Positions 1-64,000 of a DNA stretch of 64,000 bases are shown piece by piece. How positions within the stretch are numbered: position 1 is the stretch's first letter; every line of letters begins with the position of its first letter. The notes beneath the pieces are model-generated. The model was not told where the DNA came from, did no database searches, and saw only the letters and a program-made list of their open reading frames with translations. The position numbers were made by a program, and so were the translations under genes. Source of the DNA: Geodermatophilus telluris (GTDB taxonomy: Bacteria; Actinomycetota; Actinomycetes; Mycobacteriales; Geodermatophilaceae); assembly GCF_900102745.1 (NCBI RefSeq), contig NZ_FMZF01000004.1, forward strand, positions 372,001 to 436,000. Reading direction: 5' to 3'.

Positions 1-461
1 GGGGTGAGCCCGACGACGACCTCGACCAGCCCGAAGGAGGCCCGCTCGGCGGCCACCAGCAGGTCGCAGGCCAGCGCGATCTCGAACGCCGCGGTGAGGG
101 TGAGCCCGTGCGCGGCGAAGACCGTGGGCACCGGGAGGTCCTCGACCGTCTGGGCGATGCGCAGCAGGCGGGCCCACAGCGCCGCACCGCGCTGCGCGGG
201 CTCGGGCCCCTCGGCGATCTCCCGGAAGCCGTGCACGTCGACCCCGCCGGAGACCACCTTCCCGCGGGCCTCGAGCAGCACCGCGCGGGCGCGGTCGGGC
301 CGGCCGGGCTCGGTCAGCGCCACCAGCTCGGCCACCACCTGCTCGAAGCCGGCGAACACCGGCTCGTCGAACAGGTTCAGCGGTGGCTTGTCCAGCACGA
401 CGACGGCGACGTCGCCGTCGCGCTCGAGCCGGACGGGGGCGGCGCCGGGTGCGTCGGTCAT
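1..461 (-). CDS. enoyl-CoA hydratase/isomerase family protein (3' end lies outside the window)
   Basis: This crotonase-fold protein runs off the left edge, and about 153 N-terminal residues are visible. The first oxyanion-hole segment reads SGGVDVHGF near residue 70, and an AHGLTLTAAFEIALACDLL segment follows near residue 118. The usual glycine cluster of the second oxyanion hole (AxGGGxEL) is replaced by TLTAAFE, so the exact reaction is uncertain and a divergent hydratase or isomerase is possible. I chose the ATG start; an in-frame GTG lies three codons upstream. The HIT gene follows upstream on the same strand after 37 bases, so the two may be cotranscribed. The family acts on acyl-CoA thioesters, typically in beta-oxidation. 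Confidence 0.8.
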   Translation of the reverse strand, partial: MTDAPGAAPVRLERDGDVAVVVLDKPPLNLFDEPVFAGFEQVVAELVALTEPGRPDRARAVLLEARGKVVSGGVDVHGFREIAEGPEPAQRGAALWARLLRIAQTVEDLPVPTVFAAHGLTLTAAFEIALACDLLVAAERASFGLVEVVVGLT

Positions 462-498
462 GCCGGTCACCCTGCCACGCGGGTTCAGCCGGGCGGGC

Positions 499-858
499 TC
501 AGCCGGGCGGCCAGGTCATCGGGCGGCCGCCGAGGACGTGCAGGTGCAGGTGGTGCACGGTCTGGCCGGCCTGCGGGCCGGTGTTGGCCACCAGCCGGTA
601 GCCCGGCTCGGCGCCGTCCCCGGTGACCAGCCCCTCCTGGACGGCGACCGCGTGCGCGGCGGCCACGACCTCGGCCAGCAGCTGCGGGTCGGCGCCCACG
701 AGCAGGCCCGCGGTGGCGTGGTGGTCCTTGGGGATGACCAGCACGTGGGTGGGGGCCTGCGGGTTGATGTCGCGGAAGGCCAGCGTCCGGTCGGTCTCGT
801 GCACGACGTCGGCCGGGATCTCGCCCGCGACCATGCGGCAGAACAGGCAGTCGCTCAC
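499..858 (-). CDS. HIT family (HINT-like) nucleotide-binding protein
   Basis: The protein has 119 residues, typical of the HINT/PKCI branch of the histidine triad superfamily, which hydrolyses purine nucleoside phosphoramidates. The N-terminal CLFC pair (residues 4-7) is the zinc-binding motif of this branch. The catalytic histidine triad is HLHLHVL near residues 103-109, preceded by NTGPQAGQTV. The GTG start was chosen because SDCLFCRMVAGEIP aligns with the family N-terminus; an upstream in-frame GTG would add 22 basic residues with no family support. In many actinobacteria a HIT gene lies beside rsmE and hrcA-dnaJ, as here. The physiological substrate is unknown. Confidence 0.9.
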   Translation of the reverse strand: MSDCLFCRMVAGEIPADVVHETDRTLAFRDINPQAPTHVLVIPKDHHATAGLLVGADPQLLAEVVAAAHAVAVQEGLVTGDGAEPGYRLVANTGPQAGQTVHHLHLHVLGGRPMTWPPG

Positions 859-937
859 GGCGCCGACCCTAGGAGGACCGGCCCGTGCCCACACCTCGCG
901 GACCCGGCCCGGGCGGCGTCCCACCGCACCGCAGCGC

Positions 938-969
938 GTCCCACCCGACCGCCCACCGTCGGGTGGGAC
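938..969 (-). terminator. stem-loop downstream of rsmE (distal of two)
   Basis: A perfect 12-bp stem (GTCCCACCCGAC / GTCGGGTGGGAC) encloses an 8-base loop. It lies between rsmE and the HIT gene, which point the same way, directly after a second hairpin. No T-tract follows, as is usual in high-GC actinobacteria. It is probably a terminator or 3' stabilising structure. Confidence 0.55.
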
Positions 970-970
970 A

Positions 971-999
971 CGCGATGATCAGGTCACCTGATCATCGCG
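971..999 (-). terminator. palindrome directly downstream of rsmE
   Basis: The arms CGCGATGATCAGGT and ACCTGATCATCGCG are exact complements around a single C. As RNA they would form about 12 bp with a 5-base loop. The element begins 11 bases after the rsmE stop. It is most likely the first half of a tandem terminator; a protein-binding palindrome is an alternative because the centre is AT-richer than its surroundings. Confidence 0.55.
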
Positions 1000-1009
1000 C
1001 GGCACCGCC

Positions 1010-1777
1010 CTACCGCCAGCGGGTGGCGACCGAGAGGGCGGCCAGCGCGGCGGCGCCCGCGGTCGAGGTCCGCAGCACCTCCGGGCCGAGTCGCACCACC
1101 TGGGCGCCGGCGGCCCGCAGCGCCACGACCTCGCCGTCGGTGAGCCCGCCTTCGGGTCCCACGACGACGGCGACCGTGCCGCTCGCGGGCACCTCGACGC
1201 GCGCCAGCGGACGGCGGGCCTGCTCGTGCAGCACCAGCGCGAGGTCGACGTCCTCCAGCTCGCCGCAGACCTGCCGGGTGGTCATCAGCTCCGCGACCTC
1301 CGGCACCCGCGGCCGCCGGGACTGCTTGCTCGCCGCCCGCGCCGCGGCCCGCCACCGGGCCAGGCCCTTCTCGACGCGGTCGTCCCGCCAGCGGGTCACG
1401 CAGCGCGAGGCCGCCCAGGGCACGATCCGGTCCACGCCGAGCTCGGTGGCCAGCTCCACGGCCAGCGGGCCGCGGTCGCCCTTGGGCAGCGCCTGCACCA
1501 GCCACAGCTCCGGCTCGGCGGGCGGCACCTCCAGCCGGGCGGCCACCTGCACCCGCAGGCCGGCCGGTCCGGCGTGGAGGACCGTGCCCTCGGCCACCGT
1601 GCCGCGGCCGTCGGCGACCCGCACCGGCTCGCCGGCGGCCAGCCGCAGCACCTCGACGGCGTGCCGGCCCTCGGCGCCCTCGACCAGCAGCTCCGGGGCG
1701 TCGGGCACCTCGTCGAGCAGGAACAGCGGGGCGCCGTCGAGGGCGGGCCGCGCGCCGCCGGCGGCCGGGTCGCTCAC
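1010..1777 (-). CDS. rsmE: 16S rRNA (uracil(1498)-N3)-methyltransferase
   Basis: The 255-residue SPOUT-class methyltransferase methylates N3 of U1498 in 16S rRNA using S-adenosylmethionine. The N-terminal PUA-like part contains [19 protein letters not shown]. The C-terminal knot carries the conserved [14 protein letters not shown] (about residues 200-213) and [17 protein letters not shown] (about 227-243), which bind the cofactor. The GTG start overlaps the dnaJ stop as GTGA, indicating translational coupling as third gene of hrcA-dnaJ-rsmE. The gene ends in TAG, relevant because this genome carries a UAG-reading selenocysteine tRNA. Confidence 0.95.
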
Positions 1778-2922
1778 TTGAACGGGTTCCGCACCCGCGA
1801 GAACAGCCCGCCGTGCCCCTCGCCGGACGCCGACGCCGGCCGGTCCTCGCCGCGCAGCACGGCCAGCTCGCGCAGCAGCTTCTCCTGCTCGGCGTCGAGC
1901 CGCGTCGGCGTCTGGACGTCGACGTGCACCAGCAGGTTGCCGCGGCCGGTGGCCCGCAGCCGCGGCGCGCCCTGCCCACGCAGGGTGAGCACGGTGCCCG
2001 GCTGGGTGCCGGGGCGCACGTCGACGTCGGTCTCCCCGCCGTCGAGCAGGGTCAGCGGCAGGGTGGTGCCCAGCGCCGCGGCCGTCATCGGCAGCGTCAC
2101 GTGGCAGTGCAGGTCCTCGCCGTCGCGGCGGAACACCTCGTGCGGGCGCTCGCGGATCTCCACGTACAGGTCGCCGGCCGGGCCGCCGCCGGGACCGACC
2201 TCGCCGCGGCCGGTGAGCCGGATCCGCATGCCGTCCTCGACGCCGGCGGGCACCTTGACCGGGATGGTCCGGCGGGCGCGCACGCGGCCCTCGCTGCCGC
2301 ACTCGGGGCAGGGCTCGGGTATGACCTGGCCGGTGCCGGCGCAGGTCGGGCAGGGCCGGGTGGACACGACCTGGCCGAGGAACGAGCGCTGCACGCTCTG
2401 CACCTCGCCGCGGCCGGAGCAGGTGGTGCAGGTGACCGGGTGGGTGCCCGGCGCCGTGCCCGCGCCGGTGCAGGTGCCGCAGAGGACCGCGGTGTCGACG
2501 GTGATCTCCTCGGTGGTGCCGAAGACCGTCTGCTCGAGGTCGAGCTCGATGCGGATCAGCGCGTCGTCGCCCTCGCGCACGCGGCTGCGGGGCCCGCGGG
2601 CGCCCATCCCGGCGGCGCCGCCGAAGAAGGCGTCCATGATGTCGCCGAGCCCGCCGAAGCCGGCCTGCCCGAACGGCGATCCCCCGCCGCCGGCGCCGGG
2701 ACCGGTGTCGAACGGGTCGCCGCCCAGGTCGACGATGCGGCGCTTGTCGGGGTCGGTCAGCGCCTGGTAGGCGCGGCTGACCTCCTGGAAGCGCTCCTTG
2801 GCCTCCGGGTCGGGGTTGACGTCGGGGTGCAGGTCGCGCGCCAGCCGCCGGTAGGCCTTCTTGATGTCGGCGTCGGACGCGCCCCGGGACAGCCCGAGGA
2901 CGCCGTAGTAGTCGGTTGCCAT
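1774..2922 (-). CDS. dnaJ: DnaJ co-chaperone (DnaJ2 type)
   Basis: The 382-residue type I J-protein stimulates DnaK ATPase activity and delivers unfolded clients. The J domain (residues 1-70) has the HPD tripeptide (LHPDVNPD). A Gly/Phe-rich linker follows. Four zinc-finger repeats of the CxxCxGxG type occur between about 147 and 210: [24 protein letters not shown] and CPECGSEG. The third position of the last repeat deviates. The C-terminal client-binding domain contains [14 protein letters not shown]. The gene follows hrcA by 14 bases. This HrcA-linked copy is usually called DnaJ2 in actinobacteria, where a second dnaJ lies with dnaK-grpE. Confidence 0.96.
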
Positions 2923-2936
2923 CTGTCTTCGAGACC

Positions 2937-3959
2937 TCAGCTCTCGGCCAGCAGCTGGCCGACGTAACGGGCCACGGCGCGGACCGCGGCCATGTTGCCC
3001 GGGTAGTCCATGCGGGTGGGGCCGACGATGCCCAGGCCCCCGAGGGCCCGGTCCCCGGTGCCGTACCCCACGGAGACGACCGATGCACCGGTGAGCGCCT
3101 CGTGCGCGTTCTCCTCGCCGATGCGCACCAGCACGGCGCCGCCGGTGTCGACCTCGCTGATCAGCTTGAGGACGACGACCTGCTCCTCCAGCGCCTCCAG
3201 CAGCGGGCGCAGGCTGCCCGGGAAGTCCAGGGCGGTGCGGGCGAGGTTCGCCGTCCCGCCGATGACCAGCCGGTCCTCCCCCGGCTCGACGAGCGTCTCG
3301 ACCAGCGTGGCGCTCACCGCGGCGACCAGCGCGCGCAGGTGCGGCGGCGCGGTGTCGACCAGGTCGGGCACCTTGCCGCCCGCGTCGCCCAGCCGGGCGC
3401 CGGCGAAGGCCGAGTTGAGCAGCGCGCGCAGCTCGGCGACGTCGTCCTGCGCGATGTCGACCGGGCACTCCACGACCCGCTGCTCGACCCGTCCGGTGTC
3501 GGTGATGAGCACCAGCAGCAGCCGGGAGGCGGTCAGCTGGACCACCTCGAGGTGGCGCACGGCGCTGCGCGACAGCGTCGGGTACTGGACGACGGCGACC
3601 TGGTGGGTCAGCTGCGCCAGCAGCCGCACCGTGCGGCCGAGGACGTCGTGCAGGTCGACCGCGCCGTCGAGGAAGCGCTCGATCGCCCGGCGCTCGGCGA
3701 CCGACAGCGGCTTGACCGCCGAGAGCCGGTCGACGAAGAGGCGGTAGCCCTTGTCGGTGGGCACCCGGCCGGCGCTGGTGTGCGGCTGGGTGATGTAGCC
3801 CTGCTCCTCGAGGACCGCCATGTCGTTGCGGATCGTGGCCGGCGAGACGCCGAGGTCGTGCCGCTCGGCGAGGGCCTTGCTGCCCACCGGGTCGTTGGTG
3901 GAGACGTAGTCCTGGACGATGGCCCGCAGGACCTGCAGGCGGCGTTCGTCGTGCGCCAC
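2937..3959 (-). CDS. hrcA: heat-inducible transcription repressor HrcA
   Basis: The 340-residue repressor binds CIRCE operators and needs the GroE chaperonin to stay folded, so it releases heat-shock genes when chaperonin is busy. The N-terminal winged helix spans about residues 1-75 ([20 protein letters not shown], then [14 protein letters not shown]). The C-terminal part carries GGTANLA and the family ending [17 protein letters not shown]. The GTG start was chosen because it lies about 5 bases after a strong GGAGGTG ribosome-binding site and gives [15 protein letters not shown], the family N-terminus. A perfect CIRCE element upstream implies autoregulation of hrcA-dnaJ-rsmE. Confidence 0.96.
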
Positions 3960-4041
3960 GGTGACACCTCCCCGTACCGGTCGACGGGCCCGTGCGGGCG
4001 GCTCCGGGAGACGCGGCCTGCGCGCACCGGGCTCCACCGGT

Positions 4042-4074
4042 GGGCTGGCACTCGCACGGACCGAGTGCCAGCCC
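4042..4074 (-). promoter_or_regulatory. CIRCE operator of hrcA-dnaJ-rsmE
   Basis: CTGGCACTC, nine bases, GAGTGCCAG match the CIRCE consensus TTAGCACTC-N9-GAGTGCTAA, with the outer positions changed in a compensated way. The symmetry extends three further G:C pairs on each side, giving two perfect 12-base arms. It lies 83 bases upstream of the hrcA start. HrcA repression of its own operon follows from family knowledge. Confidence 0.95.
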
Positions 4075-4215
4075 AGCATACGACCGGGCGGCGCGTCCGT
4101 CGCGCACCCGGACGCACGCCACACCCGCGGGGGGCGGGCGCGGGCCCCCGGGGCGTGGCTAGGCTGGCGGACGGACGGTGCCGGAACGGGGCGGGTCAGG
4201 ACGGAGGTCGGGTCC

Positions 4216-4542
4216 CTGGTCTTCAAAGCGGTGCGCGACGGGCGTCCCTATCCCGAGCACGGCCTGGCCACCAAGGACTGGGCGATGATCCCGCCCCGGC
4301 AGATCCGGCTCGACACGCTGGTGACCACCAAGCGCGAGCTGGCCCTGGACACCCTGCTGGCCGACGACTCGACCTTCTACGGCGACCTGTTCCCGCACGC
4401 CGTCCAGTGGCACGGCGAGCTCTACCTCGAGGACGGCCTGCACCGGGCGCTGCGCGCGGCGCTGCAGCAGCGCACCGTCATCCACGTGCGGGTCCTCGAC
4501 CTCGACGCGCTCATGCCCACCGACCCCGGCCGGGTGCGGTGA
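4216..4542 (+). CDS. conserved actinobacterial small protein (VapB-like annotation in some relatives), CTG start
   Basis: The 108-residue protein begins (M)[15 protein letters not shown]. Its C-terminal half contains [34 protein letters not shown] recall this family as common in actinobacteria, starting MIFK or MVFK, and sometimes labelled a VapB-family antitoxin; no toxin gene is next to it. [13 protein letters not shown] resembles ParB/sulfiredoxin-like nucleotide-binding loops, but I would not assign a function. No ATG or GTG is in frame near the family start. CTG lies exactly where the family methionine falls, with GGAGGT 7 bases upstream. The stop overlaps the next gene's GTG. Confidence 0.8.
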
Positions 4543-5006
4543 GGGAGCAGCTCCTCGACGGCGGGGTGCTGCTGCGCCGCGCCCGCGCCGAGGACGTCCC
4601 GGCGATCGTCGCGCTGCTGACCGCCGACGTCCTGGGCGCCGGCCGGGAGACCGCCGACCCCGCCCCCTACGCGGCGGCGTTCGCCGCGGTGGACGCCGAC
4701 CCCGCCCACCTGCTCGTCGTCGCCGAGGACGGCGGCACCGTCGTCGGCACGCTGCAGCTCACCTTCCTCCCTGGGCTCTCCCGCGGCGGCGCGCTGCGGG
4801 CGCACGTCGAGGGGGTGCGGGTGGCCGCGGCGCGCCGCGGGCGCGGGCTGGGCCGGGCGATGCTGCGGTGGTGCGCCGAGGAGGCCCGCCGCCGCGGCGC
4901 GACGCTGGTGCAGCTCACCACCGACAAGCGCCGCACCGACGCCCACCGCTTCTACGCGGGTCTCGGCTACGTCGCCTCCCACGAGGGCTTCAAGCTCGAG
5001 CTGTAG
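4539..5006 (+). CDS. GNAT family N-acetyltransferase
   Basis: The 155-residue protein has the acetyl-CoA-binding signature RRGRGLGRAMLRWC (about residues 95-108, the R/QxxGxG/A loop) and a C-terminal TDAHRFYAGLGYVASHEGFKLEL, typical of the GNAT fold. It transfers an acetyl group from acetyl-CoA to an unknown amine. Its GTG start overlaps the TGA of the preceding gene, so the two are translationally coupled. It ends in TAG and overlaps the convergent reductase gene by 17 bases at the 3' ends. Confidence 0.9.
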   Translation: MREQLLDGGVLLRRARAEDVPAIVALLTADVLGAGRETADPAPYAAAFAAVDADPAHLLVVAEDGGTVVGTLQLTFLPGLSRGGALRAHVEGVRVAAARRGRGLGRAMLRWCAEEARRRGATLVQLTTDKRRTDAHRFYAGLGYVASHEGFKLEL

Positions 5007-5613
5007 AGCCCTCGGGGGCGCCGAGCGGCGGGTGCTCGAGCACGCGGGGCCGGTACTCGACCAGCAGGATGCGGCCGTCGAAGGTGCGCTGCTCGGTCAT
5101 CTCCAGGGCGACGTCGGGGTAGCCGTCGTAGACGCGTTCCTCGCCCGTGGCCCCGGTGATCACCGGGAACACCCCGACCCGGAAGCGGTCGACGAGTCCG
5201 GCTCGCAGCAGGGACCGGCACAGGCTGAGGCTGCCGATCGTGCTGAGGAGCCCCGAGCCGGTCGACTTCAGGGCGCGGACGGCCTCGACGGCGTCGCCGC
5301 GGACGAGCGTGCAGTTGGCCCACGTCAGCGGCTCTTCGAGGGAGGCGGAGAACACCACCTTGGGCGCTCGCGTGAGCTCGTCGACGGATGCCTCCTCCTC
5401 GGGCCTGAACCCGTCCTGGCCGCTCGGGACCTCGCCGGCGGCGAAGCCCGACATCAGGCGGTAGGTGTTCGCTCCCATCAGGTAGGTGACCTCGGGCTGC
5501 TCGCCGAGCCAGGCGAGGTACTCCGGGCCCTCGAGACCCCAGAAGCCGGGCCAGCCCTCTCCCGAGGCGTAGCCGTCGAGGGAGGTGATGACGTCGACGA
5601 GCAGCTCCGACAT
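4990..5613 (-). CDS. dihydrofolate reductase family protein (RibD C-terminal domain)
   Basis: The 207-residue protein opens with LLVDVITSLDGYASGEG, the N-terminal strand of the RibD_C/DHFR-like fold. It continues with YLMGANTYRLM, KVVFSASLEEPLTW, STIGSLSLCRSLLRAGLVDRF and FPVITGATGEERVYDG, all standard landmarks of YyaP/YwjB-like NADPH reductases. The substrate is unknown; the group is distinct from folate-pathway DHFR. The ATG start follows a GGAGAGG ribosome-binding site. Four tandem 16-bp repeats lie immediately upstream, so this promoter region is unusual. Confidence 0.88.
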   Translation of the reverse strand: MSELLVDVITSLDGYASGEGWPGFWGLEGPEYLAWLGEQPEVTYLMGANTYRLMSGFAAGEVPSGQDGFRPEEEASVDELTRAPKVVFSASLEEPLTWANCTLVRGDAVEAVRALKSTGSGLLSTIGSLSLCRSLLRAGLVDRFRVGVFPVITGATGEERVYDGYPDVALEMTEQRTFDGRILLVEYRPRVLEHPPLGAPEGSTARA

Positions 5614-5630
5614 GGCGGTGTCCTCTCCGC

Positions 5631-5694
5631 GGGTGGCACGAGCCCCGGGTGGCACGAGCCCCGGGTGTCACGAGCCTCGGGTGTCACGAGCTCG
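5631..5694. repeat. four tandem 16-bp repeats upstream of the reductase gene
   Basis: Four head-to-tail 16-base units begin GGGTGGCACGAG or GGGTGTCACGAG. The first two units are identical and the last two differ by a few bases. They lie 18-81 bases upstream of the reductase start, between it and the response-regulator stop. Periodic spacing of about 1.5 helical turns could suit regulator binding; replication slippage is the simpler origin. Confidence 0.7.
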
Positions 5695-5744
5695 GACCCG
5701 CCGGGAGCTCGGAACTCACCGGAGCGGCGCGCGGCGTCCCGCGG

Positions 5745-6350
5745 CTACAGCCAGCCCTTGTCGGCGGCGACGCGGGCGGCCTCGACGCGGGTGCGCGCCC
5801 CGGTCTTGCCGATCGCCGAGGACAGGTAGTTGCGCACCGTGCCCTCCGACAGGAACAGCCGGCGGGCGATGTCGGCGACGGTGGCGCCGTCGGCGGCCTC
5901 GCGCAGCACGTCGGCCTCGCGCGTCGACAGCGGGGTGGCCCCGAGGGCGAGCGCTGCGGCCGCGAGGTCCCGGTCGATCACCCGCTCGCCGGCGACGACG
6001 GCGCGGATGGCCCTCGCCAGCTCGGCGACCGGCGCGTCCTTGACCAGGAACCCGGCGGCGCCGACCTCCATGGCCCGCCGCAGGAACCCGGGCCGGCCGA
6101 AGGTGGTGAGCACGACGGCGCGCACCGCGGGCAGCTCGGCGGCCAGCTCCCGCGCGGCCTCGATGCCGTCGCGGCCGGGCATCTCGATGTCGAGCAGCGC
6201 GACGTCCGGCCCGTGCTCGCGGGCGGCGGCCAGCACCTCGTCGCCGCGGCCGACCTCGGCGACGACGGTGACGTCGTCCTCGAGCTCCAGCAGCGCCCGC
6301 AGCGCGCCGCGGACCATCGACTGGTCCTCGGCGATCAGGACGCGGATCAC
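5745..6350 (-). CDS. NarL/LuxR-family DNA-binding response regulator
   Basis: The 201-residue protein has a receiver domain (VIRVLIAEDQSMVRG, phospho-acceptor Asp in VALLDIEMPGRDG near residue 54, conserved Lys in FLVKDAP) and a C-terminal LuxR-type helix-turn-helix (LSTREADVLREAADGATVADIARRLFLSEGTVRNYLSSA). Its GTG start overlaps the kinase stop as GTGA, so kinase and regulator are coupled. The neighbouring ABC-2 exporter cassette is a likely target, as in DesK/DesR- and LiaRS-like systems. A TGAC-N4-GTCA palindrome upstream of that cassette is a candidate binding site. The gene ends in TAG. Confidence 0.94.
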   Translation of the reverse strand: MIRVLIAEDQSMVRGALRALLELEDDVTVVAEVGRGDEVLAAAREHGPDVALLDIEMPGRDGIEAARELAAELPAVRAVVLTTFGRPGFLRRAMEVGAAGFLVKDAPVAELARAIRAVVAGERVIDRDLAAAALALGATPLSTREADVLREAADGATVADIARRLFLSEGTVRNYLSSAIGKTGARTRVEAARVAADKGWL

Positions 6351-7459
6351 CGGGCCGCGCCCGCCGTCACCGGCGCCAGCGGCAGCACGGCGCGCAGTTC
6401 GTAGCCGCCGTCGCGCCCCGCGCCGCCGGTCAGCGCGCCGCCCAGCGCCCCGACCCGCTCGGCCAGCCCGGTGAGCCCCGAGCCGGGCCCGGCGTCGTCG
6501 GCGGGGCCGGATCCGTCGTCGGTGACGGTGAGCACCGCCTCGGCGCCGTCGTCGGTGAGGGTGACGGTCACCGCGCGGGCGCCGCTGTGCCGCAGCACGT
6601 TGGTCGTCGCCTCGCGGACCACCCAGCCCAGCGCGGCGTCGACCGGCCCCGGCAGCTCCGGCACCCGCGGCGGCAGCCGGACGGCGATGCCGGCGCCCGA
6701 CAGCGCCGAACGGGCCTCGGCCAGCGCCTGGGCGCAGCTCACCTGCCGGTAGCCGCTGACGGCGTCGCGCACCTCGGCCAGCGCGCGGCGGGCGGCGGCC
6801 TCGACGTCGGCCATCTCGGTGCGCGCCCGGGCGGGGTCGACCTCGGCCAGCCGCCCGGCCAGCTCGCTCTTGAGCGCGATGAGCGACAGGCTGTGGCCGA
6901 GCAGGTCGTGCAGGTCGCGGGCGAAGCGCAGCCGCTCCTCGGCGACGGCGTGGCGGGCCAGCTCCTCGCGCGCCTCGGCGAGCTCGGCGTTGACCGAGAC
7001 CAGGTGCCGGGTGCCGCGCAGCGCGAACGCGGTCAGCAGGCACAGCACCGGCAGGACGACCAGCCCGGGCTCGCCGCCGAGGACCACCACCCCGGCGCAG
7101 ACCAGCGCGGCCGCGAGGACCGCCGGCCACGTCCAGCGGGTGGGCAGCGCCGCCGCCGAGGCCGCCGACACGTAGATCAGCAGGCCCGCCCAGGACGGTC
7201 CCAGCCACACGGCCAGCCCGGTGCCCAGCACCGCGACCACCGCCAGCCGCCCGAGGAGCGACCCCGACCAGCAGCGGTCGCCGAAGGCCCGCCGGAAGAC
7301 GTCGAGATAGACGCCGGTGAACACCAGCAGGCCGGCGCCGGCGACCAGCCGCACGGCGAGCGGCCGGTCGGTGGTGAGCAGGTCGGCGACCGGGAAGAAC
7401 TGGAACAGCAGCCAGGGCAGCGCCCAGCCGATGCGGTACCAGCGGGGGCGGGGGTCCAC
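6347..7459 (-). CDS. HisKA_3-type sensor histidine kinase
   Basis: The 370-residue kinase starts with about 150 residues of hydrophobic segments (four to five membrane helices, for example LAVRLVAGAGLLVFTGVYLDV) with little periplasmic loop, suggesting membrane or lipid sensing. The dimerisation domain contains the phospho-accepting His in ERLRFARDLHDLLGHSLSL. The ATPase domain has an N-box (VREATTNVLRHSGA) and G-boxes (VTDDGSG and GSGLTGLAERVGALGG). The GTG start was chosen because it precedes WYRIGWALPWLLFQ, the first membrane segment. It is cotranscribed with the response regulator and lies directly after the ABC-2 genes. Confidence 0.93.
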   Translation of the reverse strand: MDPRPRWYRIGWALPWLLFQFFPVADLLTTDRPLAVRLVAGAGLLVFTGVYLDVFRRAFGDRCWSGSLLGRLAVVAVLGTGLAVWLGPSWAGLLIYVSAASAAALPTRWTWPAVLAAALVCAGVVVLGGEPGLVVLPVLCLLTAFALRGTRHLVSVNAELAEAREELARHAVAEERLRFARDLHDLLGHSLSLIALKSELAGRLAEVDPARARTEMADVEAAARRALAEVRDAVSGYRQVSCAQALAEARSALSGAGIAVRLPPRVPELPGPVDAALGWVVREATTNVLRHSGARAVTVTLTDDGAEAVLTVTDDGSGPADDAGPGSGLTGLAERVGALGGALTGGAGRDGGYELRAVLPLAPVTAGAAR

Positions 7460-7479
7460 GGCGCCCGACCGTAGCCCGG

Positions 7480-8220
7480 TCAGCCCGCGACGGCGGCGAG
7501 CGGACGGCGCCGCGCCACGAGCACCGCCAGGCCCCCGAAGACGGCGGCGAAGGCGACCAGGGCGCCGACCGCTGACGCCGACGGCAGCGCTCCCCCGGCG
7601 GCGGCCCGGCCGGCCTCCGCGTACCAGTACGACGGCAGTCCGTGCGCCACCGCGCGCAGGCCGGAGGGGAACAGCTCGACCGGCACCCACAGCCCGCCGA
7701 GGGCGGCCAGCACGGTGCCGACGATGCCGGTCGCGCCACCGGCGGCCTTCTGCTCCAGCGCCCAGCCCAGCAGCAGGCCCAGCGCCACGAACACCGCCGA
7801 CCCGAGCCACAGCACCCCGACCAGCCCGGCCCACTCGCCGGGCGCCAGCCGCACGCCGTTGACGAACCGGCCGGTCAGCGCGACGACGACCAGCGGCGGC
7901 AGGGTCAGCACCATCCCGACGGCGACGTCGACGGCGACCACCGACGTCTGCGGCACCGGGGTCACCCGCAGCTGGCGCAGCCAGCCCGAGGCGCGGTCGA
8001 AGGAGAGCCGCACGGTCGCGCCCAGGGTGGCGCCGATCGCGCCGTAGGCCATCATCGAGACCATCGTGCCCGCCGCCTGCTCGGGGCTGACGCCGCCCGG
8101 CGTCCCGGCGAAGACCCGGGTGAAGAACACGGTGAAGGCCGCCGGCAGCAGCACGGTGAAGAACAGGAACTGCCGGTTGCGGGCCACCCGGCGCAGCTGG
8201 AAGGCGAGCAGCGGGCTCAT
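7480..8220 (-). CDS. ABC-2 type transporter permease
   Basis: The 246-residue integral membrane protein has about six hydrophobic segments and the ABC-2 family pattern. A soluble N-terminal stretch (LLAFQLRRVARNRQFLFF) precedes the first helix, and the LPSYWYAEAGRAAAGG segment typical of the family lies near the C-terminus. It should form the membrane channel for the ATPase encoded just upstream, with the ATG overlapping the ATPase stop as ATGA. The kinase gene follows within 21 bases, so the ABC pair and the two-component system probably form one operon. The substrate is unknown; lipid or peptide export is usual for this arrangement. Confidence 0.9.
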   Translation of the reverse strand: MSPLLAFQLRRVARNRQFLFFTVLLPAAFTVFFTRVFAGTPGGVSPEQAAGTMVSMMAYGAIGATLGATVRLSFDRASGWLRQLRVTPVPQTSVVAVDVAVGMVLTLPPLVVVALTGRFVNGVRLAPGEWAGLVGVLWLGSAVFVALGLLLGWALEQKAAGGATGIVGTVLAALGGLWVPVELFPSGLRAVAHGLPSYWYAEAGRAAAGGALPSASAVGALVAFAAVFGGLAVLVARRRPLAAVAG

Positions 8221-9101
8221 CGGGGTCCTCCGGTGGTGGTGAGGGACAGGACGGCGTCCTCGAGGCTGGCGCCGCGGACCTCGAGGTCGGTCAGCGGGAC
8301 GCCGCCGGCGAGCAGCGCCCGCAGGGTGGCCTCGACGTCGGTGGTGGCGAGCTCGACGGTGGCGCCCTGCCGGGTGGCGCCGGTGACGCCGGGCAGCGGC
8401 TCGGGCAGCCGGCCGGAGGGGAGGCGGATCGTGCGGCCGGCCACGGCCGAGCGGACCTGCGCCGCGGGACCGTCGGCGACCAGCCGGCCCCCGGCCAGCA
8501 CCACGACCCGGTCGGCGACCGCGTCGGCCTCCTCGAGGTGGTGGGTGGCGAAGACGACGGTGGTCCCGCGGGCGGCCAGGTCGCGCATCGTCGTCCAGAA
8601 GGCGCGGCGGCCCTCGACGTCCATGGCCGAGGTGGGCTCGTCGAGCAGCAGCAGCGGGGGCTGCCCGGCCAGGGCGAGGGCGAGCAGCACCCGCTGCCGC
8701 TGGCCGCCCGAGAGCGCGTCGACGTCGCGGCCGAGCAGGCCGGTGGTGCCGGTGGTGGCCACCAGGTCCGCCAGCGGCCAGGGGTCGGCGTAGGCGCCGC
8801 GGACCAGGTGCAGCACCTCGCCGACGCGCGCCTCGCCGGGCAGGCCGCCGTGCTGCAGCATCGCGCCGACGCAGCCGGCGCGGACGGCGTCGGCCGGGGC
8901 GCGGCCGAGCACGCGGACGGTTCCGGCCGCCGGGTGCAGCAGCCCCAGCACGGCGCCCACGGTGGTGGACTTGCCCGCCCCGTTGGGGCCGAGCAGCGCG
9001 ACGGTCTCGCCCCGCCCGATGCGGAGGTCGAGGCCGTCGACGGCGAGGACGTCGCCGTGGCGGACGGTCAGGCCGTCGATGTCGAGGGCGTTCGCAGGCA
9101 C
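8217..9101 (-). CDS. ABC transporter ATP-binding protein
   Basis: The 294-residue ATPase has Walker A GPNGAGKST (about residues 39-47), Q-loop region GAMLQHGG, signature LSGGQRQR, Walker B LLLLDEPTSAMD and switch His in ATHHLEEAD. The C-terminal 80 residues form the accessory domain seen in DrrA/NodI-like exporters. It energises the permease encoded directly downstream. A palindrome lies about 57 bases upstream of the ATG and may be where the neighbouring response regulator acts. Confidence 0.94.
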   Translation of the reverse strand: MPANALDIDGLTVRHGDVLAVDGLDLRIGRGETVALLGPNGAGKSTTVGAVLGLLHPAAGTVRVLGRAPADAVRAGCVGAMLQHGGLPGEARVGEVLHLVRGAYADPWPLADLVATTGTTGLLGRDVDALSGGQRQRVLLALALAGQPPLLLLDEPTSAMDVEGRRAFWTTMRDLAARGTTVVFATHHLEEADAVADRVVVLAGGRLVADGPAAQVRSAVAGRTIRLPSGRLPEPLPGVTGATRQGATVELATTDVEATLRALLAGGVPLTDLEVRGASLEDAVLSLTTTGGPR

Positions 9102-9157
9102 GGCCCGAGCCTGACCGCGCCGGGGGCCCCGCAGTAGTGCGGGACGTCGCCGTCCCC

Positions 9158-9175
9158 AGCTGACAAACGTCAGCT
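9158..9175. promoter_or_regulatory. AGCTGAC-AAAC-GTCAGCT palindrome upstream of the ABC operon
   Basis: A 7-bp inverted repeat around AAAC lies between the ABC ATPase start and the hemW 3' end. On the minus strand it contains TTGTCA, which could serve as a -35 box. The TGAC-N4-GTCA core resembles sites bound by NarL-family regulators. Binding by the regulator encoded four genes downstream is inference. Confidence 0.45.
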
Positions 9176-9176
9176 C

Positions 9177-9234
9177 GGCCCCGTCCAGAGGCTCGCGCCG
9201 AGCGTGCGAGGCGTGAGGGGGACGGGGTCCTTCT
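9177..9234 (-). terminator. stop-abutting hairpin element downstream of hemW (copy C)
   Basis: The hemW stop is followed at once by AGAAGGACCCCGTCC, which pairs with GGACGGGGCC at the far end. The result is 10 bp with one bulged A. An inner CTCGC/GCGAG pairing adds a second stem. Related elements with the same bulged A and the same position directly after a stop follow rpmA and the GGDEF/EAL gene. Confidence 0.7.
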
Positions 9235-10455
9235 TCAGTCGGTGAGGTCGCGGACGACGGCGTCGGCGAGCAGGCGGCCGCGGTCGGTGAGCACCGCGCG
9301 GCCCTCCTCGTGCGCGACCGGGTCGAGCAGACCGCGGGCGACGGCGTCGGCGGCGCGCAGCCGGCCGGAGCCCGACAGCGCGGTGAGCGGCAGGCCGTCG
9401 CGCAGCCGCAGGCCGAGCATGACCGTCTCCAGCGCGCGGTCGGCGGGGGCGAGCACCTCGGAGTCGGCGACCGGGTCCTCCCCCGCGGCCAGCCGCTGCG
9501 CGTGGGCGGCGGGGTGCTTCACGTTCCACCACCGCACCCCGCCGACGTGGCTGTGCGCGCCCGGGCCCACGCCCCACCAGTTGGCGTTGGCCCAGTAGAG
9601 CTCGTTGTGCCGGCAGCGGGCGGCGTCCCCGCGCGACCAGTTGCTCACCTCGTACCAGTCGAACCCGGCGCCGCGCAGCACCGTGTCGGCCTGCACGTAG
9701 CGGTCGGCCAGCACGTCGTCGTCGGGCAGCGGCAGCTCGCCGCGGGCGATGCGGCGGGCCAGCCGGGTGCCCTCCTCGACGATGAGCGCGTAGGCGCTGA
9801 CGTGGTCGACGGGGGCGGCCAGGACGGCGTCGAGCGAGGCGGCCCAGTCGGCGTCGGTCTCCCCCGGCGTGCCGTAGATCAGGTCGAGGTTGACGTGCGC
9901 GAAGCCGGCGGCGCGGGCCTCCTCGGCGGCCTGGACCGCGCGGCCGGGGGTGTGCCGGCGGTCGAGGACGGCGAGCACGTGCTCGGCGGCCGACTGCATG
10001 CCCAGGCTCAGCCGGGTGAAGCCGCCCGCGCGCAGGGTCGCCAGGCTGGCCGGCGTGACGGACTCGGGGTTGGCCTCGGTGGTCACCTCGACGTCGTCGG
10101 CGACCGGGAACAGATCGCGGACGGCGGCCAGCACCGCGGCGAGGTCCCCGGCGGGCAGCAGCGTCGGGGTGCCGCCGCCGACGAAGACGGTGGAGACGGT
10201 CGGCAGGTCCGGGCCGAGGACCTCCGCCGCGCGGCGCAGCTCGGCGATCGCCGTCCCCGCGTACTCGGCACGGTTGGCGCCCGGGCCGAGCTCGTCGGAG
10301 GTGTAGGTGTTGAAGTCGCAGTAGCCACAGCGGGTGGCGCAGAAGGGCACGTGCACGTAGAGCCCGAAGGGCGTGCGGGCCAGTCCCTCGCGGGCGCTGT
10401 CGGGGAGCTGCAGGGTCGCCGGCGGGGCGTCGAGCAGCGGCAGGGCGGTGTTCAT
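9235..10455 (-). CDS. hemW: radical SAM family heme chaperone HemW
   Basis: The 406-residue protein has the HemW-type cluster motif CATRCGYC (about residues 38-45), with the aromatic residue before the last Cys. The SAM-binding GGGTPT (about residues 94-99), TTEANPES and SLGMQS follow. HemW inserts heme into respiratory proteins and was long misannotated as oxygen-independent coproporphyrinogen oxidase (HemN); the motif spacing and length fit HemW. The gene stands alone, with a hairpin element right after its stop and the enoyl-CoA hydratase divergent from its 5' end. Confidence 0.93.
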   Translation of the reverse strand: MNTALPLLDAPPATLQLPDSAREGLARTPFGLYVHVPFCATRCGYCDFNTYTSDELGPGANRAEYAGTAIAELRRAAEVLGPDLPTVSTVFVGGGTPTLLPAGDLAAVLAAVRDLFPVADDVEVTTEANPESVTPASLATLRAGGFTRLSLGMQSAAEHVLAVLDRRHTPGRAVQAAEEARAAGFAHVNLDLIYGTPGETDADWAASLDAVLAAPVDHVSAYALIVEEGTRLARRIARGELPLPDDDVLADRYVQADTVLRGAGFDWYEVSNWSRGDAARCRHNELYWANANWWGVGPGAHSHVGGVRWWNVKHPAAHAQRLAAGEDPVADSEVLAPADRALETVMLGLRLRDGLPLTALSGSGRLRAADAVARGLLDPVAHEEGRAVLTDRGRLLADAVVRDLTD

Positions 10456-10493
10456 CCGCCCCCAGTGTGCCGCGCGGGGCAGGATGACCGGTC

Positions 10494-11261
10494 GTGGCTG
10501 ACGACGACGTGCTGCAGGTCTCCGTCGAGCGCGGGGTCGCGACCCTCACCCTCGACTCCCCCGCCAACCGCAACGCGCTCTCCCGGGCCCTGCGCGCCCG
10601 GCTGCGCGAGGCCCTCGACGCCGCGCTGGCCGACGACGCGGTGCGGGTGGTCGCGCTCGACCACACCGGCCGGGTGTTCTGCTCCGGCATGGACCTGTCC
10701 GAGGCGGCCGGGGCGGGCGCCGGCGACCAGGGCGTGCGCGAGCTGCCCGAGCTGCTCGAGCGGATCTGGACCTCCCCCAAGCCGGTGGTGGCCACCGTCC
10801 GCGGGCCCGCACGCGCCGGCGGGGTGGGGCTGCTGGCCGCCTGCGACGTCGTCGTCGCCGGCGCCTCGGCGACCTTCGCCTTCTCCGAGGTCCGGCTGGG
10901 CATCGTGCCCGCGGTCATCTCGGCGGTGGTCCTCCCGCGGGTGCTGCCGCACGTGGCGCACCGGCTGATGCTGACCGGCGAGGTCTTCGACGCCGCCGCC
11001 GCGGCCGCGGGTGGGCTGGTCGACCTGGCCGTGCCCGACGACGAGGTGGACGCTGCCGTCGAGGCGCAGGTGCGGGCGCTGGCCGCGGGCTCGCCGTGGG
11101 CGCTGGCCGAGACCAAGCGGCTGCTGCGCGCGGGTGGGCTGCGCGGCTCCTTCGACGACCTGCTCGACCTCTCCGCGCGGGCGTTCGCCGGCGCGGAGGG
11201 TCAGGAGGGGATCGCGGCCTTCCGGGAGAAGCGCCCGGCGCGCTGGGTGCCGGCCTCCTGA
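10494..11261 (+). CDS. enoyl-CoA hydratase/isomerase family protein
   Basis: The 255-residue crotonase-family protein has a first oxyanion loop CSGMDLSEAAG (about residues 63-73) and a second segment GPARAGGVGLLAACDVVVAG. The aspartate-containing SGMD pattern supports a hydratase or isomerase fold, and the FSEVRLGIVPAVI stretch is characteristic. The position of the second catalytic Glu is not conserved as in classical hydratases, so the reaction is uncertain. The GTG start lies a few bases after a CAGGAT -10-like hexamer, suggesting a leaderless mRNA. It is divergent from hemW by 38 bases. Confidence 0.88.
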   Translation: MADDDVLQVSVERGVATLTLDSPANRNALSRALRARLREALDAALADDAVRVVALDHTGRVFCSGMDLSEAAGAGAGDQGVRELPELLERIWTSPKPVVATVRGPARAGGVGLLAACDVVVAGASATFAFSEVRLGIVPAVISAVVLPRVLPHVAHRLMLTGEVFDAAAAAAGGLVDLAVPDDEVDAAVEAQVRALAAGSPWALAETKRLLRAGGLRGSFDDLLDLSARAFAGAEGQEGIAAFREKRPARWVPAS

Positions 11262-11352
11262 CCCAGGCCGCTCCTGACGCCGGCCACTCCGGCGCCGACC
11301 CCGGGCGCCGACCGGTCTGGCGCCGGCCGCGGGTGCGCGGGACCCTGCGGGC

Positions 11353-11511
11353 GTGACCGCACCGGAGGACCCCCGCGCCCGCTTCCGCTCGCTGCCCGGG
11401 CCGGTCGACCCCGAGGACACGGTGGAGACGGTGGACGTCTCCACCACGCGGCCGGCCGCCACCGAGAGCGACGAGCGCGACCGCCTGCTGCGCGAGGCCG
11501 GCGGCGTCTGA
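11353..11511 (+). CDS. small acidic hypothetical protein (52 aa)
   Basis: A GTG-started frame gives 52 residues, beginning TAPEDPRARFRSLPGPVDP and ending DERDRLLREAGGV. The strong G/C bias at third positions supports coding. Similar short acidic proteins with an RFRxLPxPV opening are, as far as I recall, found next to metabolic genes in actinobacteria, but I know no function. It lies about 90 bases after the enoyl-CoA hydratase and before two strong hairpins. Confidence 0.6.
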   Translation: MTAPEDPRARFRSLPGPVDPEDTVETVDVSTTRPAATESDERDRLLREAGGV

Positions 11512-11548
11512 CCGCCCGGCGGGCAGCCGGGCCACCTCCTCCCCCGGT

Positions 11549-11589
11549 CAGTCGTGCTCTGCCCCCAGTGCCGGGGCAGAGCACGACTG
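11549..11589. terminator. long hairpin, first of a duplicated pair
   Basis: The 17-bp arms CAGTCGTGCTCTGCCCC and GGGGCAGAGCACGACTG enclose the loop CAGTGCC. The hairpin sits between the convergent small-protein gene and selB, so it can terminate both. An almost identical hairpin lies 65 bases further on. Confidence 0.75.
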
Positions 11590-11620
11590 CCGGCCGGACA
11601 CCTCCCGGTCTCCCCTTCGC

Positions 11621-11647
11621 GCTCTGCCCCCAGTGCCGGGGCAGAGC
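11621..11647. terminator. second copy of the duplicated hairpin, downstream of selB
   Basis: GCTCTGCCCC and GGGGCAGAGC form a perfect 10-bp stem with the same CAGTGCC loop as the copy 65 bases upstream. The right arm continues with ACGAC as in copy one, but the left extension has diverged (TTCGC). It lies 36 bases beyond the selB stop and is the likely selB terminator. Confidence 0.7.
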
Positions 11648-11682
11648 ACGACCGGCGGCAGGACACCCCTGCGGCCGGCCGG

Positions 11683-13428
11683 TCAGCGCAGCCGGCGGCT
11701 GGCGTCGGGCAGCCGCTCGGTCACCCCGCGCGCGTCGAGCCACTCCATCAGCGGCACGGCCACGCGCCGCGACGTCCCCCAGGCCGCCCGGGCCTGGCCG
11801 AGGGTGAACGGCGCCGGCACGGCGGCCAGCCGCGCCCGCGCGTGCTCCTCCACCCCGGGCGCCAGGTAGACCCCCTCGGCCACCCGCACCAGCTGCCCGT
11901 CGCGCACCGCCGCCGCGAGTTCGCGCGGGCCCAGCCGGGCGGCGCGCAGCTCCTCGGCGTCGGGCGCGGCGAACGGGTCGTCGGCCAGCCGGGCGCGGAC
12001 GGCGTCGACCGCCCGCTGCACCGCCGCCGGCAACCCCGCGGCGGCCACCACGACCCGTCCCTCGCGCAGCGCCAGCGGCGTGCGGACGACGAGCGCGACC
12101 AGGTCGTCGGTGGGCAGGCCCAGCTCGCGCCGGACGACGGCGACCGGCGGGCCCGGTTCCAGCGGGTGGGCCTGCCGGTGCGCGGCCACCAGCCCGGGCA
12201 CCCGCCGCGCCAGCTCGTCGACCACGCCGGGCGCGAGCAGCCACGGCCCGGCGCGGACGGCGTCACCGGGCACCGGCCAGCCCATCGCGGTGAAGTCGTC
12301 GGCGCGCACCACCCGGCGCCGGGCGAGGTCGGCGGCCGCACCGGCGGGCCCGGTGCCCTGCTCGTCGAGCTCGGCGGCGCGCTGCCGGGCCGCGCCGCGG
12401 CGGCGCAGCTCGGGCGGGGCGACGTCGCGGACGTCGGCGCCCAGCACCCGGCGGGCGCCGGGGTCGCGCAGCAGCACCCGGTCGCCCACGCGCAGCGGCA
12501 GCGGGCCGGCCAGGCGCAGTCGCACCGCGGTCCCCTCCAGCGGGCGCACCCGCACCGGCACCGCCGCCGAGCCGACGTGCAGCACCGCCTCGGCCGGCAG
12601 CCGCTCCTCCGGCTCGCGCGCCAGCACGACGTCGACCTCGGCCGTCGAGCGGAACGCGCCCGGGGTGAGCAGCGCGTCGCCGCGGCGGAGGTCCTCGACG
12701 GCGACGCCGCGCAGGTTGAGCGCCACCCGGGCGGTGGCGACCGCCCGGTCCACCGGGCGGCCCAGCGACTGCACACCGCGCACGCCCACCTCGCGACCGC
12801 CCAGCAGCAGCCGGTCGCCGGCGGCCACCGCGCCCGCGGCCAGCGTGCCGGTCACGACGGTGCCGGCACCGCGGATGGGGAACGCCCGGTCGATCCACAG
12901 CCGCACCGGTGCGTCGGGATCCGGTGCGGGCAGCCCGGCCAGCAGCGTCTCCAGGGCGGCGGCCAGCTCGGGCACGCCGCGGCCGGCCGGCGCGCTGAGC
13001 GCCACGCCCGGCACCGCGCCCATCGAGGTCGCCGCCAGCCGCTCGGTGGCGTCGGCGAGCACCGGCGCCGGGTCGGCGAGGTCGGCCTTGGTGACGGCGA
13101 GCAGCGCGTGCCGCACGCCGAGCGCGTCGAGGACGGCGACGTGCTCGGTGGTCTGCGCCGACCAGCCGTCGTCGGCCGCGACCACGACCAGCGCGGCCGG
13201 CACCGGACCGACGCCGGCCAGCATGTTGCCGACGAACCGCTCGTGCCCGGGGACGTCGACCACGGCGACCACCCGGCCCGAGGGCAGCGTCGTCCACGCG
13301 AAGCCGAGGTCGATGGTCAGGCCGCGGCGGCGCTCCTCCTCCCACCGGTCGGGCTCCATGCCGGTGAGCGCGCGGACCAGCGTCGACTTGCCGTGGTCGA
13401 CGTGCCCGGCGGTGGCGATCACCTCCAC
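11683..13428 (-). CDS. selB: selenocysteine-specific translation elongation factor SelB
   Basis: The 581-residue EF-Tu-like GTPase carries Sec-tRNA to the ribosome and binds the SECIS hairpin of selenoprotein mRNAs. The N-terminus reads IATAGHVDHGKST (G1), followed by RRGLTIDLGFAW (G2), DVPGHERF (G3) and VTKADL (G4). The C-terminal third contains the winged-helix repeats that bind SECIS RNA, ending APFTLGQARAAWGTSRRVAVPLMEWLD. The GTG giving VEVIATAG was chosen from the family N-terminus. It overlaps the selA stop by 10 bases; a second GTG two codons later gives a GTGA overlap. In this genome the tRNA partner reads UAG, so SelB must act at UAG codons. Confidence 0.95.
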   Translation of the reverse strand: MEVIATAGHVDHGKSTLVRALTGMEPDRWEEERRRGLTIDLGFAWTTLPSGRVVAVVDVPGHERFVGNMLAGVGPVPAALVVVAADDGWSAQTTEHVAVLDALGVRHALLAVTKADLADPAPVLADATERLAATSMGAVPGVALSAPAGRGVPELAAALETLLAGLPAPDPDAPVRLWIDRAFPIRGAGTVVTGTLAAGAVAAGDRLLLGGREVGVRGVQSLGRPVDRAVATARVALNLRGVAVEDLRRGDALLTPGAFRSTAEVDVVLAREPEERLPAEAVLHVGSAAVPVRVRPLEGTAVRLRLAGPLPLRVGDRVLLRDPGARRVLGADVRDVAPPELRRRGAARQRAAELDEQGTGPAGAAADLARRRVVRADDFTAMGWPVPGDAVRAGPWLLAPGVVDELARRVPGLVAAHRQAHPLEPGPPVAVVRRELGLPTDDLVALVVRTPLALREGRVVVAAAGLPAAVQRAVDAVRARLADDPFAAPDAEELRAARLGPRELAAAVRDGQLVRVAEGVYLAPGVEEHARARLAAVPAPFTLGQARAAWGTSRRVAVPLMEWLDARGVTERLPDASRRLR

Positions 13429-14729
13429 CCGGCGGCCACCTCCAGCACCGCGGCGGCGAGGTCGTCGTCGGACGAGGGCGGCACGCTGCGCAGGTCGAGC
13501 AGCGCGCGCCCGTCGGCCACGTACCCCACGACCGGGTGCGCACCGCGCCGCAGCGGCGCGGCGAAGGGCTCGGGCAGCGAGACCGCGGCGCTGGGCAGCG
13601 GGTGCTCGGGCGCCCCGCCGCCCCCGACGCGCGCGGCCGAGTCGACGGCGCGGGCGTCGACCCCGGCGCCGGCCAGCCGGGCGGCCAGCGCCTCGGCGCG
13701 GCGGCGCAGGACGGCGACGTCGGCGGCGAGCATCTCCGGCACCGGCGGCAGCGGGCCGCGCAGCGTCGCCTCCAGCGCGGCGAGCGTCGTCTTGTCCACC
13801 CGCAGCGCGCGGTACAGCGGGTGCCGGCGCAGCCGCTGCACCAGGTCGGCCCGGCCGAGCACCAGCCCCGCCTGCGGGCCGCCGAGCAGCTTGTCGCCGC
13901 TGGCCAGCACCAGGTCGGCGCCATCGGCGAGCGTCGTCTGCAGGTCGGGCTCCTCGGGCAGCACCGGGTGCGGGCGCAGCAGCCCCGAGCCGACGTCGGC
14001 CACCAGCGGCACCCCGGTCCCGGCGAGCGCCTCCGCCAGCGACGCCACCGGCACCGCCCGGGTGAACCCGCGGACGACGAAGTTCGACGGGTGCACCTTG
14101 AGCACCGCGCCGGTGTCCGGGCCGAGCGCGCGCGTGTAGTCCTCGAGCGCCACGCGGTTCGTCGTCCCCACCTCGCGCAACCGGGCGCCGGTGGCCTCCA
14201 GCAGCTCGGGGATCCGGAAGCCGTCGCCGATCTCGACCAGCTCGCCGCGGGCGATGACCAGCTCGCCGCCGAGCGCGGTGGCCACCAGCGCGAGCGCGGC
14301 CGCGCAGTTGTTCACCACCAGGGCCGCCTCGGCCGCCGGCACCGCGGCCAGCAGCGCGGCCAGCGCCGCCTCGCCGCGCGGCCCGCGGCGGCCGGTGCCC
14401 AGGTCGAGCTCGACGTCGGTGGTGCCGCTGGCGGCGACCACGGCCTCGACCGCGGCCGGCGACAGCGGCGCCCGGCCGAGGTTGGTGTGCACGACGACGC
14501 CGGTCGCGTTGAGCACCGGCCGCAGGCTCCCCGCCGTCGGCGGCAGCGCGGCCAGGACGGCGGCGACGGCGTTGTCGGGGTCCAGCCGCCCGTCGCGCAC
14601 CCGCTGCTGGACGCCGCGGACGGCGTCCTTGACCAGCTCGCGGCCCAGCCGGGCGCACGCGGCGGCCACCGCGGGGTCGGCGAGCAGCGTGTCGGTGCGG
14701 GGCACGGCCCGCCGCGGGTCGGCGCTCAT
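13419..14729 (-). CDS. selA: L-seryl-tRNA(Sec) selenium transferase
   Basis: The 436-residue PLP enzyme converts seryl-tRNA(Sec) to selenocysteyl-tRNA(Sec) using selenophosphate. Landmarks are VLNATGVVVHTNLGRAPLS (about residues 77-95), VVNNCAAALALVA, REVGTTNRVALEDY and the PLP-lysine motif SGDKLLGGPQAG. The ATG start lies 37 bases after the 3' end of the tRNA-Sec gene on the same strand, so tRNA, selA and selB probably share one transcript. The selB start overlaps the selA stop. Nothing is truncated. Confidence 0.96.
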   Translation of the reverse strand: MSADPRRAVPRTDTLLADPAVAAACARLGRELVKDAVRGVQQRVRDGRLDPDNAVAAVLAALPPTAGSLRPVLNATGVVVHTNLGRAPLSPAAVEAVVAASGTTDVELDLGTGRRGPRGEAALAALLAAVPAAEAALVVNNCAAALALVATALGGELVIARGELVEIGDGFRIPELLEATGARLREVGTTNRVALEDYTRALGPDTGAVLKVHPSNFVVRGFTRAVPVASLAEALAGTGVPLVADVGSGLLRPHPVLPEEPDLQTTLADGADLVLASGDKLLGGPQAGLVLGRADLVQRLRRHPLYRALRVDKTTLAALEATLRGPLPPVPEMLAADVAVLRRRAEALAARLAGAGVDARAVDSAARVGGGGAPEHPLPSAAVSLPEPFAAPLRRGAHPVVGYVADGRALLDLRSVPPSSDDDLAAAVLEVAAGWR

Positions 14730-14766
14730 CGCTGCGGAGCGTATGCGCGCCGGCCCGCGGGGCGGC

Positions 14767-14862
14767 TGGCGGAGGCGGACGGGAATCGAACCCGCCTGAC
14801 CGAGCTGCTCGGCCACGTCGGCTTTAGAGGCCGCGGGGGCCACCAGGCGCCCTGACGCCTCC
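14767..14862 (-). tRNA. selC: tRNA-Sec with anticodon CUA (reads UAG)
   Basis: The 96-base gene has a GGAGGCG/CGCCTCC acceptor stem, discriminator G73 and an encoded CCA end. The T-arm is GCGGG-TTCGATT-CCCGT. The variable arm is very long, 8 bp (TGGCCGAG/CTCGGTCA) with a CAG loop, and the D-stem is extended. These are selenocysteine-tRNA hallmarks. The anticodon loop reads CTCTAAA, so positions 34-36 are CUA (complement of 14825-14827), not the usual UCA; E. coli has CTTCAAA here. The tRNA sits between selA and selD. It should insert selenocysteine at UAG. Such tRNAs are known from Geodermatophilus and Blastococcus. Confidence 0.95.
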
Positions 14863-14869
14863 GCCCGGG

Positions 14870-14879
14870 AGCCTACGGT
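14870..14879. promoter_or_regulatory. overlapping divergent -10 hexamers for tRNA-Sec/selA/selB and selD
   Basis: Only 23 bases separate the tRNA-Sec 5' end from the selD start codon. On the minus strand TAGGCT lies 7 bases before the tRNA. On the plus strand TACGGT ends 6 bases before the selD GTG, the spacing expected of a leaderless actinobacterial mRNA. The two hexamers share TA, so only one polymerase could occupy the site at a time. Hexamer calls are by eye. Confidence 0.45.
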
Positions 14880-14885
14880 GGCGGC

Positions 14886-15903
<1,018 letters not shown>

Positions 15904-15908
<5 letters not shown>

Positions 15909-15937
15909 CGGCGTGTCGCCGGCGGCACGCCGTCAGC
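15904..15937 (+). terminator. selD terminator hairpin
   Basis: GCTGACGGCGTG pairs perfectly with CACGCCGTCAGC around a 10-base loop. The left arm includes the selD stop codon. No T-tract follows. Confidence 0.7.
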
Positions 15938-16041
15938 CCGCGCGCCCCGCGCGAAAAGGGTTTCCGGCTCGCCGCCGGCCGCTGTCACCCTCCCGCTCAC
16001 CGGACCCGGAGGTCCCGGGACCGGCTCGTGAGGAGGACGGC

Positions 16042-16617
16042 ATGAGGACGAGGACGGCCGGCCGGGCACTGACCGTGCTGCTGGCCACGGCGGCGATGGA
16101 GACCGCGGCGGGGACCGCGGCCGCGGCACCTCCCGAGGGCGCCGGCACCTACACCGCCTACCGCGGGTGGGCGCTGTTCACCGGTGGCGACGGCCTCGTC
16201 GCGGACGTGACCGTCGAGGAGGAGCGGGGCGCGGGGACCGTGGTCCGGTTCGCGCTGTACCGCGAGGGCCTCTCCTGCACGGTCGACGGCGAGGACGTGG
16301 CCGTCGCGGAGGTCGACCGGCTGGACTCGGCCCGCCTGGAGGTGTCCTACGACTACACCTGCACCGCGGCGGACGACGGCTCGCAGGGCCTGGCGCCGGA
16401 GTCCCTGACCGGGACGGTGGACGTCGACCTGACCTGGACCGGGGTCGGTAGGGCGGAGCGGCAGCCCCTCTACGACTGCACCGTCGGCCTCTCCCTCTCC
16501 CGCGAGGCGCTCGTCTCCGGGGGCGTCTCGCTGACCGGTGACCTCGCGGCCGAGCTCGACCTGGACAACGGCGGCCTGTCCCACGACAACGTCGCCTGCC
16601 CACCCGGCCGGGTCTGA
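16042..16617 (+). CDS. secreted hypothetical protein with a signal peptide
   Basis: The 191-residue protein begins with a classical signal peptide (MRTRTAGRALTVLLATAA, cleavage probably after TAAAA near residue 32). The mature part of about 155 residues is rich in Thr, Val and acidic residues, as in extracellular beta-sandwich proteins. It contains four Cys (contexts LSCTV, YTCTA, YDCTV and VACPP) that could form two disulfides. I recognise no family. The ATG follows an AGGAGGA ribosome-binding site by 6 bases. It stands as a single gene between two terminators. Confidence 0.8.
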   Translation: MRTRTAGRALTVLLATAAMETAAGTAAAAPPEGAGTYTAYRGWALFTGGDGLVADVTVEEERGAGTVVRFALYREGLSCTVDGEDVAVAEVDRLDSARLEVSYDYTCTAADDGSQGLAPESLTGTVDVDLTWTGVGRAERQPLYDCTVGLSLSREALVSGGVSLTGDLAAELDLDNGGLSHDNVACPPGRV

Positions 16618-16628
16618 CCCCGGCCCGC

Positions 16629-16666
16629 GGCGGTCCGGTGGGCGCGCCCTCGCCCACCGGACCGCC
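16629..16666 (+). terminator. strong terminator after the secreted-protein gene
   Basis: A perfect 16-bp stem (GGCGGTCCGGTGGGCG / CGCCCACCGGACCGCC) encloses a 6-base loop. It starts 12 bases after the stop codon and ends 20 bases before the next gene's start. The only T-run afterwards is short (GTGT). Confidence 0.8.
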
Positions 16667-16685
16667 GTGTCCTAACGTCCGGCGC

Positions 16686-17651
16686 ATGCGCGCCGTCTTC
16701 GTCTCCACGCCCTCGCCCGACGACCCGCTCTCCGTGCTGGAGGTCGGCGACCGCCCCGAACCCGAGGTGCCCGACGGCTGGACGACGGTGCAGGTGAAGG
16801 CCGTCTCGCTCAACCACCACGACCTGTTCAGCCTGCGCGGCGTCGGGCTGCCGCAGGAGCGGATGCCGATGGTCCTGGGCACCGACGCGGCCGGCCTGGA
16901 CGAGGACGGCAACGAGGTCGTCGTCCACGGCGTCGTCTCCACCCCCGGCTGGACCGGCGACGAGACCCTCGACCCGAAGCGCACGCTGTTCTCCGAGCTG
17001 CACCAGGGCACCATGGCCGAGCGGGTCGCCGTCCCCCGGCGCAACGTGCTGCCCAAGCCCGCCGAGCTGTCCTTCGCCCAGGCCGCCTGCCTGCCCACCG
17101 CGTGGCTGACCGCCTACCGGATGCTCTTCGTCAAGTCCGGGCTGCGCCCCGGGCACACCGTGCTGGTGCAGGGCGCCAGCGGCGGCGTCGCCACCGCGCT
17201 GGTGGTGCTCGGGCGGGCCGCCGGCTTCCGCGTCTGGGTGACCGGCCGCAGCGAGGAGAAGCGGCAGGCGGCGCTGGACCTGGGTGCCGAGCAGGCCTTC
17301 GAGACCGGCGCGCGGCTGCCCGAGCGGGTCGACGGGGTGATGGAGACCGTCGGCAAGGCGACCTGGAGCCACAGCGTCAAGTCGCTCAAGCCCGGCGGCG
17401 TCATCGTGACCTCCGGCGCCACCACCGGCTTCGACCCCAGCGCCGAGCTCAACCGGGTCTTCTTCACCCAGCTGTCGGTCATCGGCTCCACGATGGGCAC
17501 CCGCGACGAGCTGGAGGCGCTCATGCGGATGTGCGCGGCCACCGGCGCCCGCCCGGTGATCGACGTCGAGCTGCCGCTGGAGCAGGCCCGCGACGGGTTC
17601 GCCCGCATGCTCGAGGGCCGCACCGCCGGGAAGATCGTCTTCACCGTCTGA
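16686..17651 (+). CDS. zinc-binding-type alcohol dehydrogenase / quinone oxidoreductase (MDR family)
   Basis: The 321-residue medium-chain dehydrogenase/reductase has the N-terminal GroES-like domain (VKAVSLNHHDLFSLRGVG) and a Rossmann NAD(P)-binding motif VLVQGASGGVATALVVLGRAAG (about residues 160-180). Its C-terminus is family-typical, ending DGFARMLEGRTAGKIVFTV. The structural-zinc cysteine cluster is absent, so a zinc-independent quinone-reductase-like activity is possible. The substrate is unknown. The ATG start is preceded by TAACGT, a possible -10 element. The 3' end overlaps the convergent MFS gene by 11 bases. Confidence 0.9.
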   Translation: MRAVFVSTPSPDDPLSVLEVGDRPEPEVPDGWTTVQVKAVSLNHHDLFSLRGVGLPQERMPMVLGTDAAGLDEDGNEVVVHGVVSTPGWTGDETLDPKRTLFSELHQGTMAERVAVPRRNVLPKPAELSFAQAACLPTAWLTAYRMLFVKSGLRPGHTVLVQGASGGVATALVVLGRAAGFRVWVTGRSEEKRQAALDLGAEQAFETGARLPERVDGVMETVGKATWSHSVKSLKPGGVIVTSGATTGFDPSAELNRVFFTQLSVIGSTMGTRDELEALMRMCAATGARPVIDVELPLEQARDGFARMLEGRTAGKIVFTV

Positions 17652-19377
17652 GCGGGCGCTCCCGCAGCAGCACCAGCGCCGCGGCCGCCGCCAGTGCGGC
17701 GGCGACCGCGGCGCCGGCGAACACCGTGTGCAGCTGGGTGAGGACGGCGGCGTCGGTGGCCGCGTCGTACGCCGGGCAGTCGGCCGGCGAGGCGGGGCAG
17801 ACCGTCAGCGGCGAGCCGATCGCCTCGACCTCGGCGGTGAACCGGCGCAGCGCCACGGCGGTGAGCAGCGAAAGCCCGACCAGCATCCCGACGGTGCGGG
17901 CGACGACGGCCAGCGCGCCGGCGCTGCCGTGCACCGCCGGGCCGGTGACCGCCAGCAGCACCGCGTTGACCGGCGCGATGGCCAGGCCGAAGCCCAGGCC
18001 CGCGGCCAGCAGCACGACCGTGGACCCCCAGCCGTCCAGCGACGTCTCGCCCCAGCGGGTCATCGCCCACAGCGCCGGCGCGGCCAGCGCCATCCCGCCG
18101 GCCGCGACGACCCGCGGCGCCGCCACCCGGCACAGCCACCCGCCGGCCACCGCGCCCACCGGCACCGCCACCAGCAGCCGCAGCAGCACCAGCGCCGCAC
18201 CGAGCTGGTCGCCCGGCGTGGTCGTCGCCCGGGCGAACAGCGGGACGTCGACCAGCGCGGCCACCAGCGCCACCCCGACCAGCAGGTTGACCAGCAGCGC
18301 GCCCCACGCCCCGGCCGGTCGCAGCTGGCGCAGCGGCAGCACCGGGTCGGGTGTGCGGCGCTCGTGCAGCCAGAACGCGGCGGCGGCCGCCGCGGCGACC
18401 GGCAGCAGCACCGGGCCGTGCGCGACCACCTCGGTGGCCGGGTCGGCGGCGGCGAACGCCCACACCAGCGCCCCGAGCGCGACGACGGCGAGCAGCGACC
18501 CGACGACGTCGACCTCGCGCGCCAGCCGGGGCAGCCCGCGCAGCGGCAGGACCGCGCCGGCGGGGTGGGCCAGGCTGCGGGCGGCCAGCGCGGCACCCGC
18601 GACCACCGCCGCCAGCAGCAGCGGGGTGGCGGCGGGCACGCCGTCCAGGAGCGGCACCCAGGCCAGCCCGAGGGTGACGTCCTCGGCCAGCGCCGCCGGC
18701 TCGGCGAGCAGCAGCCCGAGCGCCGCGGCGGCCACCGCGAGCAGGACCAGCCCGGCGGGGTCGGGCCGCCGGCGGCCGGTGACGACCACCCCGGCCGCCA
18801 GTGCTGCGCCGAGGGCCAGGTTGAGCCAGAACACCGCACGCCAGTCGCTGACCGCGAGCACCGCGGCGCCGGCCAGCGGGCCGAGCACCGCGCCGGCCTC
18901 CTGCACCGCGCCGACCACGCCCAGCGGCAGCGCGCGGCGCTCGGGCGGCCAGCGGTCGGCGACCAGCGCGAGCGTGGCCGGCACCAGCCCGCCGGCGCCC
19001 ACGCCCTGCAGCCCGCGGCCGGTGACCGCCGGACCCAGGCCGGTCGCCGTCGCCGTCAGCAGGGACCCCAGCGCGAACAGCAGCAGACAGCCGGCCAGCA
19101 CCGGCACCCGGCCGCGGAGGTCGGCGAGCCGGCCCAGCAGCGGCAGGGTGGCGGTGTAGCCGAGCAGGAAGCCGCCGATGATCGGCGTCGCGCGCTGGAG
19201 CTCGTCGATGCCGACGCCGACCCCCGCCAGCATCTCCGGCAGCGCCAGGACGACCACGTAGGTGTCGGCCGCGGTGACCAGCACCGCCAGCGTGGCCAGG
19301 ACGACCAGCGGCAGGCCCGGGACCGGCCGCGCGGACCCCGTGGGCTCAGCCGACAGCCGGCGCGGTGATCTCGACAT
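17641..19377 (-). CDS. MFS transporter, P55-like (DHA2 family), paired with an LprG-like lipoprotein
   Basis: The 578-residue protein has about 14 hydrophobic helices, the size of the DHA2 drug:H+ antiporter family. Motifs include LLGRLADLRGRVPVLAG (motif A between helices 2 and 3) and GAVQEAGAVLGPLAGAAV (motif C-like). It starts 32 bases inside the upstream LprG-like lipoprotein gene. In mycobacteria lprG and the MFS gene p55 (Rv1410c) form such an operon and move lipids (triacylglycerol, lipoarabinomannan) to the outer envelope and confer drug tolerance. The match of gene pair and coupling suggests the same role here. An internal start a little downstream is possible. Confidence 0.88.
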   Translation of the reverse strand: MSRSPRRLSAEPTGSARPVPGLPLVVLATLAVLVTAADTYVVVLALPEMLAGVGVGIDELQRATPIIGGFLLGYTATLPLLGRLADLRGRVPVLAGCLLLFALGSLLTATATGLGPAVTGRGLQGVGAGGLVPATLALVADRWPPERRALPLGVVGAVQEAGAVLGPLAGAAVLAVSDWRAVFWLNLALGAALAAGVVVTGRRRPDPAGLVLLAVAAAALGLLLAEPAALAEDVTLGLAWVPLLDGVPAATPLLLAAVVAGAALAARSLAHPAGAVLPLRGLPRLAREVDVVGSLLAVVALGALVWAFAAADPATEVVAHGPVLLPVAAAAAAAFWLHERRTPDPVLPLRQLRPAGAWGALLVNLLVGVALVAALVDVPLFARATTTPGDQLGAALVLLRLLVAVPVGAVAGGWLCRVAAPRVVAAGGMALAAPALWAMTRWGETSLDGWGSTVVLLAAGLGFGLAIAPVNAVLLAVTGPAVHGSAGALAVVARTVGMLVGLSLLTAVALRRFTAEVEAIGSPLTVCPASPADCPAYDAATDAAVLTQLHTVFAGAAVAAALAAAAALVLLRERPLRR

Positions 19378-20050
19378 CGGCGCCGAAGTCGCTGAGCTCG
19401 AGGGTGAACGTCGCGTCCTGGCCGGCGGTGTAGAAGGGGCCGGTCAGCTCCGCGCGGCGCAGCTCGCCGCTGTCGGGAGCCACCGAGAAGCGGGCGGCCA
19501 CCGGCCGGCTCGGGTCCTCGCTGGTGAGCACCTGCTCGACCAGGTCGCCGGGCAGCTCCGCGGTCACCTCGCGCACCACCTCGCCGTCCACCCGGCGCTC
19601 CTCCCCCAGCTCGGCCGAGCCGGCCTGCTCGAGCAGCTGGGAGATCCCGGTGTCGGGGTCGAGCAGCGTGCCGGGGTCGCCGAAGCCGAACTGCGCGGGG
19701 TCGACGACGCTGTAGCCGGTGGTGAAGGGCAGCTGCGCGTAGACGGTGCCGTCGACCGAGACGACGGCGAGGTCGAGCGGCGCGCCGGCGGCCAGCACCT
19801 GCAGCGTCCCCTGGAACGACGCGGGGCGGGCGACGTCGCCCTCGCCGCCCGTCAGCTCGGTGCCGGTGGTCGGCGCGCCCTCGCTGGTGAGCACGAAGTG
19901 CAGGCTGCTGGCCTCGTCGAGGGTCGTCCGTGCCCGCGACAGCAGCTGGTCGGCGCTCTCCTCCGGCTCGCCGCCGCCACCGCAGCCGGCCAGCAGCGGC
20001 ACGGCGAGCACGGTGCCGGCGACCAGCCCGGCGGCACGGCGCAGCAGCAT
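19346..20050 (-). CDS. LppX/LprA/LprF/LprG family lipoprotein
   Basis: The 234-residue lipoprotein has a signal peptide and lipobox LLAGC (Cys23). The mature part has the LppX_LprAFG layout: SADQLLSRARTTLDEASSLHFVLTSEG, then FQGTLQVLAAGAPLDLAVVSVDGTVYAQLP, and a C-terminal YTAGQDATFTLELSDFGADVEITAP. This fold has a hydrophobic pocket that binds acylated lipids in the mycobacterial proteins. The ATG follows a strong GGGGAGGT ribosome-binding site. The MFS gene starts inside its 3' end, which strongly suggests they work together in lipid export. Confidence 0.92.
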   Translation of the reverse strand: MLLRRAAGLVAGTVLAVPLLAGCGGGGEPEESADQLLSRARTTLDEASSLHFVLTSEGAPTTGTELTGGEGDVARPASFQGTLQVLAAGAPLDLAVVSVDGTVYAQLPFTTGYSVVDPAQFGFGDPGTLLDPDTGISQLLEQAGSAELGEERRVDGEVVREVTAELPGDLVEQVLTSEDPSRPVAARFSVAPDSGELRRAELTGPFYTAGQDATFTLELSDFGADVEITAPAVG

Positions 20051-20112
20051 CGAGCGACCTCCCCGTCGCGCCGGCCCACCCGGCGCGGCGCGACGGTAGC
20101 GCGCCGGGGGCC

Positions 20113-20772
20113 TCAGCCCGTGGCGGCGAGCCGCCGCTCGATGCGCGCCGCGATCCTCCCGCGGGTGCGCTCGGGCAGGACCGGCAGCGCGGGGGCCAGC
20201 TCGGGCAGGCGGTGCTTCTGGGTCGTGTAGGCGCGGAACGCCGTCCCGACCGTGACGCCGTGGCCGGGCCGGTCGACGACGGTGACCTCGTCGCCGGCGC
20301 CGACGTCCCCCGTCTCGAGGACCCGCAGGTACGCGCCGCTGGCGCCGTGCGCGGTGAACCGCCGGACCAGCCGCGGCACGTCCCAGAAGCGCTCGAAATT
20401 GGCGCACGGGATCCGGCAGTCGGTGACCTGGAGCAGGGCGGTGCCCACCCGCCACCGCTCGCCCAGGACGGCGCCGGTCAGGTCCAGCCCCGCCGTCCGC
20501 AGGTTCTCGCCGAACCGGCCCGGCGGCAGCGGCCGGTCGAGCTCGGCCACCCACCAGGCGGCGTCCTCCTGCGCGTAGGCGTAGACCGCCTGGCCCTCGC
20601 CGCCGTGGTACCGCCGGTTGACCTGGACGTCGCCGTCGAGCCCCAGCCGGCCGACGGCGACCCGCCCGGCCACCGGCCGCTTGTCGATGCCGCTGCGGCC
20701 GGGCCGGCGGTCGGGCAGCGGCAGCAGGTCGCTGCCGGAGACGCAGACGGCCTCGATGCGGCCGGTGGTCAC
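20113..20772 (-). CDS. MOSC domain-containing protein (YiiM-like)
   Basis: The 219-residue protein has MOSC-domain landmarks. [34 protein letters not shown] (about residues 37-70) is followed by [12 protein letters not shown], and the presumed catalytic Cys lies in [11 protein letters not shown] near residue 117. YiiM-like proteins bind molybdenum cofactor and reduce N-hydroxylated compounds in E. coli; the substrate here is unknown. The GTG start overlaps the lepA stop as GTGA, so it is coupled to lepA. Confidence 0.9.
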
Positions 20773-22613
20773 TTCTTGGCGGTGGAGGGCTCGCTGGTGG
20801 ACAGCGCGGCGACGAAGGCCTCCTGCGGGACCTCGACCCGGCCGACCATCTTCATCCGCTTCTTGCCCTCCTTCTGCTTCTCCAGCAGCTTCCGCTTGCG
20901 GGTGATGTCACCGCCGTAGCACTTGGCGAGGACGTCCTTGCGGATGGCGCGCACCGTCTCGCGGGCGATGACCCGGGAGCCGACGGCGGCCTGGATGGGC
21001 ACCTCGAACTGCTGGCGCGGGATGAGCTCGCGCAGCTTGCCGGCCATCATCACGCCGTAGCCGTAGGCCTTGTCCTTGTGCACGATCGCGCTGAACGCGT
21101 CGACCGGCTCGCCCTGCAGCAGGATGTCGACCTTGACCAGCTTCGACTCCTGCTCACCGGCCTCGGCGTAGTCGAGGCTGGCGTAGCCGCGGGTGCGCGA
21201 CTTCAGCGCGTCGAAGAAGTCGAAGATGATCTCGCCGAGCGGCAGCGTGTAGCGCAGCTCGACGCGGGACTCGCTGAGGTAGTCCATGCCGCCGAGCTGG
21301 CCGCGCCGGCTCTGGCACAGCTCCATGATCGCGCCGGTGTAGTCGCTGGGCGCGATGATCGTGGCGTTGACGACCGGCTCGAAGACCGTGTCGATCTTGC
21401 CCTCGGGCCAGTCGCTGGGGTTGGTGACGGTGTGCTCGGTGCCGTCCTCCATGACCACCCGGTAGACGACGTTCGGCGCGGTGGAGATGAGGCTGATGCC
21501 GGCCTCGCGCTCGAGCCGCTCGCGGACGATCTCCAGGTGCAGCAGGCCGAGGAAGCCGACCCGGAAGCCGAAGCCGAGCGCCGCGGAGGTCTCCGGCTCG
21601 TAGGTGAGCGCGGCGTCGTTGAGCAGCAGCTTGTCCAGCGCCTCGCGCAGCAGCGGGTACTCGCTGCCGTCGATCGGGTAGAGGCCGGAGTAGACCATCG
21701 GCTTGGGGTCGCTGTACCCGCCGATCGCCTCGGCGGCCGGCTTGTGCTGCAGCGTGACGGTGTCGCCGACGCGGGACTGGCGGACGTCCTTCACCCCGGT
21801 GATGAAGTAGCCCACCTCGCCGACGCCGAGGCCGTCGACCGGCTTGGGCTCGGGCGAGATGACGCCGATCTCGAGCAGCTCGTGCGTGGCGCCGGTGGAC
21901 ATCATCTTGATCCGCTCGCGGCTGGCGATCCGGCCGTCGACCACGCGGACGTAGGTGATGACCCCGCGGTAGATGTCGTAGACGCTGTCGAAGATCATGG
22001 CGCGGGCCGGGGCGTCGGCGTCGCCGACCGGGGCCGGGATCTGCGCGACGATCTGGTCGAGCAGCTCGGGCACGCCCTCGCCGGTCTTGCCGCTGACCCG
22101 GAGCACGTCCGCGGGGTCGCAGCCGATGATGTGCGCGATCTCGGCGGCGTACTTCTCCGGCTGGGCGGCCGGCAGGTCGATCTTGTTGAGGACCGGGATG
22201 ATCGTGAGGTCGTTCTCCAGGGCCAGGTAGAGGTTGGCCAGGGTCTGCGCCTCGATGCCCTGCGCGGCGTCGACCAGCAGCACCGCGCCCTCGCAGGCGG
22301 CCAGCGAGCGGGAGACCTCGTAGGTGAAGTCGACGTGGCCCGGGGTGTCGATCATGTCGAGCACGTACTCGGCGCCGGCTGCCTCACCCGTCCGCGGAGT
22401 CCACGGCAGGCGCACGTTCTGCGCCTTGATGGTGATGCCGCGCTCGCGCTCGATGTCCATCCGGTCGAGGTACTGCGCGCGCATCTGCCGCGCCTCGATG
22501 ATCCCGGTCACCTCGAGCATCCGGTCGGCCAGCGTCGACTTGCCGTGGTCGATGTGGGCGATGATGCAGAAGTTCCGGATCCGGGTGGGATCGGTGGCAG
22601 CGGGAGTCGTCAC
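20769..22613 (-). CDS. lepA: elongation factor 4 (LepA/EF4)
   Basis: The 614-residue translational GTPase back-translocates or remodels stalled ribosomes. Motifs: [11 protein letters not shown] (G1), [11 protein letters not shown] (G2), DTPGHVDF (G3) and NKIDLP (G4). The LepA-specific C-terminal domain reads [26 protein letters not shown]. The GTG start ([15 protein letters not shown]) was chosen because family members have a short N-terminus; extending upstream adds 55 residues of non-conserved sequence. It is divergent from rpsT with a 177-base gap, a conserved arrangement in actinobacteria. Confidence 0.97.
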
Positions 22614-22790
22614 AGTGCTGCCATCGTCCCACGGCGGGCCGCTGCTGCGGAGCACCCTGCCGGGAGGGCCGGACGCGACCGGGGTGGGACGCCGCCTCGC
22701 GCGCTGGTAACCTGGCAGGCCGGTCCGCCGACGCACGCCGTCCGGACGCACTGTCAGACTCCCAACTCTGCGAGACACCGAGGCTCACGC

Positions 22791-23051
22791 GTGGCGAACA
22801 TCAAGTCCCAGATCAAGCGGAACAAGACGAACGAGAAGGCGCGCCAGCGCAACGTCGCCGTCAAGTCCGCCCTGAAGACGGCCGTCCGCCGCTTCCGCAC
22901 GGCCGCGGCGTCCGGGGACACCGCGGCCGCCGGCACCGCACTGGCCCACGCCAGCAAGGCGCTGGACAAGGCCGCCAGCAAGGGCATCATCCACAAGAAC
23001 CAGGCGGCGAACCGCAAGTCGGGCATGGCCAAGCACTTCGCCAGCCTCTGA
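22791..23051 (+). CDS. rpsT: 30S ribosomal protein S20
   Basis: The 86-residue basic protein ([35 protein letters not shown]) is standard S20, which binds 16S rRNA early in 30S assembly. The GTG start is preceded by GAGG seven bases upstream. A TAACCT hexamer about 78 bases before the start could be the -10 box, giving a leader long enough for feedback control. A strong hairpin follows the stop. Confidence 0.98.
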
Positions 23052-23070
23052 CCTGCGCCCCGCGCTCCCG

Positions 23071-23103
23071 GCGAGCCCCGTCCCCGCGAGGGACGGGGCT
23101 CGC
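23071..23103. terminator. bidirectional terminator between rpsT and holA
   Basis: A perfect 13-bp stem (GCGAGCCCCGTCC / GGACGGGGCTCGC) surrounds a 7-base loop. It lies between two convergent genes, 19 bases after the rpsT stop and 33 beyond the holA stop, and can serve both. Confidence 0.85.
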
Positions 23104-23136
23104 TGCGTCCTGCGGGCCGGGGTTGAGGGCCGGGGC

Positions 23137-24135
23137 CTAGCGGAGGCCGCGGGCGGCCCGGCCGGTGACCGCACGGATGGCGACGATGCGGCGGACCGCC
23201 CGCTCCAGCGCGTAGTCGGCGCTCGCCGCCACCCCCTTGACGTCGGCGTTGAGCTCGGCGGCCACACCGATCGCCTGCTGCAATCCGTCGATGGTCCACC
23301 CGCGGGCCTGGGTCTGGGCCTTCTTCACCTTCCACGGCGGGAGCTTGAGCGCCCGGGCGAGCTCGCCGGTGTTGCTGGTGTTCAGCGAGGCGACCCGCGC
23401 GGCGGTGCGGACGCCGTCGGCGATGGCGTCGGCGACGAGCACGTGGGCCACCCCGCGGTCGAGCGCCCAGCGCAGCATCTCCAGCGAGCCCTGCCGGTCG
23501 CCGACGAGCACCCGCTCGGCGACGGTGAAGCCGGTGACCTCGGCCTGACCGCGGTGGAAGCGCGCGACGGCGTCGGCGTCGATGGTGCCGCCGAAGTCGG
23601 CGACCAGCTGGGTGGCCGCCGAGGACAGCGCCCGCAGGTCGGCGCCCACCGCGTCGACCAGGGCGGTGAGCGCGTCGGTGGTGATCCGGCCGCCCGCCGC
23701 CCGCACCTCGTTGCGGACGAAGGCCGCCCGGTCGCTGGCGGAGGAGATCTTCGGGCAGTCGTCGACGGCCGCGCCGGCGGCGGTCAGGGTCTTGAGCAGT
23801 GCCTCGTTGCGCTTGCCGCCGTGGTGCACGACGACCAGCGTCAGGTCCGGGTCGGGGTCGGCGCAGTAGCTGGTCAGGGCGTCGACCAGGGCCCCGGCGG
23901 CCTCGTGCACGCCGCCGACGACGACGAGCCGGTGGCCGCCGAACAGCGAGGGCGCCAGGACGTCGGCCAGCTGACCCACCGGCAGGCCCAGCGCGGCCAG
24001 CTCGTGCACCTCCGCGTCGGGGTGGCGCTCGAGGACGGCGGCCCGCACGGCGGAGACGGCGCGGGCGCGCAGCAGCTCCTCCTCGCCGACGACGGCCCGC
24101 AGCCGGGAGGTCGGTGCCGGGGGTGCCGCTGTCAC
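23137..24135 (-). CDS. holA: DNA polymerase III subunit delta
   Basis: The 332-residue clamp-loader subunit opens the beta sliding clamp. Typical features are the N-terminal VVGEEELLRARAVSAVRAAV, LFGGHRLVVVGGV, a PDLTLVVVHHGGKRNEALLKTL stretch, and the C-terminal helical collar with LNTSNTGELARALKLPPWKVKKAQTQARGW. The GTG start lies 12 bases after the expected comEC stop. comEA-comEC-holA is the conserved actinobacterial order. The gene ends in TAG. Confidence 0.95.
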   Translation of the reverse strand: MTAAPPAPTSRLRAVVGEEELLRARAVSAVRAAVLERHPDAEVHELAALGLPVGQLADVLAPSLFGGHRLVVVGGVHEAAGALVDALTSYCADPDPDLTLVVVHHGGKRNEALLKTLTAAGAAVDDCPKISSASDRAAFVRNEVRAAGGRITTDALTALVDAVGADLRALSSAATQLVADFGGTIDADAVARFHRGQAEVTGFTVAERVLVGDRQGSLEMLRWALDRGVAHVLVADAIADGVRTAARVASLNTSNTGELARALKLPPWKVKKAQTQARGWTIDGLQQAIGVAAELNADVKGVAASADYALERAVRRIVAIRAVTGRAARGLR

Positions 24136-24147
24136 GGGGCGATGGTG

Positions 24148-26581
24148 TCACGGCGGGGGGACGGGACGGCCGGCGTGCGGCGACGCGGCGCGGTGCGGTC
24201 GCGGGGACGCCGTCGCCGGACGTCGCCCCACCGGCCGGGGCGGAGCCGGCGGCGGCTCCCCCGGTCGCGCCGCGTGCGGTGACGCCCCAGTCGCCCGCCG
24301 ATCCGACGACCGCCAGGTCGCCCTCCCGGTCGGTGCGGTGCACCCGCGCGCCGGCCTGCTGCAGCCAGCCGAGCAGCCGGGGTGCGGGGTGCCCGTAGGT
24401 GTTGTCCGCCCCGACCGAGACCAGTGCCACCCGGGCCCCGGACGCGGCCAGGAACGCGGGGTCGGCGTCGGCGCTGCCGTGGTGCGGGACCTTCAGCACG
24501 TCGGCGGCCAGGTCCACGCCCCGGTCCAGGACGCGGGACTGCGCCACCGCGCCCAGGTCGCCGGTGAGCAGCACGCGGACCCCCCGCTGGGTGACCCGCA
24601 CGACCGTCGACAGGTCGTTGGCCTCGGCGGCCGCCGTGGCGATCTCCGGCGGCGGGGCGAGCACCTCCAGCTGCGCCGAGCCGACCACCCGCCGGTCCCC
24701 CGGCCGCAGCACCTCCCGGCGTGCACCGGCCCGGGCGGCGGCCGCGTCCAGCGCGGGCGCCCGCTCGTCGGCCGGGGACAGGGTGCCGGTGGCCACCACG
24801 TCGACGTCCCTGCCGCCGAGCGCGCCGGCCAGCCCGCCGACGTGGTCGGCGTCGAGGTGCGAGAGCAGCACCAGCGGCAGCCGGTCGACCCCGAGCCGGC
24901 CCAGGCAGCGGTCCACCGGGCCGACCTCGGGGCCCGCGTCGACGAGGACGGCCTCACCCGGTCCCGTGGGCACGACCAGGGCGTCACCCTGCCCGACGTC
25001 GCAGGCCACGAGCACCGCCTCGTCCGGCGGCCACCCGTCGGCCACCTGGCGCAGCGGCCAGCCCAGCACCAGGAGGCCGAGCAGGGCGGCCAGGGCGAGC
25101 GGGCGCAGCCGCGGGTGGCGCCACAGGAGGAGCCCGACAGCGAGGAGCAGGAGGGTGAGCAGGAGGGCGCCCCGGGTGCCGGCCGGCCACCCGGTCGCGC
25201 CGTCGGGCAGGCCCGACGCCGTCCGGGCCACGAGCACCAGCCAGCGCACCGGCCACCCGGCGAGCCACACCAGGGCGTCCCCGGCGGGGGGCACGAGCGG
25301 CGCGACGAGGGTCCCCAGCAGGCCGAGCACGGTCGCCGGTGCCACCGCGGGCGCGGCGAGCAGGTTGGCCGGCAGGGAGACCGGGCTGACCAGGCCGGAC
25401 AGCCCGGCCACCAGCGGCGCGGTGGCCAGCCCGGCGGCCGCGGCGACGGCGACCGCGTCGGCCACGGTCCGCGGCCAGCCGCGGTCCCGCAGGGATGCCG
25501 ACCAGCCGGGGGCCAGGAGCACGATGGCCGCCGTCGCGGTGACCGACAGGGCGAAGCCGGCGTCGCGGGCCAGTCCGGGGTCGAGCCACAGCAGGACGGT
25601 GGCCGAGGCGCACAGCGCCGGGACCGCCGCCCGGGTGCGGCCGGTGGCCAGGGCCAGGAGGGTGACCGCGCCCATGGCGGCGGCTCGGACGACGCTGGGC
25701 TCGGGCCGGGCGAGCACCACGAAGCCGGCCAGCGCCAGCGCCGCGACGACCGCCTGCACCCGGCGGTCGACCGCCCGCCGGCGCAGCGGTGCGAGGACAC
25801 CGGTGACGACGATCGCCACGTTGGCGCCCGAGACGGCCGTGAGGTGCGACAGGCCGGCCCGGCGGAAGTCCTCCTCCAGCACCGGGTCCATCGCGGACGT
25901 GTCACCGACGACCAGCCCGGGGAGCAGCCCGCCGGCCGGACCGCCGACGACCCGTCCGGAGGCCTCGGCCAGCCCCGCACGCAGGTCCCCCGCCGCACGC
26001 TGCGGCCACGGCGGTCGGCCGAGCACCTCGGGCGGGCCGCGGGCCGAGAGCCGGGCGACGACCCCCTCGGACGCGGCGGCGGGCGCGACCGCGGCCCGCA
26101 CGCGGACCGACTGCCCCGGCAGCACGGCGGCCCACTCCTCCGCGGGTGCGAAGAGCACCGCGTCGGCGGTGAGCGTCACCCGCCGGGTGCCGTCGTCCAG
26201 TGCCACCACGGTCGCCTCGACGACGACGCGCGGCGCCCCGGCCCCGCGCACCCGCCGCGGGTCGCCGTCGACCTCGAGCACCAGCTCCACGGCTCGGCCG
26301 GCGGCGACCTCGGCCAGCGGGGAGGCGGCGTGCGCGGCGCCGCGGACGGCCGAGGTGGTCGCCGTCGCCGCCACGGCGGCCAGCACCGCGAGCAGCACCC
26401 GGGCACCGGTCCGGCGGCGGCGCAGGACCAGCCCGGCGGAGACCACGGCGGCGAGCGCGAGCCAGGCCAGGACCGCGGGCGGCAGGACGCCGGCCAGGAG
26501 GGTGACGGCCCAGACGGCGACCGCGACGGGGACGAGGCGCAGGTCCAGCCAGGTCCAGCGGGCAGGGGGTGTGCGGCTCAC
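24148..26581 (-). CDS. comEC: ComEC/Rec2 family competence protein (3' end shifted by one base at a homopolymer)
   Basis: About 810 residues. The N-terminal part has membrane helices and an OB-like segment. The competence domain contains LTAVSGANVAIVVTGV, and the C-terminal metallo-beta-lactamase-like domain has VDAGPEVG and the metal motif SHLDADHVGG. ComEC forms the DNA channel of natural transformation. The GTG overlaps the comEA stop as GTGA. As read, the frame has no stop and stays open through holA and beyond. One fewer base in the run of six G at 24155-24160 would end it at the TGA given here, 12 bases before holA. I treat the gene as intact with a one-base error or real frameshift. 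Confidence 0.8.
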
Positions 26582-27483
26582 ACGCGCACCAGGTCGGCGA
26601 GCTCGGCGTAGGTGGCCGGCCCGATGCCCGGGACGTCGTCGAGCTGCTCGACGCTGGTGAACCGGCCGTGCCCGCCCCGGTGGTCGACGATCCGCTGGGC
26701 CAGCACCGGCCCGATGCCGGGCAGCGCGTCGAGGTCGGCGACCGTCGCGGCGTTGAGGTCGAGCGGCCCGGCCGGCGCTCCCCCAGCGGTCCCGTCCGGC
26801 GCGGCCGCGGCCGCGGTGGCTCCGGGCACCCCCACGGCCACCTGCTGGCCGTCGGTGACGACCGCGGCGAGGTTGACCGACGCGGCGTCGGCCCCGGGCA
26901 GCAGCCCCCCGGCCGCGGCCACGGCGTCGGCCACCCGCGCACCGTCGGGCAGGGTGACCAGGCCCGGGGTGACCACCTGCCCGACCACCGAGACGACGAC
27001 GGTGGCCTGCCCGTCGGCGGCCTCGCCGACCGACGGGGACGCGGGCGACTCGGCGGCCGACGCCGCCGGGGGTCCCGCGGCGGGTGCCGGCTGCACGCTC
27101 GGCCGGTCCAGCCAGGTCCAGCCGGCGACGGCCAGCGCGACGGCCAGGCCGCACACCCACAGCGCCCAGGTCCCGCGGCGGCCGGGGTCCACGCGCACCG
27201 TCCGCGCGGGTGCGCGGTGGCGTCCCAGGCCGGGGAGCACCCCGTCGGGCGGGTCACCGTCGAGGAGGTCGTCGTCCGCGTCCCCCTCCGGCTCGGGGGC
27301 CGGGTCGCCGTCCGGACCGTCCGCGTCCCGGCGCCGGAGCAGGGCCACGCCGGTGACCGGCGCGTCCCGGACCGGGTCGTCGTCGGGCAGCCACCCGGAG
27401 GACCGCCGGCCCTCGTCGAGCAGCGCACGCAGGCGGGCCCGGATGACGTCGGCGTCGTCGGAGCGGCGGGAGGTCAGGCGCAC
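26578..27483 (-). CDS. comEA: ComEA family DNA-binding protein (SLBB + helix-hairpin-helix)
   Basis: The 301-residue protein has a basic and acidic cytoplasmic N-terminus and one membrane helix (WALWVCGLAVALAVAGWTWL, near residue 130). A Pro/Ala linker and an SLBB domain (VVSVVGQVVTPGLVTLPDGARVADAVAAAGG) follow. The C-terminal double helix-hairpin-helix reads LDLNAATVADLDALPGIGPVLAQRIVDHR and VPGIGPATYAEL. ComEA binds incoming double-stranded DNA and passes it to ComEC, whose gene overlaps its stop. The GTG start gives VRLTSRRSDDADVIRARL; a GTG 22 codons upstream is an alternative. Confidence 0.92.
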   Translation of the reverse strand: MRLTSRRSDDADVIRARLRALLDEGRRSSGWLPDDDPVRDAPVTGVALLRRRDADGPDGDPAPEPEGDADDDLLDGDPPDGVLPGLGRHRAPARTVRVDPGRRGTWALWVCGLAVALAVAGWTWLDRPSVQPAPAAGPPAASAAESPASPSVGEAADGQATVVVSVVGQVVTPGLVTLPDGARVADAVAAAGGLLPGADAASVNLAAVVTDGQQVAVGVPGATAAAAAPDGTAGGAPAGPLDLNAATVADLDALPGIGPVLAQRIVDHRGGHGRFTSVEQLDDVPGIGPATYAELADLVRV

Positions 27484-27583
27484 CCGGCGGACGCTAGGCA
27501 GGCCGGCCGCGCACCGGCCCGCCCCGCGGGCGGCTGTGGACGGCGCCACCCCCTGTGGACGACCGGCGCGGGGTGGTGCCCGG

Positions 27584-27612
27584 CCGGGTGCACGCTGCGC
27601 CCGTGCACCCGG
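27584..27612 (-). terminator. terminator of the nadD-rsfS-gpgP-degV operon
   Basis: A perfect 11-bp stem (CCGGGTGCACG / CGTGCACCCGG) with a 7-base loop starts nine bases after the degV stop. The rest of the 137-base gap before comEA holds two copies of CTGTGGACG but no recognisable gene. Confidence 0.7.
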
Positions 27613-27620
27613 TCCTCCGC

Positions 27621-28505
27621 TCAGTCCTCCGCGTGCTCGTCGCCGCCTGCCGGCGGCTCGTCGGCCGGCGCCACGACGACACCCACCGCTCCCGGGCCGA
27701 CGTGCGCGCCGACCACGGCACCGAGCTCGCTGACGTGGAACTCGCGGATGCCCGGGATGGCCTGCCGCAGCTCGGCGGCCAGGCGCTCGGCGCGCTGCGG
27801 CGCCGCCAGGTGGTGGACGGCGACCGCGGCGCCGGGCCCGCCGGCCGCCTCGGCCGCCCGCTGCACCAGCCGGGACAGGGCCCGGGCCGACGTCCGGACG
27901 CGTTCGAGCGGGACCACCTGCCCGTCGACGACGTGCAGGACCGGCTTGACGGCGAGCGCGGTGCCCAGCAGGGACGCGGCCGCGCCGATCCGGCCGCCCC
28001 GGCGCAGGTGCTCGAGGGTGTCCACGACGAACAGCGTGCGGGTGCGGGCGGCCGTGTCGTTGGCGGCCGCGGCCACGTCCGGGGCCGCGGACCCGCCGGC
28101 GGCCGCGCGGGCGGCGGCGAGGACGGCGAAGCCGGTGCCCATGGCCGTCGACCGGGAGTCGACCAGGGTGACCAGGTGCTCGCCGACCTGCGCGGCGGCC
28201 AGGCGGGCGGCGTCCCAGGTGCCGGAGAGGTCGGCGGACAGGTGGACCGAGACCACCCGGTCGGCCCCTGCGGCGAGGAGCCGGCGGTAGGCCGCGACGA
28301 AGTCCCCGGGGGTGGGACGCGAGGTGGACACCTTCTGGCCGCGGCTGGTCAGTGCCCGGGCGACGTCCTCGGGGGTGACGTCCTCGCCCTCGCGGCCCGA
28401 CCGCCCGGCGAGGACGACATAGCAGGGCACGACCTCGATGCCGTAGTCGGCGACGACGTCGGGCGGCAGGTAGGCCGTGGAGTCGGTGACCACGGCGACG
28501 ACCAC
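27621..28505 (-). CDS. DegV family fatty-acid-binding protein
   Basis: The 294-residue protein has the DegV N-terminus VAVVTDSTAYLPPDVVADYGIEVVP and TSRPTPGDFVAAYRRL. SVHLSADLSGTWDAARLAA, VVDSRSTAMGTGFAVL-like and LRRGGRIGAAASLLGTALAVKPVL segments follow. DegV/FakB proteins bind a fatty acid and, in Firmicutes, present it to the kinase FakA; no FakA gene is nearby, so the role is open. In Mycobacterium the equivalent gene (Rv2417c) sits in the same order between the gpgP-rsfS-nadD group and comEA. Confidence 0.93.
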   Translation of the reverse strand: MVVAVVTDSTAYLPPDVVADYGIEVVPCYVVLAGRSGREGEDVTPEDVARALTSRGQKVSTSRPTPGDFVAAYRRLLAAGADRVVSVHLSADLSGTWDAARLAAAQVGEHLVTLVDSRSTAMGTGFAVLAAARAAAGGSAAPDVAAAANDTAARTRTLFVVDTLEHLRRGGRIGAAASLLGTALAVKPVLHVVDGQVVPLERVRTSARALSRLVQRAAEAAGGPGAAVAVHHLAAPQRAERLAAELRQAIPGIREFHVSELGAVVGAHVGPGAVGVVVAPADEPPAGGDEHAED

Positions 28506-28570
28506 CAGGGGAGGCTAGCCCGCCGGGTCCGGGTCGCCCGGGGCAGGCGACGAGCGGTCCCGCACCGGGG

Positions 28571-29320
28571 TCAGGCCACCGCGTCGGCGTCCTGGGCCGT
28601 CGCCGGGGTCGCCTCCTCCGGGGTGGCGCCGGCCTCGACCGGGGCGGCGGCCGATCGGGCCGGGGCCGCCTCGGCAGTCGGGGCGGCCACGTCGGCCACC
28701 GTGCAGTTGTGGCGCATCAGGCGCCACCGGGTGCCCTGGCGGACGAGCTCGCTCCAGCCGCAGTTGGCCAGGGGGCCGAAGACCCGACGGTGCTCGGGTC
28801 CCAGCTCCAGGAGGGCCTCCACCAGTCGTCCGGCGGTGCCGCCGTGGGTGACCACGACGGCCACCTCCGCCTCGGGCAGTTCGGTGAGCGCGGCCAGCGC
28901 GCGGGCGGCGACGGCCGGCGCGTCCTCCCCGCCGCGGCCCTGCACCGGGCGGCCGGCCAGCCAGTCGGCGTACTGCTCGGGGTACCGGGCGGCGACCTCC
29001 TCTCGGGTCAGCCCCTCCCAGCAGCCCAGCCCGTGCTCGCGCAGCCGCTCGTCGAGGCGCAGCGGGGCGTCGAGCAGACCGGTCAGCGCGGTGGCGGTCT
29101 CGGCGGCCCGGACGAGGTCGCTGGAGACGACGACCGTGCGCTCGGGGGCCAGCCCGCCGGCCACCAGGTGCGGCGCGGTGCGGGCCGCCTGTCCGCGGCC
29201 CTCGGCGTCCAGCGGCGGGTCGAGCTGGCCCTGGAAGCGGCCGGTGGCGTTCCACTCGGTCCGGCCGTGCCGCCAGACGACCAGGCGGGGCACCGGCAGG
29301 GCGGGGACGGCTGCCGTCAC
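28571..29320 (-). CDS. histidine phosphatase family protein (GpgP-like)
   Basis: The 249-residue protein has the phosphoglycerate-mutase-like catalytic motif VVWRHGRTEWNATGRFQGQLD (His in RHG, about residues 16-20) and the second histidine in VVVTHGGTAGRL (near residue 153). The syntenic Mycobacterium gene (Rv2419c) encodes glucosyl-3-phosphoglycerate phosphatase, acting in methylglucose lipopolysaccharide synthesis. That activity is plausible here by position and sequence, not proven. The last 40 residues are a low-complexity Ala/Glu/Pro tail. The start overlaps the rsfS stop by four bases. Confidence 0.9.
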   Translation of the reverse strand: MTAAVPALPVPRLVVWRHGRTEWNATGRFQGQLDPPLDAEGRGQAARTAPHLVAGGLAPERTVVVSSDLVRAAETATALTGLLDAPLRLDERLREHGLGCWEGLTREEVAARYPEQYADWLAGRPVQGRGGEDAPAVAARALAALTELPEAEVAVVVTHGGTAGRLVEALLELGPEHRRVFGPLANCGWSELVRQGTRWRLMRHNCTVADVAAPTAEAAPARSAAAPVEAGATPEEATPATAQDADAVA

Positions 29321-29979
29321 CGGCCGGTCGCCTCCGGGCCGGCGGCCGGGATCTGCGACGGGTCCCGCGTCGGGCTCAGGAACGGGTCCTGGAGCGGGTC
29401 ACTCTCCACCAGGTCGTCCTCGACGAGGTCCTCGTCGGTGACGTCGGCCCCGCCGGTGGCCCCGGCCGCGGCGGTCGCGCCGGTCCCGGTGGTGGTGCCG
29501 GCGCGGGCGTCCCCTGCTGGGTCGGGCGTCAGCGGCACCGGGTCGGAGCTGCCGGGGTCGACGTCGTCGGCCGAGAGGGTGCCGGCGGGCGCCCCGGTCC
29601 CCGCGGCGGAGGGCGGCGCGGCGCGGTCGACGAACGGGATGGTCGGGCAGTCCTTCCACAGCCGCTCGAGGGCGTAGTAGGCGCGCTCCTCGGTGTGCTG
29701 GACGTGCACGACGACGTCGACGAAGTCCAGCAGCACCCAGCGGGCCTCGGCGACGCCCTCGCGACGCACCGGCTTGACCCCGTGCCGGCGCAGGCGCTCC
29801 TCGACCTCGTCCACGATCGCCTGCACCTGCCGCTCGTTGGGCGCGGCGGCCAGCACGAACGCGTCGGTGATCGCCAGCCGCTCGCTGACGTCGACGATCG
29901 AGACGTCGGTCGCGAGCTTGTCGGCGGCGGCCTGGGCCGCGAGCAGCGCGGTCTCCCGCGCCTCGGCCGAGGCGGTCAT
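29317..29979 (-). CDS. rsfS: ribosomal silencing factor RsfS with a long acidic tail
   Basis: The first 120 residues are a normal Rsf[51 protein letters not shown], then [26 protein letters not shown] and [12 protein letters not shown]. RsfS binds L14 and blocks 30S-50S joining during starvation. About 100 further residues form an acidic, Pro/Ala/Thr-rich and probably disordered tail ([18 protein letters not shown]) not usual for the family. It overlaps nadD at its start and the phosphatase gene at its end, both by four bases. Confidence 0.93.
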
Positions 29980-30686
29980 CGGGGCACCTCCTGGAGGTGG
30001 GGAGCTGGTGGGTCGTGGGGGTCGGAGGGGGACGGCCCGGGTGGGCGGTCGGCCACCCGCTGGTCCCCGCGGGGGAGGTCGGTGCGGCGGGCCCCGGACG
30101 AGGAGCGGTAGAGCCGCCGCTTCTCGATGTACTGCACCACCCCGTCGGGGACGAGGTACCAGACGGGCATCCCCCGCTCGACGCGCTCGCGGCAGTCGCT
30201 GGAGCTGATGGCGAGTGCCGGGATCTCGACCAGGCTGACCGACCCCTCGGGCAGGTGCCCGTCGGCGAGGGCGTACCCGGGCCGGGTGACGCCCACGAAG
30301 TGGGCCAACCGCAGGAAGCGCTCGCTGTCGCGCCAGCTGAGGATCTGCGCCAGCGCGTCGGCGCCGGTGATGAAGAACAGCTCGGCGTCGGGGCGCTGCC
30401 GGTGCAGGTCGGTGAGGGTGTCGATGGTGTAGGTCGGGCCCTCCCGGTCGACGTCGACCCGGCTGACGGAGAACCGCGGGTTGGAGGCGGTGGCGATGAC
30501 GGTCATGAGGTAGCGGTCCTCGGCGGCGCTGACCACCCGCTCGCTCTTCTGCCAGGGCTGGCCGGTGGGGACGAACACCACCTCGTCGAGACCGAACAGC
30601 CCGGCGACCTCGCTGGCGGCCACGAGGTGCCCGTGGTGGATGGGGTCGAACGTCCCACCCATCACCCCGATCCGGCTGCCGGTCAC
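29976..30686 (-). CDS. nadD: nicotinate-nucleotide adenylyltransferase
   Basis: The 236-residue enzyme adenylates nicotinate mononucleotide in NAD synthesis. It has the nucleotidyltransferase motif [15 protein letters not shown] (about residues 7-21) and the second signature [28 protein letters not shown] (residues 162-189). The conserved part ends at EKRRLYR; 40 extra residues (Arg/Pro/Asp-rich) follow. The stop overlaps rsfS as ATGA. It begins the nadD-rsfS-gpgP-degV operon. Confidence 0.96.
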
Positions 30687-30801
30687 CGACCGAGCCTAGC
30701 CGGGTGGCGGGGAGGCGGTTCGCGAGGACCCGGGGGTGGGAGGCCGGCCCGACGCCCGGCGTGCGGACGACGCCGCACCCGGGCTGCCGGGGCCACCCCG
30801 G

Positions 30802-30834
30802 CCGTGACCGGCACCCCCGTGCCGTCGGTCACGG
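30802..30834 (-). terminator. hairpin in the VWA-nadD intergenic region
   Basis: The outer arms CCGTGACC/GGTCACGG and inner arms GGCAC/GTGCC around CCCC form a two-part stem with a 3-base bulge. It lies between the VWA gene and nadD, both on the minus strand. Apart from this hairpin I see nothing identifiable in the 301 bases between the two genes; the nadD promoter should be on its right-hand flank. Confidence 0.55.
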
Positions 30835-30987
30835 GTGCCCGCTCCCCGCGGCTGCGGGGTCCACCGGCCGGCCGGCCGGCGACGGGCACCACGCTGACAA
30901 CGACGCACCGCGCGATCGGTCACGCACGACCGACCGGGGCACGGCAGGTCTCCCCACCCCGACGCGGCAACCAGGGCGCGGTGGGGG

Positions 30988-32445
30988 TCAGAGGGTGGTG
31001 ACGAAGTCCGCCAGCTGGGTGGCGTTGCGGCACTCGACCATGTCGATCACCTCGCCGTAGCGGTCGGCCGCGGAGTCCCCGCTCCCCCACAGCCGCCGCG
31101 GCTCGGGGTTGAGCCAGTGCGCCGAGCGGGACCGCTTCACCAGGTCGGCGAGCACCGGCAGCCCGGGCTGCCGGTAGTTGGTGCGCCCGTCGCCGAGCAC
31201 CAGCAGCGACGTCTTCGGCCCGACCGCCGACGGCCAGCGGTCGGCGAAGACCTCCAGCGCGTTGCCGTAGTCGCTGTGCCCGTCGAAGGCCACGACGTCG
31301 GCCTCCCGGCCGATCCGGGCGACCGCGTCGGACACGTCGGCGCCGGGCCGGAAGAAGCGGGTCACCTCGTCGGTGGCGTCGACGAACGCGAACGCGCGCA
31401 CGCCGGAGAAGTGCTCCCGCAGCGCCTGGGTGAGCATCAGCGTGAAGTGGCTGAACCCGGCCACCGAGCCGCTGACGTCGCAGAGCACCACCAGCTCGGG
31501 CTTGTGCACCTTCCGCGGCCGGTGGTGGGTCACCACCGGCACCCCGCCGGTGCCCAGCGACGCCCGCACGGTCCGCCGGAAGTCCAGCCGCCCCACGCGG
31601 CCCATCCGCCGCCGCGCCGACAGGCGCACCGCCAGCCGGCGGGCCAGCGGCGCGACCGTGCGGCGCAACTCGGCGAGGTCGGCCTGCTGGGCGCGCAGGA
31701 AGTCGACCTGGTCGGCGAGCGGGCGCACCGCGCTCTTGGCCACCCGGTCGCGCCCGCGCTCGGCCGCCGCGCGCCGGCGCACCTCGGCGTCCACCGCGGC
31801 GCGGAAGGCGGCCAGCCGCTCGCGCACCGTCTGCCGGGCCACCTGCTCGGCCAGGCCGCCGCGGCCGCCGTCGCCGAGCAGCCCGGCCAGCAGCTGGGCG
31901 ACCAGCGTGTCCGGCGACAGCGCCCGCATCACCCGGTAGCCGAAGTAGGACTGCCCCGACGGCGAGGCCGGCGCCCGCCCCAGCTGGTCGACCGCCTGAC
32001 GGGCGAAGCGGCGCAGCGCCTCGTCGTCGCCCTCGAGCAGCAGCCGGGCGAGCTCCTCGCGCATCCGCCGGGCGAGGTCGCGCTCGTCGCCGTGCCCCTC
32101 GGGGAGGTCCAGCGTCGAGCCGGCGTCGTCGTCCCCGGGCTCGCCCTCGCCGTCGTCCGCACCGCCGGACGGGTCGCCCGCGGGCCGGTCGGCCAGCGGC
32201 CACCACAGGTCGAACAGCACGTCGTAGGCCGGCCGCTGGGCCGCCCGCTGCAGCAGCACCGCCGCCAGCCCGTGCCGCAGCTGCTCGCGGTCGAGCAGGT
32301 CGACGACGGTGAGGATCTCCGCGGCGTCGACGGCCTGGCTGATGCCCACCGGGATCCCGGCCTCGCGCACCGCGCGGACGAACCCGTCGAGGTGACCGGC
32401 GAGACCACCGGTGGCGGCCGCACCGGACGACGTCGCCGCGCTCAT
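30988..32445 (-). CDS. VWA domain-containing protein (CoxE-like)
   Basis: The 485-residue cytosolic protein has a CoxE-type C-terminal von Willebrand A domain with MIDAS motif LCDVSGSVAGFS (DxSxS). FDGHSDYGNALEVF and LVLGDGRTNY carry the remaining metal ligands. The N-terminal 250 residues are helical and charged. MoxR ATPase plus VWA pairs act as chaperone-like machines that insert metal or cofactors or assemble complexes; the client here is unknown. The start codon overlaps the MoxR stop by one base. In Mycobacterium the same pair (Rv2426c/Rv2425c) follows proA. Confidence 0.93.
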   Translation of the reverse strand: MSAATSSGAAATGGLAGHLDGFVRAVREAGIPVGISQAVDAAEILTVVDLLDREQLRHGLAAVLLQRAAQRPAYDVLFDLWWPLADRPAGDPSGGADDGEGEPGDDDAGSTLDLPEGHGDERDLARRMREELARLLLEGDDEALRRFARQAVDQLGRAPASPSGQSYFGYRVMRALSPDTLVAQLLAGLLGDGGRGGLAEQVARQTVRERLAAFRAAVDAEVRRRAAAERGRDRVAKSAVRPLADQVDFLRAQQADLAELRRTVAPLARRLAVRLSARRRMGRVGRLDFRRTVRASLGTGGVPVVTHHRPRKVHKPELVVLCDVSGSVAGFSHFTLMLTQALREHFSGVRAFAFVDATDEVTRFFRPGADVSDAVARIGREADVVAFDGHSDYGNALEVFADRWPSAVGPKTSLLVLGDGRTNYRQPGLPVLADLVKRSRSAHWLNPEPRRLWGSGDSAADRYGEVIDMVECRNATQLADFVTTL

Positions 32446-33332
32446 CAGTTGAGCCGCAGCTCGGCGGCGGCGCGGTCCTGGTCGCTGGCGTGCTTGAGCA
32501 CCACACCCAGCGTCGAGCGCACCGCCGTCTCGTCGAGGGTGTCCAGCCCCAGCTCGAGCAGCGTCTGCGCCCAGTCGAGGGTCTCCGAGATCGACGGCGA
32601 CTTCTTCAGCTCCAGCGCCCGCAGCGCCCGGATGGTGCGCACCAGCTGCTCGGCCAGCCCCGGTGCGAGGTCGGGCACCCGGGAGAGCACGATCTCCCGC
32701 TCCCGCTCGGCCGACGGGTAGTCCAGCGACAGGTACAGGCAGCGCCGCTTGAGCGCCTCGGACAGCTCCCGGGTGGCGTTGGAGGTCAGCACGACGGTCG
32801 GCCGCCGGGTCGCGGCGATCGTGCCGAGCTCGGGGATGGTCACCTGGAAGTCGCTGAGCACCTCCAGCAGCAGGCCCTCCACCTCGACGTCGGCCTTGTC
32901 GGTCTCGTCGATGAGCAGCACGGTGGGCTCGGTGCGCCGGATCGCGGTGAGCAGCGGCCGGGAGAGCAGGAACTCCTCGCCGAAGACGTCGTCGTGCACG
33001 GCGTGCCAGTCGGCGCCGTCGGCCCCCTGCGCGGCCTGGATGCGCAGCAGCTGCTTCTTGTAGTTCCACTCGTAGAGCGCCCGGGCCTCGTCGAGTCCCT
33101 CGTAGCACTGCAGCCGGATCAGCTCCGACCCGGTGGCCGCGGCCAGCGCCTTGGCCAGCTCCGTCTTGCCGGTCCCGGCCGGGCCCTCGACCAGCAGCGG
33201 CTTGCCCAGCCGGTCGGCGAGGAAGACCGTCGTGGCGATCTGCGCGTCGGGCAGGTAACCGGCGGTCGCGAGCCGCTTGCTCACGTCGGCGACCGAGGAG
33301 AACTGGGGCGTCTGCGTCGGCGGGCGGGGCAT
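32445..33332 (-). CDS. MoxR family AAA+ ATPase
   Basis: The 295-residue AAA+ protein has Walker A LVEGPAGTGKTEL (about residues 48-60), Walker B VLLIDETDKAD (near 140) and sensor 1 VVLTSNATRELSEALKRRCLYLSLDYPS, the MoxR pattern with arginine finger region. The C-terminal lid has KKSPSISETLDWAQTLLELG. It should hexamerise and work on the VWA protein encoded next. The ATG start is 26 bases after the proA stop, so proA-moxR-VWA may be cotranscribed. Confidence 0.94.
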   Translation of the reverse strand: MPRPPTQTPQFSSVADVSKRLATAGYLPDAQIATTVFLADRLGKPLLVEGPAGTGKTELAKALAAATGSELIRLQCYEGLDEARALYEWNYKKQLLRIQAAQGADGADWHAVHDDVFGEEFLLSRPLLTAIRRTEPTVLLIDETDKADVEVEGLLLEVLSDFQVTIPELGTIAATRRPTVVLTSNATRELSEALKRRCLYLSLDYPSAEREREIVLSRVPDLAPGLAEQLVRTIRALRALELKKSPSISETLDWAQTLLELGLDTLDETAVRSTLGVVLKHASDQDRAAAELRLN

Positions 33333-33358
33333 GCGACTCCTCGGGGAGGGCGGGCGGG

Positions 33359-34612
33359 TCAGCGGGTGTGGCCGTTCCCGGTGACGACGTAGGTGGTGCT
33401 GGTCAGCTCCGGCAGGCCGAGCGGACCGCGGGCGTGCAGCTTCTGGGTGGAGATGCCGATCTCGGCGCCGAAGCCGAACTCGCCGCCGTCGGTGAACCGG
33501 GTCGAGGCGTTGACCAGCACGGCGGCGGCGTCGACGCCGGCGGTGAAGTCGGCGATGGCGCGGGCGGAGTCGGCGACGATCGCCTCGGAGTGCCCGCTGC
33601 CCCACCGCGCGACGTGGTCGAGGGCGGCCGGCAGGTCGTCGACCACCCGCACGGCCATGTCCATCGACAGGTACTCGGTGGCCCAGTCCTCGTCGGTGGC
33701 CGGCACGACCGCGTCGTGGGCGGCGCGCGCCGCGTCGTCGCCGTGCAGGGTGACCCCGGCGTCGGCCAGCGCCGACAGCAGCCGGGGCAGGAACGCCACG
33801 TCGCGGTGCACCAGCAGCGTCTCGGCGGAGTTGCAGACGCTGACGCGGGAGGTCTTGGAGTTCAGCACGACCGCCTCGGCCGTCGCCGCGTCGGCGGAGG
33901 CGTCGACGTAGACGTGGCAGTTGCCGACGCCGGTCTCGATCACCGGCACCCGCGCCTCGCGGACGACGCGTTGGATGAGCGAGGCGCCCCCGCGCGGGAT
34001 GACCAGGTCGACCAGGCCGCGGGCGGACAGCAGCTCGCCCACCGACGCCCGGTCGGCCGGCAGCAGCTGCACCGAGCCGGCGGGCAGCCCCGCCTTCTCC
34101 CCGGCCTCGGTGAGGACGGCGACCAGCGCGGTGTTGGTGCGGTGCGCCGACGCCGACCCGCGCAGCAGCACCGCGTTGCCGCTCTTGAGGCACAGGCCCG
34201 CGGCGTCGACGGTCACGTTGGGCCGCGCCTCGTAGACGATGCCGATCACGCCGAAGGGCACCCGCACCTGCCGCAGCTGCAGCCCGTTGGGCAGCCGGGA
34301 GCCGCGGACGACGTCGCCGACGGGGTCGGGCAGCGCGACCAGCTCGCGCAGCGCGGCGGCCACCCCGGCCACCCGGGCGGGGTCCAGGCGCAGCCGGTCG
34401 ACCGTCGAGGCCGGCGTCCCGTCGGCCTCCGCGGCCGCCACGTCGAGCGCGTTGGCGGCCAGCACCTCCTCGGCGCGCTCCACCAGCGCGTCGGCCATCG
34501 CCGACAGCGCGGCGTCCTTGACGTCGGTCGGCAGGGTGCGCAGCACGCGGGAGGCGGTGCGGGCACGCAGGGCGGCGGCCCCGATCAGCGGGAGCTCGGC
34601 GACGTCGGACAC
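33359..34612 (-). CDS. proA: glutamate-5-semialdehyde dehydrogenase (gamma-glutamyl phosphate reductase)
   Basis: The 417-residue NADPH enzyme reduces gamma-glutamyl phosphate in proline synthesis, after ProB (encoded about 6 kb away). Landmarks: [30 protein letters not shown] (about residues 118-147), [14 protein letters not shown], the catalytic Cys in [15 protein letters not shown], and the C-terminal [18 protein letters not shown]. It is divergent from znuA across a 65-base gap that holds the Zur-like box. Confidence 0.96.
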
Positions 34613-34663
34613 GCCCCGGAGGGTACGCGCCGGACCCGTCGGCCGGACCGTCCGGCGGACGTG

Positions 34664-34678
34664 TGAGAATGGTTCTCA
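34664..34678. promoter_or_regulatory. Zur-like operator overlapping the znuA start
   Basis: TGAGAATGGTTCTCA is a 15-base inverted repeat (TGAGAA-TGG-TTCTCA), close to actinobacterial Zur boxes such as TGAAAATGATTTTCA. Its last base is the first base of the znuA ATG. Zur with zinc would block transcription of znuA-znuC-znuB-zur. Confidence 0.85.
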
Positions 34679-35628
34679 TGACCACTCCGGCCGCCCGCCT
34701 CGTCGCCTCCACCGCCGCCGCGGCCACCGCCGTCCTGCTCACCGGCTGCGGCTCCGACGGGGCGCGGGCCGGCGCCGACGACGGCGTCGGCGTGGTCGCC
34801 GCCTTCTACCCGCTGCAGTGGGCCGCCGAGCGGGTCGGCGGGGACCGGGTCACGGTCACCTCGCTGACCCCGCCGGGCGCCGAGCCGCACGACCTGGAGC
34901 TCACCCCGCAGGACGTCGGTGCGCTGAGCGAGACCGACCTGCTCGTCTACCTCGAGGGCTTCCAGCCCGCGCTGGACGACGCCGCAGCCGAGGCCGGGGA
35001 CGCCGCCTGGGACGCCGGGCAGGCCGCCGACCTCTCCCTGACCGCCGACGCACACGCACACGAGGGCGAGAGCGAGGAGGAGCACGCCGAGCACGCCGGC
35101 GAGGAGGTCCCCGACCCGCACTTCTGGCTCGACCCGACCCGCCTGGCCGACGTCGGCGACGCCCTGGCCGACCGCCTCGCCGAGGTCGACCCCGACGGCG
35201 CGGACACCTTCCGCGACGGTGCCGCGGCGCTGCGCGGCGACCTCGAGGCCCTGGACGCCGAGATGGCGCAGGGCCTGTCCGACTGCGCGGTGACCACGGT
35301 GGTCACCGGTCACGACGCCTTCGGCTACCTCGCCGACCGCTACGGCCTCGACGTCGTCGGGGTCAGCGGCCTGAGCCCCTCGACCGAGCCCAGCCCGGCA
35401 CAGCTGGCCGAGATCTCTACGCTGGTCCGGGAGCGCGGCGTGACGACCGTCTACACCGAGACCCTCGTCGACCCCGCCGTGGCCGAGACCGTCGCCGAGG
35501 AGGCCGGTGTGCAGACCGCCGTCCTCGACCCGCTCGAGGGGCTGACCGAGGAGTCGGCCGGCGCGGACTACCTCGAGGTGATGCGGGCCGACCTGGCCAC
35601 GCTGCGGGAGGGGCAGGGCTGCGCGTGA
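34678..35628 (+). CDS. znuA: zinc ABC transporter substrate-binding lipoprotein
   Basis: The 316-residue lipoprotein has signal peptide and lipobox LLTGC (Cys24). It is a cluster A-I metal-binding protein with [37 protein letters not shown] (metal His) and a His/acid-rich flexible loop ([20 protein letters not shown]). PHFWLDPTR and [17 protein letters not shown] follow. It captures Zn(II) outside the membrane for ZnuBC. I chose the ATG that gives the clean lipoprotein signal. It coincides with the end of the Zur-like box and has no ribosome-binding site, so the mRNA may be leaderless; an in-frame GTG lies 15 bases upstream. Confidence 0.93.
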
Positions 35629-36431
35629 CCGACCCCGCGATCCGGCTCGCCGGCGCCACCATCGGCTACGGCGACGTGGCGATCGTCCGCGACGCCGACC
35701 TGAGCGTGCGGCGCGGTGAGGCGGTCGCGGTCCTGGGCTCCAACGGCTCGGGCAAGACCACGCTGTCCCGGGGGCTGCTCGGCCTGGCCACCGTCCTCGG
35801 CGGCACGGTCGAGGTGCTCGGCGCCCCCGTCGGCCGGCTGCGCGAGCGCGGCCGGGTGGGCTACGTGCCGCAGCGGCACACCGTCAGCGGCGCGATGCCG
35901 GCCACGGTGCGCGAGGTGGTCGGCGTCGGCCGGCTGCCGCGGCTGGGCCTGTTCGGCCGGCCCGGCGCGCGCGACCGGGCCGCGGTCGCCGAGGCGGTGC
36001 ACGCCGTCGGCCTGGCCGACCGGCTGGACGACCCGGTCGCCGCGCTGTCGGGCGGCCAGCAGCGGCGGGTGCTGGTGGCACGCGCGCTGGCCGCCGAACC
36101 CGAGCTGCTCGTCATGGACGAGCCGACCGCCGGGGTGGACGCGGCCAGCCAGGCGGCGCTGGCCGGCGTGCTGGCACGGGTGGCGGCGGCCGGGACGACG
36201 CTGCTCGTCGTGACCCACGAGACCGGCCCGCTGGCCGGCGTGCTCACCCGCGCGGTCGTCGTCGACTCCGGCCGGCTCACCTACGACGGGCCGCTGGCCG
36301 GGGTCGGGGCGGCCACCGGTCCGGACTGCCACCACCCCGAGGAGGCCGCGCGGCCACCGGTCCGCGGCTACCGCCTCGACCAGCCGCGGCCGGCGCCCGA
36401 CGCCGTGCGCCTGCGCGACGGGAGCCGCTAG
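35625..36431 (+). CDS. znuC: zinc ABC transporter ATP-binding protein
   Basis: The 268-residue ATPase has Walker [10 protein letters not shown] (about residues 38-46; Ser replaces the usual Pro), signature LSGGQQRR, Walker [13 protein letters not shown] and switch His in VVTHE. It powers the ZnuB channel. The GTG overlaps the znuA stop as GTGA, and its own TAG overlaps the next GTG by one base (TAGTG). A UAG stop here is notable given the UAG-reading selenocysteine tRNA. Confidence 0.94.
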
Positions 36432-37465
36432 TGGAGCTGCTCGAGTACGGGTTCATGCAGCGGGCGCTGCTGGCCGCCCTCATGGTCGGCCTGGTCGCGC
36501 CCGCCGTCGGGGTGTTCCTCGTGCAGCGCCGGCTGTCGCTGCTCGGCGACGGGCTCGGGCACGTCGCGCTGACCGGCGTCGGCGTCGGCGTGCTCACCTC
36601 CAGCGCGCCGGTCGGCACGGCGCTGGTCGCGGCCGTGCTGGGCGCGGTGCTCATCGAGCTGGTCCGCGCCCGCGGGCGCACCAGCGGCGACGTCGCCCTC
36701 GCCGTCCTGTTCTACGGCGGCATCGCCGGCGGCGTGGTGCTGCTGTCCCTGGCCCCGCGCGGGCAGGCGACCAACCTCGACGCCTACCTCTTCGGCGCCA
36801 TCACCACGACCACCGCCGCCGACGTCGCCGTCTTCGCGGTCATCTCCGTGGTGGTGCTGGCCGTGGTGTGGCTGCTCGGCCGGCGGCTGTACGCGGTGAG
36901 CGACGACGAGGAGTACGCGCGCGCCGTGGGGCTGCCGGTGCTGCCGCTCAACGTCGTCCTGGCCGCGCTGGTCGCCTCCACGGTCGTGCTGTCGATGCGG
37001 GTGGTCGGGCTGCTGCTGATCAGCGCGCTGATGATCCTGCCGAGCGCCGTCGCGCAGCTGGTCGGGCGCAGTTTCCGCAGCACGCTGTACCTGGCCTGCG
37101 GGGTCGGCGTCGTGGTCAGCGTCGCCGGGACCGCCGGCTCGTACTACACCGGCACCCCGTCGGGCGGCACGATCGTGCTGCTGGCCATCGCGCTGTTCCT
37201 CGTCGTCACCGCCGGGGTCGCGTTGCGCGACGCGACGGCGCGGCGGCGGCACGGCCGCCTGGCCGAGGTGCACGCCGCGCACCCGCACGAGCACGGCGAG
37301 GGGTGCGGGCACCGGCCGGTGCCGCACGGCGACCACGTCGACTACGACCACGACGGGCACCTGCACGCGCCGCACCACACGGTCACCGGCACGCACTACG
37401 ACGAGCACAGCGGATCCGCCCACCCGACCGCCGTCGTCCCGCCGGTGGGGAGGGAACGGCCGTGA
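36431..37465 (+). CDS. znuB: zinc ABC transporter permease
   Basis: The 344-residue membrane protein has about eight helices and the ABC-3 signature ([64 protein letters not shown]). The last 80 residues form a cytoplasmic His-rich tail (HPHEHGEGCGHRP, HGDHVDYDHDGHLHAPHH) likely to bind zinc, possibly sensing it. Start and stop both overlap neighbouring genes (TAGTG, GTGA). Confidence 0.94.
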   Translation: MELLEYGFMQRALLAALMVGLVAPAVGVFLVQRRLSLLGDGLGHVALTGVGVGVLTSSAPVGTALVAAVLGAVLIELVRARGRTSGDVALAVLFYGGIAGGVVLLSLAPRGQATNLDAYLFGAITTTTAADVAVFAVISVVVLAVVWLLGRRLYAVSDDEEYARAVGLPVLPLNVVLAALVASTVVLSMRVVGLLLISALMILPSAVAQLVGRSFRSTLYLACGVGVVVSVAGTAGSYYTGTPSGGTIVLLAIALFLVVTAGVALRDATARRRHGRLAEVHAAHPHEHGEGCGHRPVPHGDHVDYDHDGHLHAPHHTVTGTHYDEHSGSAHPTAVVPPVGRERP

Positions 37466-37899
37466 GCGCGCCCGAGGTCCCCGCCCGCCGCCAGACGCGG
37501 CAGCGCACGGCGGTGCTCGCGCTGCTCGACGAGCTCGACGGCTTCCGCACCGCCCAGGAGCTGCACGCGCTGCTGCGCGAGCGCGGCGACGCGGTGGGCC
37601 TGGCCACCGTCTACCGGGCGCTGCAGGCCCTGGTCGACGACGGCCTGGTCGACGTGCTGCGCAGCGAGGTCGGCGAGGCCGCCTACCGGCGCTGCTCGCC
37701 GGTGCACCACCACCACCTCGTCTGCCGGTCCTGCGGGCGCACCGTCGAGGTGGCCGACCCGCCGGTCGAGCGCTGGGCCGCCCGGGTGGCCGCCGAGCAC
37801 GGCTTCGCCGACGTGCAGCACCAGCTGGAGGTCTTCGGCACCTGCCGGCCCTGCGCGGCCGCCCAGCGCGAGGACCGGCTCAGCGGTAGGGGTCGGTGA
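37462..37899 (+). CDS. zur: Fur-family zinc uptake regulator Zur
   Basis: The 145-residue repressor has the Fur winged helix (TRQRTAVLALLDELDGFRTAQELHALL, GLATVYRALQALVDDGLVD) and zinc ligands in the C-terminal half. HHHHLVCRSCGRTVEV holds the first Cys pair and FGTCRPCAAA the second. Being the last gene of the znu operon and behind a Zur-like box, it is best read as Zur, autoregulated. GTG overlaps the znuB TGA. Its 3' end overlaps the convergent MarR gene by 20 bases. Confidence 0.92.
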   Translation: MSAPEVPARRQTRQRTAVLALLDELDGFRTAQELHALLRERGDAVGLATVYRALQALVDDGLVDVLRSEVGEAAYRRCSPVHHHHLVCRSCGRTVEVADPPVERWAARVAAEHGFADVQHQLEVFGTCRPCAAAQREDRLSGRGR

Positions 37900-38326
37900 T
37901 CTCGCGCAGCCGGGTGAGCGCCGTGCGCAGCTGCGCGGCGGCCTCCTCCCCCAGGTGGGCCGTCCACTCCGCCTCCACCTCGGCCTCGACCCGGCGGGCG
38001 ATCGCCACCACCTCCAGCCCGCGCTCGGCCATCTGCACCAGCCGGGCCCGGGCGTCGGTGGGGTCGGGCACGCGGCGCACGTAGCCGGCGCGCTCGAGCT
38101 GGTCGACCAGGTGGCCGGCGGTCTGTTTGGTCACCAGCGCCTGCTCGGCCAGGTCGGTCAGCCGGGTGCCCCGGGGTCCGATCCGGGCGGCGATGCGGCC
38201 CTGGGCGGGGGTGATGTGCCCGTGACCGGCGGCCGCCACCGCCGCCAGCACCCGGGCCTCCATGGCCCGGTGCGGGTAGAAGCAGAGGAGGCCGAGGTTC
38301 TGCCCGTCCCCGTGCGAACCGCTCAC
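37880..38326 (-). CDS. MarR family transcriptional regulator
   Basis: The 148-residue protein has the MarR winged helix: ARIGPRGTRLTDLAEQALVTKQTAGHLVDQLERAGYVRRVPDPTDARARLVQM (about residues 47-99). The wing is DPTDARARLV. It is divergent from a mycothiol-type enzyme gene, with palindromes between them. It probably represses that promoter and its own in response to a toxic electrophile or phenolic ligand (inference). GTG start. Confidence 0.92.
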   Translation of the reverse strand: MSGSHGDGQNLGLLCFYPHRAMEARVLAAVAAAGHGHITPAQGRIAARIGPRGTRLTDLAEQALVTKQTAGHLVDQLERAGYVRRVPDPTDARARLVQMAERGLEVVAIARRVEAEVEAEWTAHLGEEAAAQLRTALTRLREITDPYR

Positions 38327-38343
38327 GACACCCCTTGACGTTG

Positions 38344-38358
38344 GTCAGATCTTCTGAC
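38344..38358. promoter_or_regulatory. MarR operator in the divergent promoter
   Basis: GTCAGA-TCT-TCTGAC is a perfect 15-base palindrome. A further GTCAG lies 12 bases on. On the plus strand it sits between a TTGACG -35 box (38335-38340) and a TTGATA/GATAGT -10 region ending at 38366. A bound repressor would exclude polymerase. The next gene's GAGGAGG ribosome-binding site follows. Confidence 0.75.
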
Positions 38359-38398
38359 TTGATAGTCAGCACATCGTACCAACTCCGAGGAGGTCGTC

Positions 38399-39055
38399 GT
38401 GGACCTCGACGACGTGTGGCGCTATATCGACGCCGAGCGGGCGAGCCTGGCCGACCTGCTCGACGACCTGTCCCCGGCCGAGTGGGACACGCCCTCCCTG
38501 TGCGCCGGGTGGCGGGTGCGCGACGTCGCGGCGCACCTGACCCAGGCCCAGATGCGGCTGCGGGAGGCCGTCGTCCCGGCGATCCGGGCCGGCGGCAGCT
38601 TCGACCGGATGATCCGCGACTCCGCCCTGCGCGTCGGCCCGCTACCCGACGCCGAGTACGGCCGGCGGATCCGGGCGATGGTCGGCTCGCGGCGGCGCGC
38701 TCCGTTCATCAGCCCGCTCGAGCCGCTCGTCGACGTCCTCGTGCACGGGCAGGACGTCGCCGTCCCGCTGGACCGGGACCGGCCGGTGCCGCCGGCACCC
38801 GCCGCCGCGGCGGCACGGCGGGCCTGGGAGATGGGCTTCCCCTTCCACGCGCGCAAGCGGCTGGCCGGCCTGCTGCTGCGGGCCACCGACGGCGACCTGG
38901 TGCTCGGCGCGGGCGCCCCCGTCGAGGGCACCACCGGCGACCTGCTGCTCCTGGTCACCGGCCGCACCGCCACGGTGCACCGGCTCTCCGGCGCGGGCGT
39001 GCACCGGCTGCCGGCGGCGCACGGCCGCCGGGAGGAGTCGAGGAGGGCGACATGA
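38399..39055 (+). CDS. maleylpyruvate isomerase family mycothiol-dependent enzyme
   Basis: The 218-residue protein is of the DinB/MDMPI-like TIGR03083 group. The N-terminal helix bundle contains LADLLDDLSPAEWDTPSLCAGWRVRDVAAHLTQAQ (about residues 16-50), whose His in AAHLT is a metal ligand, and PLVDVLVHGQDVAVPL holds a second. Such enzymes use mycothiol and Zn in conjugation or isomerisation of toxins; the substrate is unknown. GTG start 4 bases after GAGGAGG. It is divergent from a MarR repressor and overlaps the next gene by four bases. Confidence 0.88.
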   Translation: MDLDDVWRYIDAERASLADLLDDLSPAEWDTPSLCAGWRVRDVAAHLTQAQMRLREAVVPAIRAGGSFDRMIRDSALRVGPLPDAEYGRRIRAMVGSRRRAPFISPLEPLVDVLVHGQDVAVPLDRDRPVPPAPAAAAARRAWEMGFPFHARKRLAGLLLRATDGDLVLGAGAPVEGTTGDLLLLVTGRTATVHRLSGAGVHRLPAAHGRREESRRAT

Positions 39056-39357
39056 CGTACGCCGTGACCATGGACGTGGCCGAGGCGGTGGAGCTCTACG
39101 ACGCCTTCCACCGGCTCCTGCTGGAGCGGACCGGCGGAGCCGTCGACGGCCTGCTGGTGCACCTCGCCCGGCAGACCGTGGACGGCTTCCAGGTCGTCGA
39201 GGTGTGGGAGTCGCGCGAGGACTTCGAGCGCTGCACCGCGGAGGTCGTCGGGCCGCTGGCCACCGAGCTGCTGGAGGGGCGGCCCCGCCGTCCCACGGTG
39301 GTCACCGAGTTCGAGGTCCGCGGCCTCGTGCTCCCCCGGTCCGGCGTCGCCGTCTGA
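39052..39357 (+). CDS. small hypothetical protein, ferredoxin-like (ABM/dimeric alpha-beta barrel) fold possible
   Basis: The 101-residue protein (MTYAVTMDVAEAVELYDAFHRLL, then TVDGFQVVEVWESREDFERCTAEVVGPL) has the strand-helix order of antibiotic-biosynthesis-monooxygenase-like domains, but I cannot assign a family. Its ATG overlaps the stop of the mycothiol-type enzyme gene (ATGA), so both belong to the MarR-controlled operon. Confidence 0.75.
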   Translation: MTYAVTMDVAEAVELYDAFHRLLLERTGGAVDGLLVHLARQTVDGFQVVEVWESREDFERCTAEVVGPLATELLEGRPRRPTVVTEFEVRGLVLPRSGVAV

Positions 39358-39371
39358 CCGCCGGTCCCCAC

Positions 39372-40154
39372 TCAGTTCAGCGCGCGGGTGCCGGGCGGCA
39401 GGACGCCGCCGCCGACCATCTCGACGACGGCGTCCTGCAGGGCGGTGAGCGCGACCCGCTGGGTGAACGGGCCGGTGGAGACGCGGGCCACGCCGAGCTC
39501 CTGCATCTCGCGCGCGGGCAGCGAGGCCCCGGGGACGCTGATCAGCGTCAGCCTGCCGCGGCCCAGGCCCTCGACCACCGCCTCGATCTCCTCGCGCGCC
39601 ACCAGGCCGGGGACGAACACGACCGGCGCCCCGGCCTCGAGGAAGGCCTGCCCGCGGCGGACCACCTCGGCGACCAGCTCGCCGCGGTCGGCGCCCTGCC
39701 GAGCACGGATGACGGCGTCGGTGCGGGCGTTGAGCACGAAGTCGACGCCCGCGTCGCGGCCGGCGCGCACGACCGCCTCGACCGCGGCGACGGCGTCGTC
39801 CAGGGGCCTCATCTGGTCCTCGAGGTTGCCCCCGACGACGCCCTTCTCCATCGCCCGGCGGGCGGTCTCCCCCGCGTCGCCGTAGCCGGCCTCCATGTCC
39901 ATGCTGACCGGGAGGTCCACCGCGGCGGTGATCCGGCCGACCATGTCCAGGTGCAGGTCGAGCGGGATGTTCTCGCCGTCCTCGTAGCCGAACGTCGAGG
40001 CGATGCCGTGGCTGGCGGTGGCCAGCGCGCGCACGCCGTCGGTGGCGGCGACCACCTGCGCGGAGACGACGTCCCACACGTTGGTGAGGACGAGGATCTC
40101 CGGGGCGGTGTGCAGGTCGAGCAGGGTCCGGGCGCGGGTCGCGAGGTCGGTCAC
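39372..40154 (-). CDS. isocitrate lyase / phosphoenolpyruvate mutase family protein
   Basis: The 260-residue TIM-barrel protein has the family landmarks ILVLTNVWDVVSAQVV, ATASHGIASTFGYEDGE, LPVSMDMEAGYGD (metal-binding region), GGNLED and DFVLNARTDAVIRA. The KKCGH catalytic loop of isocitrate lyases is absent, so it belongs to the oxaloacetate hydrolase/PEP-mutase-like group of unknown substrate. It lies 18 bases from def on the same strand and is convergent with the preceding operon. Confidence 0.88.
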   Translation of the reverse strand: MTDLATRARTLLDLHTAPEILVLTNVWDVVSAQVVAATDGVRALATASHGIASTFGYEDGENIPLDLHLDMVGRITAAVDLPVSMDMEAGYGDAGETARRAMEKGVVGGNLEDQMRPLDDAVAAVEAVVRAGRDAGVDFVLNARTDAVIRARQGADRGELVAEVVRRGQAFLEAGAPVVFVPGLVAREEIEAVVEGLGRGRLTLISVPGASLPAREMQELGVARVSTGPFTQRVALTALQDAVVEMVGGGVLPPGTRALN

Positions 40155-40172
40155 GGGACCTGACCGTACGGG

Positions 40173-40655
40173 TCAGCGGTCGCGCAGTGCACGCAGCGCG
40201 GCCTTGCGCGCCTCGCCGGTGAGCCGGTCGAGGAAGACCTTGCCGTCGAGGTGGTCGACCTCGTGCTGCAGGCAGCGCGCCATCAGCCCGCTGCCCTCGA
40301 CCCGGACCGGCTCCCCGTGCACGTCGAACCCCTCGACGACGGCGTGCATCCCCCGCACGGTGGGGGCCCACAGCCCGGGCACCGACAGGCAGCCCTCGTC
40401 GCCGTCCTGGGTCTCCTCCGAGACCTCGGTGAGCCGCGGGTTGACCACGTGGCCGATGACGCCGTCGATGTTGTAGCTGAACACCCGCGCGCCGACGCCG
40501 ATCTGCGGCGCGGCCAGCCCGGCGCGGCCGGGGTGGTCGACGGTCTCGACCAGGTCGCGCACGAGGGCGGCCAGCTCCCTGTCGAAGGCGCGCACCTCGT
40601 CGGCGGGGGTGCGCAGGACCGGGTCTCCGAGCTCGCGGATGGGACGGATCGTCAC
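40173..40655 (-). CDS. def: peptide deformylase
   Basis: The 160-residue metalloenzyme removes the formyl group from nascent proteins. All three motifs are present: GLAAPQIG (motif 1, about residues 47-54), DEGCLSVPG (motif 2, metal Cys) and QHEVDHLDG (motif 3, metal His pair and catalytic Glu). The GTG start gives [21 protein letters not shown], the family N-terminus. It follows proB by 13 bases. Confidence 0.95.
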
Positions 40656-40668
40656 GCCGTGCAGTCTC

Positions 40669-41790
40669 TCAACCCAGCGACGGGCGCCGGACCAGCACCA
40701 TCTCGTCGCGGTGCACGATCTCCCGCCGGTACTCCGGTTCCAGCTCGGCCGTCCGGCGGCCGAGCAGCGGCGGCAGCTCCCGGGCGTCGTAGGCGACCAG
40801 GCCGCGGGCGACGACGACCCCGTCGGGCCCGACCAGCTCCACCGGGTCGTCGGCGAGGAACTCCCCCGCGACACCGGTGATGCCGGCGGCCAGCAGGGAG
40901 GCACCTCGCTCGCGGACCGCCCGGACGGCGCCGTCGTCGAGCAGCAGCCGGCCGCGCGGGCGGGTGGCGAAGCGCAGCCAGAACTGCCGGGTGCGCGGCC
41001 GCGGGCCCATGACGGCGAACCGGGTGCCCACCGCCTCGCCGGCCAGCGCGGCGGCCGCCTGCCCGGTGGAGGTGACGACGACGGGGACGCCGGCGTGGGC
41101 CGCGATGAGCGCGGCCTCCACCTTGGTGGCCATCCCGCCGGTGCCCACGCCGTTGCGCCGGGCGGTGCCCAGGGTGACCGCGCCGAGGTCGGCCGGGTCG
41201 CGCACGGTGTCCAGCAGCCGGGCGGGGCCCTGACGGGGGTCGCCGTCGTAGACGCCGTCGACGTCGGAGAGCAGCAGCAGCGCGTCGGCCCGGGCGACGT
41301 GGGCGACCAGCGCGGCGAGCCGGTCGTTGTCGCCGAAGCGGATCTCCTCGGTGGCGACCGTGTCGTTCTCGTTGACGATCGGCAGCGCGCCCAGGGTCAG
41401 CAGCCGCTCCAGGGTCTGGCGGGCGTTGCGGTAGTGGCTGCGCCGGGTGAGGTCGTCGGCGGTGAGCAGCACCTGGCCGATGGTCACCCCGTGCCGGTCG
41501 AAGGCGTCGGCGTAGGTCTGCACCAGCCGCAGCTGGCCGACGCTGGCCGCGGCCTGCGCGGTGGCCAGGTCCCGCGGCCGGCCCACGACGCCGAGCGGCG
41601 CCAGGCCGGCGGCGATCGCGCCGGAGGACACCAGCACCACCTCGCGGCCCTGCGCACGGACCCCGGCCAGCACGTCGACCAGCGCGCTCAGCCGGGCGGC
41701 GTCGAGACCGCCGGGCAGGGTGGTCAGCGACGAGGAGCCGACCTTGACCACCACCCGGCCGGCGGCGGCGACCTCGGGCCGCGCGGTCAC
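40669..41790 (-). CDS. proB: glutamate 5-kinase
   Basis: The 373-residue enzyme starts proline synthesis by phosphorylating glutamate. The kinase domain has [55 protein letters not shown] and [26 protein letters not shown]-terminal PUA domain ([33 protein letters not shown]) completes it. Its GTG overlaps the obg stop by four bases. obg-proB is the conserved actinobacterial order. Confidence 0.96.
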
Positions 41791-43313
41791 GCGTCCCCGT
41801 CGGGCAGCTCGTCGTCGGGCAGCTCGTCGTCGGGCAGCTCGTCGTCGGTCCAGGTCTCGGTGAGCTCGTAGGGCACCCGGCGGGCCTTCTTGGCCGCCAG
41901 CCGCTCGGCGGCACGCACCCGGTGCGGGGCGTCGATGCGGCTGTCGGTACCGCGGCCGCCCAGGCCCGCGGTCTCCTCGGCGACGGGCGTGCCGGCGGGC
42001 AGCGTCGGCTGGAACTCGAAGGCGACGTCGCCGATGACGACGGTGTCGCCCTCCTCCGCGCCCAGTCGGCCCAGCTCCTCCTCGACGCCGAGCCGGTTGA
42101 GCCGGTCGGCGAGGTAGCCGACGGCCTCGTCGTTGGTGAAGTCGGTCTGCCGCACCCAGCGCTCGGGCTTGGCGCCGCGCACGACGAAGGTGCCCTCGTC
42201 GTCGGGGTCCGGCGCGACGGTGAACCCGGAGTCGTCGACCGCGCGCGGGGTGAGCGTGACGCGGGCCGGCTCGGGCGCGGGCAGCGCGGCGCGGTGCTCG
42301 GCCACGGCGGCGGCCAGGGCGTAGCCGAGCTCGGCCAGCCCCTCCCCCGTCGCGGCGCTGACCGCGAAGACCCGCAGCCCGCGGGCCTCGAGGGCGGGCC
42401 GGACCAGGTCGGTCAGGTCGCGCCCGTCGGGGACGTCCACCTTGTTGAGGACGGCGAACCGCAGCCGGCCCACCAGGTCGAGCTCCTCGCCGCCGGTCGA
42501 GTTCTCGGAGTACGTGCGCAGCTCCTGCTCGAGCGCCGCGATGTCGGTCTCCGGGTCACGGCCGGGCTCGAGCGTGGCGGTGTCGACGACGTGCACCAGC
42601 ACCGCGCAGCGCTCGACGTGCCGGAGGAACTGCAGGCCCAGCCCCTTCCCGGCGGCCGCACCGGGGATGAGCCCCGGGACGTCGGCCATCGTGAACACCG
42701 TGTCGCCGGCCCGGACCACGCCGAGGTTGGGCACCAGCGTGGTGAACGGGTAGTCGGCGATCTTGGGCCGGGCCGCGGACATCGCCGCGATCAGCGAGGA
42801 CTTGCCCGCCGAGGGGAAGCCGACCAGCCCGACGTCGGCGACGCTCTTGAGCTCCAGCACCGCGTCGAAGGCCTCACCGGGCTCGCCGAGCAGCGCGAAG
42901 CCGGGTGCCTTGCGGCGGGGGTTGGCCAGCGCGGCGTTGCCCAGGCCGCCCTTGCCGCCGTGGGCGAGGACGACGCGGGTGCCGGCGCCGACGAGGTCGG
43001 CGACCACCTCGCCGTCGACGCTGACCACGGTGCCCTCGGGCACCCGCAGCACCCGCTCCTCGCCGTTGGCGCCGTTGCGGTGGCTGCCGGCGCCGGGGCG
43101 GCCGTTGCCGGCGCGCTGGTGCGGCCGGTGGTGGAAGTCCAGGAGCGTGTGGACGCTGGGGTCCACCTCGAGGACGACGTCCCCGCCGTTGCCCCCGTTG
43201 CCGCCGTCGGGGCCGCCGAGGGGCTTGTACTTCTCGCGGTGCACGGACGCGACGCCGTGACCGCCGTTGCCCGCGGCGACGTGCACGACGACGCGGTCGA
43301 CGAACGCGGCCAT
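41787..43313 (-). CDS. obg: GTPase ObgE/CgtA
   Basis: The 508-residue ribosome-assembly and stress GTPase has the glycine-rich OBG domain (residues 1-158, with [19 protein letters not shown]). The G domain ([25 protein letters not shown]) and the C-terminal OCT domain ([21 protein letters not shown]) follow. The extreme C-terminus carries three DDELP repeats encoded by a 15-bp tandem repeat. An isolated palindromic terminator separates it from rpmA, although the order rplU-rpmA-obg is conserved. Confidence 0.96.
41799..41843. repeat. three tandem 15-bp repeats in the obg 3' end
   Basis: Three exact copies of GTCGGGCAGCTCGTC encode the acidic DDELP repeats near the C-terminus of Obg. Slippage expansion of an acidic tail is likely; copy number may vary between strains. 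Confidence 0.85.
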
Positions 43314-43350
43314 GTCTCTGCTCTACCTGCTCACTGCCTGCTCAACGCCG

Positions 43351-43384
43351 ACGAGCGCACGGGCCGGCCGGCCCGTGCGCTCGT
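43351..43384 (-). terminator. 34-base perfect palindrome between rpmA and obg
   Basis: The arms ACGAGCGCACGGGCC and GGCCCGTGCGCTCGT flank GGCC, so the whole 34 bases are self-complementary. It lies 38 bases before the obg start and just after the rpmA-associated hairpin element. It may attenuate transcription between rpmA and obg. Confidence 0.8.
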
Positions 43385-43405
43385 GACGTGGTGACGTACT
43401 GGAAC

Positions 43406-43465
43406 GGCCCCCTCGCAGGGTCCCGCCGCGAGCCTGCGAGTGGCGGGGGGCGAGGGGGTCCTTCT
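43406..43465 (-). terminator. stop-abutting hairpin element downstream of rpmA (copy A)
   Basis: The rpmA stop is followed at once by AGAAGGACCCCCTCGC, which pairs with GCGAGGGGGCC at the far end. This gives 11 bp with one bulged A. An inner CCCGCC/GGCGGG stem lies between. It is related in position, leading bases and bulged A to the elements after hemW and after the GGDEF/EAL gene, with paired base changes in the stem. Confidence 0.75.
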
Positions 43466-43723
43466 TCAGGCCTCGACCGCGGTGATCGAGACGGTCTTGC
43501 GGCCACGCCGGGTGCCGAAGGTCACCGCACCGGGCGCCAGGGCGAACAGGGTGTCGTCGTTGCCGCGACCGACACCCAGGCCCGGGTGGAAGTGGGTGCC
43601 GCGCTGGCGCACGATGATCTCGCCGGCCTTGACGACCTGGCCGCCGAAGCGCTTCACGCCGAGGCGCTGGGCGTTCGAGTCGCGGCCGTTGCGGGAGGAC
43701 GAGGCGCCCTTCTTGTGTGCCAT
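43466..43723 (-). CDS. rpmA: 50S ribosomal protein L27
   Basis: The 85-residue protein ([28 protein letters not shown], then [21 protein letters not shown]) is standard L27 of the peptidyl-transferase region. It lacks the cleavable N-terminal extension of Firmicutes. It follows rplU by 7 bases. Confidence 0.98.
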
Positions 43724-43730
43724 GTCGTCG

Positions 43731-44042
43731 TCAGCCCTTCGTGATGTCGCGGACGACCACGTCGGTCAGCGGCTGACGGTGGCCCTGACGCTTGTGGTAG
43801 CCGGTCTTGTTCTTGAACTTGTGGATGCGGATCTTCGGGCCCTTGCCGTGGCCGACGATCTCGCCGGTCACGGTCACCCCCGCGAGCGCCTGCGCGTCGC
43901 TGGTGACGGTGTCGCCGTCGACCAGGAGCAGGGCCGGGAGGGTGACGGTGTCGCCCGCCTCACCCACGAGACGGTTGACCGTGAACCGGTCGCCCACGGC
44001 CACCTTGTGCTGCCGGCCACCGGCCTTCACGACTGCGTACAC
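43731..44042 (-). CDS. rplU: 50S ribosomal protein L21
   Basis: The 103-residue protein reads (M)[19 protein letters not shown] at its start and [25 protein letters not shown] at its end, standard L21. I chose the second of two adjacent GTG codons because YAVV follows the initiator in the family. A GAGGAG ribosome-binding site lies six bases upstream. Confidence 0.97.
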
Positions 44043-44124
44043 CACTGACTCCTCGATCGCTGCTGTCTGTCCCGCGATGCGCCCTGCACGCACCCCGGCG
44101 CGGGCGCCGGGTGCTGGACGGGCC

Positions 44125-44169
44125 GCACCGCCTCATCGGCCCCGGGCGAGGCCCGGTCCGGGGCGGTGC
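44125..44169 (-). terminator. two-part hairpin between rne and rplU
   Basis: The outer arms GCACCGCC/GGCGGTGC and inner CCGGGC-GAG-GCCCGG form a long structured stem 56 bases after the rne stop. It could terminate rne transcripts or form a leader structure for rplU, whose start lies about 80 bases on. Confidence 0.6.
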
Positions 44170-44224
44170 AACCCGACCAGCGTACCCGAGCGGCCGGGAG
44201 CGGGTCGAACGCGCCCCCGGCCGC

Positions 44225-47200
44225 TCAGGAGGCCGGCGGCCCGGCCGGGCGGCTGGCTGCGCGACGGCGGCGCGGACGCCCGCCGGAAGGGGCCGCACCG
44301 TTGCCGGACGCGGCCTCGGGGGTGCTGCCGGGCGCCTGCGGGTCGCGGTGGGGCGCCGGGTCGTCGGGCCCGGCCGACGCGGGCACGTCCTCGTCCTCGT
44401 CGTCCTCGTCGGTGGCCACGTCGGTGGCCTCGTCGGTGGCCTCGTCGGTGGCCTCGTCGGTGGCCTCGGCGGCGGGCTCGGCGGGGACCCGTTGCGCCGG
44501 CGCCGGTCCCGCGTCGCCGGTCGCGTCGCCGTCCGGCACGACCGGGGTGGCCGCGAGCTCGTCCGCGGTGGGCTCCTCGATGACCGGCTCGGGCCCGGCG
44601 CTCACCGGCTCCGTGCCGACCTGCTCCGTGCCGACCTGCTCCGTGCCGACCTGCTCCGTGCCGACCTGCTCCGTGCCGACCTGCTCCGTGCCGACCGGCT
44701 CCGTGCCGACCTGCTCGCTGCCCTCGGCATCCGACTGCGCGGGGACCTCGGCGGGCCCGGCGGGCCCGGGCTCCTCGCCGGCGTCCCCGGACGTCGCGGC
44801 GAGCACCGCGGCGTCCTCGGCGGCGCGCTCCTCGCCGGCCTGGCCCCGGTTGCGGCGCCCGCGGCGGCGGCCGCCGGACCGCTGGCCGTCCCCGCTCTCC
44901 GGCCCGCTGCCCTCGGCCGCCTCGGCACCGGCCGGCACCGCGACCGGCTCGGGCTCCGCGACCGGCTCGGGCGCCCTGCGCTCGGCGTCCTTGCGCTCGG
45001 TCTCCTTGCGCTCGGTTTCCTTGCGCTCGGCGTCCTTGCGGGACTGCTCGCGCCGCCCGTTGCCGCCGCCGGAGCCCCCGGACGCGCCCGAGCCGTTGCC
45101 CCCGCCGCCGCGCCGCTTGTCGTCGACCGGCTCGGTGTGCACGAGCACACCCCGCCCGCGGCAGTGCTCGCACGGCTCGGAGAACACCTCGAGCAGGCCC
45201 TGGCCCACGCGCTTGCGGGTCATCTGCACCAGGCCCAGCGAGGTGACCTCGGCGACCTGGTGCTTGGTGCGGTCGCGGCCCAGGCACTCGGTGAGCCGCC
45301 GCAGCACCAGGTCGCGGTTGCTCTCCAGGACCATGTCGATGAAGTCGATGACGATGATGCCGCCGATGTCGCGCAGCCGGAGCTGGCGGACGATCTCCTC
45401 GGCCGCCTCCATGTTGTTGCGCGTGACGGTCTGCTCGAGGTTGCCGCCCGAGCCGGTGAACTTCCCGGTGTTGACGTCGACGACGGTCATCGCCTCGGTG
45501 CGGTCGATGACCAGCGAGCCGCCCGAGGGCAGCCACACCTTGCGGTCGAGCGCCTTGGCCAGCTGCTCGTCGACGCGCAGGTCGCGGAAGACGTCGCCCT
45601 CGCCGGTGTGCCGGGTCAGCCGCCCGGTCAGTTCCGGGGAGACGTGCGCGACGTAGGCCTCGACGGTGTCCCACGCGTCGTCGCCCTGGACGACGAGCTC
45701 GGAGAAGTCCTCGTTGAACACGTCGCGGATGACCCGGATGGCGAGGTCGGGCTCGCCGTAGAGCAGCGCCGGGGCGTTCGACGACGAGGACGCCTTGGTC
45801 TGGATGACCTCCCACTGCGCCTGCAGCCGGGCCACGTCGCGGGTGAGCTCCTCCTCCGAGGCGCCCTCGGCGGCGGTCCGGATGATCACGCCGGCGTCCT
45901 CGGGGACGATCTTCTTGAGGACGTCCTTGAGCCGCTGCCGCTCGGTGTCGGGCAGCTTGCGGCTGATGCCGGTCATCGAACCGCCGGGCACGTACACCAG
46001 GAACCGGCCCGGCAGGTTGACCTGCTGGGTGAGCCGGGCGCCCTTGTGGCCGATCGGGTCCTTGGTGACCTGCACCAGCACCTTGTCGCCGGACTTCAGC
46101 GCCTGCTCGATCGATCGCTGCTTGCCGGTCAGACCGGCGGCGTCCCAGTTGACCTCGCCGGCGTAGAGGACGGCGTTGCGGCCCTTGCCGATGTCGACGA
46201 AGGCCGCCTCCATGCTCGGCAGCACGTTCTGCACGCGGCCGAGGTAGACGTTGCCGGCGAACGAGGTCGCCTGCGCCTGGGTCACGTAGTGCTCGACGAG
46301 CACCCCGTCCTCGAGGACGGCGATCTGGGTGCGCTCGCCACGCTGCCGGATGACCATCCGGCGCTCCACCGACTCGCGGCGAGCGAGGAACTCCGCCTCG
46401 CTGAGGATCGGCGCGCGGCGGCGGCCGGTGTCGCGACCCTCGCGGCGGCGCTGGCGCTTGGCCTCCAGCCGGGTGGAGCCGGCGACCCCGCGGACGTCGT
46501 CGTCGCTGGTGGTGCGGCCGGTGCGGCCGGCACGCTCGGGCCGGTCGTCGTCGTCGGTCGCGGCCTCGGCGCCGGCGTCCCCGCCGCGGCGCCGCCGGCG
46601 ACGGCGACGGCGGGTGCTCGACCCGCCCTCGGCCTCGTCGCCCTCGGCGGCCTCGTCGGTGTCGGTGTCCTCGTCCTCGGCCCCGTCGTCCTCGTCGGCG
46701 TCCTCGCCGGACCGCTCGGGAGCGTCCTCGGCGTCGCCGTCGGTGTCATCGCCGCTGCGCCCGCGCCCGCGGCCGCGGCGGCCCCGCCGGCGGCGCCGGC
46801 TGCCGCCGCCGTCCTCGCGGTCGCCCTCGTCGCGGTCGGTCTCGTCGCGGTCGGTGTCGTCGGTGTCGACGTCGTCGGTGTCCTCGGCCTCGTCGGCCGC
46901 ATCGGCCGCGTCCTCGTCGACGTCGGGGCGCGGCTCGTCGGCCGCCGGGACCTCGCCGCCACGGCGCCGGGAGCGGCCGCGGCGCGAGCGCGGGGCCGGG
47001 GTCTCCTCGGCGTCCTCGTCCGGACCGGCGGTCTCCTCGACCTCCGGGGACTCCGGCAGCGGGCGGCGGCTGCGCCGGCGCGGCGCCGGCGCGACCTCGG
47101 TCTCGGTCGGCGCCACGAAGCTGACGAAGGCCGGGACGGCGGGCGCGACCGGCGGCGGAGGCGCGGTGTAGGTGCCCGGATCGGCCGCACCGGCCGGGCG

Positions 47201-47593
47201 GGTGGCCCGGCGGCGGGGCCGGGCGATGACGGCGGTGGGCTCCGGGGAGCTGAACTCGGCGCCGAAGGGGGACGGCGCCGGGTCCTCCTCGGGCTCCTCC
47301 TGGGCGGGCGGCCCGGGGACGACGTCCTCGGCCGCCGGGTCCCCGGCCGCGGGGTCCCCGGCCTCCGGCGCCCCGGCCGCGGCGGTCTCCGCGGGCGGCT
47401 CGTCGGGGGTCTCCCCCGTGGCCGCCTCGCCGCCGAGCACCTCGGCGACGGCGGCGTCGCCGGGCGGGAGGTCGGGGGCCGTGGGGCTCACCGCGGCGGG
47501 GTCTCCTGCGACGGGGTGCTCCGTCGTGGGCTGCTCCGCGGCGGGGCTGCCGGTGGTGTCGTCGTCGGTCGTCGTGTCGTCGGTGTCGGCCAC
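44225..47593 (-). CDS. rne: ribonuclease E/G
   Basis: The 1122-residue endoribonuclease has a disordered acidic/Arg-rich N-terminal third, then the catalytic core. The S1 domain contains NVYLGRVQNVLPSMEAAFVDIGKGRNAVLYAGE. The 5' sensor and RNase H-like parts follow, with the DNase-like metal-binding motifs MTVVDVNTGKF and IVIDFIDM and the zinc-link CEHC. The C-terminal third is disordered, with seven VGTEQ/P repeats and ATDE repeats. Terminal extensions on both sides of the core are typical of actinobacterial RNase E and act as scaffold. The GTG lies 9 bases after AGGAGG. Confidence 0.96.
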   Translation of the reverse strand: MADTDDTTTDDDTTGSPAAEQPTTEHPVAGDPAAVSPTAPDLPPGDAAVAEVLGGEAATGETPDEPPAETAAAGAPEAGDPAAGDPAAEDVVPGPPAQEEPEEDPAPSPFGAEFSSPEPTAVIARPRRRATRPAGAADPGTYTAPPPPVAPAVPAFVSFVAPTETEVAPAPRRRSRRPLPESPEVEETAGPDEDAEETPAPRSRRGRSRRRGGEVPAADEPRPDVDEDAADAADEAEDTDDVDTDDTDRDETDRDEGDREDGGGSRRRRRGRRGRGRGRSGDDTDGDAEDAPERSGEDADEDDGAEDEDTDTDEAAEGDEAEGGSSTRRRRRRRRRGGDAGAEAATDDDDRPERAGRTGRTTSDDDVRGVAGSTRLEAKRQRRREGRDTGRRRAPILSEAEFLARRESVERRMVIRQRGERTQIAVLEDGVLVEHYVTQAQATSFAGNVYLGRVQNVLPSMEAAFVDIGKGRNAVLYAGEVNWDAAGLTGKQRSIEQALKSGDKVLVQVTKDPIGHKGARLTQQVNLPGRFLVYVPGGSMTGISRKLPDTERQRLKDVLKKIVPEDAGVIIRTAAEGASEEELTRDVARLQAQWEVIQTKASSSSNAPALLYGEPDLAIRVIRDVFNEDFSELVVQGDDAWDTVEAYVAHVSPELTGRLTRHTGEGDVFRDLRVDEQLAKALDRKVWLPSGGSLVIDRTEAMTVVDVNTGKFTGSGGNLEQTVTRNNMEAAEEIVRQLRLRDIGGIIVIDFIDMVLESNRDLVLRRLTECLGRDRTKHQVAEVTSLGLVQMTRKRVGQGLLEVFSEPCEHCRGRGVLVHTEPVDDKRRGGGGNGSGASGGSGGGNGRREQSRKDAERKETERKETERKDAERRAPEPVAEPEPVAVPAGAEAAEGSGPESGDGQRSGGRRRGRRNRGQAGEERAAEDAAVLAATSGDAGEEPGPAGPAEVPAQSDAEGSEQVGTEPVGTEQVGTEQVGTEQVGTEQVGTEQVGTEPVSAGPEPVIEEPTADELAATPVVPDGDATGDAGPAPAQRVPAEPAAEATDEATDEATDEATDVATDEDDEDEDVPASAGPDDPAPHRDPQAPGSTPEAASGNGAAPSGGRPRRRRAASRPAGPPAS
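44408..44467. repeat. five tandem 12-bp repeats in the rne C-terminal region
   Basis: Five copies of GTCGGTGGCCTC (one reads GTCGGTGGCCAC) encode ATDE repeats in the disordered tail of RNase E. They are in frame, so copy-number changes would only lengthen or shorten the acidic tail. Confidence 0.85.
44609..44713. repeat. seven tandem 15-bp repeats in the rne C-terminal region
   Basis: Seven near-identical copies of CTCCGTGCCGACCTG (one ends CGG) encode VGTEQ or VGTEP units of RNase E. The repeat is perfectly in frame and nearly pure, so it is probably recent and variable between strains. Confidence 0.9.
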
Positions 47594-47755
47594 GAGGGCT
47601 CGCCTCCTGTGTGGTGCTCCCGGGCGCCGGTCGGAGGACAGGCGGCCGCGCAGGAGCACGGGTTGGGCGGGCCGGGCGGCCACGAGGGGTGCGGTGGCCG
47701 ATCGGCCTGCGAAGTCTGTGGTCGGTCCCGCGCGGCGGTCGCCGCGGCCGGGGCC

Positions 47756-47787
47756 GGACTGCAGGTGGTGCGGACTGCAGGTGGTGC
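47756..47787. repeat. two tandem 16-bp repeats in the rne upstream region
   Basis: GGACTGCAGGTGGTGC occurs twice head to tail, and GGTCGTGCGGTGG follows. They lie 163-194 bases upstream of the rne start. The 280 bases between rne and the DUF2344 gene otherwise hold no gene I can support, only the AGGAGG ribosome-binding site. RNase E mRNAs elsewhere have long autoregulatory leaders, which this spacing would allow. Confidence 0.7.
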
Positions 47788-47873
47788 GGTCGTGCGGTGG
47801 TCTCGGGTGGTACCGGGCGGCGGCACGTCTGGCAGCCGTGTCGCTCGACGGCGCAGCGGCGGCCGGTCCCCGG

Positions 47874-48641
47874 TCAGACCGCGGCGTGCTCCCCCTGGCA
47901 GCGGGCGCGCGCCTCTCGGTCGGGACCGAGCGGGTCGGCCACGGTCCCGCTGCCGTCGAGCCGGCCCTGCGCCTCACGCACGGCCCGGGGGGGCGACGGC
48001 GGGCGCAGGTCGGCGACGGCAGCCAGAGCGGCCACCACGTCGTCGGGTCGAACGGCGGGCGTCACCTGCCGGACGACCACGTGCAGTATGGCACAACCTG
48101 CCTCTCCGCCCGTGGACGCCGAGGCCACCGGGCCCCGGGCATCGACGTCGCGCAGGCCGTTCTTCGTGCGCTTGGCGACGAGCACCTCGTCGCGGGCCAG
48201 CAGCGCCGCCACGGCGGCGGCGAGCTCGGCCGGCTCCACGCCGGGCAGCTCGACCCGCCAGCGGGCGGCGTCGATGCGGTCGGCCAGCGAGCCGCCGCCC
48301 TCGGCCGCCTCCACGCACTCCAGGACGTCGACGCCGGCCGGCAGCGACGCATCCAGCGCGGCGCGCACCTGCTCGGGGTCGCAGCGCCGGGCCAGGCCGA
48401 TCTCCAGGTACTCGGCCTCGCTGGCCGCGCCGGTGGGCGCGGCACCCACGTAGGAGATCTTCGGGTGCGGCGAGAAGCCGGCGGAGAAGGCCATCGGCAC
48501 CTGCGCGCGGCGCAGCGCCCGCTCCAGCGCGCGGGCGAGGTCGCGGTGGGAGGCGAAGCGCAGCGGCCCGCGCTTGGCGTAGCGCAGCCGCAACTTCTGG
48601 ACCGTGGGCGGCGGGGGCGGCCCGTCGGGCTGGCGGGCCAC
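47874..48641 (-). CDS. TIGR03936 / DUF2344 radical-SAM-associated protein
   Basis: The 255-residue protein has the DUF2344 pattern KLRLRYAKRGPLRFASHRDLARALERALRRAQVPMAFSAGFSPHPKISY (about residues 16-64), followed by EAEYLEIGLA. The family always accompanies the B12-binding radical SAM protein encoded 12 bases upstream. In many bacteria the two precede an RNase E/G gene and rplU-rpmA-obg, as here. Their joint function is unknown; RNA modification is a reasonable guess. The last 40 residues are non-conserved. Confidence 0.92.
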   Translation of the reverse strand: MARQPDGPPPPPTVQKLRLRYAKRGPLRFASHRDLARALERALRRAQVPMAFSAGFSPHPKISYVGAAPTGAASEAEYLEIGLARRCDPEQVRAALDASLPAGVDVLECVEAAEGGGSLADRIDAARWRVELPGVEPAELAAAVAALLARDEVLVAKRTKNGLRDVDARGPVASASTGGEAGCAILHVVVRQVTPAVRPDDVVAALAAVADLRPPSPPRAVREAQGRLDGSGTVADPLGPDREARARCQGEHAAV

Positions 48642-48653
48642 TACCGGGCCACC

Positions 48654-50582
48654 TCAGCGACCCACGACGGTGAGCGGGAGCAGGCTGCGCCCGGTGGGGC
48701 CGATCTGGATCTCGGTGCCGTTGGTCGGGCAGACGCCGCAGTCGTAGCAGGGGGTCCACCGGCAGTCGGCGACCTCCTCCTCCGACAGCGCGTCCTGCCA
48801 GTCGTCCCAGAGCCACTCCTTGTCCAGCCCGGAGTCCAGGTGGTCCCAGGGCAGCACCTCGTCCTGGCCGCGCTCGCGGGTGGTGAACCAGTCGAGGTCG
48901 ACGCCGAGCGGCGTCAGCTCCGCGGCCGCGGCCGCCGTCCAGCGCTCGTAGGAGAAGTGCTCGCTCCAGCCGTCGAAGCGGCCGCCCTCGCGCCACACCC
49001 GCTCGATCACCCGGCCCACCCGGCGGTCACCGCGGGAGAGCAGGCCCTCGACCACGCCGGGCTGGCCGTCGTGGTAGCGCAGGCCGATGGAGCGGCCGAT
49101 GCGCCGGTCGGCGTTGATCGCCTGGCGCAGCACCCGCAGCCGGTGGTCGATGGTCTCCGCACTGGCCTGCCCGGCCCACTGGAAGGGCGTGTGCGGCTTG
49201 GGCACGAAACCGCCGATGGAGACGGTGCAGCGGATGTCCCGGCGGCCGCTGGCCTCGCGGCCGGCGCGGATGACCTCCACGGCCAGCTCGGCGATCTCGA
49301 GCACGTCCTCGTCGGTCTCCGTGGGGAGGCCGCACATGAAGTACAGCTTCACCTGCTGCCAGCCGTTGGCGTAGGCGGTGGTGACCGTGCGGACCAGGTC
49401 CTCCTTGGACACGGTCTTGTTGATCACCCGGCGGATCCGCTCGCTGCCGCCCTCGGGGGCGAAGGTGAGCCCGGAGCGGCGGCCGTTGCGGGACAGCTCG
49501 TTGGCGAGGGTGACGTTGAAGGCGTCGACCCGGGTGCTCGGCAGCGACAGGCCGGTGTTGGTGCCCTCGTAGCGGTCGGCGAGCTCCTTGGCCACCTGGC
49601 CGATCTCGGAGTGGTCGGCGCTGGACAGCGAGAGCAGCCCGACCTCCTCGTAGCCGGTGGCGCGCAGCCCCTGGTCGACCATCGAGCCGATGCCGGTGAT
49701 CGTCCGCTCGCGCACCGGACGGGTGATCATCCCGGCCTGGCAGAACCGGCAGCCGCGGGTGCAGCCGCGGAAGATCTCCACGCTCATCCGCTCGTGCACG
49801 CTCTCGGCCAGCGGCACCAGCGGGGTCTTCGGGTAGGGCCACTCGTCGAGGTCCATGACCGTGCGCTTGCCGACCCGCGCCGGGACGTCGTCGCGGGTGC
49901 GGGTCACCGCGGCGATGGCGCCGTCGGGGCCGTAGGAGACGGCGTAGAAGCGCGGCACGTAGACGCCGTCCACCCGCGCCAGCCGGGCCAGGAGCTCGAC
50001 CCGGCCTCCGGGGCGGCCCTGCTCCTTCCACGCCGCGACGACGTCGGTGACGTCGCCGACGACCTGCTCGCCGTCGCCGAGGACGGCGCAGTCGACGAAG
50101 TCGGCGACCGGCTCGGGGTTGAAGGCGGCGTGCCCGCCGGCGACGACGACGGGGTGCGTCTCGTCGCGGTCGACCGCGTGCAGCGGGACCCCGGCGAGGT
50201 CGAGCGCCTCGAGCAGGTTGGTGTAGCCGAGCTCGGTGGCGAAGCTGACGCCGAGGAGGTCGAAGTCGCGGACGGCGCGGTGCGCGTCGACGGTGAACTG
50301 GCCGACGCCGTGCTCGCGCATCAGCGCGGCCAGGTCGGGCCAGACCGCGTAGGTGCGCTCGGCGAGGGCGTCGGGGCGCTCGTTGAGCACCTCGTAGAGG
50401 ATCATGAGGCCCTGGTTGGGCAGCCCCACCTCGTAGGCGTCGGGGTACATCAGCGCCCAGTGGACGGCGACGTCGTCCCACGCCTTGACCTGCGCGTTCA
50501 ACTCCCCGCCGACGTACTGGATCGGCTTCTGCACCTGGGCCAGCAGCGGTTCGAGACGGGGGTAGAGACTCTGTCCAGACAT
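48654..50582 (-). CDS. TIGR03960 B12-binding radical SAM protein
   Basis: The 642-residue protein has an N-terminal cobalamin-binding-like domain and a radical SAM core with cluster motif RGCTRGCRFCQAG (Cys-x3-Cys-x2-Cys, about residue 270). LTFAPEGGSERIRRVINK, KLYFMCGLPTETDEDVLEIA and a C-terminal Cys cluster (CRWTPCYDCGVC) follow. The reaction and substrate are unknown. It is coupled with the DUF2344 gene, upstream of rne. It is divergent from the GGDEF/EAL gene across 113 bases. Confidence 0.93.
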   Translation of the reverse strand: MSGQSLYPRLEPLLAQVQKPIQYVGGELNAQVKAWDDVAVHWALMYPDAYEVGLPNQGLMILYEVLNERPDALAERTYAVWPDLAALMREHGVGQFTVDAHRAVRDFDLLGVSFATELGYTNLLEALDLAGVPLHAVDRDETHPVVVAGGHAAFNPEPVADFVDCAVLGDGEQVVGDVTDVVAAWKEQGRPGGRVELLARLARVDGVYVPRFYAVSYGPDGAIAAVTRTRDDVPARVGKRTVMDLDEWPYPKTPLVPLAESVHERMSVEIFRGCTRGCRFCQAGMITRPVRERTITGIGSMVDQGLRATGYEEVGLLSLSSADHSEIGQVAKELADRYEGTNTGLSLPSTRVDAFNVTLANELSRNGRRSGLTFAPEGGSERIRRVINKTVSKEDLVRTVTTAYANGWQQVKLYFMCGLPTETDEDVLEIAELAVEVIRAGREASGRRDIRCTVSIGGFVPKPHTPFQWAGQASAETIDHRLRVLRQAINADRRIGRSIGLRYHDGQPGVVEGLLSRGDRRVGRVIERVWREGGRFDGWSEHFSYERWTAAAAAELTPLGVDLDWFTTRERGQDEVLPWDHLDSGLDKEWLWDDWQDALSEEEVADCRWTPCYDCGVCPTNGTEIQIGPTGRSLLPLTVVGR

Positions 50583-50695
50583 GACCGGTCCAGGGTAGAC
50601 GCCGCCGCCCGGTCGCCGACCCTCGCGCCGAACAGCGCCGCAGCGTGCGCGGGCCTACACTCAGGGTGACCAGCAGCACGGCGTCAGGGAGGAAC

Positions 50696-53131
50696 GTGCC
50701 CGAGCCGGCCGGGACCGCCACGGTGCCCCCGAGCGTGGGCGGCGCCGACGGCGCCGCCCCCACCCGCTCCACCACGCCCCTCCCTCGCGGCCGGGCGGTG
50801 TTCCCCCTGCCCCGCGGCCGGGCGGTGCTCTCCCTGCCCCGCGGCCGGGCGGCGTTCTCCCTGCCCCGCGGCCGGGCGATGCCCCCCGAGCAGTGGGCCG
50901 CCCACCACGCCCTCGTCCTCCGCACCCTCGCCGTCCTCGTCGCGGCGGTGCCGGTCTACGCCCTGCTGCGCGGGCACGGCCCGGCCGCCGCGGCGCTGGC
51001 CACCGCTCCCCTGCTGGCGCTGACCCTGCTCGCCCGCACGACGCTGCTGCGGCGCAGCACCCGTGCCGCGGTCGCGGCGCTCGCGCTCATGGCCGTCGCG
51101 GCGGTCGGCGTGCGGCTGTCGGGCGGCCAGACGGAGGCCCACTTCCTGTTCTTCGCGCTGCTCCCGCTGGCCGCCCTCTACGCCGCCCGGGCGCCCTTCC
51201 TGCTCGCCGTCGGCTTCGTCGCGGCACACCACTTCGTGCTGGGCACCCTGCTGCCCCACGCCGTCTACGCGCACGACGTCGCGCCCCTGCCGATGGCCAC
51301 GCTGCACGCCGCCTTCGTGCTGCTGGAGAGCTGGGCCTGCCTGCTCGCCTGGCGCCGGTTCGACGACCGCCGGGAGCGCGTCGAGCAGCTCGTGGCCGAG
51401 CGCACCGCCGAGCTCTCCGCGCAGCGCGACGAGCTGGCCCGGCTGGCCGCCGTCGTCCAGTGCACCGACGACGCCGTCGCCACCCTGGCCCCCGACGGCC
51501 GGCTCACCAGCTGGAACCCCGGCGCCGAGCGGCTCTACGGGTGGGCGGCCGCCGAGATCGTGGGCCGGCACATGTCGGTGCTCACCGCCGGCGGGGAGTC
51601 CCCGCCCGACCTGCGGGCGCTGTCGGGCAGCAGCGCGCCGGTGGAGCGGCGACACCGCCGGCGCGACGGCTCGGAGTTCGACGCGCTGATCACCTTCTCG
51701 ACCATCCACGACGACGACGGCGCGCTCACGGAGGTCGCCGCGATCGCCCGCGACATCACCGGCCGCAAGCGGGCCGAGGCCGAGGCCCGCGCGGCCGCTC
51801 GGCAGCTGGCGGAGCAGGCCGGCGAGCTGGCCCGGCTGGCCCTGCACGACCCGCTCACCGGCCTGGCCAACCGGACCCTCCTCGCGGACCGGCTCGCGCA
51901 CGCCCTCGCCGACCGCCGCGCCCGCCGGCACGCCGTGCTGCTCGTCGACCTCGACGACTTCAAGGCGGTCAACGACGAGTGCGGGCACGAGGCCGGCGAC
52001 GCCGTGCTCACCGCGGTGGCTCGGCGACTGGAGTCGGTGGTGCGCCCGGCCGACACCGTGGCCCGTCTCGGCGGCGACGAGTTCGTCGTCCTCATGGAGG
52101 ACGTCGAGGGCCGCCGCGACGTCGTCGCCGTCGCCGAGCGGCTGCTGGGCGCCCTGCGGGAGCCGGTGGCCTTCGGCGACGAGCGGTTCACCGTGGGCGG
52201 CAGCGTCGGGGTCGCGCTCACCGGCGGCACCGACCGGCGCGGCATGGACGACCTGCTGCGCGACGCCGACCTGGCGATGTACGTGGCCAAGTCCGGTGGC
52301 AAGAACCGGGTGCGGGTCTTCGAGCGCGGCATGCGTGAGGAGGTCACCGCGCAGGACGAGCTGGTGCGCGACCTGCGCGCCGCCGTGGCCAACGGCGAGC
52401 TGCGGGTGCTCTACCAGCCGCAGGTGGACCTGCGGACCGGCGTGGTCACCGGCATGGAGGCGCTGGCGCGGTGGCAGTCGCCCAGCCGCGGGCTGGTCGA
52501 GCCGGCCGGCTTCATCCCCGCCGCGGAGAGCTCCGGCGTCGTCGACGCCATCGACGACTGGGTGATCGGCGAGGCGTGCCGGCAGCTGCGCGCCTGGGAC
52601 GACGCCGGCCTGGCGGGGCTGGGCGTGGCGGTCAACGTCTCCGCGCGACGGCTGGGCACCGGCGACCTCGCGGTGGCCCTCGCCGCGGCCGCCCGGGACG
52701 CCGGCGTCGACCCCGCCCGGCTGGAGATCGAGGTGCCCGAGGCGGTGGCCGCCGGTCCCGACGCGGCCGCGGGCATCCGCGAGGTGCGGGCGCTGGGTGT
52801 GCGGGTGGCCATCGACGACTTCGGCACCGGGTCGTCGTCGCTGTCCCGCCTGCAGGACCTGCCGCTGGACCGGCTGAAGATCGACACCACGTCGGTGGCG
52901 CTGCTCGCCGCCGACGCGGCCGCCGGGTCGCTGGCCGACGCGGTCATCGCGCTGGGCAACAGCCTGGGCCTGCAGGTGGTCGCCGAGGGCGTCGAGGAGC
53001 CCGGCCAGCTCGCCGCGCTGCGGGCGCTGGGCTGCGACACCGGGCAGGGCCACCTGTTCGGCTCGCCGGTGCCGGCCGACGCCGTCACGGCGCTGCTGCG
53101 CGGCGGCCGCGTCCTCACCGCCGTGGCCTGA
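50696..53131 (+). CDS. membrane diguanylate cyclase/phosphodiesterase with PAS, GGDEF and EAL domains
   Basis: The 811-residue protein has a repetitive N-terminus, about five membrane helices (residues 80-220), a coiled stretch and a PAS domain (DDAVATLAPDGRLTSWNPGAERLYGW). The GGDEF domain has an intact ARLGGDEFVVL and an RPAD product-inhibition site five residues before it. The EAL domain has MEALARW, IDDFGTGSSSLSRL, LKIDTTSV and VVAEGVEE; only the ExT/ES position (EVPEAV) deviates. Both activities look feasible, so it makes or degrades cyclic di-GMP. The GTG start follows GGGAGG; an ATG at 50879, after the repeats, is an alternative. Confidence 0.9.
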   Translation: MPEPAGTATVPPSVGGADGAAPTRSTTPLPRGRAVFPLPRGRAVLSLPRGRAAFSLPRGRAMPPEQWAAHHALVLRTLAVLVAAVPVYALLRGHGPAAAALATAPLLALTLLARTTLLRRSTRAAVAALALMAVAAVGVRLSGGQTEAHFLFFALLPLAALYAARAPFLLAVGFVAAHHFVLGTLLPHAVYAHDVAPLPMATLHAAFVLLESWACLLAWRRFDDRRERVEQLVAERTAELSAQRDELARLAAVVQCTDDAVATLAPDGRLTSWNPGAERLYGWAAAEIVGRHMSVLTAGGESPPDLRALSGSSAPVERRHRRRDGSEFDALITFSTIHDDDGALTEVAAIARDITGRKRAEAEARAAARQLAEQAGELARLALHDPLTGLANRTLLADRLAHALADRRARRHAVLLVDLDDFKAVNDECGHEAGDAVLTAVARRLESVVRPADTVARLGGDEFVVLMEDVEGRRDVVAVAERLLGALREPVAFGDERFTVGGSVGVALTGGTDRRGMDDLLRDADLAMYVAKSGGKNRVRVFERGMREEVTAQDELVRDLRAAVANGELRVLYQPQVDLRTGVVTGMEALARWQSPSRGLVEPAGFIPAAESSGVVDAIDDWVIGEACRQLRAWDDAGLAGLGVAVNVSARRLGTGDLAVALAAAARDAGVDPARLEIEVPEAVAAGPDAAAGIREVRALGVRVAIDDFGTGSSSLSRLQDLPLDRLKIDTTSVALLAADAAAGSLADAVIALGNSLGLQVVAEGVEEPGQLAALRALGCDTGQGHLFGSPVPADAVTALLRGGRVLTAVA
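50782..50880. repeat. four 27-bp tandem repeats at the 5' end of the GGDEF/EAL gene
   Basis: The core CGCGGCCGGGCG recurs four times with a 27-base period (at 50786, 50813, 50840 and 50867). Read in frame it encodes PLPRGRAVF-like nine-residue units just before the first membrane helix. It may instead be a non-coding promoter repeat if translation starts at the ATG that follows. Confidence 0.85.
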
Positions 53132-53190
53132 GGGAAGGACCCCCTCGCCCCCGCCACTCACGAGCTCGCGACGGGCCCCTGCGCGGGGCC
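53132..53190 (+). terminator. stop-abutting hairpin element downstream of the GGDEF/EAL gene (copy B)
   Basis: The element starts at the base after the TGA. GGACCCC pairs with GGGGCC, again with one bulged A, and an inner CGAGCTCG palindrome lies between. It shares GAAGGACCCCCTCGCCCCC with the rpmA copy apart from the first bases. The stem is shorter than in the other two copies (6 bp). Confidence 0.65.
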
Positions 53191-53211
53191 GACCCACCGG
53201 ATGCGTGCCGC

Positions 53212-54045
53212 TCAGCTCAACAGGAGCCGCTCGAGGCGGCGGGCGCCGACGGCGAGCCCGACCAGGCCCAGGACGAGCAGGTAGGCGGCCGAACCCAGCA
53301 GCGCCCAGCGGACGTCGCCGGTCACGACCCCGCGCACCAGCTCGATGCCGTGGTAGAGCGGCGTGCACTCGACGAGCACCTGCAGCGGCCGCGGGTAGGC
53401 CGACAGCGGGTAGAAGGTCGTGGAGAACAGGAACAGCGGCAGGACGGCGACCTGCACGAACTCGAAGTCCTGCCAGCCGCGCAGGAAGGTGCTCGCCGCC
53501 AGGCCCACCGCGGCGAACGCGAACCCGATGAGCACCGCCGCCGGCAGCGCCAGCACCGCCCACCACGAGCCGACCAGGCCGAGCGCCAGCATGACCAGCA
53601 GGAACGCCGCCGAGTACACCGCGCCCCGCAGCAGCGCCCACACCGTCTCCCCCACCGCGGCGTCGGCCGCCGACACCGGGGTGGCCAGCACGGCGTCGTA
53701 GAGCTTGGCGTACCTCAGCTTGAAGTAGAGGTTGAAGACGGCGTCGTAGACCGCGCCGTTCATCGCCGCCGAGGCCAGCAGCGCCGGCGCCACGAACTCC
53801 TGGTAGCTCAGCGCCGTGCCGCCGTCGGTGACCACCTCGCCCACCAGCCCGCCGATGCCCACGCCGATGGACAGCAGGTAGAAGAACGGCTCGGAGAAGC
53901 CGGAGACGAACACCACCCAGTTGCGGCGGGCCACCAGCAGGTTGCGGTGCACCAGCGAGCCCGCGCGCCGGGCCGAGAGCGGGTACAGCGGCACGACGCG
54001 CAGCAGCAGGGACACCGAGGGGCCGGCCGGCCGGGGCAGCGTCAC
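53212..54045 (-). CDS. ABC-2 type transporter permease
   Basis: The 277-residue membrane protein has six helices and the NodJ/DrrB-like pattern LVARRNWVVFVSGFSEPFFYLLSIGVGIG, YDAVLATPVSAADAAVGE and LFLFSTTFYPLSAYPRPLQVLVECTPLYHGIELVRG. It is the second of two permeases cotranscribed with an ATPase gene, and probably forms a heterodimeric exporter channel. Its GTG overlaps the stop of the first permease gene. Substrate unknown; lipid, polyketide or drug export is typical of DrrABC-like systems. Confidence 0.92.
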   Translation of the reverse strand: MTLPRPAGPSVSLLLRVVPLYPLSARRAGSLVHRNLLVARRNWVVFVSGFSEPFFYLLSIGVGIGGLVGEVVTDGGTALSYQEFVAPALLASAAMNGAVYDAVFNLYFKLRYAKLYDAVLATPVSAADAAVGETVWALLRGAVYSAAFLLVMLALGLVGSWWAVLALPAAVLIGFAFAAVGLAASTFLRGWQDFEFVQVAVLPLFLFSTTFYPLSAYPRPLQVLVECTPLYHGIELVRGVVTGDVRWALLGSAAYLLVLGLVGLAVGARRLERLLLS

Positions 54046-54815
54046 CGGACCAGCCGCCGGGTGAGCGCGCGGGCGGCGAACACCGCGCCGGCCGCGGCCC
54101 ACAGCGCCAGGTAGCCCACGTGCAGCAGCGCCGGCCCGGCCTGCGCCGTCCCCAGGGCCAGGTCGCGGGCCAGGGTGACGCCGTGCCACAGCGGCGTGGC
54201 GTACGCGACCCCCTGCAGGACGGCGGGCAGCTGCTCGACCGGGAAGAACGTGCCGCTGAACAGGAACATCGGCACCAGCAGGAACCGCTGCAGCGCGGCG
54301 AACGCGGCGTCCTCCTCCAGCCGGGCCGCCAGCGCGGTGACCGGCGCGGCGAAGGCCAGCCCGGTGAGCAGCGCGACCGGCACGGTGAGCACGACCAGCG
54401 GGCTGCGGGCGGCACCGAAGGCGAGCAGCACCAGCAGGAAGGCGGCCGCCGAGGTGGTCACCCGGAAGGCGACGTAGAGCAGGTGCCCGGCCACCAGGTC
54501 GACCGGGCGGGCAGGCGTGGCCAGCAGCGCCTCGTAGGTGCGGTCCCACTTGATCGCCCCGAGCACCGGGTAGCTCGACTCCCCCGTGGCGGTCTGCATG
54601 GCCGCGGCCACCAGCAGGCCGGGGGCGAGGAAGGCCAGGTACCCGACCCCGCCGGGCACCCCGGGTCCGCGGTCGACCAGCGAGCCGAGCACCAGCCCCA
54701 TGGCGGCGAGGAAGAGCACCGGCTCGAGCACGCTGCCGATCGCGCTGCTGCGCCAGTAGTGGCGGTGCGCGGTCAGCCGCTGCCGGAACAGCGACCAGGC
54801 GGCCGGGCCGGGCAC
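54042..54815 (-). CDS. ABC-2 type transporter permease
   Basis: The 257-residue permease (WRSSAIGSVLEPVLFLAAMGLVLGSLV, WDRTYEALLATPARPVDLVAGH, FLFSGTFFPVEQLPAVLQGVAYATPLWHGV) is a homolog of the permease encoded next and overlaps it by four bases. It lies one base after the ATPase stop. Two different permeases with one ATPase are characteristic of DrrABC/NodIJ-like exporters. Confidence 0.92.
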   Translation of the reverse strand: MPGPAAWSLFRQRLTAHRHYWRSSAIGSVLEPVLFLAAMGLVLGSLVDRGPGVPGGVGYLAFLAPGLLVAAAMQTATGESSYPVLGAIKWDRTYEALLATPARPVDLVAGHLLYVAFRVTTSAAAFLLVLLAFGAARSPLVVLTVPVALLTGLAFAAPVTALAARLEEDAAFAALQRFLLVPMFLFSGTFFPVEQLPAVLQGVAYATPLWHGVTLARDLALGTAQAGPALLHVGYLALWAAAGAVFAARALTRRLVR

Positions 54816-54816
54816 G

Positions 54817-55809
54817 TCAGTCGACCAGCGTGCGGCCGGTGAGCCGGAGGAAGACGTCCTCCAGCGAGCTGCGCCGCACCAGCGAGGACACCGGCTGCAG
54901 ACCCTGGGCCAGGACGGCGGACAGCGCCGCGTCGCCGTCGGCGGTGTAGAGCAGCAGCCGGTCGGGCAGCACCTCGACCCGCTCGGCGAGCCCGCGGGCG
55001 GTCAGCGGGGCGAGCGCGTCGGCGTGCGCGGCCGGCCCGGGACCGCCCTCGGTGAGCGGGAAGCGCAGCTCGCACACCTCGCGGGTGGACCAGGCGGCGA
55101 TCAGCTCGGCCGGCGACCCCTGCGCGGCGATCCGCCCCTTGTCCATGACGACGAGCCGGTCGCACAGCTGCTCGGCCTCGTCCATGTAGTGGGTGGTGAG
55201 CACGAGGGTGACGCCGCGCTGCTTGAGCCGGTAGAGCCGCTCCCACAGCACGTGGCGGGCCTGCGGGTCCAGCCCGGTGGTCGGCTCGTCGAGCAGGACG
55301 ACGTCGGGGTCGTTGACCAGCGCCCGCGCGATGGTGACCCGCCGCTTCATCCCGCCCGAGAGCGGCTCGACCCGGTCGCCGGCGCGGTCGGTGAGCTGGA
55401 CGAAGTCGAGCAGCTCGGCGGCCCGCGCCCGCACGGTGGCCCGCGACAGGCCGAAGTAGCGGCCGTAGACCAGCAGGTTCTCCTCGACGGTGAGCTCGAG
55501 GTCGAGGTTGTCGGTCTGCGGGACGACGCCCAGCCGGGTGCGGATGGCCGGGCCGTCGACGGCGGGGTCCATGCCGAGCACCCGCAGCTCCCCCGCGGTC
55601 GGCGGCGAGACGGCGCCGATCATCCGCATCGTCGTGCTCTTGCCGGCTCCGTTGGGCCCGAGGAAGCCGAAGGCCTCCCCGGGCGCGATGTCGACGTCGA
55701 TGCCGTCGACGGCGGTGTGCTCCCCGAAGCGCTTCACCAGGCCCCGGGCCCGGACCAGCGACTCCCCCACGGGATCGACGCTAGCGTCGGCCCCGGGGGC
55801 GCGGTCCAC
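54817..55809 (-). CDS. ABC transporter ATP-binding protein (NodI/DrrA-like)
   Basis: The 330-residue ATPase has Walker A GPNGAGKSTT, Q-loop VVPQTDNLDLELTVEENL, signature LSGGMKRR, Walker B VVLLDEPTTGLD and switch His in TTHYMDEAEQL. The C-terminal 100 residues form a DrrA-like domain. The GTG start is five bases after the ndk stop; a second GTG 13 codons in (VGESLVRARGLVKRF) is a possible true start because it fits the family N-terminus. Confidence 0.92.
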   Translation of the reverse strand: MDRAPGADASVDPVGESLVRARGLVKRFGEHTAVDGIDVDIAPGEAFGFLGPNGAGKSTTMRMIGAVSPPTAGELRVLGMDPAVDGPAIRTRLGVVPQTDNLDLELTVEENLLVYGRYFGLSRATVRARAAELLDFVQLTDRAGDRVEPLSGGMKRRVTIARALVNDPDVVLLDEPTTGLDPQARHVLWERLYRLKQRGVTLVLTTHYMDEAEQLCDRLVVMDKGRIAAQGSPAELIAAWSTREVCELRFPLTEGGPGPAAHADALAPLTARGLAERVEVLPDRLLLYTADGDAALSAVLAQGLQPVSSLVRRSSLEDVFLRLTGRTLVD

Positions 55810-55814
55810 CTGGT

Positions 55815-56222
55815 TCAGAGCTGCGGGAAGAACAGGCCGATCTCGCGCGCGGCCGACTCGGCCGAGTCCGAGCCGTGCACGATGTTCGACTGCACCTCGA
55901 GCGCGAAGTCGCCGCGGATGGTGCCGGGGGCGGCCGTGACCGGGTCGGTGGCGCCGGCCAGCGCGCGGAACGCCTCGACCGCCCGGGGGCCCTCGACGAC
56001 GAGCGCCAGCAGCGGGCCGCCGGTGATGAACTCGACGAGCGAGCCGAAGAACGGCTTCTCGCGGTGCTCGCCGTAGTGCTCCTCGGCGACCTCGCGGGTC
56101 AGGGTGCGCAGCTCGGCGGCGACCAGGCGCAGGCCCTTCGCCTCCAGCCGCGAGACGACCTCGCCGACGAGGCCGCGGGCGACGCCGTCGGGCTTGACGA
56201 GGACCAGGCTGCGATCAGTCAC
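55815..56222 (-). CDS. ndk: nucleoside-diphosphate kinase
   Basis: The 135-residue enzyme balances nucleoside triphosphates. It has the start [19 protein letters not shown] and the active-site [14 protein letters not shown] with the phosphorylated His. The GTG start gives the normal family N-terminus. It ends beside the ABC exporter and is divergent from the HTH/Clp-N module. The rne-ndk-folC-valS group is syntenic with other actinobacteria, here interrupted by the exporter and the GGDEF/EAL gene. Confidence 0.97.
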
Positions 56223-56249
56223 GGGGCGGCAGCCTACGGGACGCCGCGC

Positions 56250-56265
56250 GTCAACCTGGGTTGAC
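56250..56265. promoter_or_regulatory. operator-like inverted repeat, distal site
   Basis: GTCAACC-TG-GGTTGAC is a 16-base palindrome in the 73-base gap between ndk and the HTH gene. A near copy lies 28 bases on. Being between divergent genes, it could control both. Confidence 0.65.
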
Positions 56266-56277
56266 AGGCGGGACGGC

Positions 56278-56293
56278 GTCAACCAGAGTTGAC
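56278..56293. promoter_or_regulatory. operator-like inverted repeat, start-proximal site
   Basis: GTCAACC-AG-AGTTGAC matches the distal site at 14 of 16 positions and ends two bases before the HTH gene's ATG. No ribosome-binding site fits, so the mRNA may be leaderless and the operator may cover its transcription start. Autoregulation by the HTH protein is inference. Confidence 0.65.
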
Positions 56294-56295
56294 AT

Positions 56296-56517
56296 ATGGC
56301 CTCTCCCACCGACGTCACCACCGCCGCCGCGGCCGACGACCCGGACACCGGCCTGCGGGCGGTCCGGGCGCTGCGCGAGCTGGCCGAGCGCCTGGAGGCG
56401 CTGCAGGTCGGCAACGCGCGGGCGCGGGGCTGGTCGTGGCAGCAGATCGCCGAGGCGCTAGGGGTGTCCCGGCAGGCCGTCCACAAGAAGCACGCCCGGA
56501 GCAGGAAGGACGTCTGA
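56296..56517 (+). CDS. small helix-turn-helix protein
   Basis: The 73-residue protein has an N-terminal helix ([25 protein letters not shown]) and a C-terminal helix-turn-helix ([26 protein letters not shown]). It is coupled (one base gap) to a Clp-N-domain gene, a pairing I recall from other actinobacteria. It probably binds the paired palindromes upstream and controls this two-gene unit. Confidence 0.85.
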
Positions 56518-56518
56518 G

Positions 56519-57058
56519 GTGTTCGAACGCTTCACCCAGGAGGCCCGCCACGCGGTGGTCGAGGCGCAGGAGGAGGCCCGCGACCTGCGCGCCGGGCGGA
56601 TCGAGCCGGTGCACCTGCTGCTCGCCCTCACCCGCGACCCCGGCCGCGGCGGCAGCGCGCTGCGGGCCGTCGGGGTCGACCACCCCGCCGTCCGGGAGGC
56701 GCTGTCCCGGTCGGGCGGCCCGCTGGACGCCGACGCCCTCGCCGCCGTCGGCATCGACCTGGACCGGGTGCGCGCGGCCGCGGAGTCCGCCTTCGGGCCC
56801 GGCGCGCTCGACCGCGGACCCGGCGCGGCCGGCGGGCACCTGCCCTTCGGCGACGGCGCGAAGCAGGTGCTCGAGTCCGCCCTGCGGCACGTGCTGGCCC
56901 GGCCGCGCCGGCAGCGGGGTCGCCGGGCCATCGACACCGGGCACCTCGTCGTCGGCGTCCTCGCCGTCGCCGACCCGGTCGTCGGGCGCGTGCTGCGGCA
57001 GCTGGGTGCCGACGTCGCGCGGCTGCGCCAGGAACTCGCGGCCCGGCCGGCCGCCTGA
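56519..57058 (+). CDS. Clp N-terminal domain protein (no ATPase domains)
   Basis: The 179-residue protein consists of two Clp-N repeats: [39 protein letters not shown] (residues 2-40) and [16 protein letters not shown], then [28 protein letters not shown] (139-166). No AAA+ module follows. Clp-N domains bind adaptors or substrates of ClpC, so it may act as adaptor or decoy. GTG start one base after the HTH gene stop. Confidence 0.88.
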
Positions 57059-57061
57059 GTC

Positions 57062-57430
57062 TCAGTCGCCGGCGGGCTCGCGGAACGGCGCTCCGAGCAG
57101 GTCCTTGCGGATCTGCAGCAGGTAGAGCCAGATGAGCACGAAGACCCCGCCGACGAACCACATCGCGGCGTCGATGAGCCCGGTGAGCAGCAGCGGCACC
57201 TGCAGCGCGGTGGCGACCTCCAGCCCGCGCGGCCGGCGCTGGACGCCGCTGGCCAGGACGAGGAGGGCGGCGAGCGCCAGCAGGAGCGTCAGCCGCAGCG
57301 GGCCCAGCCCGGCCGCGGTCTGGGCGATGGCCCGCGGCACGAACAGCACCGCGATGCCCTCGAGCAGCAGCACGGCGGCCGCGGCGCCGCGCAGCGCCCG
57401 CGCCGCGCGGACCGGGTCGGGCGCGGTCAC
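57062..57430 (-). CDS. DUF4233 family membrane protein
   Basis: The 122-residue protein has four hydrophobic helices ([70 protein letters not shown]). DUF4233 genes sit directly after folC across actinobacteria (Rv2446c in Mycobacterium), here with a four-base overlap. Function unknown. Confidence 0.9.
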
Positions 57431-58767
57431 GGCGTCCCGCCGAGGATCGTCCGGGCCTCCCCGGCGGTGACCACGCTGCCGGTGACCAGCACCCCCGAGC
57501 CGCCGAGGGCGTCGTCGGGGCCGGCCTCGGCCAGCTCGATCGCCTCGGTGAGCGCCTCGGGCAGCCGCGGGGAGACGCTCACCCGGTCGGCGCCGAACAC
57601 GTCGACGGCCAGCGCCCCGAGCTCGTCGGCCGGCAGCGCCCGGGGGGAGGTGTTCTGGGTGACCACCAGCTCGGCGCAGACGGTCTCCAGCTCGCGCAGC
57701 ATCCCCTCGACGTCCTTGCCGTGCACCACGCCGACGACGCCGACCAGCCGGGTGAAGTCGAAGGACTCCCGGATCGCCTCGACGGTGGCGGCCATGCCGG
57801 CGGGGTTGTGCGCGGCGTCGACGAGCACCGTGGGACTGGTGCGCACCCGCTCCAGCCGGCCCGGCGAGCGGACCGCGGCGAACGCGGCCCGCACGGTCTC
57901 GACGTCGACGGTGCCGGTGGCCGCCCCGGCGCCGAGGAAGGCCTCGACGGCGGCCAGCGCGGTGGCCGCGTTCTGCGCCTGGTGGGCGCCGAACAGCGGC
58001 AGGTAGACGTCGTCGTACTCCCCGCCCAGGCCCTGCAGCCGCAGCTGCTGCCCGCCGACGGCGACCTTCCGGTCGAGCACGCCGAACTCGGTGCCCTCGC
58101 GGGCGACCACGGCCTCCACCTCGACCGCGCGGCGCACCAGCGCGTCGAGCGCCCCGGGCTGCTGGTGGGCGAGGACGGCGATCGCGTCGCGCTTGATGAC
58201 CCCGGCCTTCTCCCCCGCGATCGTCGCGACGTCGGGGCCGAGGTACTCGGAGTGGTCCAGCGCCACCGGCGTGACGACGGCGACCCGCGCGTCGACGACG
58301 TTGGTCGCGTCCCAGGTGCCGCCCATGCCGACCTCGACGACGGCGACGTCGACCGGGGCCTCGGCGAACAGCGCGTAGGCGAGCCCGACCGTCACCTCGA
58401 AGAAGCTCATCGGGTGCTCGCCGGCGGCGTCGACCATCCGCACGTAGGGCGCGATGTCGTCGTAGGTCTCGACGAAGCGCTCGGCGCTCACCGGCTCGCC
58501 GTCGAGGACGACCCGCTCGCGCACCGACTGCAGGTGCGGGCTGGTGAAGCGGCCCACCCGCAGGCCGAAGCCGCGCAGCAGCTCGTCGACCATCCGCGCC
58601 GTCGTCGTCTTGCCGTTGGTGCCGGCGACGTGGACGACGGGGTAGGCGCGGTGCGGGTTGCCGAGCAGGTCGACCAGGGCGGCGATGCGGCCCAGCGACG
58701 GCTCCAGCCGGGTCTCCGGCCAGCGGGCCAGCAGCTCCTGCTCGACGCGGGTCAGGTCGCTGCTCAT
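57427..58767 (-). CDS. folC: folylpolyglutamate synthase / dihydrofolate synthase
   Basis: The 446-residue Mur-ligase-like enzyme adds glutamates to folates. It has P-loop [18 protein letters not shown] (about residues 44-61), [39 protein letters not shown] and the C-terminal [12 protein letters not shown]. The ATG follows GGGGAGG directly, unusually close. Start is divergent from valS across 42 bases; the end overlaps the DUF4233 gene. Confidence 0.96.
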
Positions 58768-58809
58768 CCTCCCCAGGATGCCAGCCGCCGCCTTCCTAGA
58801 CTGGAGAGC

Positions 58810-61395
58810 ATGGTCACCGATCCCCGCACCCCGGACACGCCTGGCCCGGGAGCCGGGGCCGGCGTACCCGAGAAGCCCACCCTCGACGGTCTCGAGGACA
58901 CCTGGGTGGCCCGCTGGGCCGAGCAGGACACCTACGCCTTCGACCGCGCCGCCGCCCTGGCCGCGCCGCGCGAGCAGGTGTACTCGATCGACACCCCGCC
59001 GCCGACGGCCAGCGGGTCGCTGCACGTGGGGCACGTGTTCAGCTACACCCACACCGACATCGTCGCCCGCTACCAGCGGATGCGCGGCAAGCACGTCTAC
59101 TACCCGATGGGCTGGGACGACAACGGGCTGCCCACCGAGCGGCGGGTGCAGAACTACTACGGCGTGCGCTGCGACCCGGCCCTGCCCTACGACCCGTCGT
59201 ACGAGCCGCCCGCCAAGCCGGGCAAGGAGCAGGTGCCGGTCAGCCGGCGCAACTTCGTCGAGCTGTGCATGCAGCTCACGGAGGAGGACGAGCGCGCCTA
59301 CGAGCAGCTGTGGCGCCGCGTCGGGCTGTCGGTGGACTGGTCCAACGTCTACCGGACGATCTCGGAGACCTCCCGCGCCACGGCGCAGCGGATGTTCCTG
59401 CACAACCTGGCCCGCGGGGAGGCCTACGCCCAGGAGGCGCCGACCCTCTGGGACGTCACCTTCCGCACCGCGGTGGCGCAGGCCGAGCTGGAGGACAGGG
59501 AGCGCCCCGGCGCCTACCACCGGATCTCCTTCTCCGGCCCGGCCGGCCCGGTGTTCATCGAGACCACCCGGCCCGAGCTGCTCCCGGCCTGCGTCGCGCT
59601 GGTCGCCCACCCCGACGACGAGCGCTACCGGGAGCTGTTCGGCCGGACGGTGCGCACGCCGCTGTTCGACGTCGAGGTGCCCGTGGTCGCCCACCGCCTG
59701 GCCGAGCCGGACAAGGGCTCGGGCATCGCGATGATCTGCACCTTCGGCGACCTCAACGACGTCACGTGGTGGCGCGAGCTGCAGCTGCCCACCCGCGCGG
59801 TGATCGGCTGGGACGGCCGGCTGGTGCCCGAGGCGCCTGACGGCGTGCCCGCCGACGTCTACGGCGAGCTGGCCGGGAAGACGGCGTTCAGCGCCCAGCA
59901 GCGGATCGTGGAGCTGCTGCGGGAGTCCGGCGACCTGCACGGCGAGCCGAAGGCGATCACCCACCCGGTCAAGTTCTACGAGAAGGGCGAGCGGCCGCTG
60001 GAGATCGTCACCACGCGGCAGTGGTACATCCGCAACGGCGGGCGCTCCCCCGAGCTGCGCGACGCCCTGGTCGCCCGCGGTCGGGAGATCCAGTGGGTGC
60101 CCGAGCACATGCGGTACCGCTACGAGAACTGGGTCGAGGGGCTCAACGGCGACTGGCTGATCAGCCGGCAGCGGTTCTTCGGCGTCCCGTTCCCGGTCTG
60201 GTACCGGCTCGACTCCGCCGGGGAGCCCGACCACTCCTCCCCCATCCTGGCCGACGAGGCCTCCCTGCCGGTCGACCCGGCCTCCGACGTGCCGCCGGGG
60301 TTCGAGGAGTCGCAGCGCGGCGTCCCCGGCGGGTTCGTGGCCGACCCCGACATCATGGACACCTGGGCGACGTCGTCGCTGTCGCCGCAGGTGGCCTCGG
60401 GCTGGGACACCGACCCGGAGCTGTTCGCGCACGTGTTCCCGATGGACCAGCGGCCGCAGGCGCACGACATCATCCGCACCTGGCTGTTCTCCACGGTCGT
60501 CCGCTCGCACTTCGAGCACGGCGCGGTGCCGTGGACGCACGCGACGATCTCCGGCTTCGTCGTCGACCCCGACCGCAAGAAGATGTCGAAGTCCAAGGGC
60601 AACGTCGTCACGCCGATCGACGTGCTGGAGCGCTACGGCACCGACGCCGTCCGCTGGCGCGCCGCCGGCGCCCGGCCGGGGGCGGACTCGCCGTTCGACG
60701 AGGCGCAGATGAAGGTCGGCCGGCGGCTGGCCATGAAGATCCTCAACGTCGGCAAGTTCGTGCTGGGCCTCGGGGTGACGGCGGGGCTGACCGGTGAGCA
60801 GGTGACCGAGCCGCTCGACCGGGGCCTGCTCGCGTCGCTGGCGTCGGTGGTCGAGGAGGCCACCGCCGCGATGGAGGCCTACAACTACACCCGCGCGCTC
60901 GAGGTGACCGAGGCGTTCTTCTGGTCGTTCTGCGACGACCACGTCGAGCTGGTGAAGTCGCGCGCCTACGGCACCGGCCCGGCGGCGGAGTCGGCCCAGG
61001 CCGCGCTGGCGCTGGCGCTGTCGGTGCAGCTGCGGCTGTTCGCCCCGGTGCTGCCCTTCGTCACCGAGGAGGTCTGGTCCTGGTGGCAGGCCGGCTCGGT
61101 GCACCGCGCGCCGTGGCCGTCGGCCGCCGAGCTGCCGGCCGGCGGGGACGCGGGAGTGCTGCCGGTGGTCGCGGCCGCGCTGGCCGGCGTCCGCAAGGCC
61201 AAGTCCGACGCCAAGGTGTCCATGCGGGCCGACGTCGAGTCGGCGACGGTGACCGTGCCGGAGGCGCAGGTGCCGCTGGTGGAGGCCGCGCGCGGCGACC
61301 TGACCGACGCCGGGCGGATCGCCACCCTGACCGTGGTCGCCGGCGAGGGCCCGCTGTCGGTGGACGTCGTCCTGGCCCCACCCGCCGAGGGCTGA
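58810..61395 (+). CDS. valS: valine--tRNA ligase
   Basis: The 861-residue class I synthetase has the HIGH-type motif [11 protein letters not shown] (about residues 67-77), [22 protein letters not shown] and the KMSKS motif [11 protein letters not shown]. The editing domain contains [22 protein letters not shown]. The [15 protein letters not shown] segment and the absence of a long C-terminal coiled coil mark the subtype found in many actinobacteria. A TAGACT hexamer 7 bases before the ATG suggests a nearly leaderless mRNA, so no T-box is possible. It is divergent from folC. Confidence 0.96.
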
Positions 61396-61411
61396 TCGTC
61401 GACGGACCCGG

Positions 61412-62341
61412 TCAGGCGGCGTCCTCGAGCGCCCAGGCGGGTGCCGGACCCAGGCCCAGGCGCCAGCGGGCCGACTCCTCCGACGGGCTGTAGGAGCCCA
61501 GCGCCAGGCGCAGCCCGCGCAGCTGCAGCCGGGTGGCCGTGACCTGGGCGGTGCCGCCGCGGCCCCGGCCGGGCACCCCCGCGCAGCCGGCGAGCGCGGG
61601 CGAGACCAGGTGGGCCGCCGCGCCGGACAGCCCGCGGTAGAACACCCGCTCCGGCGGGCTGAGCCCCGGCGGCGCGGCGAGGAAGGCGCGCAGGTCGTCG
61701 GGCACCGGCGCCAGCTCACCGCGGAACGCGGCCAGCGCCTCGGCCAGCTCGGCGGTGCTGCCCGGCAGGTCGGTGGCGCCCAGCTCCCGCGCGGTGCGCG
61801 CCCACTCGCCGACGTAGACGTCGGGCCAGCGGCGGCCGAAGCGACCCGTGAGGTCCTGGCCCACGGCCTGCTGGGCGGCGAGGAACGCGTCGGTGAAGGC
61901 CAGGTGCACCCAGCGCAGCAGCGTGGGGTCCGACGCCGAGTAGGGGCGGCCCTGCACGCGGCCGCGCACCCGCTCGTGCATCCCGCGGACCCGCGCCGCC
62001 TCCCGCGCGGCCAGCTCGGCGGAGCCGAAGGTGCTCACCACCAGCCAGCGGGCGGTGCCGGCCAGCCGCGCCCACGGGTCCTCGCGGTAGGCCGAGTGCC
62101 GCTGGACGCCGGCCAGCGCCAGCGGGTGCGCCGCCTGGCCGAGCAGCGCGACGACCCCGCCGACGAGGGTGGACAGGTCGCCGTGCACCCGCCACACCAC
62201 GCCGTCGGGCTCGAACCAGCCCGGGCCCTCGCCGACCCGCGCGATGTCGCGGACCCAGTCCGGCGCGCCGGTGGGGTCGCCGGAGACGCGGGCACGGAAG
62301 GCGCGGCGGGCCGCCTCGGGCAGGGCGGTCAGGGCACGCAC
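61412..62341 (-). CDS. oxygenase MpaB family protein (DUF2236)
   Basis: The 309-residue protein has DUF2236 landmarks: VWRVHGDLSTLVGGVVALLGQAAHPLALAGVQRHSAYREDPWARLAGTARWLVVSTFGS (about residues 48-106), then RPYSASDPTLLRWVHLAFTDAFLAAQQAVG. Conserved histidines bind heme in related latex-clearing and MpaB proteins. Substrate here unknown. It ends 17 bases from the convergent valS stop. Confidence 0.88.
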   Translation of the reverse strand: MRALTALPEAARRAFRARVSGDPTGAPDWVRDIARVGEGPGWFEPDGVVWRVHGDLSTLVGGVVALLGQAAHPLALAGVQRHSAYREDPWARLAGTARWLVVSTFGSAELAAREAARVRGMHERVRGRVQGRPYSASDPTLLRWVHLAFTDAFLAAQQAVGQDLTGRFGRRWPDVYVGEWARTARELGATDLPGSTAELAEALAAFRGELAPVPDDLRAFLAAPPGLSPPERVFYRGLSGAAAHLVSPALAGCAGVPGRGRGGTAQVTATRLQLRGLRLALGSYSPSEESARWRLGLGPAPAWALEDAA

Positions 62342-62397
62342 CCCGCCGAGCCTGCCAGCCCCGCCGTCCCTCGGCCCGTCGACGCCGTGGGGCGACG

Positions 62398-62448
62398 GTG
62401 TGCGCCGACGCCCCGTATCGCAGCTCCGACCGGGGCCTCAGCGCACAC
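62398..62448. repeat. GTGTGCGC/GCGCACAC palindromic element, left copy
   Basis: Outer arms GTGTGCGC and GCGCACAC flank a core with GACGCCCCGT and CCGACCGGGG. It overlaps the 3' end of the broken DUF559 gene. A related element in the same orientation lies about 1 kb away, upstream of that gene. Confidence 0.7.
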
Positions 62449-63355
62449 GCTCGGCCCCGAAGAGCCGGCGGCGGGCGGCGTGGACGGCACGGATCTCCGC
62501 CCGGCAGCGCTCCGGCTCGGTCGTCATCCGGCGGAAGCCGAAGCGCAGGGTCTGCCAGCCGGCCGTCGCCAGCAGCGCGTCCCGCCGGATGTCCCGCTCC
62601 CGCTGAGCCCGGGACCCGTGCCACGCCGCGCCGTCCATCTCGACCGCGAGTCGCACCTCGTCGTAGGCGGCGTCGAGCACGAACACCTCCCCCGCCACCT
62701 CGATGCGGCGCTGCTGCGTGAACGGGGGCATGCCCGGTCCGCCCAGCACCGCCAGGCACCCCCAGATCTCGAGCTCACTGCGGCAGCCCTCCGCCAGCAG
62801 TCGCACCAGCTCCACGAGACCGGCCCGCCCCGGGAGTCACGGTCGGCGCTCGACCTCCGCGAGCAGCTCTCGGGGGCCGCACAACCGGTGACGGACGGCG
62901 TCGATGGCCGCGCTCCGCACCTCCGCGCGCTGGAGCCCACCCGGGGACCCCCAGGCGTCGACGACCGCCCGCTCGGGACAGGAGACGGGCAGGCCGTCCA
63001 CGCGGCGGATGCCGACCTCGAGCGCCCGCGTGCGGTGCAGCACGACGCCCGGGGTCCCTCTTCCGCTGCGTGCGTGCCCGACCGTCAGGTGGACCGACCC
63101 GCCGGGTGGCGTGAGCTCCCCCAGCGCCAGGGCCGACCGGTGGCTCACCACGCCGTCACAGGCGCAGACCGCCGCCTCCACCCGCAGCCGCCAGTCCTCG
63201 GCCAGGCCGGGAACCGCGTAGACGCCGGGGTACAGGCGGACGAGCCCACCGCCGGCCACCCAGCGGGCGACGGTCCCGCGGCCGACGCGGGCGGTGAGCG
63301 CTTCCCAGGTCGCCCAGCCGTCCGGGCCGACGGACACGGCCGGGTCGTGGGTCAC
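62438..63355 (-). pseudogene. DUF559 endonuclease-like protein with N-terminal AbiEi-like winged helix, interrupted by in-frame TGA
   Basis: The N-terminal half (172 residues; WATWEALTARVGRGTVARWVAG, LVRLYPGVYAVPG, VVSHRSALALGEL) is an AbiEi-antitoxin-like winged-helix part. The C-terminal half (from LVELVRLLAEGCRSELEIWGCL) is a DUF559/Vsr-like nuclease with VEMDGAAWHGSRAQRERDIRRDALLATAGW. Both lie in the same frame, separated only by TGA at 62837-62839 between RRP and LPGRAGL. In relatives these halves form one protein of about 300 residues. CGA to TGA is the simplest change. Selenocysteine is unlikely because this genome's tRNA-Sec reads UAG. The second half could still be made from its own GTG. 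Confidence 0.85.
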
Positions 63356-63433
63356 CCCGCGAGCGTCACGCCTCCGACCCCTCCGCCGGCCGGCGTCACG
63401 GGGTCTGTGGACGGCGCGTCTCCGGTGGACGAC

Positions 63434-63492
63434 GAGCGTGTGCGCTCACGCCCCGTCCCCGGCACCCGAACCGGGCGCCGGCGCACACGCTC
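63434..63492. repeat. GTGTGCGC/GCGCACAC palindromic element, right copy
   Basis: Perfect 12-bp arms GAGCGTGTGCGC and GCGCACACGCTC flank a core with CACGCCCCGT and CCGAACCGGG. It resembles the left copy at 62398 in arms, core and orientation. It lies 79 bases upstream of the broken DUF559 gene and beyond the clpX terminator. No gene is seen in the 205 bases between clpX and the DUF559 gene. Confidence 0.75.
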
Positions 63493-63508
63493 AGGACCCC
63501 GGACGCCA

Positions 63509-63542
63509 GCGAGCCCGCCCCCGGAGTCGGGGACGGGCTCGC
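63509..63542 (-). terminator. clpX terminator
   Basis: On the minus strand GCGAGCCCGTCCCC pairs with GGGGGCGGGCTCGC (one G:T pair) around a 6-base loop. It begins 19 bases after the clpX stop. The stem resembles the rpsT terminator. Confidence 0.8.
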
Positions 63543-63560
63543 CGTGGCTGCGTCAGTGCG

Positions 63561-64000
63561 TCAGGCGGACTTCTCGCGGCGCTCGCGGGTGGGCTTGCGC
63601 GGCACGATCGTCGGGTTGACGTGCTCCAGCACGACCTCCTTGGTGATCACCACGGAGGCCACGTCCTCGCGGCTGGGCACCTCGTACATCACCGACTGCA
63701 GCACCTCCTCCATGATCGCCCGGAGCCCGCGGGCGCCGGTGCCACGGAGGATGGCCTGGTCGGCGATCGACTCGAGGGCGTCGTCGGTGAACTCCAGCTC
63801 CACCCCGTCGAGCTCGAACAGCCGCCGGTACTGGCGCACCAGGGCGTTCTTCGGCTCGGTGAGGATGCTGATCAGCGCCTCGCGGTCGAGGGCCTGCACG
63901 CTGGTGATCACCGGCAGGCGGCCGATGAACTCGGGGATCATCCCGAACTTCAGCAGGTCCTCGGGCATGACCTCGGCGAACGCGCTGGAGGCCTCGATCT
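63561..64000 (-). CDS. clpX: ATP-dependent Clp protease ATP-binding subunit ClpX (C-terminal part)
   Basis: About 146 C-terminal residues are visible; the start lies beyond the right edge. [20 protein letters not shown] with the arginine finger, sensor-2 region [27 protein letters not shown] and the final [18 protein letters not shown] are unmistakable ClpX. It unfolds substrates for ClpP. Its position beyond valS-folC matches other actinobacteria. Confidence 0.96.

Follow-up and report, generated by a model that had tools for sequence, protein, structure and literature searches.

A tRNA gene that combines the fold of a selenocysteine (Sec) tRNA with the anticodon CUA raises the question of whether Geodermatophilus telluris reads UAG, a stop codon, as Sec. 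We examined the 64-kb stretch of DNA that contains this gene (herein, the window), the rest of the genome, related genomes at the level of family and order, and a genome collection described as covering 84,980 species. The features discussed below are compiled in Table 1.

Table 1. Coordinates and model scores of features of the G. telluris Sec system and of a Coriobacteriia-labelled contig
Feature	Location	Strand	Model match	Remarks
selB, Sec-specific elongation factor	window 11683-13428	-	TIGR00475, 270.2 bits	581 aa, stop TGA
selA, Sec synthase	window 13419-14729	-	TIGR00474, 418.5 bits	436 aa, stop TGA
tRNA-Sec gene	window 14767-14862	-	Rfam RF01852, 65.3 bits; ARAGORN anticodon cta	anticodon CUA at 14825-14827, CCA encoded
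selD, selenophosphate synthetase	window 14886-15908	+	TIGR00476, 374.8 bits	340 aa
Formate dehydrogenase (FDH) alpha subunit	L015 9851-13228		NF041513, 1910 bits	contig other than the window's; TAG at codon 216, end stop TGA
UAG-Sec features (CUA tRNA-Sec, selA, selB, yedE, grdA)	L185 2319-2795, 4293-7693

The tRNA gene and its sel neighborhood

The preliminary description called the 96-nt gene a tRNA-Sec with a CUA anticodon, named its hallmarks and proposed a covariance-model fold, all of which stood up. The Rfam covariance match exceeded the gathering score of 47 bits (E = 4.7e-11), and the CUA lies within the anticodon loop CTCTAAA (14823-14829). The Rfam alignment gave a D-stem of 6 bp with a UGGU loop, folding gave a variable arm of 8 bp, and G73 is encoded as well as the CCA. 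None of 200 shuffled sequences folded as well (z = -2.8), and a pattern built from the D-loop, anticodon and T-loop had a single match in the window and none in 100 shuffles. Five named loci have an identical tRNA sequence, including those of G. tzadiensis DSM 45416 (L142) and Geodermatophilus sp. LHW52908 (L114). Elsewhere in the window, ARAGORN called a tRNA-Pro (cgg) at 16083-16167 (-), which is absent from the Rfam matches at gathering score and is probably a false call.

All three sel genes are full-length, score above the curated cut-offs and flank the tRNA gene, as had been described. selA shares the strand of the tRNA and lies downstream of it after a gap of 37 nt, with selB next, while selD is divergent across a gap of 23 nt and has a GGGCACK motif (identified by eye) without a stop codon. 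Covariance search of the G. telluris genome (4.8 Mb in 12 contigs) returned 17 matches at E 10, a single one of them over the cut-off. A second tRNA-Sec, with UCA, would weigh against a UAG code; none was found over the cut-off in the 12 contigs, and the best seven of the 16 weaker matches were other tRNAs, i.e., tRNA-Ser (three), Leu, Thr, Met and Gly.

A formate dehydrogenase gene with an in-frame TAG

Searching the genome for PF00384 yielded six rows, and an in-frame TAG was present in one protein, which accounted for two of them. This protein is the FDH alpha subunit, the gene in which the preliminary description suggested looking first for a TAG at the Sec position with a hairpin after it; both were found there, and the Sec codon of this Sec-type FDH is TAG, not TGA. 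The codon lies in the context ENQARI-U-HSATVPGL, and the gene is followed, on its own strand, by an ORF (L015 13251-14315) that by eye resembles an iron-sulfur subunit. The window, L015 and L016 were also scanned for coding signatures, which flagged the FDH TAG and one other, antisense to another ORF, and no interior TAG in the window. FDH was the one UAG selenoprotein gene found in this genome among the families searched (FDH, UGSC, AhpC-type and AhpD-type); the UGSC, AhpC-type, CMD/AhpD and AhpD-like (P0003) searches recovered no TAG gene.

The hairpin GGTGCCC-GGTCT-GGGTGCC directly follows the FDH TAG. Across 14 of 30 loci, chosen to be distinct, 98% of cells were paired vs 30-64% in slid versions, and five cells, all in one pair, had changed on both sides, a value reached by none of 500 shuffles. 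Two of the five covariation measures in these 14 loci (pairs with both-side change and further pair types) were not above shuffles, and folds of single sequences were no better than shuffles of this GC-rich sequence (z = -1.2 to 0.25). The loop codons GGT-CTG were invariant in all 47 family FDH loci examined, and GGT makes up 8 of the 106 Gly codons in the FDH gene. Because single folds and two measures matched shuffles, the case for this SECIS hairpin rests on the remaining covariation measures and codon invariance, i.e., its conservation is supported comparatively and not by single folds. In a Cys homologue of FDH (G299, L267), with TGC at the Sec site, the loop codon GGT is replaced by GGC, giving GGC-CTG.

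Distribution of TAG and TGA at the Sec site

Within the Geodermatophilaceae, a search for tRNA-Sec gave matches with E of 1e-8 or lower in 109 of 112 genomes, although the weaker of these matches may include tRNA-Ser. Anticodons at the best 30 loci were CUA in 22 and UCA in 8. Seven of the UCA loci represent the genera g5, g6 and g7 (L018-L023, L026; seven of nine genomes read, the other two being G067 and G071 in g5 and g7), one locus per genome, and the eighth is from Geodermatophilus sp. LHW52908. The FDH query had 127 match rows in 100 of the 112 genomes. TAG was present in all 118 rows that cover the Sec site, and it stood exactly at the Sec codon in all 47 loci examined, with about 910 open codons beyond it. 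No FDH match at E 1e-100 was found in the nine genomes of g5-g7. Some FDH rows have extra stops, which were considered as double recoding and rejected; in the family loci examined they fall 187-225 codons ahead of the Sec codon, no later than the probable start.

We drew 298 genomes from the order, 203 of which had FDH matches. Among the best 150 rows, 95 came from outside the family; 94 of these had TGA (three also TAG, and three also TAA) and one had no stop. Thirteen of these 95 were read, chosen to include odd rows, and their Sec codon was TGA in 12, with the loop GGTCT, AGTCT or AGTTT, and TGC in one. One of the 12 (G321, L271) has an extra TAG eight codons before its TGA Sec codon, which may reflect a sequencing error, decay or another cause. 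The best 30 tRNA-Sec in the order included 29 from outside the family, all with UCA.

In a SelA tree of 42 rows picked by the analyst, less three dropped for short coverage (L025, L124, L212), the 21 CUA rows formed one clade (100/100), corresponding to one change, and three family UCA rows formed a separate clade whose placement is unsettled. The sequences nearest to the window SelA were those of Geodermatophilus, and that of G. tzadiensis DSM 45416 (G064) was 94% identical to it. The anticodon-loop closing pair also differed between the two types. Among 149 tRNA-Sec sequences, in which some genomes are represented twice, it was C-G in all 112 with CUA, including the Coriobacteriia-labelled L185 described below, vs one of 37 with UCA, the other 36 having U-A.

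Further putative UAG selenoproteins were found in the family. An AhpD-like CxxU protein (P0003) had matches in nine of the 112 genomes, all with TAG, located at the U of CFYU in three and of CHYU in six (L094 6089-6697 (-); L225-L233). A GGTC motif lies at equal distance from the TAG in all nine genes, four of which adjoin the tRNA-Sec (G064, G057, G058 and G093); the hairpin in the one gene folded was not above shuffles. At the UGSC motif, TAG occurs in two genes of G024, in G001 and LHW52908, and in one of the three genes of G087, whose remaining two have Cys; UGSC searches in UCA genera gave matches in G066 and G072 with no stop. Among AhpC-like genes, that of G024 has TAG, and that of the UCA genome G070, a match below the family cut-off, has TGA, in each case at an active site that is plausible by eye. 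A 2026 review of prokaryotic selenoproteins names AhpD-like and CMD-like CxxU families, and its text contains no word starting with Geodermatophil (PMC13188914).

Annotation pipelines that look for in-frame TGA had been predicted to miss such genes or to split them at TAG, and this prediction held. Among the best 120 FDH relatives, 98 were 863-912 aa long without the Fe4S4 domain (PF04879) at 76-94% identity, and the remaining 22, with the domain, were 1,071-1,088 aa long at 64-66% identity; N-terminal FDH pieces are too short to appear in this comparison. The shorter 98 include records under the names Geodermatophilus, Blastococcus and Modestobacter. Similarly, 28 of 32 matches to P0003 were pieces of 111-133 aa, shorter pieces being unable to appear. 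The practical loss is that databases store most close relatives of the two UAG selenoproteins checked as pieces.

One Geodermatophilus strain, LHW52908, carries both types of tRNA-Sec. Its sel locus is of the usual kind, CUA tRNA-Sec included, and its FDH and UGSC genes have TAG. In addition, a UCA tRNA-Sec (81.8 bits; L017 1168-1263 (-)) lies near the end of contig C17 and, divergent from it, an AhpD-like gene whose CFYU motif has TGA (L017 1579-2157 (+)) and the hairpin of which was not above shuffles. A single SelB over the cut-off was found. The UCA tRNA-Sec was probably acquired, because none of the other 148 tRNA-Sec compared exceeds 83% identity to it. Contamination is less likely, because the same contig at 20-29 kb resembles a congener (G054), with scattered matches of which the longest is 3.2 kb at 85%; it is still conceivable, because the tRNA sits at the contig end amid ORFs that look by eye like transposases. 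We hypothesize that this strain decodes both UAG and UGA as Sec.

The pattern scan of the genome collection returned 95 matches, 86 of them labelled Geodermatophilaceae. Because the pattern demands TGGT in the D-loop, other CUA lineages may be missed. Three further matches (L111, L121 and L148) have a tRNA-Sec together with SelA or SelD 78-91% identical to those of the window. Rejected as CUA tRNA-Sec were L120, L163, L181 and L188, ordinary tRNAs by Rfam, and L138, which is no tRNA; at L180, where the match lies at the locus end, ARAGORN called no tRNA.

Another match, L185, lies on a contig of a metagenome-assembled genome labelled Coriobacteriia, with 35% GC over the 8 kb examined. Its CUA tRNA-Sec scored 64.2 bits and is accompanied by genes for a glycine reductase component C subunit, trxB, a thioredoxin-like ORF (by eye), grdA, yedE, selA and selB. 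The predicted GrdA aligned over the full length of the NF040748 model (1-151; 274.6 bits), and its residue 44 corresponds to TAG, in the context CFV-U-TSAGAMDLENQ; folding after this TAG gave no convincing SECIS. The component C gene (82-984) ends in an ordinary terminal TAG. SelA of L185 is 34% identical to that of the window, and L185 apparently represents a UAG-Sec lineage independent of the Geodermatophilaceae. Titles and abstract openings on UAG-encoded selenocysteine, a survey outside of which most subscription journals fell, mentioned no second UAG lineage and no dual-codon strain.

We tentatively propose, with slightly less than even confidence, that UAG became a Sec codon at least twice, in the CUA clade of the Geodermatophilaceae, while other genera of that family keep UCA, and independently in the organism of L185, and that LHW52908 then gained a UCA tRNA-Sec along with a selenoprotein gene using UGA, coming to read two stops as Sec with a single SelB.

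Probable decoding of UAG as Sec and comparison with known systems

For G. telluris itself, Sec is likely inserted at UAG because the sole tRNA-Sec over the cut-off has CUA and FDH has an in-frame UAG where other families have UGA. The idea that some UAG codons are read as Sec had been put forward from the tRNA, and the FDH TAG, the hairpin after it and the lack of a second tRNA-Sec over the cut-off all support it. On this genomic evidence we are highly confident that the CUA tRNA-Sec would deliver Sec to the in-frame UAG of the FDH mRNA, aided by SelB and the hairpin. In the proposed mechanism, SerRS would charge the tRNA with serine, SelA would convert the seryl form using selenophosphate made by SelD, and SelB would bring the Sec-tRNA to the ribosome at UAG only where a SECIS hairpin (loop GGUCU) follows. 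With insertion confined in this way, other UAG codons would keep terminating. An ancestor of the CUA clade is envisaged to have switched its Sec codons together with the anticodon, which went from UCA to CUA, while retaining the SECIS. By a composition rule the window holds 32 gene-like ORFs, of which 30 end in TGA, one ends in TAG and one continues past the window edge; TGA is also the stop of selA and selB, which are outside this set. A possible advantage of UAG would be less competition with termination, because UGA ends 30 of the 31 gene-like ORFs that have a stop.

The scarcity of terminal TAG (one of these 31) and the presence of a UAG-reading tRNA would also fit a general sense codon following loss of RF1. 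We regard such a reassignment as very improbable, since TAG is still the terminator of one gene-like window ORF (23137-24135 (-)) and, in the related LHW52908, of selB, and since in-frame TAG in the family genes examined is the Sec codon. Equally improbable is that the tRNA is a relic and FDH is broken at TAG with nothing inserted. Decay of this kind is at odds with a TAG in every family FDH row covering the site, at one and the same codon in the 47 loci with their long open frames beyond, and with the conserved SECIS loop and the full-length selA, selB and selD. In addition, work by Mukai in 2016 is said to have described the UAG-decoding tRNA-Sec of Geodermatophilaceae and 75Se labelling in relatives.

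ARAGORN names the gene tRNA-Pyl (cta), and a pyrrolysine tRNA would share the CUA anticodon, with UAG then standing for pyrrolysine. This is the least probable of the alternatives, as the gene has an 8-bp variable arm (that of tRNA-Pyl has three nucleotides; PMC7609411), matches the tRNA-Sec covariance model unlike tRNA-Pyl, and sits between sel genes, and as UAG occupies the Sec codon of FDH.

Decoding of UAG as Sec has a precedent, and the preliminary description was right to point to one in this family and genus. Three Geodermatophilaceae genomes with a CUA tRNA-Sec and FDH and UGSC selenoproteins are credited to Mukai et al. in a published account (PMC5330540), in which Sec-TAG is also given for an AhpC of B. 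saxobsidens DD2. As UAG-encoded Sec was already reported in the Geodermatophilaceae, the window is a further member of the published system. It is alike in family, CUA anticodon and TAG at the FDH Sec codon, and no different in kind, although searches of the G. telluris genome recovered neither a UGSC nor an AhpC-type gene with UAG. The comparison across the order makes testable how a recoded stop changes identity, as lineages with UGA, UAG or Cys within that order can be compared for one FDH gene and one kind of SECIS; the codon switch is placed in a single clade, and both states may coexist in one strain. Relative to the canonical UGA-Sec system (SelA, SelB, SelD, tRNA-Sec with UCA, and SECIS), the window has the same genes and the same tRNA fold, whereas the canonical tRNA-Sec has UCA and a U-A loop-closing pair, and that of the window has CUA and C-G.
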